Origin: Dehalococcoidia bacterium
Lineage (GTDB): Bacteria > Chloroflexota > Dehalococcoidia > CAUJGQ01
DNA: 33,227 bases
Direction: 5' to 3'
NCBI GenBank assembly: GCA_035310145.1
Contig: DATGEL010000091.1
Span: 1 to 33,227 of the forward strand
Part shown: positions 1-33,227 of the stretch, one piece after another
Layout: each line of letters begins with the position of its first letter
Position numbering within the stretch: the stretch's first letter is position 1
Notes under the pieces: generated by a model
Databases searched by the model: none
What the model was told of the DNA's origin: nothing
Seen by the model: only the letters and a program-made list of their open reading frames with translations
Made by a program: the position numbers and the translations under genes

Positions 1-144
1 AGAGGGCATCCGGCATGCCCCAGTACCGCGGTTCCTGCACGCCACTGCTGCGGTTTGTGCTGTCCATCACGGCCCCCGCTGCCCCCGCTGCCTCCGTTCT
101 CCCTCCAGTCTCGCAGCTCATCACCTATCGGGATAGGCTCTTAG

Positions 145-261
145 CGAACCGTGAGCTCGATGAACCGCTTTCGCCGCATCTTGGTGCGGTGGGAGAAGTA
201 AGTCGAGAACTACAAAGCCAAACTTCATCTGAGCTGCGCGTTGAATTCCTTCAAGCATAAA
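145..261 (+). pseudogene. DDE transposase C-terminal remnant (IS5/IS4-like), internal stop
   Basis: Read from position 145, the plus strand gives RTVSSMNRFRRILVRWEK, a TAA stop at 199-201, then VENYKAKLHLSCALNSFKHK. The pattern NRFRRILVRWEK..ENY.A.LHL.CAL is the usual C-terminal tail of IS5/IS4-type DDE transposases, where the residue at the stop is normally lysine (AAA changed to TAA). Only about 38 codons remain. A TAG lies just upstream in the same frame (142-144), and the catalytic DDE part is absent. No terminal inverted repeats or target duplication could be recognised. The family call rests on remembered consensus, so the exact IS group is uncertain. That it is broken is seen directly. 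Confidence 0.6.
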
Positions 262-264
262 GCG

Positions 265-772
265 GGCCCTGTGGATTCCTACCTGCCGCAAGCTGTCGTG
301 GCGCCGGCAATCTCTTTGAGCGGACCGGTATCCGCGGCCCTCATTTGCACAGCAACAACTAATGACGCGGCACTAAGCATAGGGAGGCACCGCAGCAGGG
401 CGGCCAGAATCGGGCGCATCTGCCTGGGATCCCGGGGGAACGGCTGGGTCACCGCACCAGCTCCACCGCTCGACCGGGTCCCCAAGGAGGTGAGGTCAGC
501 ATCGTGGTCGGCAGCACGCAGTGGCACGTCTGCACCACCGGCGAGCCGACAGAAGCCCCATTTTCGGGAACGTACCGGGTTCAACGACGCGTTCTGCGAC
601 CCGGCATTGGCTGCCTCACAACTCTTGCGGCGGGCGGTCACGCCCACGGTTTTGAGACACCTCAGCAGGTGTGCTGCAAACCAGCGTTTCCGCGATCTAC
701 GTCGCACCGGAGACCGCGTCGCTGGCGAGCCGTTGTCACCGTCGGCGCCGGGCCTCGGGCCGGCGCTATCTG
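265..772. other. Non-coding or decayed stretch between two remnants
   Basis: No convincing intact gene is seen here. The only hint is a 46-codon minus-strand reading frame (279-419, ATG at 419) whose start, MRPILAALLRCLPMLSAASL, looks like a signal peptide; it ends after 46 residues with no recognisable mature domain. It could be the broken start of a secreted-protein gene interrupted by the transposon whose tail lies at 145-261, or chance. The other reading frames are GC-driven shadows. Confidence 0.3.
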
Positions 773-967
773 CAGCCGCCCGAGCCGCGCGGAGAAAATG
801 TTCGGAATGCTTTCGATGCGGCGGGGCAGCGCTGCGTTCGGCGCTTCGTCAAGCTTCTGCACCGTCACGGCGAGGAGGCGGGCCTCACGACGTCCTGCGT
901 GCGTCGGGGAGAGGTCGGCGTCGAATTCGCCCATCGGCGTGCCGAGCCGAGCAGCCCGGCGGATCAT
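773..967 (-). pseudogene. Degenerate serA fragment (C-terminal ACT domain only)
   Basis: The minus strand from 967 down to 773 encodes a 65-residue stretch that aligns end to end with the last 62 residues of the intact SerA at 2127-3707. Shared blocks include MGEFD, LDEAP, RRIESIPN and FSARL. The copy has small insertions near its start (RLGTP before MGEFD), and the position of the serA stop is CAG instead of TAG, so the frame runs on into unrelated sequence to about 662. Upstream of 967 similarity to SerA stops, so the dehydrogenase domains are missing. It has the same orientation as serA and lies about 1.2 kb downstream of it. It is either an old partial duplication or the remnant of a second serA-like gene, and is very unlikely to be functional. 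Confidence 0.75.
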
Positions 968-1035
968 GCGACGCGCGAGCCAGGCCGCCCCGCCTCGCTC
1001 GGGACGGCCTCGCCCGCGTCACCTGCGTGAAGGCG

Positions 1036-1527
1036 CTACGGTATCTGTGTCACCTGGATTTGGAACTCACCGCTGAGTCCGGGGCCGAGGCCGCCCAGGT
1101 TGTAATGGCCCGCGACGGCGGGAATGCCGCTGTCGAACCCGGCGAAACTGGCTGAGCCCGGGAAGAACGCCAGGCATGGCGCCGTGACGTTTGCCGGGTT
1201 CACGGACACGGTGCCCGTGATGACGAACGTGCCGCCACCTGCGGTCCACGCGGAGATATCCAGGCTCTCATGACAGGTAAAGCCGCTGCCGGCCGGGCCG
1301 TGAAAGTACTGGGCAAATTGGCAATCACCAGTGTTCCCGGAGCTGACTCCACCGCCGAATGCGCACCAGCCCCAGAAGCCGAAGCCTACCCCGGTGCCAG
1401 GGGCGACTCCCGTGCCGGCGAGGCCGATCTGCCAGTTCTCCTGGCCATACCCCAGCGCGGGCGTCGCGGCGAAGACGCCAAGTGTGGCTGCCATGAGCAG
1501 CCCGAGCAGCAGTCGCGAGCGCGTCAT
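1036..1527 (-). CDS. Secreted protein of unknown function
   Basis: 163 residues. The ATG at 1527 is preceded by a good ribosome binding site (GGGAGG about 7 bases upstream). The N-terminus, MTRSRLLLGLLMAATLGVF followed by an Ala-rich segment ending near ATPALG, is a typical Sec signal peptide of about 28 residues. The mature part is rich in Gly, Phe, Trp and Ser, has four cysteines (in WGWCAFGG, GDCQF, FTCHES and APCLAF) that could form two disulfides, and looks like a small beta-rich extracellular protein. I do not recognise the family. It has its own promoter (1721-1749) and a leader of about 187 bases, and stands between a serA remnant and the intact serA without a functional link to either. 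A longer frame to 1896 exists, but its extra N-terminus is Arg/Pro-rich low-quality sequence. Confidence 0.75.
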   Translation of the reverse strand: MTRSRLLLGLLMAATLGVFAATPALGYGQENWQIGLAGTGVAPGTGVGFGFWGWCAFGGGVSSGNTGDCQFAQYFHGPAGSGFTCHESLDISAWTAGGGTFVITGTVSVNPANVTAPCLAFFPGSASFAGFDSGIPAVAGHYNLGGLGPGLSGEFQIQVTQIP

Positions 1528-1720
1528 CTCTGTCCTCCCCTCGGTTTCTGGCACGGCTACACGGTGCGGTGGACTCCGCCCGGCGCCCTGCGGTTGCCGC
1601 GGCGGTGCCCCATCTCTTCTTCTTCCGTCGGGTCGGGGAACGGCAATCCGGTGACCGCGCCACCGGCAACAAGCAGCCGACAGAAGGCCGCAGGGTGCCC
1701 GCACCCCGCTTCGCCCTCGC

Positions 1721-1749
1721 ACTATGCGGACGGCCCGCGGGGCTGTCAA
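1721..1749 (-). promoter_or_regulatory. Sigma70-type promoter of the secreted-protein gene
   Basis: On the minus strand a perfect -35 box TTGACA (1744-1749) is followed by a 17-base spacer and a -10 box CATAGT (1721-1726, four of six consensus bases). Transcription would start near 1714 and give a GC-rich leader of about 187 bases before the ATG at 1527. I could not match that leader to any known riboswitch. Confidence 0.6.
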
Positions 1750-2126
1750 GCTGACTGCGTGTAAAGGTTCGGTAAAGATCGCGTCCGGGCCTGGCGGAGG
1801 CTGCCCCGGCGAGTTGGGTACGCGGTGGGGCGGGCGCGTCGCGGGCGAAAGGCGCCTTGATTGAGGATCGCGGCCCTCGCTCAGCTCGGCCCGCACTGTC
1901 GGTCAACTGAGCGTGACGGCGAGGCCGTACGACGCCACACCGTGGACCCTCCATCTCTTCCAGTTGTCGCAACGCACGAAGGGCGTTCCGCAATGCCTCG
2001 CGCACCTGAACTGGCGCGGCGCTCAGGCGCCGGCCAAGGCGCGGCCAGGTCGCGAGCGGCGGGCACGCCGCGTGAGCGCGACCGGCTTCACCGGCTGCCA
2101 GACGCTGCTCTCCCGCAGCACGGCTC
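1750..2126. other. Intergenic stretch, no gene recognised
   Basis: This is the stretch between the secreted-protein promoter and the end of serA. Open frames on both strands are Arg/Ala-rich and lack ribosome binding sites or recognisable domains. No clear terminator with a T-run is seen after serA. Confidence 0.4.
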
Positions 2127-3707
2127 CTACAGCCGCACGAGCCGCGCGGAGAAGACGTTTGGAATGCTTTCGATCCGGCGGATCTGTGCCTCGGTCGGTG
2201 CTTCGTCGAGTTGGAGAACCATGACCGCACGGCCGCGCGCCCGGTGGCGCCCCACGTGCATCGAGGCGATGTTGATGTCGAACTCGCCCATCAGCGTACC
2301 GACCCGGCCGATCATGCCGGGAATATCCTGGTTGTCGAGGATCAGCAGGTTGTGTGACGCCGGACTCACGTCCACGTGCATGCCGTCCAGCATGGCGATG
2401 TGCGGCTCGCCGTGCTCAACCGTCGCCGCCACGTCGGTCGCCCCGGTGCTGGTCGTGACGCGCACGGCCACCTGGCTGCCGCCGTCGGCTCCGTGCGGGT
2501 CCTTGCGCTCCGTGATGCGCAGGCCGCGGTGCTGCGCGACCAGGTCGGCGTTGACGATGGTCACGTTCTCTTCGGAAACCGGCTTGAGCAGGCCACGGAT
2601 CACGCCGGCGCGCAGCAGGCCCGTGTCGTGCAGCGATAACTCGCCCGTGTAGGCGATCTCGACCGCGCCGAGCTGTCCGCTGCTGAGCTGCGTCGCCAGC
2701 GAGCCGGCCATCACCGCTGCCTCGGCGAAGGGGCGCAGCGCGGAGAGTGTCTCCGGCGCGATCATCGGCGCGTTGACCGCATACGCCGCGGGCTCGCCGC
2801 CGAGCACGCCGACGATCTGTTCGGCCACGTCGATCGCCACCCGCTCCTGCGCTTCCGAAGTCGAGGCGCCGAGGTGCGGCGTGACGACGATGCGCTCGTC
2901 CTGCGCCAGGATCGTGTCGGGCGCGGGCTCCTTGACGAAGACATCGATCGCCGCGCCGGCAACGTGCCCCGACTTCACCGCGTCCAGCAGCGCCGCCTCG
3001 TCGATGATGCCGCCGCGCGCCGTGTTGATCAGGCGCACGCCAGGCTTCATGCGGCGCAGCTCCTCGGCGCCGATCAGCCCCTTCGTGCCCGAGGTCAACG
3101 TCGTGTGGACGGTGAGGAAGTCCGCCTCGGCCAGCACGCGCTCGAACGGCGCGGCCTCGACACCGAGCGCCCGCGCCCGTTCCTCGGAGACGAACGGATC
3201 GAAGGCGATCACGCGCATCGCCAGCCCGGCAGCCCTGCGCGCGACCTCCGAACCCACCTGCCCCAGTCCGACGATGCCCAGCGTCTTGCCGCGCAGCTCG
3301 ACGCCGACGAAGTCGCTGCGCTTCCACTCGCCACGGCGCAGCGAGGCATCGGCGCGCGGAATGTGACGGGCCAGCGCCAGCATCAACCCGATCGTGTGTT
3401 CCGCCGCCGAGATCGTGTTTCCGGTCGGCGCATTCACCACCACGATGCCATGAAGCGTCGCCGCGTCGAGGTCGATGTTGTCCACGCCGACGCCGGCGCG
3501 GCCGATGATTTGCAGCCGCGCGCCCGCCTCGATCACGGCCGCCGTCACCTTCGTCTCGCTGCGCACGACCAGCGCGTCGTACCCACCGATGCGGGCGATC
3601 AGCTGTTCGGCGGACTGGCCGGTGCACACATCCACCGTGCCGGCGCGCTCAAGGATCGCCACACCGTCGGGCGCGATCGGGTCGGCCACGAGAATCCTGC
3701 ATGTCAT
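2127..3707 (-). CDS. serA: D-3-phosphoglycerate dehydrogenase
   Basis: 526 residues, the full length of the long (ASB plus ACT domain) SerA type. It oxidises 3-phosphoglycerate to 3-phosphohydroxypyruvate with NAD+, the first step of serine synthesis, in the cytoplasm. Visible features: an N-terminal substrate-binding part; the Rossmann motif GLGQVG at about 147-152; the catalytic Arg in NTARGG (about 231), Glu in FVKEP (about 260) and His in TPHLGAST (about 278); then an intervening domain and a C-terminal ACT domain (about 455-526) that in this family senses serine. The ATG at 3707 has GAGGATG a few bases upstream. It lies 109 bases downstream of a class V aminotransferase on the same strand, probably as one operon. 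A broken copy of its last 62 codons lies at 773-967. Confidence 0.97.
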   Translation of the reverse strand: MTCRILVADPIAPDGVAILERAGTVDVCTGQSAEQLIARIGGYDALVVRSETKVTAAVIEAGARLQIIGRAGVGVDNIDLDAATLHGIVVVNAPTGNTISAAEHTIGLMLALARHIPRADASLRRGEWKRSDFVGVELRGKTLGIVGLGQVGSEVARRAAGLAMRVIAFDPFVSEERARALGVEAAPFERVLAEADFLTVHTTLTSGTKGLIGAEELRRMKPGVRLINTARGGIIDEAALLDAVKSGHVAGAAIDVFVKEPAPDTILAQDERIVVTPHLGASTSEAQERVAIDVAEQIVGVLGGEPAAYAVNAPMIAPETLSALRPFAEAAVMAGSLATQLSSGQLGAVEIAYTGELSLHDTGLLRAGVIRGLLKPVSEENVTIVNADLVAQHRGLRITERKDPHGADGGSQVAVRVTTSTGATDVAATVEHGEPHIAMLDGMHVDVSPASHNLLILDNQDIPGMIGRVGTLMGEFDINIASMHVGRHRARGRAVMVLQLDEAPTEAQIRRIESIPNVFSARLVRL

Positions 3708-3743
3708 CGGTGATCATCCTCGGAGGCCAGCAGGCCACATGCC

Positions 3744-3773
3744 GCGCGGGCAGCCCGGCCGGGCTGCCCGCGC
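3744..3773. repeat. 30-bp perfect palindrome between aminotransferase and serA
   Basis: Two 15-base arms (GCGCGGGCAGCCCGG and its exact complement) meet with no spacer. In RNA this could fold as a very stable GC hairpin in the 109-base gap between the aminotransferase stop and the serA start. No U-run follows on the minus strand, so it is not a standard intrinsic terminator. It may attenuate serA, stabilise the upstream mRNA end, or be a protein site. No T-box core sequence was found in the gap. Confidence 0.6.
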
Positions 3774-3816
3774 ATCGAGTTCGTTCAAGTTTGCCGGAGC
3801 GGCAGCCGCGGCATGC

Positions 3817-4929
3817 CTATGCCGGGCTGCTGCCGATGCCGACGGGCGGCACGAAGCCGAGCTTCGGTAGTTCGACGGCCAGCGCGTCGATGACGGCCTG
3901 CACCTCCGCCTCGGTGACCAGGCCGAGATGACCGATGCGGAAGACTTTGCCGGCCATCGGCCCCTGTCCGCCGGCAAGCACGATCTCGTGACGCTCGCGC
4001 AGCGCCGTGCGCAGATCAGCGACGCTCACGCCCTCCGGCGCCCGCACCGTGGTCACGGTGTTGGAGGCGAAGGGCGGGTCGGCGAACAGCTCCAGACCCA
4101 GCCTGCGCACGCCGCGGCGGGCGACGTCCGCGCAGCACTGGTGTCGGGCAAACACCGACTCCCAGCCTTCCTGTTCCAGCATCTCCAGGGCCACGTCCAT
4201 GCCGTAGAACAATGAGACTGCCGGCGTCCACGGCGTCTGGCCCTTCGCGGCCGACTCGCGCGCCTTGCCGGTGTCCAGATAGAAGCGCGGCATGCGCGAG
4301 CGGTCGTGGGCCCGCCAGGCCCGCGGGCTCATGGAGACAAACGCCAGGCCCGGCGGCACCATCCAGCCCTTCTGCGAGCCGGAGACCACCACATCAAGCC
4401 CCCAGGCATCGACGTCGCACGGCACGGAGGCCATGCTGCTGACCGCATCGACCAGCAGCAGCTTCCCGTGCCGCCGCACGACCTCGGCCAGCTCGCGCAA
4501 CGGGTTCGTGACCCCGGTTGAAGTCTCGTTGTGCGTGATCAGCACGGCCGAAAGCGAGGCATCCGTCGTCAGCGCCTCATCGAGCCGGCCGGGATCGGCG
4601 GCCTGCCCGTACTCGAAATCGAGCCGCGTCACCTCCGCGCCGTACGTCTCGGCAATGGCGGCGAAGCGCTTGCCGAACTCGCCGATCGAGACGCTGAGCA
4701 CGCGCTCACCCGGGGACAGGGTATTGACGACGGCCGCTTCGAGCCCTCCGGTGCCGGCGCAGGTCAGAACCAGCACATCATTCTCGGTCCGGAACGCCCG
4801 TTTGAGCCCGGCGGTCACGCGCTCCAGCACCGCGGCGAATTCGGGGCCACGGTGATCGACCATCTGCGTACTGAGCGCCGACAACACCTCTGGCGGACAC
4901 GGCGTGGGACCGGGGATGCGCAGGTTCAC
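3817..4929 (-). CDS. Class V aminotransferase (serine-pyruvate / alanine-glyoxylate family)
   Basis: 370 residues, PLP-dependent fold type I. I chose the GTG at 4929 because GAGAGGAG lies about 8 bases upstream and the protein then begins with the family's usual NLRIPGPTPCPP; an in-frame ATG at 4995 adds 22 unlikely residues. The PLP lysine is in SGSQKGW (about K187), preceded by the cofactor Asp in LVDAVSS. The family moves amino groups between serine, alanine, aspartate and the acceptors pyruvate, glyoxylate or hydroxypyruvate. Because it lies just upstream of serA on the same strand, it may serve as the transaminase step of serine synthesis in place of classic SerC; this is inference from context. 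The substrate cannot be read from the sequence. Confidence 0.9.
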   Translation of the reverse strand: MNLRIPGPTPCPPEVLSALSTQMVDHRGPEFAAVLERVTAGLKRAFRTENDVLVLTCAGTGGLEAAVVNTLSPGERVLSVSIGEFGKRFAAIAETYGAEVTRLDFEYGQAADPGRLDEALTTDASLSAVLITHNETSTGVTNPLRELAEVVRRHGKLLLVDAVSSMASVPCDVDAWGLDVVVSGSQKGWMVPPGLAFVSMSPRAWRAHDRSRMPRFYLDTGKARESAAKGQTPWTPAVSLFYGMDVALEMLEQEGWESVFARHQCCADVARRGVRRLGLELFADPPFASNTVTTVRAPEGVSVADLRTALRERHEIVLAGGQGPMAGKVFRIGHLGLVTEAEVQAVIDALAVELPKLGFVPPVGIGSSPA

Positions 4930-4997
4930 GAACCACTCCTCTCGGAAACCCTCCGTCTGGCATCGCGCCCGGCGCGACTGGCTACGGCTGTACATTC

Positions 4998-5060
4998 ATG
5001 ATAGGGGCCGGCCAGAAGAAGGGGCAAACGAGCGGGTCCGCCAGCCACCCGTGCTACGAT
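4998..5060. promoter_or_regulatory. Divergent promoters: aminotransferase-serA (minus) and selA (plus)
   Basis: On the minus strand a -10 TATCAT (4998-5003) lies 18 bases after TTGCCC (5022-5027), giving a leader of about 60 bases before the GTG at 4929. On the plus strand an extended -10 TGCTACGAT (5052-5060) would start selA transcription near 5067, 44 bases before its ATG. The two start regions are under 70 bases apart, so shared regulation is possible. No operator was recognised. Confidence 0.45.
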
Positions 5061-5110
5061 GCCGATCGACGCCGCCGCGAAGCAGTGGCGGCTGCCGCGA
5101 GCAACGTGCG

Positions 5111-6478
5111 ATGGCCTCGCCGCGAGACCTGCCCTCGGTTGACCGATTGTTGGCCCTGCCGCCGCTGAGCGGCGTGCCCGCGGGACCGCTGCGCACGGCC
5201 GCGGCGCGGCAGGCCGTTGCCGAAGCCCGCGCCGCCCTGCTGGCCGGGCGTCCGGCGCCCTCACCCGAAAGCCTTGCCGGACGCGGCGCCGAGCTGCTCG
5301 AGCGGCTGCGCGCTCCGTCTTTGCTGGCAGTGATCAACGCCTCCGGCGTGATCCTGCACACCAATCTTGGCCGGGCGCCGCTCTCGCCGAGTGCGATCGC
5401 GGCCATGCAGGCGGTGGCGGCCGGCTACTCCAACCTGGAATTCGACCTGGCGGAAGGCGAACGTGGCAGCCGCCTCTCTCACCTGGAGCAGCCGCTGCGT
5501 GCGGTGACCGGCGCCGAGGCCGGCATCGCCGTCAATAACAACGCCTCGGCGCTGCTGCTGATGCTCAGCGCCCTCTGCCAGGGGCGCGAAGTGATCGTCA
5601 GCCGCGGCCAGGCCGTGGAGATCGGCGGCGGCTTCCGGATTCCCGACGTGCTGCGACAGAGCGGCGCGACGCTCATCGAGGTCGGCACGACGAATCGCAC
5701 CTACCTGCGCGACTTTGCCGAGGCGGTCAGCGAGCGCACGGCCGCGCTGCTGCGCGTCCACTCCAGCAACTTCCGCGTGATCGGCTTCACCGCCTTCCCG
5801 TCGATTGGCGAGCTGGCACAGCTTGCGCGCGAACGCGGCGTGCTGCTGCTGGACGATCTGGGCAGCGGCTGCCTGCTCGACACCCGCCCATTCGGCCTGC
5901 TGCCCGAGCCGACCGTGCAGGCGAGCATCGCCGGGGGAGTCGATCTCGCGGCGTTCTCCGGCGACAAGTTGCTCGGCGGACCGCAGGCCGGCATCATCGT
6001 GGGACGGCAGGAGCTTGTGAGTCAGCTGCGCCGTCATCCCCTGGCCCGCGCCCTGCGCATGGACAAGACCAGCATCGCCGCGCTCGCCGCCACGTTGCAG
6101 CACTACCTCGCGGGCGAGGCCCTGGAGCAGATTCCGGCCTGGCGCATGATCGCCGCGCCCGCCGCGGGGATCGCGGCGCGCGCGGCGACCTGGGGCGAGC
6201 TCTGCCCCTTGCCGTGCCAGGTCCTGCCCTCGCGCACGATGATCGGCGGTGGCAGCCTACCTGAGGAAGGGGTTGCGACCGCGGTGCTCGCGATCGACGA
6301 CGCCAGTCCGCAGCTCCTCGCCGCGCGATTGCGCCGTCAGGCGCCGCCCATCATCGCCCGCATCGAGGAGGGCCGGCTGTTGCTCGATCCGCGCACGGTG
6401 CTGCCGGAGCAGGACAGCGCCGTTGCCGACGCTCTCGCTCGCCTGAGCGCCTCAGCGCCAGCGACAGCATCCAGCTAG
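5111..6478 (+). CDS. selA: L-seryl-tRNA(Sec) selenium transferase
   Basis: 455 residues, the family's usual length. It is a PLP enzyme that converts Ser-tRNA(Sec) to selenocysteinyl-tRNA(Sec) with selenophosphate. Family signatures: PSVDRLLALPPL at the N-terminus, INASGVILHTNLGRAPLS (about 75-92), VNNNASALLLML (about 141-152), GGGFRIPDVLRQSGA, VGTTNRT, and the PLP lysine in FSGDKLLGGPQAG (about K286). The ATG at 5111 begins MASPRDLPSVDRLL, which aligns with the E. coli start; the upstream frame to 4904 overlaps the divergent gene and is not homologous. The ribosome site is weak. No selB, selD or tRNA-Sec gene lies in the window. The neighbouring serine-synthesis genes make the amino-acid precursor. 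It implies that the organism makes selenoproteins. Confidence 0.96.
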   Translation: MASPRDLPSVDRLLALPPLSGVPAGPLRTAAARQAVAEARAALLAGRPAPSPESLAGRGAELLERLRAPSLLAVINASGVILHTNLGRAPLSPSAIAAMQAVAAGYSNLEFDLAEGERGSRLSHLEQPLRAVTGAEAGIAVNNNASALLLMLSALCQGREVIVSRGQAVEIGGGFRIPDVLRQSGATLIEVGTTNRTYLRDFAEAVSERTAALLRVHSSNFRVIGFTAFPSIGELAQLARERGVLLLDDLGSGCLLDTRPFGLLPEPTVQASIAGGVDLAAFSGDKLLGGPQAGIIVGRQELVSQLRRHPLARALRMDKTSIAALAATLQHYLAGEALEQIPAWRMIAAPAAGIAARAATWGELCPLPCQVLPSRTMIGGGSLPEEGVATAVLAIDDASPQLLAARLRRQAPPIIARIEEGRLLLDPRTVLPEQDSAVADALARLSASAPATASS

Positions 6479-6520
6479 CGCGTCCGCCAAGCGCCCTGCG
6501 ACCTTCAGTCGCCATCGGCC

Positions 6521-6541
6521 GGCGCGCGTCGTGTGCGCGCC
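6521..6541 (+). terminator. Possible selA 3' hairpin
   Basis: GGCGCGC and GCGCGCC form a 7-bp stem with a 7-base loop, 43 bases after the selA stop. There is no T-run after it, so termination is only a possibility. Confidence 0.25.
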
Positions 6542-6643
6542 AGCGCTCGGCCGCGCCGTCGGGGGGCAGCGGTCCCCCGCGCGGCGGCGGGCGGCGCTCG
6601 CACCACCCGCCCTCGAACGCCGGGGCCAAAGCTGAAGCGCCGT

Positions 6644-6883
6644 GCTCTCGCGAGAGCCCCGACCACGCCGCAGCGCTGCCACCGTCACTGGAATGGGTGG
6701 CGGCTGCCACGCGATCCCACCGCTCGTCCACATAGGTCAGTTGCTACGCTAGCTATGCACTATGTGTACTGTCCAGGCCATCGTCGTCGCGCGTCGTCGC
6801 TACGTAGCGTCGGATATGGGCGGCTCTGAACTCTCCAATTGACTTGCTATCCATCGGTGCTAAGCTATAGGTCAAGAGCTATA
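6644..6883. promoter_or_regulatory. Upstream region of the winged-helix gene: palindromes, promoter, direct repeat
   Basis: The 430-base gap after selA holds no gene but several short symmetric sites. There is a 14-bp palindrome GCTCTCG/CGAGAGC at 6644-6657 and a 12-bp palindrome CGCTACGTAGCG at 6798-6809. A -35-like TTGACT at 6839-6844 is followed after 16 bases by TAAGCT (6861-6866). AGCTATA is repeated directly at 6863-6869 and 6877-6883, 14 bases apart, across the likely start site. Since the next gene looks like a DNA-binding protein, the direct repeat could be its own operator; this is inference. Confidence 0.35.
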
Positions 6884-6908
6884 CCTGACGATGGAGGAGT
6901 TGACCGCT

Positions 6909-7448
6909 ATGAATCCTCGGGCCGCGGGCGACGTCGCGGGCGCCGAGCGTGGAGGCGCCCTGCGCCCCGTGGCCGCGGACGCGGATGACGAGTTGCGCCT
7001 TGCGCTGACGCGGGCCCGGCGGGTCACCGAAGACCAGCCGGAGCCGTTTCGTTCGCTCGCCTTCAGCGCTGTGCTGACGTATCTACTGAAAGAGGGCGCC
7101 GCTCCGGCGCACGCCTCCCAGCCGCCGGAAGTGGCTGCGAGCAAGTCGTTGCCCTCGACCGAGATTCCCGTGGCGGAGTATCTGGCGCAGCGCCGCCTCG
7201 ACTCCCACCCCGATCGGGTGCTCGCCATCGCCTACTATCACTACCATCGCCACGGTGGCCAGGGGGTGACGACCAGGGACCTGGTCGAGGGCTACACCCG
7301 GTCGCGGACGCGGCGGCCGCAGAACTTTCCGGACGTGATTGCGAGCTGTGTGCGCAAGGGCTACCTTGTAGATGGCGGCCGGAGGGATGGTATGAAGACG
7401 TGGGTGATCACCGCCAGCGGCGAGGCCCACGTGCAGCAGGATATGTAG
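6909..7448 (+). CDS. Conserved hypothetical protein with C-terminal winged-helix-like domain
   Basis: 179 residues from the ATG at 6909, chosen because GGAGGAG (6893-6899) sits 9 bases upstream; the in-frame ATG at 6891 overlaps that site. The first part is low-complexity and acidic. The last ~75 residues, from VLAIAYYHYHRHGG through VTTRDLVEGYTRSR and VIASCVRKGYLVDGG to KTWVITASGEAHV, have the spacing of a winged helix-turn-helix: helix, recognition-like helix, beta-wing, then an 'ITASGEA' end resembling the 'LT..G' end of archaeal and bacterial wHTH proteins. I do not recognise a named family. It precedes mutS2 closely and may be co-transcribed with it. DNA binding is inferred from the fold guess only. 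Confidence 0.75.
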   Translation: MNPRAAGDVAGAERGGALRPVAADADDELRLALTRARRVTEDQPEPFRSLAFSAVLTYLLKEGAAPAHASQPPEVAASKSLPSTEIPVAEYLAQRRLDSHPDRVLAIAYYHYHRHGGQGVTTRDLVEGYTRSRTRRPQNFPDVIASCVRKGYLVDGGRRDGMKTWVITASGEAHVQQDM

Positions 7449-9982
7449 GGCCGGCGAAGCTCGCCGGCAGCGCAGGTGGCCACGGCGCCCAATGGGCGCC
7501 GTTTCTGTGCCTGCCAACGAGCGCGGACGCGCTCCGACCACCCGAATGGCCGCAAGGGACGAAAGCGACGGACGAGAAGACACTGATCACGCTCGAGTTC
7601 GATAAGGTGCTCGCGCGCCTCGCCGACCTGACGGCGTTCAGCGCCGGCCGCGAGGCGGCGCTTGCCCTGCGGCCGGCCGCGTCCCGCACCGAGGCCGCAC
7701 AGAGGCAGGCGCTCGGCGCCGAGGCGCGGCGGCTGCGCGCCGGGCGGCCGAACCTCGGTTTGGCCGGGGCGCACGACGTGCGGCCCCACGCCGAGAAGGC
7801 CGCATTGCACGGCGTGCTCGAGCCCGCCGAACTGCTGGAGATTCACAGCACCCTGGTTGCGGTGCGCACCCTGCGCGGCAACATCGGTCGCCTGGCGCAG
7901 CAGTACCCGTTGCTCGCCGACCTGACCCGGCGGATGTACGACCCGGCGCGCCTCGTGAACGAGATCGTGCGCTGCATCTCGCCGCGCGGCGAGATCGCGG
8001 ACACCGCCAGCCCGGCGCTGGCCGCCGTGCGTCGTGAGGCCCGCATCGTCCACGATCGGCTGCAGGGGCGACTGCAGGAGATTCTCACCAACGCCGTCGC
8101 CCGCGGCGTCGCCCAGGAAGCCCTGATCACGGAGCGGGACGGGCGCTACGTCATTCCGATCAAGGCCGACTTCCGCGGGCAGTTGCGCGGCATCGTGCAC
8201 GACGTTTCCGGCAGCGGCGCCACGCTCTGGGTCGAGCCGCTTGGCGTGGTCGATCTCGGCAACCAGTACCGCGAGCTGCGGCTGGAGGAGCAGCGCGAAG
8301 CGCAACGCGTGCTGCGCCAGCTCAGCGAGCTGGTGGCGGACGTCTCCGGGCAGATCGAGACCAACGTCGAGCTGCTGGCCGAACTCGATGTCGTGCTCGC
8401 GGCCGCGCGGCTTGGCGAGCTGCTGAAGGCCCACGACCTGCCGCAGGAGGGCGAGACGCAGTCCTGGCTGGTGGATGCGCCGGCCGAGCTGCGGCTGCTG
8501 CAGGCACGGCACCCGCTGCTGCAGGGCGAGATCGTGCCGATTACGCTCTACGCCGGCGGCGCCTTCCGTGTGCTGATGATCACCGGACCGAACACCGGCG
8601 GCAAGACGGTGGCGCTGAAGACCGCCGGGTTGCTCGCGCTGATGGCGCTGGCCGGGCTGCCGATCCCGGCGAGCGAGGGCAGCAGCGTCCCCGCCTTCGA
8701 TGCGATCTACGCCGACATCGGCGACGAGCAGAGCATCGAGCAGTCGCTCTCGACCTTCTCCTCCCACATGCGCAACATCGTCGGCGTACTGGAGCGGGCC
8801 GGGCCGCGCAGCCTGGTCCTGTTGGACGAGCTGGGCGCCGGCACGGATCCGGAGGAGGGCGCCGCGCTGGCCCGCGCCATCGTGCAGCGGCTGCTGCAGC
8901 AGGGTTGCACGGTGATCGCGACCACGCATCACGGCGAGCTGAAGGTCTTCGCCCACGAGACGCCCGGGGTGATGAACGCGAGCGTCGAATTCGACGCCGA
9001 GACGCTGGCGCCCACCTACCGGCTGGCCGTCGGCCTGCCCGGCCGCAGCAACGCGATCGCGATCGCCGCACGACTGGGCATGCCGCGCGACGTGCTGGAG
9101 CAAGCGCGCCAGGCTGCCGGTCCCGAACAGGAGCGCGTAGGCGACCTGCTGGCGGACCTGCAACGCGAGCGGGACCGCGCGAGTGCGGCGCGCCTGGCCG
9201 TGGAGCAGGCCGCTGCCGAGGCGGAAGCGCTGCGCAGCCGCTACGCGGGTGAACTGGCGGAACTCGATTTGGAACGCGCCGCCCTGCGGGACGCCGCACG
9301 CAGCGAGGCCGAGCAGGAGCTCGCCTCGCTGCGTACGGAGATGCGCGAGACGTCGCGGCGCCTGCAGCGCGCCGTGCGCACCGAACGGCCGGCTGCAGCC
9401 GCGGCCGCGGCGACCGCGGCCGACCTGGCCGAGGCGGAGGCGACGGCGACAGAGGTACGCGCTCGGCTGGACCACCTGCGCGGGCGAGAGCCAGAGCGGC
9501 GGCAGCCCCCGCCCGCGGCGCCCGCCGCGATCCGCCCGGGAGACCGCGTGACGGTACGCGGCCTTGACCAAACGGGGGAGGCGCTCAGCGCGCCGGACGA
9601 CCGTGGCGAGTTCGACATCCAGCTCGGCGCCCTGCGCATGCGGATCAAGCAGGACCAGGTAGAGCGCGTCGCGCAGGCCGCTGCCGCGTCCGCATCGCGC
9701 CCGATCCCGATCACCCTGCCGCCGCGACCCGATTCGCCGGGGCTCGAGCTCGAAGTGCGCGGCCATCGCGCCGAAGAGGCGATCCCACGTATCGAGGAGT
9801 ACCTGCAGTCGGCGTACCTCGCCGGCCTGCCGTTTGTGCGGATCATTCACGGCAAGGGCACCGGCGCGCTGCGCCGCGTCGTACGCGAGGCACTGGCGTC
9901 GAGTCCGCTCGTCAGCGACTTTGAGCCGGCGGAGTCTCGCGCCGGCGGTGAAGGCGTCACCATCGCCCACCTCGCCGTCTAA
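7400..9982 (+). CDS. mutS2: Endonuclease MutS2
   Basis: Ring-like P-loop ATPase of the MutS2 family, acting on recombination intermediates and, in some bacteria, on collided ribosomes. Visible: N-terminal LEFDKVLARLADLTAFSAGRE, the ATPase core with Walker A GPNTGGKT, ADIGDEQSIEQSLSTFSSHM, the Walker B region LVLLDELGAGTDPEEGAAL, ATTHHGELK, a coiled-coil-like Glu/Arg/Ala-rich segment, and a C-terminal Smr nuclease domain (ELEVRGHRAEEA, IIHGKGTGALR). The frame opens at a GTG (7400) that overlaps the previous gene by 49 bases, but the first 56 residues of that version are not family-like. The family's first residue aligns with an ACG at 7568, 9 bases after AAGGG, giving 804 residues. No ATG, GTG or TTG lies between them. 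I report the longest canonical frame; 7568 is the more likely true start. Confidence 0.95.
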   Translation: MGDHRQRRGPRAAGYVGPAKLAGSAGGHGAQWAPFLCLPTSADALRPPEWPQGTKATDEKTLITLEFDKVLARLADLTAFSAGREAALALRPAASRTEAAQRQALGAEARRLRAGRPNLGLAGAHDVRPHAEKAALHGVLEPAELLEIHSTLVAVRTLRGNIGRLAQQYPLLADLTRRMYDPARLVNEIVRCISPRGEIADTASPALAAVRREARIVHDRLQGRLQEILTNAVARGVAQEALITERDGRYVIPIKADFRGQLRGIVHDVSGSGATLWVEPLGVVDLGNQYRELRLEEQREAQRVLRQLSELVADVSGQIETNVELLAELDVVLAAARLGELLKAHDLPQEGETQSWLVDAPAELRLLQARHPLLQGEIVPITLYAGGAFRVLMITGPNTGGKTVALKTAGLLALMALAGLPIPASEGSSVPAFDAIYADIGDEQSIEQSLSTFSSHMRNIVGVLERAGPRSLVLLDELGAGTDPEEGAALARAIVQRLLQQGCTVIATTHHGELKVFAHETPGVMNASVEFDAETLAPTYRLAVGLPGRSNAIAIAARLGMPRDVLEQARQAAGPEQERVGDLLADLQRERDRASAARLAVEQAAAEAEALRSRYAGELAELDLERAALRDAARSEAEQELASLRTEMRETSRRLQRAVRTERPAAAAAAATAADLAEAEATATEVRARLDHLRGREPERRQPPPAAPAAIRPGDRVTVRGLDQTGEALSAPDDRGEFDIQLGALRMRIKQDQVERVAQAAAASASRPIPITLPPRPDSPGLELEVRGHRAEEAIPRIEEYLQSAYLAGLPFVRIIHGKGTGALRRVVREALASSPLVSDFEPAESRAGGEGVTIAHLAV

Positions 9983-10119
9983 GGCCCGGCCCCGCAGCGA
10001 TTGCCAGGCGCGCTAGTCCCCTCCGCCGCGAGAACGCGCCATCCGCAGATCGCCGCGGCCGGTGGCGCTGTGGCCTGCAACCAGCGCACACGCTGCGTCC
10101 ACACTCTCGCCGCGGATCA

Positions 10120-10260
10120 CGATATAGCTCGCTACATTTCGCCTATGTCGGGAACCCGCTACGGCGGTGACTTTGCCGGTTCATCCACATCGGCTGCGCC
10201 GCTCCTAGTCGCACCGCCTCGCTATCCAAATCTCATGCCGATATCCGCCGATATAGCTCG
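10120..10260 (+). repeat. Direct 12-bp repeat in the gap before rarA
   Basis: CGATATAGCTCG occurs at 10120-10131 and again at 10249-10260, 129 bases apart, in the 334-base gap between mutS2 and rarA. The second copy is preceded by CCGATATCCG, which repeats part of it. No gene, RNA or terminator was recognised in this gap. The copies are AT-richer than their surroundings and could be protein sites or cryptic -10 elements. Confidence 0.45.
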
Positions 10261-10304
10261 GTTCCAATGCCTTTGGGTCCGACCCGCGGTTGCCCTATCC
10301 GGGC

Positions 10305-10316
10305 TATACTTGGGGC
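10305..10316 (+). promoter_or_regulatory. rarA -10 box six bases before the start codon (leaderless mRNA likely)
   Basis: TATACT at 10305-10310 is followed by six bases and then the rarA ATG at 10317. Transcription starting about seven bases after a -10 box would begin at the start codon itself. No proper ribosome site is available upstream. The same arrangement occurs before hyuA at 20459-20470. Confidence 0.5.
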
Positions 10317-11660
10317 ATGGATCCGCGCCAGCCTCGGGGCCGCGCCGCCACGGGCGGCGAGCAGCCGGCGCTCTTCGCCGCCGCCGAACCGGCGCGCGTG
10401 GCCCCAGAGTCGGAAGAGCAACCCTTCGCGCCGCTCGCCTACCGCATGCGGCCGCGCTCGCTCGATGAGCTCGTCGGGCAGGAGGCGCTGACCGCGCCCG
10501 GAACGCTGCTGCGACGCGCGATCGACGCCGATCGCGTCCCCTCGATGGTGCTCTGGGGTCCACCGGGCTGCGGGAAGACAACGCTCGCGCGCCTGATTGC
10601 CGGTGCGACGCGGGCGCGCTTGGTGCAACTCTCCGCCGTCGCCGCCGGCGTGGCCGATCTGCGCCGGGCGGTGGCCGAGGCGCGTGCGCTGCGAGAGCGG
10701 CGTACGATTCTGTTCATCGACGAGATTCACCGCTTCAACCGCGCGCAGCAAGATGCCATCCTGCCCTACGTCGAGGACGGGACCGTCACGCTGATCGGCG
10801 CCACGACGGAAAACCCCTCGTTCGAGGTCAACGCGCCCTTGCTCTCCCGGTCGCGCGTGTTCGTGCTGCAACAGCTCGACGCGGCGGCGATCGGCACGCT
10901 GCTGCGCAGAGCGCTTGACGACGGCGATCGCGGCCTGGGCGGCATGGGGCTTTCGGTGAGCGAGGACGCGATCGACGCGCTCGCGAGGTCGGCGGCCGGC
11001 GATGCGAGGCTCGCGCTGAACACGCTCGATCTGGCGGCGGCGGACGTGGGCGAGGGCAGCGCCATCACCGTGGAAGGAGTAGCGGCTGCATTGCAGCACG
11101 GCGCGGCCCGCTATGATCGCGCCGGCGACCAGCACTACGACGCGATCTCCGCCTTCATCAAGTCGCTGCGCGATTCAGATCCCGACGGCGCGTTGTACTG
11201 GATGGCGCGCATGCTTGAGGCGGGCGAGGATCCGCTGTTCATCGTGCGGCGCATGGTGATCCTCGCGGCCGAGGATATTGGCCTCGCGGATCCGCAGGCG
11301 TTGAGCCTCGCCGTCTCCGCGCAGCAGGCGGTGCACTTCATCGGCCTGCCGGAGGCCGTGCTGCCGCTGTCCGAGGCTGCGATCTACCTTGCGCTCGCGC
11401 CGAAGAGCAACAGCGCCCTGCGGGCCTACGCGGCCGCCCGCGAGGCAGCACAGCGCACGCGCAACGCACCTGTGCCGCTGCATCTGCGCAACGCGCCCAC
11501 CGGCCTGATGCGGGCGCTCGGCTACGGCAAGGGCTATCGCTACGCGCATGACGCCCCCGGCGAACCGTTGGAACAGCAGCACCTGCCCGATGAGCTGACG
11601 GGGTCGCGGTTCTACGTTCCTGGCGCAGAGGGCTCAGCCCGCGATCGGCCGGCGCATTGA
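10317..11660 (+). CDS. rarA: Replication-associated recombination protein A (RarA/MgsA AAA+ ATPase)
   Basis: 447 residues, typical length. It is a clamp-loader-like AAA+ ATPase that works at stalled replication forks. The N-terminus carries PLAYRMRPRSLDELVGQEAL; Walker A is WGPPGCGKTTLAR (about 80-92), Walker B ILFIDEIHRFN (about 131-141), sensor 1 LIGATTENPSFEVN, then sensor 2 and the C-terminal tetramerisation region with KSLRDSDPDGALYWMARML and EDIGLADPQAL, all characteristic of the family. The ATG at 10317 matches the family start and lies immediately after a TATACT box, so the mRNA is probably leaderless; nine upstream in-frame codons from 10290 are unlikely to be used. It ends 57 bases before the convergent Nudix gene. 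Confidence 0.96.
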   Translation: MDPRQPRGRAATGGEQPALFAAAEPARVAPESEEQPFAPLAYRMRPRSLDELVGQEALTAPGTLLRRAIDADRVPSMVLWGPPGCGKTTLARLIAGATRARLVQLSAVAAGVADLRRAVAEARALRERRTILFIDEIHRFNRAQQDAILPYVEDGTVTLIGATTENPSFEVNAPLLSRSRVFVLQQLDAAAIGTLLRRALDDGDRGLGGMGLSVSEDAIDALARSAAGDARLALNTLDLAAADVGEGSAITVEGVAAALQHGAARYDRAGDQHYDAISAFIKSLRDSDPDGALYWMARMLEAGEDPLFIVRRMVILAAEDIGLADPQALSLAVSAQQAVHFIGLPEAVLPLSEAAIYLALAPKSNSALRAYAAAREAAQRTRNAPVPLHLRNAPTGLMRALGYGKGYRYAHDAPGEPLEQQHLPDELTGSRFYVPGAEGSARDRPAH

Positions 11661-11717
11661 GGCGCACCAGAGGCGCCGGTTGCGCCCTGAACCCGCACGG
11701 TCGGCGCCGGCGCCGCG

Positions 11718-12308
11718 CTAGCGCGCGGGCGGCTCGCGCAGAAGCTGGAGGAAGCCGTAGAGCATTCGCGCCGTCGCGCCCCAGATGCGATGCCCCTCGT
11801 ACCAGAGGGCCGGGTGGCGGGAAGCGCCGGCCTCGCCCTCGCGCGCTTCCCAGACAAGGGTGGCGGGGTCGAGCAGGTGCGCCAGCGGTGGTTCGATCAC
11901 CTCGGCGACCTCGATCGGGCTCGGCACGAACTCGTACGGCCCGTGCCCGATCACGCCCACGAACGGCGCCACGACGAAGTTCGAGATCGTGACGATGTCA
12001 TCGAGCTGACCAAGCAGCTCCACGTCCTCCGGCCTGACGCCGATCTCCTCCCAGGTCTCGCGCAGCGCCGTCGCCGCCAGGTCCGCGTCGGCCGCGTGCA
12101 CGGCGCCGCCCGGAAAGGAGATCTGGCCCTTGTGGTGCTCGACGTCGTGGCTGCGCACCGTGAGAATCACGCGGTCGGCGCCGCCATGGTGGATCAGCGG
12201 CACCAGCACGGCGGATGGCATCGCGTCCGGGCGATCGAGGCGCCGCGGGTCGTAGCCGGCGAGCCGCTCGCGGCTGCGGGCGATATAGTCCTCGGCTGGG
12301 CGCGTCAT
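11718..12308 (-). CDS. Nudix hydrolase, CoA pyrophosphatase-like
   Basis: 196 residues from the ATG at 12308, with GAGGT a few bases upstream. The sequence KGQISFPGGAVHAADADL followed by ATALRETWEEIGV combines the Nudix box with the upstream 'FPGG..' signature of the CoA pyrophosphatase (NudL/YeaB) subgroup, which cleaves CoA and its oxidised or acylated forms to 3',5'-ADP and phosphopantetheine. The Nudix Glu residues for metal binding (REtwEE) are present. A longer frame to 12467 runs through the tRNA gene and is an artefact. It converges with rarA and lies just downstream of tRNA-Ile on the same strand. The exact substrate is inferred from the subgroup. Confidence 0.88.
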   Translation of the reverse strand: MTRPAEDYIARSRERLAGYDPRRLDRPDAMPSAVLVPLIHHGGADRVILTVRSHDVEHHKGQISFPGGAVHAADADLAATALRETWEEIGVRPEDVELLGQLDDIVTISNFVVAPFVGVIGHGPYEFVPSPIEVAEVIEPPLAHLLDPATLVWEAREGEAGASRHPALWYEGHRIWGATARMLYGFLQLLREPPAR

Positions 12309-12377
12309 GCCTACCTCGTTGCCGCCGGCCGGTGAACGCTCGGCCGGCGCCGGCCTGCGCTCGCCCGCGGACGGCGG

Positions 12378-12449
12378 TGGGCCCAGCAGGATTCGAACCT
12401 GCGACCGAGCGATTATGAGTCGCCTGCTCTGCCGCTGAGCTATGGGCCC
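12378..12449 (-). tRNA. tRNA-Ile (CAU anticodon, Ile2 type)
   Basis: A 72-base cloverleaf: acceptor GGGCCCA/TGGGCCC, D arm GCTC-AGCGGCA-GAGC, anticodon stem-loop GGCGA-CTCATAA-TCGCT, T arm GCAGG-TTCGAAT-CCTGC, discriminator A. The anticodon is CAT. The anticodon arm is almost identical to that of E. coli tRNA-Ile2, and the C4-G69 and C5-G68 pairs used by TilS are present, while the initiator's three G-C pairs are absent. It is therefore best called tRNA-Ile2, whose C34 is converted to lysidine to read AUA; elongator tRNA-Met is the alternative. CCA is not fully encoded (A is followed by CCG). A TATAGT box lies 18 bases upstream. Confidence 0.9.
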
Positions 12450-12467
12450 GCGGGATCTGCCTGCCAC

Positions 12468-12473
12468 ACTATA
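12468..12473 (-). promoter_or_regulatory. -10 box of tRNA-Ile2
   Basis: TATAGT on the minus strand, 18 bases before the tRNA 5' end, consistent with a short 5' leader. No good -35 box is visible in the GC-rich sequence upstream. Confidence 0.45.
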
Positions 12474-12501
12474 GCGCGGACGCGGCCGCGGAGCGCCCGG
12501 C

Positions 12502-12960
12502 TCAGGGCGAGGCGGGATGGGTCACGGCGGCGTCCTGCGCCTGCCGGCAAACCGTGCATAAACCGAAGATGGCAAAGTGATCCAGGTCGGCGCGGAAGCC
12601 GCGGGCGCGCAGCAGCTCCTGGCCAAGGCGGGCGAGAAACTCGTGGTCGAGGCTGTCGATCGCGCCGCAGGCACGGCACACCAGATGGTGGTGCGGCGCT
12701 GAGCCGGCCCATTCGAAAGCGCTCTCGCCTGTGCCAAGATCGGTTTCGGTGACGAGGCGCAGCTCCTTGAGCACGCTCATCGTACGGTAGACGGTAGAGA
12801 TATCGACGTACGGATACTGCGCGCGCACGCGGTCGTAGATTTCGGAGGCGCGCAGGTGTCCGTGCGCGTGACGGACAACGCTCAGCACCATCATGCGCTG
12901 CGGCGTCAGCTTGTGGCCGCTCTCCCGCAGCAGCCGCGCCGTCTCTACCTCACAGCTCAT
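12502..12960 (-). CDS. Fur-family metal-dependent transcriptional regulator
   Basis: 152 residues from the ATG at 12960; a TTG at 12987 would add nine. The N-terminal winged helix has GHKLTPQRMMVLSVV, the recognition region YPYVDISTVYRTMSVLKELRLV, then the dimerisation domain with the metal-site cluster PHHHLVCRACG and a second pair in GLCTVC; the two CxxC pairs form the structural zinc site of this family. Family members repress iron, zinc or peroxide genes when metal-bound; which metal is sensed here cannot be told. A promoter (TTGGTG, 17-base spacer, TAGACT, 12993-13021) would start transcription at about 12986, right at the TTG, so either a leaderless TTG start or a very short leader is possible. 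Confidence 0.92.
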   Translation of the reverse strand: MSCEVETARLLRESGHKLTPQRMMVLSVVRHAHGHLRASEIYDRVRAQYPYVDISTVYRTMSVLKELRLVTETDLGTGESAFEWAGSAPHHHLVCRACGAIDSLDHEFLARLGQELLRARGFRADLDHFAIFGLCTVCRQAQDAAVTHPASP

Positions 12961-12992
12961 CGCAATCGGCTCAACTTCCTCGCCCAAGGCCT

Positions 12993-13059
12993 AGTCTAGC
13001 GAGCAGCGGCGTTCGCACCAACGTTGCGGTCCAATCGCGCCGCGACGGTACGCTATCAT
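12993..13059. promoter_or_regulatory. Divergent promoters between the Fur-family gene and the IMPase gene
   Basis: On the minus strand TTGGTG (13016-13021), a 17-base spacer and TAGACT (12993-12998) face the Fur gene. On the plus strand TATCAT (13054-13059) faces the inositol-monophosphatase gene. No classic Fur box was recognised. A CTAGTCTAG motif overlaps the minus -10 box. Confidence 0.45.
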
Positions 13060-13093
13060 CGCCAGCGGCGACGAGCGCTCACGGAGCAAGCGC

Positions 13094-13942
13094 ATGGTGA
13101 AGCCGAGCCTCGATCTGCTCGTGGCGTCGGCCGTGTCCGCGGCCCATGCGGGCGCGGCGGTGCTGCGTGAGGCCTTTGGCTCGGCCCTCGACGTGGCGAT
13201 CAAGTCCGACCACCGCGACCTCGTGACCCGGGCCGATACGGCTTCGGAGGGCGTCATCCTCGAGCGATTGGGGCGCGACTGGCCGCAGTTCGGCCTGCTG
13301 GCGGAAGAGTCCGGCAGAACGCGAGCCGGCGAAGACGGCCTATGGATCGTGGATCCACTCGACGGCACCGCGAACTTCGCGCGCGGTTACCCGGTCTTTT
13401 GCATCTCGATCGCGCTTGTGGCCGACGCCGGGCCGCTGGTTGGCGTGGTGCTCGACCCACTGCGCGGTGAGCTGTTCACGGCGACCCGCGGCCACGGCGC
13501 GATGCTGAACGGGGAGCGCCTGCACGTCAGCCGGACCACCGAACTGGCCGGCGCCCTCTTCAGCAGCGGCTTTCCCTACCGCCCGGAGGCGCGACGCCGT
13601 CTGGGCGGGGAGGTCTTCACGGAAGTAATGGTGCGGGCGGGCGCTGCCCGCCGCAGCGGCTCGGCGGCGCTCGACCTCGCGTACATCGCCGCCGGCCGCA
13701 GCGAGGCGCACTACGAGCTGCACCTGGCGCCGCACGACGTCGCCGCGGGCGTGCTGCTGATCGCTGAAGCCGGCGGCCGCATCGAGGCGCTGCAGCAGCC
13801 CGGCGCCCGCGGCTGGCCGCTGGGTCTGCTCGCCAGCAACGGCGGCGCCCTGCATGACGAGATCGCGGCGATCGTGGCGCCGCGCTTCGGCCTGGAGCGG
13901 CGGCCCCTCAGCTTCGCCGCAGTGCTGCACCCGCCCGGCTGA
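13094..13942 (+). CDS. Inositol monophosphatase family protein
   Basis: 282 residues, metal-dependent phosphatase. Motifs: the first metal Glu in LLAEESGR (about 71-72), WIVDPLDGTANFARG (about 84-98) and the family's RRSGSAALDLAYIAAGRSEAHYE. In the last motif region the common 'W-D' is 'PHDVAAG', so the Asp is kept but the preceding residue is unusual. Members hydrolyse inositol phosphate, histidinol phosphate, fructose bisphosphate or PAP, and the sequence does not decide which. The ATG at 13094 has GGAG 7 bases upstream. Its last 35 bases overlap the end of the convergent Nudix gene. Confidence 0.9.
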   Translation: MVKPSLDLLVASAVSAAHAGAAVLREAFGSALDVAIKSDHRDLVTRADTASEGVILERLGRDWPQFGLLAEESGRTRAGEDGLWIVDPLDGTANFARGYPVFCISIALVADAGPLVGVVLDPLRGELFTATRGHGAMLNGERLHVSRTTELAGALFSSGFPYRPEARRRLGGEVFTEVMVRAGAARRSGSAALDLAYIAAGRSEAHYELHLAPHDVAAGVLLIAEAGGRIEALQQPGARGWPLGLLASNGGALHDEIAAIVAPRFGLERRPLSFAAVLHPPG

Positions 13943-14483
13943 GGCGAGACTGCCGCTCGGCGCACAACCGGTCCAGCACCAGGCGATCGGTGGGAAAGGC
14001 GAGATCGTCGGGCAGGGCATCGAGCGGTTGGAAGACCGCCTCGCTGAGGTCGTCACCGGCGCGCAGGCTGCCGCCGAGCACGCGCCCGCGGAACCAGATG
14101 CCAACCGTGTGCTGCACCGGATCGTGAAAGTTGGAATGCACCGCCAGCACGCGGCCGGTGCGTACGATCAGCCCCGTCTCCTCCGCGAACTCGCGTTCGG
14201 CGGCGCGGCGCACGTCCTCATCCCACTCCACGTAGCCGCAAGGGATGCACCATTGGCCCGCGTAGGTGCCCGCGCGGCGGCCGAGCAGTACGGCGCCTCG
14301 GCGTTGCAAGACCACGGCGACGCCCACGACCGGGTTGCGGAACAGGACGAAGCCGCAGCCGGCGCAGGACGGGCGCAGGCGACCGCCACGCTTCGTGCTG
14401 CCGATGGGCGCGGCGCAGATCGGGCAGAAACGATAGTGCGGCGGGCCGGCCGTGGCAGGGGAGGGAGCCTGGCGATCGTTCAT
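13908..14483 (-). CDS. Nudix hydrolase with N-terminal zinc ribbon
   Basis: 191 residues from the ATG at 14483. The N-terminus has a zinc ribbon, CPICAAPI then CAGCGFVLFRNP, of the kind seen in NADH pyrophosphatase-like Nudix proteins. The complete Nudix box is GYVEWDEDVRRAAEREFAEE followed by TGL, preceded by GTYAGQWCIPCG. It likely hydrolyses a nucleoside diphosphate derivative such as NADH or an ADP-sugar; the exact substrate is unknown. The much longer frame to 14840 has an arginine/serine-rich N-terminus that overlaps the real upstream gene in another frame. It sits 64 bases downstream of a small membrane protein gene on the same strand, and its 3' end overlaps the IMPase gene tail to tail. 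Confidence 0.9.
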   Translation of the reverse strand: MNDRQAPSPATAGPPHYRFCPICAAPIGSTKRGGRLRPSCAGCGFVLFRNPVVGVAVVLQRRGAVLLGRRAGTYAGQWCIPCGYVEWDEDVRRAAEREFAEETGLIVRTGRVLAVHSNFHDPVQHTVGIWFRGRVLGGSLRAGDDLSEAVFQPLDALPDDLAFPTDRLVLDRLCAERQSRLSRAGAALRRS

Positions 14484-14547
14484 CGGCGCCGGCCAATGGC
14501 GGGGTGAGCAGACGGTTCGGCCAGCGCGGGCGTGCGAGCCGGCGCCG

Positions 14548-14844
14548 TCAGCGGGTGCGGGGCGATGAGAGCGCGAGCAGCACAAGACCGAAGCCGGCGC
14601 CGGGCAACTCGGCCAGCAGGAAAACCGGCCATGGAGAAATCCCCGTGGCAGCCCAGTAGATGCCGGCCATGGCCACCACCATGACGAAGATCGCCACCGT
14701 GCCGGAGAGCAGATCGCCGGTGCGCACGTCGCGGCTCCATCGCTCCGACACCGGCCAGTTCGCGCCGGCCCGTGGGGTGAAGATACCACACCACCTCGAC
14801 GGAGCGGTTGCCCGGCCGGGAAGGCTGCCAGTTGTAGCACGCAT
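14548..14844 (-). CDS. Small two-helix membrane protein of unknown function
   Basis: 98 residues from the ATG at 14844, or 67 from the GTG at 14751 (VSERWSRDVRTGDLLSG), which may be the better start because the first 31 residues look unstructured. Two hydrophobic segments are clear: LLSGTVAIFVMVVAMAGIYW and WPVFLLAELPGAGFGLVLLA, separated by a short turn. It is conserved-looking but not recognised. It is probably transcribed with the downstream Nudix gene. Confidence 0.55.
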   Translation of the reverse strand: MRATTGSLPGRATAPSRWCGIFTPRAGANWPVSERWSRDVRTGDLLSGTVAIFVMVVAMAGIYWAATGISPWPVFLLAELPGAGFGLVLLALSSPRTR

Positions 14845-14862
14845 AGCGGGTCAGCTAGCCAG

Positions 14863-14872
14863 GTGCTATAGT
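14863..14872 (+). promoter_or_regulatory. Extended -10 promoter before the four-cysteine protein
   Basis: GTGCTATAGT contains TGnTATAGT, a good extended -10 element. Transcription from about 14879 would give a leader of 48 bases to the ATG at 14927. No matching -35 box is seen, as expected for extended -10 promoters. Confidence 0.4.
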
Positions 14873-14926
14873 GCGCGGAAGCGCGGCAGGGCGGGCCGGG
14901 CGGACCTTCACCCGAGGTGGCGTATA

Positions 14927-15166
14927 ATGGCGGACGAGACGGTGGAGGCGCGCGACCTCAGCCGCTGTTTCGGCAGGCATCGCGAGCAATCGCTCGACTA
15001 TGCGCTCAAGCACTGCCTGCAATGTCGCAAGTTGAAGTCCTGCGTGCGCAAAAGCTGGGGCGCCGATCGCCAGCGGCGCTGGCAACGCGACGACTGGTGG
15101 GAGACGCAACCGGCCGCGCCGGCGGGGCGCCGGCCCCCCTGGCCGAGCCATCCGATCCAACCCTGA
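14927..15166 (+). CDS. Small four-cysteine protein, possible metal-binding
   Basis: 79 residues. The ATG at 14927 lies inside the sequence TATAATG and has GAGGTGG 6 bases upstream, a strong ribosome site. Cysteines at 14, 30, 33 and 39 (C-x15-C-x2-C-x5-C in LKHCLQCRKLKSCVRKSWG) with nearby His18 and His29 look like a zinc or Fe-S knuckle. The last third is Pro/Arg/Trp-rich. I recognise no named family. A long overlapping frame starting upstream at 14660 in the same frame is not supported by any signal. The stop is 53 bases before the DinB-like gene, so the two may be co-transcribed. Confidence 0.6.
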   Translation: MADETVEARDLSRCFGRHREQSLDYALKHCLQCRKLKSCVRKSWGADRQRRWQRDDWWETQPAAPAGRRPPWPSHPIQP

Positions 15167-15219
15167 TCCCCGGCGCGCGGGAACGGCGTCCGGGGGAAAT
15201 CAGCCCTGGGGGCGCCCAC

Positions 15220-15720
15220 GTGCGGGAGATCAGCCGCGAACCGCAGACGCACGAGTTCATCATCAAGGCGTTGCGCGAAGCCGGCGGTGAGCTGCTGAGC
15301 GAGCTTGAGGCGATCCGTGCCCGCGATGCGCACCGTGCCCCGCCTGGTGAGTGGAGTTTTGCCCAGATCGCGGTGCACGTGCGCGACAACGAGCAGGCCG
15401 CCCTCGACACAGTCCAGTGCATCGTCGCCCGTCGCAACACGCGCCTGCCGGCGCCGGACGTTTCGGCCACGGCGATGGATGCGCCAGCGGCCAGCATCGA
15501 CCTCGACCGCTGCGCGTATCAGTACGCCCAGTTGCGCCACCTGGTGCTGCGCGAGCTCTGGAGCCTGATGGACGCCGAGTGGGACCGCGCGGGCGTGCAT
15601 CCGTACCGCGGCTCGCTGAGCGTGCTGCAGATCGCCCGCGAGCTGCACCTGCACGACCTCGAACATCTCTGGCAGGTGCGCAGCCATCGTGAACAGCTCG
15701 CGGTCGCCAGCGGCGGCTGA
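15220..15720 (+). CDS. DinB-like four-helix-bundle protein
   Basis: 166 residues from the GTG at 15220, with GGGGG about 7 bases upstream; the open frame extends to 14917, but that part overlaps the small cysteine protein and is not family-like. The segment PPGEWSFAQIAVHVRDNEQ and the C-terminal LQIARELHLHDLEHLWQV carry the three histidines expected for the metal site of the DinB/YfiT superfamily (His in AVHV and the two His in HLHDLEH). Members include thiol-dependent transferases and damage-inducible proteins; the activity here is unknown. It is followed by folP after 53 bases on the same strand. Confidence 0.82.
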   Translation: MREISREPQTHEFIIKALREAGGELLSELEAIRARDAHRAPPGEWSFAQIAVHVRDNEQAALDTVQCIVARRNTRLPAPDVSATAMDAPAASIDLDRCAYQYAQLRHLVLRELWSLMDAEWDRAGVHPYRGSLSVLQIARELHLHDLEHLWQVRSHREQLAVASGG

Positions 15721-15773
15721 TCCGCTCCGGCCGCCGCGCCGGCGGTTGTGCCGCCGAGGAGGAGCTTCGGCGC

Positions 15774-16706
15774 TTGGACCCACTGCTCTGCGGCGATCGC
15801 GTGCTGCCCATCGGTCGGCGCACCTACGTGATGGGCATCCTCAATCTGACGGACGACTCGTTCTCCGGCGACGGCCTGCTTGGTCGGCTCGACGGCGCGG
15901 TCGAGCGCGGCCGGCAGTTCGTCGCCGACGGCGCCGACATTCTCGACGTTGGCGGCGAATCGGCGCGTGCCGACGTGCGCGCCCTCACGGCAGACGAGGA
16001 GATCGCCCGCGTCGTGCCCGTGATCGAGCGGCTGGTACGCGAGGCCGACGCGGTGGTCTCGATCGACAGCTACAAGGAAGCCGTGGTCGAGGCCGCCGTC
16101 GCCGCCGGCGCACGCCTGATCAACGATATCGGCGGCTTCAAGCTCGACGCCGGCACGGCGCGAGTCGCCGCGCGGCGCGGCGTGCCGCTGGTGATCAACT
16201 TCACGTTCGAACGGCCGAAGATCCGGCCGGCGGAGCCGCCGCGCTATGCCGATCTGATCGGCGAGCACCTGGCCTTCTTCCGCGAACGGATCGAGACGGC
16301 GACGGCGCTGGGCGTGCCGCGATCGCAGCTGGTGCTGGACCCCGGCATCGCCTTCGGCAAGTCGCACGACGAGGACCTGACCGTGCTGCGGCGCCTTTCC
16401 GAGTTCCGCGTGCTGGGGCTGCCGCTGCTCGTGGCGGCGTCGCGCAAGCACTTCATCGGCTCGGTGCTGGGCCTGCCGCCCGAAGACCGCCTCGAAGGCA
16501 CCGCGGCCGTGACGGCGATGGCGATCGCGGGCGGCGCGGACCTCGTGCGCGTCCACGATGTGCGTGCGATGGCCAGAGTAGCGCGCATGGCGGATGCGCT
16601 GGTGCGCGCGCGGCCCGGCGACTTCGCGGCGAACGCCGACTCCTGGCCCTGGGCGGCCACGGCGCAGATTGTGCCCGGCACCACGATCGTGCGGCGCGAT
16701 GGCTGA
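15774..16706 (+). CDS. folP: Dihydropteroate synthase, divergent
   Basis: 310 residues from a TTG at 15774, with a strong GAGGAGGAG upstream. It joins p-aminobenzoate to 6-hydroxymethyl-dihydropterin pyrophosphate in folate synthesis. TIM-barrel motifs: MGILNLTDDSFSGDG (usual N.TPDSFSDGG), DVGGESAR, SIDSYK, INDIGG, LDPGIAFGKS, ASRKHFIG and RVHDV. The pterin-site Asn, both Asp, the Lys and the final Arg/His are all present. Odd points: the nearly universal MHM.G.P..MQ segment is replaced by INFTFERPKIRPAEPPRY, the loop-1 Pro is Asp, and about 25 residues follow the usual end. It is probably still a dihydropteroate synthase, but a paralogue with another substrate is possible. No other folate genes are nearby. 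Confidence 0.88.
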   Translation: MDPLLCGDRVLPIGRRTYVMGILNLTDDSFSGDGLLGRLDGAVERGRQFVADGADILDVGGESARADVRALTADEEIARVVPVIERLVREADAVVSIDSYKEAVVEAAVAAGARLINDIGGFKLDAGTARVAARRGVPLVINFTFERPKIRPAEPPRYADLIGEHLAFFRERIETATALGVPRSQLVLDPGIAFGKSHDEDLTVLRRLSEFRVLGLPLLVAASRKHFIGSVLGLPPEDRLEGTAAVTAMAIAGGADLVRVHDVRAMARVARMADALVRARPGDFAANADSWPWAATAQIVPGTTIVRRDG

Positions 16707-16758
16707 GTCCGCGGGCCCCGACCTGTGGCCCAACCGTTTCGCGGCCGAGCGGCCCTCC

Positions 16759-17220
16759 TCAACCGGCCGAGACGGCCTGCGTCATCTCGCCGCGGATCAG
16801 CTCAAAGTCGGCGGCGGGAATGGCGTGAATGTTGCCCTGGAACGCCAGCGTCCAGTGTTCGGCCGGCCACTTCTGTGTCCAGCTCATGCGCAGCGCCAGC
16901 TCCTTCGCGTCGAGCAGCTCGCCCGGCGGCAGCACGATCTCCGGTTCGGTGCGCACACGATAGGGGTAATCTTCTCGGGGCTTATCCGGGCTTAACCAGA
17001 TGCGCTCGTGGTCCTCAAAGCAGTCCGATGTCACTTTCAAGACGGCGCCGAACCGCTTCAGCCCCGTGTAGTAGGCGACGACGCGATCGCCGGGTTTGAA
17101 CTTGCCTGCGAGCCCGCGCTTGGTGCTCTTCAGGCCGAGCAACGTCCAGTCGCGCGCGGCAGTCTTTGCCCAGTTCTCCGGCGAGGTCACGACGATGTAA
17201 TAGCCCGGCTGATCCGCCAT
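16759..17220 (-). CDS. EVE-domain (PUA-like) protein
   Basis: 153 residues, a single EVE domain. Typical features: YYIVVTSPENWAKT at the start, GLKSTKRGLAGKFKPGDRVV with AYYTG, FGAVLKVTSD, then the later RVRTEPEIVLPPGELLDAK and WTLAFQGNIHAIPAADFE. EVE domains bind modified bases in DNA or RNA and are often coupled to restriction or RNA-modification systems, but no such partner is visible here. The ATG at 17220 has AAGGA 8 bases upstream. It lies downstream of the A-type Fe-S carrier on the same strand, separated by about 100 bases and a hairpin, and converges with folP. Confidence 0.88.
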   Translation of the reverse strand: MADQPGYYIVVTSPENWAKTAARDWTLLGLKSTKRGLAGKFKPGDRVVAYYTGLKRFGAVLKVTSDCFEDHERIWLSPDKPREDYPYRVRTEPEIVLPPGELLDAKELALRMSWTQKWPAEHWTLAFQGNIHAIPAADFELIRGEMTQAVSAG

Positions 17221-17269
17221 TTGCCCGTCCTTTTTTGCGGCGTGAGGCGCGCCGCGGTTCGCACGACAA

Positions 17270-17296
17270 CGCCGTCTGTCAGGGCGACAGACGGCG
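17270..17296 (-). terminator. Strong hairpin after the A-type Fe-S carrier
   Basis: An 11-bp perfect stem (CGCCGTCTGTC and its complement) with a 5-base loop begins 26 bases after the carrier's stop codon. No U-run follows, so it may be a GC-type terminator, a processing or stability element, or a spacer structure before the EVE gene. Confidence 0.55.
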
Positions 17297-17322
17297 CTCG
17301 TTCGTACAGCAGGGAGTCGCGA

Positions 17323-17697
17323 TCAGCAGCAGCTGCGCGCCTGGCCGGAGTTGTCCGCCGTTTGGAAGCTGGAGCCGCAGGCGCAGCTCTTCACGGCGTT
17401 CGGATTAAAGATGGTGAAGCCGGACTTCATCAGGTCTTCGACGTAATCCACCTCAGCGCCGCTGAGCAGCGCCGCGCTGTCGGGATCGACCAGCAGGCGC
17501 ACGCCGTACTCTTCGACGACGAGGTCGCCCTCCTCGGCCTCCGGCGCAATCGCCATACCGTACTGGTAGCCGGAGCATCCGCCGCCAACCACGAACACGC
17601 GCAGGGCGCCGTGGTCCAGGCCGCGCTGCTCCAGCAGCGCCTTCGCCTTTTCGGCGGCTCGCTCCGTCACCGTCACCACCGCGGGCATCGTCGTCAT
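17323..17697 (-). CDS. A-type iron-sulfur carrier (HesB/IscA/ErpA family)
   Basis: 124 residues from the ATG at 17697, with AAGGAG 6 bases upstream. It carries Fe-S clusters to target proteins. The three conserved cysteines are present: Cys41 in GGGCSGYQYG and Cys105/Cys107 in FNPNAVKSCACGSSF. The C-terminus is extended by QTADNSGQARSCC, which adds two more cysteines at the very end; this is unusual for the family and might bind a cluster or metal. It has its own promoter with a palindrome at the start site (17756-17801). The gene upstream on the same strand is mutY, itself an Fe-S enzyme, a sensible neighbour though not proof of a link. Confidence 0.93.
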   Translation of the reverse strand: MTTMPAVVTVTERAAEKAKALLEQRGLDHGALRVFVVGGGCSGYQYGMAIAPEAEEGDLVVEEYGVRLLVDPDSAALLSGAEVDYVEDLMKSGFTIFNPNAVKSCACGSSFQTADNSGQARSCC

Positions 17698-17755
17698 GCC
17701 ATGCTCCTTCGAGAGATCCGCTTGCGCGTGACCCGCCATTGCTGGGCCGGCGCGC

Positions 17756-17801
17756 TGGAATATTCCAAGTGCAGTATAGACGCGGCAGCGCATCGCGTCC
17801 A
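17756..17801 (-). promoter_or_regulatory. Promoter with palindromic operator for the Fe-S carrier
   Basis: On the minus strand TGGACG (17796-17801), a 17-base spacer and TATACT (17773-17778) form a promoter. The 12-bp perfect palindrome TGGAATATTCCA (17756-17767) lies just after the -10 box, covering the expected start near 17766. An AT-rich palindrome there in GC-rich DNA looks like a repressor site. Which regulator binds is unknown; an Fe-S or metal-sensing repressor would fit the gene. Confidence 0.55.
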
Positions 17802-17836
17802 TCCGTTCGCCTGACCATGGCGGCCGGTGCGCTTGC

Positions 17837-18784
17837 CTACGCCGGCAGCCTGAAGCGCGTCTCGCCGCCTGTCGCTATGCCCTCGATCAGCCCTATGCGC
17901 ACCAGCCGATCGGCGAGCCGCGCTACCCGCTCGGTCTGCGGCGGCAGCGCCATCCCGGAGGCGAGGAGCGCCAGATCGGCGAGCGGCAGCGCCTCACCGT
18001 CCGGCAGACGGCGCAGCACATCCACGATGCGGCCGCGCAAGAAGCGATCCGAAGCGGCGAACGGCGCCTGCGAGTGGGCTCGCCGGGGCTTCGCTCCGTA
18101 GGTGGCGCTGGCTTCTGCGACCTTCCGGGGCGCCGAATCCTCGCTGGCGAGCCGCGGCCGCGCGGCGCACCAGCTAGAGACCGGGCAGTGGCCGCACGAC
18201 GGCGCCCGCGCCCGGCAGACCAGTGCGCCGAGATCCATCAGCGCGGCGTTCCAGTCGGCGGCACGCCCGCGAACCAGGACACGCTCAGCCAGCGCGTTGT
18301 CTGCGCTTGACGCGCTCGGTGCTTCGCTTCGACCATCGAAGATGCGGCGCAAGACACGCCGCACATTGGTGTCCACGCAGGCGACCGGCTGATTGAATCC
18401 GAAGCACAAAATCGCACGGGCGGTGTATTCGCCCACGCCGGGCAGCTCGCGCAACCGTCCGAGCGCGGGCGGGATGCACCCACCCGGCTCATTCATGATT
18501 CGCCGGGCAGCCTGGTGCAGGCGCAGGGCACGGCTGTTGTAGCCGAGTCCTGCCCATTCGCGGATTACGTCCGCCGCCGAAGCCCTGGCGAGCGCGGCCA
18601 AATCGGGGAAGCGGAGCATGAAGGCGCGGTATTTCGGCGCCACGCGCTCGCGCTGGGTCTGCTGCAGCATGAACTCGGAGACGAGCACGGCATAGGGCGT
18701 GCGCTGCTGCCGCCACGGCAGCTCGATCCGCTGGGCGTCGAACCAGGTCAGCAGCGCTGCCTGAACCTCGCTCGCATTCTTCGT
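17837..18784 (-). CDS. mutY: A/G-specific adenine glycosylase
   Basis: 315 residues if translation starts at an ACG at 18784; the first canonical codon is a GTG at 18688, which would remove 32 residues including the conserved LPWR. The frame is open back to a TAA near 18842 without any ATG, GTG or TTG before 18688. GCGAGG lies 7 bases before the ACG. With this start Glu37 (LVSEFMLQQTQ) and Asp138 (VACVDTNVRRVLRR) carry the same numbers as E. coli MutY. The 4Fe-4S ligands are in VCRARAPSCGHCPVSSWC (C-x6-C-x2-C-x5-C). It removes adenine mispaired with 8-oxoguanine. The short C-terminal region lacks an evident Nudix-like 8-oxoG domain, as in many actinobacterial-type MutY proteins. Confidence 0.93.
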   Translation of the reverse strand, partial: TKNASEVQAALLTWFDAQRIELPWRQQRTPYAVLVSEFMLQQTQRERVAPKYRAFMLRFPDLAALARASAADVIREWAGLGYNSRALRLHQAARRIMNEPGGCIPPALGRLRELPGVGEYTARAILCFGFNQPVACVDTNVRRVLRRIFDGRSEAPSASSADNALAERVLVRGRAADWNAALMDLGALVCRARAPSCGHCPVSSWCAARPRLASEDSAPRKVAEASATYGAKPRRAHSQAPFAASDRFLRGRIVDVLRRLPDGEALPLADLALLASGMALPPQTERVARLADRLVRIGLIEGIATGGETRFRLPA

Positions 18785-19108
18785 GGCGATGCCTCGCTCC
18801 AGACTGCACTCTTCCGCCGCATCTGCTTGCCGCTTCGGTTAGCATGTCGACCGAAGGCTATCGAAGCTCAAGATCCCGAGATCCTCGTGCCTTTCAGGAT
18901 ACACGACGCGGGCCGTCCAAAGCCTCACGAGTGCGGGCCTGCTGCGGCGCCGCTCGCTTCGGCTTAACGGGCGCACGTGGGGTGGGCGTGGTACGCTTGG
19001 GCGGTGCTGACACGTCCCGGTCCGCGCCCGGTGAGGGTTCCCGCCGGCACGCGGCGTCTCGATCAATCGTAGTTCCGTAGTTCCCTGAAGCCGGAAGGCG
19101 GCGCGACG
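18785..19108. other. Intergenic stretch between mutY and larE
   Basis: No gene or RNA was recognised. An 8-base tandem repeat (CGTAGTTC twice, 19068-19083) lies 25 bases before larE. The open frames here are GC-driven and lack start signals. Confidence 0.4.
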
Positions 19109-19969
19109 ATGACCCTCGATAAGCTGCAGCGGCTGCATGCGCTTCTGCGCGACCTGGATTCGGTGATCGTCGCCTTCTCGGGCGGCGTGGACAGCACGTT
19201 CCTGGCGGCCGCGGCTTTCGACACGCTGGGCGAGCGAGCCCTTGCCGTTACCGGGATTTCTCCCAGCGTCGCGCCTGCTGAGCGCGAAGAGGCCGCCGCA
19301 TTGGCCACGCGGATCGGCATTCGCTACCGCACGCTGGAAACCAGCGAGATGGACGATCCACGTTATGTCGCCAATGGCGCCGATCGCTGCTTCTTTTGCA
19401 AGGACGAGTTGTTCACCCGCCTCGAAGCCGTGCGCCTGGCCGAGGGCTTCCTGGCGCTGGTTGATGGCTTCAACGCGGACGACGTGGGCGACTACCGGCC
19501 GGGGCAGCAGGCCGCCCGCGCTCACGGCGTGCGCAGTCCGCTGGCCGAAGCTGGTCTGACCAAGGCCGAGATCCGCGAGCTCTCGCACCAGCGCGGCCTG
19601 CCGACCTGGGACAAGCCGGCGATGGCCTGTCTCTCGTCGCGCATTCCATACGGCAAGCCGGTGACGTTGGAGGCGCTGACGCGGATCGCCACGGCCGAAG
19701 CCTCTTTGCGCCTGCTGGGCCTGCGCCAGGTGCGCGTGCGCCATCACGACGACGTGGCACGGATCGAGACCGACGCCGCGGGCATGGCGCTGCTGTTCGA
19801 CGAGCAGAAGCGCGCCAGGGCCGTCGCGGAGGTGAAGGCGGCGGGCTATACGTTCGTCGCGCTCGATCTTGCGGGCTACCGGAGCGGCAGCCTCAACGAG
19901 GCGATACCCCTCATCGCCGTGCATCGAGAAGCCGCGCTGGGGGCAGGCGCACCCGGCGAGCGCCGCTAA
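19109..19969 (+). CDS. larE: ATP-dependent sulfur transferase LarE
   Basis: 286 residues. LarE adenylates and sulfurises the pyridine cofactor precursor during synthesis of the nickel-pincer nucleotide used by lactate racemase and related enzymes. Visible: PP-loop SGGVDST (about 24-30), GISPSVAPAEREEA, DRCFFCKDELF (Cys94, Cys97), LVDGFNADDVGDYRPG, and Cys174 in PAMACLSSRIPYGKPV at the sulfur-donor position. The extra CxxC with the donor cysteine gives three cysteines, which may indicate the cluster-containing LarE type instead of the sacrificial-cysteine type; this is inference. larB, larC and larA are not in the window. The ATG at 19109 has GGAAGG about 10 bases upstream. Confidence 0.93.
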   Translation: MTLDKLQRLHALLRDLDSVIVAFSGGVDSTFLAAAAFDTLGERALAVTGISPSVAPAEREEAAALATRIGIRYRTLETSEMDDPRYVANGADRCFFCKDELFTRLEAVRLAEGFLALVDGFNADDVGDYRPGQQAARAHGVRSPLAEAGLTKAEIRELSHQRGLPTWDKPAMACLSSRIPYGKPVTLEALTRIATAEASLRLLGLRQVRVRHHDDVARIETDAAGMALLFDEQKRARAVAEVKAAGYTFVALDLAGYRSGSLNEAIPLIAVHREAALGAGAPGERR

Positions 19970-20025
19970 CCCACGCTTGTGACGCGCTGCTCAGGCGAAT
20001 CGGAGACGCACCTGGCGATTGTCTT

Positions 20026-20379
20026 ATGCTGACGTACCATGGGCTGCCCGAACTGGTTTGGCTGGCCGCGCGCGACGAGGCGGAGTACCGGCCAGACGGT
20101 TTCGCCGTCGAGGGCTTCATACACACCTCGCCCGACCCCGCTTCCCTGGCCGACGCGCTCAACCGCCATGCCGCTGCCGACTCCCGACGGTACGTGGCGC
20201 TAGTGATCGACCTCGACCGAGTGAAGGCGCCGTGGCGCAGCGTGCGGCATCCCGGACTCGATGTGGCGTTCCCGCACATCCACGGCCCGCTCAACCGCGA
20301 CGCGGTGCTGGCGGTGGTGCCCGTGCCACGTGGCGAAAATGGCGGCTTCCTGCCGCCGGACCCGTTCACATGCGCCTGA
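20026..20379 (+). CDS. DUF952 family protein
   Basis: 117 residues, full length for the family. Signatures are EGFIHTSPDPASLADALNRH near the middle, ALVIDLDRVKAPW, and AFPHIHGPLNRDAV near the end, where family members usually have GFIHCS and FPHIYGPL. The conserved histidines suggest an enzyme or a metal or ligand site, but the function is unknown. It is soluble, with no signal peptide. It starts 56 bases after larE on the same strand; the ribosome site before the ATG at 20026 is weak. Confidence 0.85.
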   Translation: MLTYHGLPELVWLAARDEAEYRPDGFAVEGFIHTSPDPASLADALNRHAAADSRRYVALVIDLDRVKAPWRSVRHPGLDVAFPHIHGPLNRDAVLAVVPVPRGENGGFLPPDPFTCA

Positions 20380-20458
20380 CCGCCTGCATGCATCACACGG
20401 TGCGCCGAATGACGGTTCGGCATCTGGCTACCCCTGTCGATTCAGCTGTGCGCGCCTC

Positions 20459-20470
20459 TATACTCCGCGC
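20459..20470 (+). promoter_or_regulatory. hyuA -10 box six bases before the start codon (leaderless mRNA likely)
   Basis: TATACT at 20459-20464, six bases, then the hyuA ATG at 20471. This is the same box and spacing as before rarA, and no ribosome site lies between. A small hairpin (GCCGAA/TTCGGC, 20404-20421) sits upstream. Confidence 0.5.
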
Positions 20471-22482
20471 ATGAGCGCGATTCTCGGCGTCGACGTCGGC
20501 GGCACGTTTACCGACTTCTATCTCTGGCGCGATGGCGAGCTGCGCGTGTTCAAGCGACCCTCGACGCCGAAGGATCCCGCGCAGGCGGTGCTCGCCGGGT
20601 TGGCCGAAGCCGGCTTCGCGCCCGATGAGATCGTGCACGGCTCCACGGTGGCCACCAACGCCCTGCTGGAACGACGCGGGGCGCGCACGGCGCTGATCAC
20701 GACCGCCGGCTTCCGCGACGCAATCGTGATCGGCCGGCAGGCCCGCGCACAGATGTACGCACTGGAGCCAACCCGGCCCGAACCACTGGTGCCGGCGGAG
20801 CTGCGCTTCGAGGCGGGCGAACGTGTCGCCGCGGACGGCTCGGTGCTCGTGCCATTGGACGAAGACGAAGCCGCTCGGCTGGCTCGGCAGATCGCCGATT
20901 CCGGCGCGGAGTCCGTCGCCATCTGCCTGCTCTTCAGCTTTCTGCGGCCCGATCACGAGCGCCGGCTCGCGCAGGCGTTGCGCGGGCGGGGGCTGCTGGT
21001 GTCCGCCTCGGTCGAGGTTTTGCCGGAGTACCGCGAGTACGAGCGCATGTCCACGACGACCGTGAATGCCTATCTGTCGCCGGTGATGGCCCGCTATCTG
21101 GATACCTTGAAGGCCGATCTGGCGCGGCGCGGTGCCGGCCGGCTGCGGGTGATGCAGAGCGACGGCGGCAGCCTGGCGGCGGAAACGGCTGGCCGGCTCG
21201 CCGTGCGCACGGTGCTCTCGGGGCCGGCGGGCGGTGTGGCGGGCGCATTTGCCGCCGGTCTCGCGGCCGGCGCCGACCGGCTGATCACCTTCGACATGGG
21301 CGGCACCTCGACCGACGTGGCGCTCTGTCCGGGTCGCATCCTCTACCGCACCGATCTGACGATCGACGGGCTGCCGCTGCACACGCCAAGCGTCGACCTG
21401 CACACCGTCGGCGCGGGCGGCGGCTCGGTCGCCCGCATCGATGCGGGCGGGGCGCTGCGCGTGGGGCCGGAGAGCGCGGGCGCCGATCCCGGCCCTGCCT
21501 GCTACGGGCGCGGCGAGCGACCGACGGTCACCGACGCGCAGTTGGTGCTCGGGCGCCTGCGGGCCGATCACTTTCTCGACGGCCGCATGCCGCTGCACAT
21601 CGACGCGGCCCACCGTGCCCTGGCCACGCTCGTCGGCCGGCGCGGCGCTTCGATCGAAGAGGTGGCCGCCGCTGTGGTGCGCGTGGCCAACGCCAACATG
21701 GAGCGCGCGATCCGCGTGATCTCGGTGGAGCGCGGCTACAACCCACGCGAGTTCGCGCTGCTCGCATTCGGCGGCGCCGGGCCGCTGCACGCCTGCGACC
21801 TGGCCGAGGCGCTGCGCATTCCTCGTGTGATTGTGCCGCCGCACCCCGGCGTACTGTCCGCCTTCGGCATGGTCGTTGCCGACGTGACCCGCGACTACGT
21901 CGCTGCCGTGCTGCGCCGGCTCGACGAGGATCCCGCGCTTGCCGGCGAGGTCGGCCGGCTGTTCGGCGAAATGGAGGAGCGGGGGCTGCAGGAACTGGCG
22001 GAGGCCGGACAAGACTCCCACGATGCTACGGCCGAACGCAGCCTCGATATGCGCTACACGGGGCAGTCGTACGAAGTGGAAGTCCCCGTAAAGGAACCAG
22101 AGCCGGCGGCCTGGATGGAGCGCTTCCACGCGGCGCATGCCGCCCGCTATGGGCATGGCCATCCGGGCCGGGCGGTCGAGATCGTCAACGCACGGCTGAG
22201 GCTGCGCGTTGCCGGCAAGCTCTCTTTCGGGTCTGTCGCTGCTCCGCGGCCGCTCGCGGAAGAGGCGGCCGCGCAGTCCTCGCCAGCGCCCATGGCCGCG
22301 ACGGGCGCGGTCTGGTTCGACCGGCCGCTTCAGGCGCCGATCGTGCCGCGCGAGGAACTTGCTGCGGGCAGCGCGCTGCTCGGCCCCGCAGTGATCGTGC
22401 AGATGGACACGACGACGGTCTTGAACCCCGGCTGGCGCCTGCGCGTGGATGGGGCCGGCAACCTGATCCTGGAGCGTGCCTG

Positions 22483-22483
<1 letters not shown>
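20471..22483 (+). CDS. Hydantoinase/oxoprolinase family protein, subunit A (HyuA-like)
   Basis: 670 residues. The start MSAILGVDVGGTFTDF is the family's ATP-binding opening, followed by VHGSTVATNALLERRGA, the second phosphate motif FDMGGTSTDVALC, TVGAGGGSVARIDAGG with PESAGADPGPACYGRG, and FGGAGPLHACDLA. The family pairs with a B subunit for ATP-dependent ring opening of hydantoins or 5-oxoproline, or carboxylation of ketones. The substrate cannot be read here. Its TGA overlaps the ATG of the B gene (TGATG), indicating coupled translation. The frame is open back to 20261, but the family start and the TATACT box favour 20471. Confidence 0.93.
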
Positions 22484-24096
<1,613 letters not shown>

Positions 24097-24146
24097 GATC
24101 GTCGGCCGCATGGAGTAAGATACTGGTGGCAGCAGGGGGCGCGGTC

Positions 24147-24563
24147 ATGCCGGACAAGTTCGAGCGTGAGATCGACGAGATTCTTCGCAAGATCGACGAT
24201 TTTCCGCGCGGGCCAGTTCCCCTTCACCGTCGCCGTGGCTTTGCCCGCCGTATCGCCGGCTGGCAGCGTGCCCTGGCCGTACGCGCCGCGCATATCAGCG
24301 TCGGGCAGGTGATGCTTGCGGCGATGGTGCTGATGATCGGCTCGTATCTGCTGCGCAGCGCCTTTCACGGTGTCTGGCAATACGGGCTGCTGCTCGGGCT
24401 CATCCTGTTCTTCACGGCGTTCATACTCTCGCTGCGCGCCGGCGGCGGCTCGCGTGGCGGCGAGCCGTACTTCCGCGGCCGGCCGCGCAGCTACTACGAG
24501 CAACCGGGCAGCGGCTCACTCGACCGGCTGCGGGCCTGGTGGCGGCAGCGCCGCCAGCGCTGA
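24147..24563 (+). CDS. Small membrane protein of unknown function
   Basis: 138 residues from the ATG at 24147, with AGGGGG about 8 bases upstream; a GTG seven codons earlier is less likely. The start MPDKFEREIDEILRKIDDFP is a charged amphipathic helix. Two hydrophobic helices follow (about ISVGQVMLAAMVLMIGSYLL and QYGLLLGLILFFTAFILSL). The tail is Gly/Arg/Tyr/Trp-rich (RGRPRSYYEQPGSGSLDRLR) and presumably cytoplasmic. I have the impression of similar starts in Chloroflexota proteins but know no function. It lies between hyuB and a LysM lipoprotein on the same strand. Confidence 0.75.
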   Translation: MPDKFEREIDEILRKIDDFPRGPVPLHRRRGFARRIAGWQRALAVRAAHISVGQVMLAAMVLMIGSYLLRSAFHGVWQYGLLLGLILFFTAFILSLRAGGGSRGGEPYFRGRPRSYYEQPGSGSLDRLRAWWRQRRQR

Positions 24564-24642
24564 ACGGAAGCCGGCCGCCAGTTCCGCGGCCGGCGCCCTT
24601 CCCGGCCATCCGGCGATCACCAATTTCGGCTGCGAGGCACGG

Positions 24643-25392
24643 ATGCGCCAGCGTACGGTTCTCCGCTCGGTCCTGCTTGTGCCGGCGATCTGCATCACGC
24701 TGGGGCTGGGGCTGGCCTGCGGCTCGGGCGGTTCGTCCAAAAACAGCCCGAATTCGAAGAGCCTGAGCCAGCCGCAAAACGCGCCCACGGCGACCGTGCC
24801 GCCCTCGCTTCCGTCACCGATCGCCGCGAGCAGCGTCGTCGGCGGCACGACCAGCAACGGCCCGGCGCCCGACACCTACGTGGTGAAAGCGGGCGATACG
24901 CTCGGCGCGATCGCGGCGCAGCTCGGCGTGTCGGTCTCGGATCTGGCGACGGCGAACGGCATCACCGACCCGGCCCGTATCCAGGTCGGTCAACAGTTGA
25001 AAGTCCCGCGGCCGGGGCAAACGCCGGCGCCATCGGCTTCCCCGGCGGCAGGCGGCACGCCGCCGCTCTCTCCGATCGGCGCGGCCCCGACCTCCGCCAG
25101 CGGCTCCGTGGCGATTCCCCCGACGGGCGGCGCCCCCTCCGGCGGCGGCACGCCGCGGGCCGGACCCTCTGCCGCCGCGCTCACGCCAGCAGGCGGTACG
25201 CCCGGCGCCCCGGGCGCCGCCGGCGAGTACACCGTGCGCTCCGGCGATACCGCGTGCAAGATCGCCCGTGCGAACGACATATCGGTCGCCGAGCTGGCCC
25301 AGGCCAACAACATGACAACAGATCAGATTGCGCGGCTTTCGATCAACCAGTTGCTCAAGATTCCGCCGGCGACGGGCCACCGTGACTGCTAG
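24643..25392 (+). CDS. LysM-domain lipoprotein
   Basis: 249 residues from the ATG at 24643, with GAGG 5-6 bases upstream. The N-terminus has a lipoprotein signal: MRQRTVLR, a hydrophobic core, and a lipobox ending LACGSGG. A Ser/Pro/Thr-rich linker leads to the first LysM (TYVVKAGDTLGAIAAQLGVS to QVGQQLKVP). A second long Gly/Pro/Ala/Thr linker of about 70 residues is followed by the second LysM (EYTVRSGDTACKIARANDIS to SINQLLKIP) and a short tail. LysM binds peptidoglycan or other N-acetylglucosamine polymers, so the protein is probably anchored outside the membrane and holds on to the wall. No catalytic domain is present. Its stop TAG shares the tetramer CTAG with the stop of the convergent phosphatase gene. 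Confidence 0.9.
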   Translation: MRQRTVLRSVLLVPAICITLGLGLACGSGGSSKNSPNSKSLSQPQNAPTATVPPSLPSPIAASSVVGGTTSNGPAPDTYVVKAGDTLGAIAAQLGVSVSDLATANGITDPARIQVGQQLKVPRPGQTPAPSASPAAGGTPPLSPIGAAPTSASGSVAIPPTGGAPSGGGTPRAGPSAAALTPAGGTPGAPGAAGEYTVRSGDTACKIARANDISVAELAQANNMTTDQIARLSINQLLKIPPATGHRDC

Positions 25393-25970
25393 GCGCGAGT
25401 AACGGTTGCGGCGCCGCGCTCGGCGGCCCAGCCCGAGGGCAACAGGAAGCGCCAGCCCTCCCGCCACGCAAACGGCGCATCCACCAGCTCTTCGAGCCAC
25501 CGCCCGCCCAGCAGACTCTCAAGCGCCCAGCGGTTTGCCGAGTGCGAGATGATCAAAACTCGCTTCTGGTCCCAGCCCGCCGCCAGGTCACGCAAGAAAT
25601 CGCTTGTCGAGGCAACGACCTGGCGATAGCTTTGGCCCCCCGGAAAGGGAATGTCGATACGTCGCGACCGTTCCGCGGCCAGGCGAGCAACGGGCATGCC
25701 GTTCAGTTCGCCGTAGTTGCACTCTCGCAAGCGCGCGTCCCGCCGGATGGGGACGTCGCTTCCTGCGAAGGCGATGCGCGCCGTTTCCAGCGCTCGCTCC
25801 AGGTCGGAGACGAATACCACCGCGAACCCTCCACCGCGGCGCCGCTCGCCCAGCTCGGCCGCGAGCCGCCGGCCTGCTTCCGAGAGCCTCCCCGGCAACC
25901 AACCGCTGGCGAGACCGGCCTCGTTGTCGGTGGAGATCGAGTGGGTTTCGAACCAGATCTCGACGGTCAT
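25389..25970 (-). CDS. Histidine phosphatase family protein with atypical RHG motif
   Basis: 193 residues from the ATG at 25970, with GGAGG 7 bases upstream; the longer frame to 26147 is not supported. The phosphoglycerate-mutase-like fold is shown by VVFVSDLERALETARIAF, ARLRECNYGELNG and the second catalytic His in IISHSANRWALE. The usual LVRHGE at the N-terminus is FETHSIS: the nucleophilic His is kept, but its Arg partner is Thr and the Gly is Ser. From memory, related actinobacterial proteins share ETHS..TDNE, so this may be a stable variant subfamily and not decay. The substrate is unknown. It is divergent from the CoA-transferase gene. Confidence 0.85.
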   Translation of the reverse strand: MTVEIWFETHSISTDNEAGLASGWLPGRLSEAGRRLAAELGERRRGGGFAVVFVSDLERALETARIAFAGSDVPIRRDARLRECNYGELNGMPVARLAAERSRRIDIPFPGGQSYRQVVASTSDFLRDLAAGWDQKRVLIISHSANRWALESLLGGRWLEELVDAPFAWREGWRFLLPSGWAAERGAATVTRA

Positions 25971-26145
25971 CGCTCTGCCTCCGTGGCGCCCGCGACGGGC
26001 CGATCTATCTTCGCACAGCCGCGGCGTGCCGCTGAGATCGCACCCCGCGGGCGGAGATGGTATCAATGCAGAGGTCACCGGCGGCGATGGCGTGCGCACG
26101 ACACGCTGGGGGCCGCGGTCGTCGTGGCCGCGACCGAGGGATGGC

Positions 26146-27402
26146 ATGGACGCGGTAGCGGACCGGCCCCTGGGCCGGGTGCGAGTGTTGGAGATGCCCG
26201 GTGCGGAGGGGGCGCTGTGCGGCCGCAGCTTCGCGGATCTCGGCGCCGACGTGATTAAGATCGAACCGCCCTCGGGCGATCCCTCGCGGCGGCTGCCGCC
26301 CTTCTCCGCCTCGGGCGGCAGCCTGTACTGGGCCGTCTATGCGGCCGGCAAGCGCAGCGTTGCGCTGGATCTCGAGACGGAGCGGGGCCGCGCCCGGCTG
26401 CTGCGGCTGGTCCGCATCAGCGATGTGCTGATCGACACGGATCCCACCGGACGCCAGGCGGCGCTGCACCTCGACTATCCGCGCCTGTGCGAAGAGAATC
26501 CGGCGCTGGTGCTGACCTCGATCTCGCCCTTCGGCCGGAGCGGCCCGTATGCGCGGCGCAAGGGCTCCGATCTCGTGCAGTTCGCGATGAGCGGCTATCT
26601 GCACATGACCGGCCCCGCCGGCGGCCCGCCGCTGAAGGTCTCGGCGCCGTACCAGACCTGGCTGCACGGCAGCATGCACGCCTTTGCCGCCACGCTGCTG
26701 GCGCTGCGTCAGCGACGGCGCACCGGCCACGGCGCCGACGTCGACCAGGCGCTGCGCGATACCGGCGCCTGGATGCTGACGCACACCTACCAGTTTTGGG
26801 ACCTGCTCGGCGTGAATCTGACGCGGCAGGGCGCGAGCCGCGACATGGGCGGCGTGCTGCGCCTGCCCACGATCTGGCCCGCGCGCGACGGCCACATCAT
26901 CTGGCTTTTCCAGACCGGGTACATCGGCGGCAGCCGCATGCGCCAGCTCGTTGCCTGGATGGCCGAGCACGGCATGGCGCCGGCATTTCTGCATGCGATC
27001 GAGTGGGAGAGCTTCGACCTGCTGGGCGCGGGCGCCGCCCAGCGCGATCAGCTCGTCGCCGCGTTCACCGCGTTCTTCGCGGCGAAGACGCGGGCGGAGC
27101 TGTTCGCGTGGGCGCTGCCGCGCGGTGTGATGCTGGCGCCGATGCAGACGCTGCGCAACCTGGCCGACGATCCGCAACTGTCGGCGCGCGGCGCCTGGCT
27201 GCCGCTGGCCGCGGAGCAGAGCGCTGGCGCGCGCCTGCCGGGCGCGCCCGTGCGCATGAGCGCCGCCCGCTGGGAACGGCGCGGACCGGCTCCCGCGCTG
27301 GACGAGCATAACCACGCCGTGCTGGGCGACCTGCTCGGCGAGGCTGTCGTCGCGGCCGCCGGCGACCATGAAGCCGCGGCGAGCCGGGGCAGCACGTCGT
27401 AG
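26146..27402 (+). CDS. CaiB/BaiF family CoA-transferase (class III)
   Basis: 418 residues, full length. The ATG at 26146 has GAGGGAT a few bases upstream; the frame extends to 25717, but that part overlaps the divergent phosphatase gene. Family features: RVLEMPGAEGALCGRSFADL, GADVIKIEPPSGDP, SVALDLETERGRARLL, ISPFGRSGPYA, and the catalytic Asp region RRRTGHGADVDQALRDTG. Class III enzymes move CoA between carboxylic acids through an aspartyl-CoA intermediate. The acids used cannot be told, and no catabolic cluster surrounds it. It ends 55 bases before the convergent M23 peptidase gene, with a hairpin between. Confidence 0.92.
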   Translation: MDAVADRPLGRVRVLEMPGAEGALCGRSFADLGADVIKIEPPSGDPSRRLPPFSASGGSLYWAVYAAGKRSVALDLETERGRARLLRLVRISDVLIDTDPTGRQAALHLDYPRLCEENPALVLTSISPFGRSGPYARRKGSDLVQFAMSGYLHMTGPAGGPPLKVSAPYQTWLHGSMHAFAATLLALRQRRRTGHGADVDQALRDTGAWMLTHTYQFWDLLGVNLTRQGASRDMGGVLRLPTIWPARDGHIIWLFQTGYIGGSRMRQLVAWMAEHGMAPAFLHAIEWESFDLLGAGAAQRDQLVAAFTAFFAAKTRAELFAWALPRGVMLAPMQTLRNLADDPQLSARGAWLPLAAEQSAGARLPGAPVRMSAARWERRGPAPALDEHNHAVLGDLLGEAVVAAAGDHEAAASRGSTS

Positions 27403-27425
27403 CGCGGACCGCCCAATCCTCACCG

Positions 27426-27460
27426 TGATTCGCGGCTGCCGTGCCGCGCGCCGCGAATCA
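27426..27460. terminator. Hairpin between convergent genes (bidirectional terminator candidate)
   Basis: TGATTCGCGGC (27426-27436) and its exact complement GCCGCGAATCA (27450-27460) form an 11-bp stem with a 13-base loop. The right arm contains the stop codon of the M23 peptidase (27458-27460). There is no T-run on either side. Confidence 0.55.
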
Positions 27461-28468
27461 GGGAAGCACTTCGCGCGTCCAGCGCAGGGCATCGACGTGG
27501 ATGCCGCCGACGGCGCACTCCCAGTGGAGATGCGGGCCGGTGGAGAGGCCCGTGGTGCCGACGAGGCCGATGTTATCGCCGGTGCTCAGCGCGTCGCCCA
27601 AACTGACCCTGATTGCGGAGAGGTGGGCGTAGCCGGTGTACATGCCCAGGCCATGGGCCACGGCCACGAAGTTGCCCCGCTCGGCGAGCGGCCCGGCGAA
27701 GGCCACCTGGCCCGGCGCCGCGACCGGCACCGGCGTGCCGGCGGGCGCGGCGATGTCCACGCCCGAGTGGTGACCGCTGACCGGGCCACCGTTGTAGGAG
27801 CGCGCCTGGCCGAACTGCGTCGTGATCTCGCCCTGGATCGGCTGCACCAATAACCCGTGCCAGAGCGGCGGCGTGCTCGCCGGCAGATACGTCGCACGCA
27901 GCGCGGCGAGCTCCTGCGCCACCACACCGGGATCGAGCAGGCTGTTCAGTCCCGGCGGCAGCACGATCTGATCCACGGGAAAGGCCGTGGGCGTGACGGT
28001 GACGGGCAGATCGTAGCTGTAGGATCCGAGGCCGGACGACGAGGCGTCGACGTGCACGTTGTAGCTGCCCGGATCGATCTCGATTTCGGAGTCGACCGGC
28101 TGGCCCGCGCCGATGATCGCCACCAGGTAGGCGCCGTCGGCCACGAGCGGAAACTGCCAGCCGTTGAAGGTGGCGACGGCGCTGTCGGCGTAGTAGGAAT
28201 GCAGGTGCAGCGAGAAGGCGCCGGCCTGGGCGATCGTGTCCGTCGAAAGAAAGGTGAACGGCGCGGCCTGCTCGGGCTGCACCAGCACGGCCGTGCCACC
28301 ACCGCGCGCGGTTAGCGCACGCCGCCCCGCGAGGGCCGAGCCGGCGATCACGCCCAACGAACCCAGGCCGAAGAGGAAGCCGCGCCGGCTGATCGTGGCG
28401 CGGGGATCGAGCGATGGAAGCACAACGCCGCACTCGGGAGAGATCTCGCCTCGCCAGTCTACACGCAC
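27458..28468 (-). CDS. Tat-exported M23 (LytM-type) metallopeptidase
   Basis: 336 residues from a GTG at 28468; a GTG at 28423 (VLPSLDPRATISRRGF) may be the true start, and neither has a strong ribosome site. The N-terminus carries a twin-arginine signal, SRRGFLFGLGSLGVIAGSAL (Arg28-Arg29). The C-terminal peptidase domain has the zinc ligands in HHSGVDIAAPAGTP (His234, Asp238) and GPHLHWE (His315), plus the catalytic-side His in YAHLS. Such enzymes cleave peptidoglycan cross-links. The middle region looks beta-rich and is not recognised. As a predicted Tat substrate it is probably exported folded with its zinc. Confidence 0.9.
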   Translation of the reverse strand: MRVDWRGEISPECGVVLPSLDPRATISRRGFLFGLGSLGVIAGSALAGRRALTARGGGTAVLVQPEQAAPFTFLSTDTIAQAGAFSLHLHSYYADSAVATFNGWQFPLVADGAYLVAIIGAGQPVDSEIEIDPGSYNVHVDASSSGLGSYSYDLPVTVTPTAFPVDQIVLPPGLNSLLDPGVVAQELAALRATYLPASTPPLWHGLLVQPIQGEITTQFGQARSYNGGPVSGHHSGVDIAAPAGTPVPVAAPGQVAFAGPLAERGNFVAVAHGLGMYTGYAHLSAIRVSLGDALSTGDNIGLVGTTGLSTGPHLHWECAVGGIHVDALRWTREVLP

Positions 28469-28538
28469 CTGTTACGATCGCTCAAAGGCGGGGAATGGTG
28501 CCGCGGCAAGCAGGAGCAGACGGCGTGCGCGGACCGGC

Positions 28539-28582
28539 CGTAACGACGCGTTATCGTAAGGCGTTACGTCGTCTGCTATACT
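28539..28582 (+). promoter_or_regulatory. Promoter with repeated CGTTA/TAACG boxes for the moxR operon
   Basis: An extended -10 TGCTATACT ends at 28582. Just upstream, CGTAACG (28539-28545) and CGTTACG (28562-28568) are inverted repeats, with a third GCGTTA box between them (28548-28553). These AT-containing boxes in GC-rich DNA look like an operator or activator site. Transcription from about 28590 would give a leader of about 135 bases before the moxR GTG. Confidence 0.45.
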
Positions 28583-28724
28583 CCCTGCAAGCTCGCGCAA
28601 GCGCCCAGATGGCGCGTCTTTTCGGTGCTTGCCATGCCCGCGGGTTCGGCCCACGGGCCAGTTCGACGCCGGCTCGCCGGCGGGGCATGGCTGCGGCCGG
28701 TGTGGTGTGTGGAGGGTAGCGGCG

Positions 28725-29693
<969 letters not shown>

Positions 29694-29715
29694 CGGCTTC
29701 GCAGGAGCGGGCCAG

Positions 29716-30990
29716 GTGCCCGCCGTTCCGCGGGTGCACAGCATGCACGGCTTTCGCCGCTTCCACGTTCAGCGCTCGGTGCCGATCATCGCGCTGCTGC
29801 TCATAATCTGCATCGGCTTCGCGCTGGCAACGGGTTTTTGGCTGCTGTTCCGCCTTGCCTACGTGCTGCTCGCCGCCGTGCCGCTCTGCTATCTGTGGGC
29901 ACGCTTCAATCTCAGCCAGCTTGACGTCTCGGTAGAGCGGTTGATCGACCGCGCTCAGGTCGGCCAGAGCACCGACGAGCGCATCACTGTGCGCAACAAG
30001 GGGCTGTTCCCCAAGGTCTGGCTCGAAGTGGATGATCCCACCACGCTGCCCGGCCATCGTGCCGGCCGCGTGATCACGCTGGGCGGAAGGCAGCGCCGCT
30101 CCTGGCGCACGCAGGCGCAGCTCACGCGCCGCGGCGTGTTCACGGTCGGCCCGCTGACGCTCACCAGCGGCGACCCGTTCGGCCTCTTCCGCGTCAGCCG
30201 CCAGTACGGCCGGCAGTCGTCGATCATCGTTTATCCGCCCTACTACGACCTGCCGCACTTCACCGTGCCGCCCGCGAACCTGCCCGGCGAGGGCCGCTTC
30301 CGCAAGCGCACCCACTACGTCACACCAAACGCTTCGGGCGTGCGCGAGTACGTGCCCGGCGACAGCTTCAACCGCATCCACTGGCGCAGCACCGCGCGCG
30401 CCGGCAAGCTCATGGTCAAGGTCTTCGAGCTGGACCCGGCCAGCGATATCTGGATCGTGCTCGACATGCAGGGCCGCGTGCAGGCCGGCAGCGGCGACGA
30501 GAGCACCGAGGAGTACGGCGTCAAGGTCGCGGCCTCGGTGGCGCGGCATTTCCTTAGCCAGAACCGCAACGTGGGCCTGATGCTCTACGGCGAGCGGCTG
30601 GAGATCGTGGAGGTCGAGCGCGGCGGCCAGCAGCTCACCCACATACTCGAGGCGCTCGCCGTGGCACGCGCGGTCGGCGATGTGCCGGTCGGCGATCTGC
30701 TGAACGTCGAGGGCAAGCGTTTCGGCCGGCACACGACACTTGTGGTGATCACGCCGTCTGTTGACGAGGCCTGGGTACTGAGTCTTTTGCAGCTCACCGG
30801 CCGCGGCGTCAAGGTCGCGGTCGCGCTGCTGGAGGCGAGCACCTTCGGCGCCAACACCAATCCGCTGCTGGTCGTCGGCGCCCTGGCGGCGGCGGATGTC
30901 TGGACCTATCTCGTGAAACGAGGGGACAATCTCTCGTCCTCGCTTGCGCCGAGCGGCGACGAGACGGTGCAGACGCCGAGGCTTTCATGA
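29716..30990 (+). CDS. DUF58 domain membrane protein
   Basis: 424 residues from the GTG at 29716, chosen because AGGAG lies 8 bases upstream; an ATG at 29743 is the alternative. After a short basic N-terminus come two adjoining membrane helices (SVPIIALLLIICIGFALATG and LAYVLLAAVPLCYLW). The soluble part has a beta-rich domain (VRNKGLFPKVWLEVDDPTTL, RRGVFTVGPLTLTSGDPFGL) and the DUF58 core with GVREYVPGDSFNRIHWRSTA and RAGKLMVKVFE, then a von Willebrand A-like fold (DIWIVLDMQG). It is 22 bases after moxR and 37 before the transglutaminase-like gene. It probably acts at the membrane with both. Confidence 0.92.
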   Translation: MPAVPRVHSMHGFRRFHVQRSVPIIALLLIICIGFALATGFWLLFRLAYVLLAAVPLCYLWARFNLSQLDVSVERLIDRAQVGQSTDERITVRNKGLFPKVWLEVDDPTTLPGHRAGRVITLGGRQRRSWRTQAQLTRRGVFTVGPLTLTSGDPFGLFRVSRQYGRQSSIIVYPPYYDLPHFTVPPANLPGEGRFRKRTHYVTPNASGVREYVPGDSFNRIHWRSTARAGKLMVKVFELDPASDIWIVLDMQGRVQAGSGDESTEEYGVKVAASVARHFLSQNRNVGLMLYGERLEIVEVERGGQQLTHILEALAVARAVGDVPVGDLLNVEGKRFGRHTTLVVITPSVDEAWVLSLLQLTGRGVKVAVALLEASTFGANTNPLLVVGALAAADVWTYLVKRGDNLSSSLAPSGDETVQTPRLS

Positions 30991-31027
30991 GTTCGCGCGG
31001 CCCGGCGCTGCAGAGGCGAGCGGCAAG

Positions 31028-33227
31028 ATGAGTCAGGCGAACTGGATCGAGTGGTTTCGCGATCAGCCGGCCGATGTGGAACGGCCGAAGCCGCTCTGGG
31101 AGCGGCTGCCCCCCTGGGCCACGAACTGGGAGTCTTGGCTGACCTTCGCGGTTGTCATGCTCACCTTCCTGAGCGTGGCGCGCTCGATCGACTCCGCCCA
31201 CTGGGTCGAGGGTATGCCCTCCCTGGTGATGATCAGTTTCCTGGCGCTGCTCACCGGCTTCGGCCTTTCGAAGATCAAGATCAACGAACTGTTCCTGCAT
31301 CTGCTGGCGATCCTGACCGGTGTGCCGGTGGTCGTCGGCTTCGCCCTGAGCTTCATGGGTGAAACCTCGCTGGGGCCGGGTCTCTCGCATTTTTGGCACC
31401 GTTTCGGCGACTGGATCGACGTGATCCGCACGGGGGGCATCACCACCGACAACATGCCCTTCGTGACGATCGTCCTGGCGCTGACCTGGATCGCCGCCTA
31501 TCTCTCCGCCTGGGCGATCTTCCGCTGGCGCAACGCCTGGCTGGCGCTGATTCCCGGCGGCATGGGGCTGCTGACGAACATCAGCTACCTGCCCGGCCAG
31601 TTCAGCGCCGACTTCGTCGTCTTTCTCTTCGGCGGCATGTTGCTGGTGATGCGCGTGAACCTGCTCAACCGCGTGCGCGATTGGCAGCGGCGCGGTATCG
31701 CCGTCCCGCAGTTCCTGAGCCTGACGCTGCTCAACATCACAGTCTGGATCGGGATCGCCCTGCTGATCGTCGCCTGGTGGGTGCCGCTGGCCGGCGAGTC
31801 GCGGATCTTCGCCAGTGCCTGGAACAGCCTCACCAGCCCGCTCGATAACGCCAGTGCCGACTGGAGCCGCCTGTTCAACAGCATCGACGCCAAGCGCGAA
31901 GTGCCGCTGCACAGCCTCGGCGCCACGCTGCCGCTGCAGGGTAAAGTCACGCTCAGCGACCGGGTGGTGGCCGAGGTCGATTTCGGCGATCAGTCCAACC
32001 AGGGCCGCAATCTGGTCGCCACCCGCTATGACGTGTACACGCCCGCTGGCTGGAAGCGTGGCGCCAGCGAGGCGGGCACGATCGGCCCCAACGGCGTCAG
32101 CACCGCGGACGCGCCGCCCGTCGACAAAGACGTATACAAGGACCGCAAGGCCGTGCCCGCCGACGTGATCGTGGACACGCCAAACGGCGTGCTCCTGAGC
32201 ATCGGCCAGCCGCTGCAGGCATCGATCGACGGCCGCGCCGATGTCGTCAACATCGGCACCGTGGCCGACGTGCGCGCGATCCATCCCAAGAAGGATCTGA
32301 AACGCGGCGACCAATACACGACCGTGGGCAGCATCTCGGTGGCGCCGGAAGAGAAGCTGCGAGCCGCCACAACGGAGTATCCGGACTACATCAAGCAACG
32401 CTATCTGCAGTTGCCGGCCGAGCTGCCGCAGGAGGTGCGCGACCTGGCCGTCAACCAGTCGGCAGCCGCGAACAATCCCTACGACAAGGCGCGCGCGATA
32501 GAGGATTACCTGCGCAAGTTCCCAAACACGTACGACATCCCGATCGTGCCGCCCGGGCGCGACGCCGTCGACGTCTTCCTCTTCGACACGAAGAAGGGCT
32601 ACTCCGACTACCAGGCGACGGCGATGGTGGTGCTGCTGCGCGCGGTGGGCGTGCCGGCGCGGCTGGCAACCGGCTATTCGGTGCAGGAGTTCGACCTGAA
32701 CACACACCGCTACATCGTGCGCGAGAAGGACGCCGAGTCCTGGCCGGAAGTCTATTTCCCCGAGTACGGCTGGGTTGAGTTCAGCCCCTTCGCCGGCGCG
32801 CCGCTGGTGTCGCGGCCCTTCACCGGCTCGGACAACGGCAGCCAGGCGGACGAGTCGCCGGATATCAAGTTCGGCGCCCCGATTTTCGCCGGCCCGTTCG
32901 GCCCCGAAGACATTCCCGGCGAGGGTGAGCTGGGCGGGGCGTTCAAGGTTCACCATCCGTTCAACTGGCTGCCGGTGTACCTGGGGCTGACGCTGCTGGC
33001 GGTGCTGCTGATCTGCGGCGGCATTCTGCGCCTGGCCTGGGAGTGGGGGCTGCGCGGCCTCGATGCGCCGGTGAAGACCTGGGAGAAGACGCTGCGGCTG
33101 GCGCGCTGGACGCGGCTGAGACCGAAGGCCAACCAGACACCGAACGAGTTCGCCGGCGAGCTGACGCGGCGCACCAGCCTGGAGGCCGAGCCGCGTGTGG
33201 TGGCCGAGAGCTTCGCCCGCACGCGCT
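31028..33227 (+). CDS. Transglutaminase-like membrane protein with a lost catalytic triad (truncated by window end)
   Basis: At least 733 residues; the frame is open at the window edge. The ATG at 31028 follows GAGGCGAG. About six membrane helices occupy the first ~260 residues, then an extracellular region with a transglutaminase-like fold (about 440-600), another helix (LPVYLGLTLLAVLLICGGIL), and the start of a C-terminal DUF4129-like cytoplasmic region. Where active members have GYC..FA, HAW and F(D/E)P, this protein has KKGYSDYQATAM (Ser526), KDAESWPEVYF (Glu570) and WVEFSPF (Ser586). All three catalytic residues are replaced while the fold motifs around them are kept, so it is probably a binding or scaffolding protein of the MoxR-DUF58 system and not an enzyme. 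Confidence 0.9.
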   Translation, partial: MSQANWIEWFRDQPADVERPKPLWERLPPWATNWESWLTFAVVMLTFLSVARSIDSAHWVEGMPSLVMISFLALLTGFGLSKIKINELFLHLLAILTGVPVVVGFALSFMGETSLGPGLSHFWHRFGDWIDVIRTGGITTDNMPFVTIVLALTWIAAYLSAWAIFRWRNAWLALIPGGMGLLTNISYLPGQFSADFVVFLFGGMLLVMRVNLLNRVRDWQRRGIAVPQFLSLTLLNITVWIGIALLIVAWWVPLAGESRIFASAWNSLTSPLDNASADWSRLFNSIDAKREVPLHSLGATLPLQGKVTLSDRVVAEVDFGDQSNQGRNLVATRYDVYTPAGWKRGASEAGTIGPNGVSTADAPPVDKDVYKDRKAVPADVIVDTPNGVLLSIGQPLQASIDGRADVVNIGTVADVRAIHPKKDLKRGDQYTTVGSISVAPEEKLRAATTEYPDYIKQRYLQLPAELPQEVRDLAVNQSAAANNPYDKARAIEDYLRKFPNTYDIPIVPPGRDAVDVFLFDTKKGYSDYQATAMVVLLRAVGVPARLATGYSVQEFDLNTHRYIVREKDAESWPEVYFPEYGWVEFSPFAGAPLVSRPFTGSDNGSQADESPDIKFGAPIFAGPFGPEDIPGEGELGGAFKVHHPFNWLPVYLGLTLLAVLLICGGILRLAWEWGLRGLDAPVKTWEKTLRLARWTRLRPKANQTPNEFAGELTRRTSLEAEPRVVAESFARTR

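Follow-up and report, generated by a model that had tools for sequence, protein, structure and literature searches.

Operons joining MoxR, DUF58 and transglutaminase genes are widespread, and PA2875 and PA2874 of Pseudomonas aeruginosa are presumably the MoxR and DUF58 genes of such an operon. Both are co-transcribed with PA2873, the gene of the TgpA protein, in the three-gene operon PA2875-2874-2873; tgpA is essential, and TgpA has a full catalytic triad and a measured, Ca-independent transglutaminase activity (PMC3507681). Inactive forms of the fold have also been described. RloB, encoded in the rlo operon of P. aeruginosa, combines an inactive transglutaminase with seven transmembrane helices in one protein (PMC12239564), and inactive transglutaminase folds serve binding or scaffolding in protein 4.2 of the red cell (EPB42), Rad4/XPC, FBXO21 and menin (PMC10318531). 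In the open-licence literature a triad-less clade of TgpA did not turn up, RloB being the closest "inactive transglutaminase", and neither did any paper on transglutaminases in Dehalococcoidia.

The window, i.e. the whole stretch of DNA analysed here, is exactly one contig of 33227 bp. An open reading frame on its plus strand (31028..>33226, 733 aa) codes for a TgpA-like protein and continues past the contig end. As relatives are full-length and mostly 763 aa and longer, the window gene is incomplete and lacks roughly the last 40-50 C-terminal residues, which corrects the initial annotation. The encoded protein has the architecture of the TgpA type. A block of N-terminal transmembrane helices (aa 34-251, 31127..31780, +), visible in the AlphaFold2 (AF2) model and as hydropathy peaks, is followed by a beta domain in the periplasmic region, which holds His295 (aa 293-440, 31904..32347, +; AF2 strands, with the alignment to TgpA structure 6g49 beginning at aa 292), and by a Transglut_core domain devoid of the catalytic triad (aa 472-587, 32441..32788, +). 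The latter matched PF01841 with 81.9 bits (cut-off 23), which makes the protein a member of the superfamily. Next come a C-terminal transmembrane helix (aa 648-672, 32969..33043, +; AF2 and hydropathy) and a DUF4129-like cytoplasmic segment, interrupted where the contig stops; DUF4129 was significant in relatives L005 and L037 and sub-threshold, with 11.2 bits, in the incomplete protein of the window. The TgpA_N/DUF3488 profile (PF11992) matched neither the window protein nor the two relatives searched with it, even at E values as lenient as 10, and we therefore file the protein as TgpA-like rather than as a TgpA_N family member. Sequence divergence may explain this non-match.

Directly upstream and on the same strand lie the two other genes of an apparent MoxR-DUF58-TgpA operon. 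The first encodes a MoxR-family AAA+ ATPase (28725..29693, +; AAA_3 217 bits, AAA_lid_2 80.7 bits) with Walker A GVGKT and Walker B DEINRA, and its probable GTG start at 28725 is preceded by GGAGGG. The second encodes a DUF58 protein (29743..30990, +; PF01882 73.4 bits, motif alignment) and is separated from the transglutaminase gene by 37 bp. The same three genes occur at the locus of the nearest relative, in the one other genome of the same order that the analysis covered (L036). Just upstream of MoxR there is a divergent gene on the minus strand (27458-28468), the translation of which reads as a secreted M23-type peptidase-like protein. A PADLOC search for anti-phage defence gave no meaningful match.

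The initial annotation had reported Ser526, Glu570 and Ser586 at the Cys, His and Asp/Glu positions of the triad, and this placement was borne out by independent means. Using phmmer, the window protein was aligned with the solved periplasmic domain of TgpA (6g49, E 2e-16), whereby GFCAHYAGAM was paired with GYSDYQATAM, DAHAW with DAESW, and SVDPT with EFSPF; the catalytic C, H and D thus correspond to S526 (codon 32603..32605, +), E570 (32735..32737, +) and S586 (32783..32785, +). The same three residues occupied the catalytic columns in alignments with relatives, and these columns were invariant in all 58 relatives classed as C/H/E. In the AF2 model (33 sequences in the alignment, mean pLDDT 83.8, pTM 0.78), helix 526-539 begins at residue 526, residue 570 is within strand 569-577 and residue 586 is just past strand 581-584, positions that agree with the expected topology as far as the model goes. 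The model itself matched the periplasmic domain of TgpA best (6g49 and 6g4h, Z 25.8, 263-269 residues, 3.3-3.4 Å), followed by human transglutaminases (Z 8-9) and chains of the inactive protein 4.2 (up to about 7.7). The concordance of the alignments with relatives, the phmmer match and the predicted secondary structure, together with invariance in 58/58 C/H/E proteins, indicates that the changes are real and the columns correct; misplaced columns are ruled out by the phmmer match to 6g49 and by two alignments. The protein consequently lacks the triad of an active transglutaminase or TgpA enzyme.

Relatives were collected in two ways. A search covering 100 genomes, most of them from the same class, gave matches in 61, and a profile scan of named genomes added 80 loci with titles such as Dehalococcoidia, Chloroflexi, Tepidiforma, SAR202 and Anaerolineae. 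The class containing the triad-less relatives is probably Dehalococcoidia, and some record titles of the scanned genomes (e.g. Thermoflexus isolates) look unreliable. By their catalytic columns the relatives fell into three types: C/H/E, S/H/E and triad-less. None of the 37 proteins of the triad-less clade had a catalytic residue at any of the three columns. The Cys column was changed to Phe in 33/37, the His column to Tyr (15), Trp (12) or Phe (8) in 35/37, and the Asp/Glu column to Asn (27) or Ser (8), again in 35/37, giving combinations such as F/Y/N, F/W/N, F/F/S and F/Y/S and, more rarely, S/L/A, A/F/S, S/W/N, F/Y/L and the S/E/S of the window. The three triad columns were the most clade-separating ones in the whole alignment (0/37 triad-less vs 58/58 C/H/E). 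The alignment of the clade contained no conserved Cys anywhere, so a relocation of the nucleophile to another part of the protein was rejected, and with it the objection that the catalytic residues lie elsewhere in the alignment. As for the S/E/S set, the expectation that it might be conserved among orthologues failed: it was found in the window genome alone, while loss of the triad was common to the clade, with a consensus of Phe, Tyr/Trp/Phe and Asn/Ser. Judged from these sequences, S/E/S is a private derivative of the clade consensus.

The presence of Ser at the nucleophile position raises the question of a serine-type enzyme, all the more so as a separate, related S/H/E group of about ten proteins (L022-L025, L033, L060-L063, L068 and L100), with Ser for Cys and with His and Glu retained, may be of this kind. 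In the window protein, however, His and Asp/Glu are missing as well, which leaves Ser526 without a general base, and most of the clade carries Phe at this column. We consider catalysis by Ser526 extremely improbable.

The window gene could also be a decaying duplicate, redundant with an active paralogue. Its S/E/S combination is unique to its genome, and that genome does hold the second copy which the initial annotation had proposed to look for: a TgpA-like relative with an intact C/H/D triad, apparently broken over the end of contig C22 and the start of contig C113, the two pieces likely being one gene. Against redundancy and decay, the reading frame is open over 733 aa, the operon is intact, and 62/63 clade-conserved residues (columns at least 93% conserved among the other clade members) are retained. 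GC3 is 0.90, with 0.89 in MoxR and 0.88 in DUF58. Moreover, the nearest relative (L005, 50% identity, F/Y/S) and the entire clade are triad-less, so the changes are not confined to one degenerating sequence. A decaying duplicate is thus very improbable. From the occurrence of triad-less relatives across the class, the gene appears to be an old, still-conserved dead enzyme.

The origin of the clade was assessed with a tree of 74 proteins, from which the three triad columns had been masked (quick method, no bootstrap). The 37 triad-less proteins formed one clade with SH-aLRT 95 and with no C/H/E or S/H/E protein inside; L029 (A/L/N) was placed near this clade, yet outside it. When all 38 triad-less proteins were forced into a single clade, lnL was 4.2 higher than in the free quick search (AU p 0.62). 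The tree and the AU test are therefore compatible with a single loss of the triad, without proving it. To estimate breadth, genomes were scanned at the DNA level with a degenerate pattern encoding G-Y-F-D-x(5)-M, its middle positions being restricted. Of 393 genomes of the class, 86 contained it and none contained the reversed control; the match in G142, GYFDYGSGSM, may be due to chance. In a sample of the phylum, the pattern was present in 2/31 genomes of the class vs 0/220 from other classes. Since Ser and Ala forms are missed by the pattern, these prevalences are lower bounds.

What has been conserved in the clade bears on what the protein may do. If the core were a structural relic, kept for folding or spacing, only the transmembrane block and the cytoplasmic tail would matter to MoxR-DUF58. 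In keeping with this, the gene order is fixed and the transmembrane block is strongly conserved (mean entropy 1.81 bits in the triad-less clade vs 2.27 in the C/H/E group). The core domain, however, is conserved more strongly still: with the triad columns excluded it is the most conserved part of the triad-less proteins (1.50 bits, with 1.48 in C/H/E), and even the triad replacements are constrained to Phe, aromatic residues and Asn or Ser. We regard a relic as rather unlikely. New, non-cysteine chemistry is another option, in which residues such as His295, Asp527 or Asp553 would make up an alternative active site. Of 36 clade members, 35 have His295, which is specific to the clade and variable in the C/H/E group; Asp527 has risen to 35/37; and the most discriminating columns after the triad are 553, where an invariant Gly has mostly become Asp, 329 (Trp to Leu) and 295. 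Yet residue 553 is Gln in the window protein, and outside the membrane the clade has no conserved Cys and no conserved His except 295, so that we deem a new active site improbable.

Gene context was scored where at least 1.4 kb of upstream flank existed. DUF58 was found upstream in 25/25 triad-less, 8/8 S/H/E and 8/51 C/H/E loci; MoxR-DUF58 was absent within the flank in 43/51 C/H/E copies, but because loci were sampled by similarity to the window protein, 8/51 is no fair frequency for C/H/E proteins at large. The DUF58 proteins of both C/H/E and triad-less operons lack the DxSxS MIDAS motif (VLDMQGR in the window, LDLERR etc. elsewhere), but a STEE-like motif is conserved in most of them. Coupling of MIDAS loss to triad loss was rejected, DxSxS being absent from C/H/E operons too. 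In the F/W/N group and L042 (L042, L044, L050, L051 and L053-L056), convergent minus-strand genes lie downstream of the transglutaminase gene and include a second DUF58 gene, whose product has a DxSxS-like motif (L044: VDISAS); two DUF58 systems are thus arranged tail to tail.

Other transglutaminase-like genes of the host genomes were also inspected. The triad-less copy was the sole Transglut_core protein in 11/18 genomes (two of the 11 less than 85% complete), and a role as partner or decoy of an active paralogue was accordingly rejected as a general rule. Where additional copies exist, they are mostly small, soluble-looking proteins with an intact Cys. Instead of MoxR, the C/H/D copy of the window genome has, as read from translations, an aconitase gene at one flank and NADH/formate dehydrogenase-like genes at the opposite one. 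The same genome has a Transglut_core match between infB-type and truB genes (L003, G000:C104:16503-16802) that apparently has His and Asp but no catalytic Cys. In another genome, a second TgpA-like copy beside the triad-less one (L122, G023:C87:25633-25971) has a partly altered triad, Cys/His/Asn.

Loss of peptidoglycan was considered as a cause of triad loss as well. Penicillin-binding-type transpeptidases were present in 17/17 triad-less genomes tested and in the window genome, with 3 to 6 in each, so this explanation was rejected. No such transpeptidases were found in 5/5 S/H/E genomes and in one C/H/E genome; as read from sequence, the S/H/E group is possibly a serine-type enzyme of wall-less lineages.

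Taken together, we favour the reading that the window protein is an ancient, conserved pseudo-TgpA, which probably acts as a non-catalytic binding or structural module on the envelope side of a MoxR-DUF58 membrane system. This retains the initial proposal of a catalytically dead transglutaminase inside an intact MoxR-DUF58 operon, which is well supported, and extends the loss to a whole clade; the sensor or scaffold role suggested along with it is a hypothesis. As the triad-less proteins have no canonical nucleophile, base or acid, and aromatic residues fill the sites in most of them, transglutaminase chemistry is very unlikely, a statement that we make with high confidence from their sequences. 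Even so, that the fold has been kept and the order of the genes does not vary speaks for a function. According to the proposed scenario, triad loss was probably a single event in an ancestral member of the class; bulky residues would then usually have taken the vacated positions, with Phe replacing Cys and an aromatic residue replacing His, and the core of the fold would have stayed under strong purifying selection. The former active-site domain may thereby have turned into a non-catalytic coupler: a peptide, a protein or the wall, as extracytoplasmic ligand, would be linked through it to the MoxR ATPase and to DUF58 in the cytoplasm. Two findings count against the pseudo-TgpA reading, namely the intact-triad relative in the window genome and the clade-specific polar features (His295, Gly553 to Asp), which could mean new chemistry.

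A bolder extension, which we put forward tentatively and consider doubtful at present, is that across much of the class the MoxR-DUF58-TgpA module runs entirely without transglutaminase chemistry, the former enzyme domain serving on the envelope side as a clamp or ligand sensor that is powered by the MoxR ATPase or sends signals to it. Catalysis would then not be what these operons are chiefly for, not even in the case of the essential Pseudomonas operon. By keeping operon and fold while dropping catalysis, the clade represents a natural experiment, suggesting that the module is conserved for something besides cross-linking. For TgpA, essential in Pseudomonas, it thereby becomes testable whether catalysis is what matters.

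Compared with TgpA, the window protein is alike in its N-terminal transmembrane helices, its large periplasmic domain with a transglutaminase core, its C-terminal helix and its predicted fold (Z 25.8 over 269 residues), and unlike it in the absence of all three triad residues and of a detectable PF11992 match. RloB differs in its partners, an ATP-grasp protein and an aspartic protease, whereas the neighbours of the window protein, as read on the upstream side, are MoxR and DUF58; the RloB (Transglut_i_TM) Pfam profile did not match the window protein, for which PF01841 and the sub-threshold DUF4129 were the only hits at E up to 10. Protein 4.2 and similar inactive folds are eukaryotic and have no membrane block, MoxR or DUF58. 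The C/H/E and S/H/E TgpA-like proteins of other Chloroflexota are homologous to the window protein over the full length, but have kept His and Glu together with Cys or Ser. The operon type, the architecture and the existence of inactive bacterial transglutaminases (RloB) are thus already known; what appears to be new, judged by the open-licence papers, is a triad-less clade of TgpA-like proteins.
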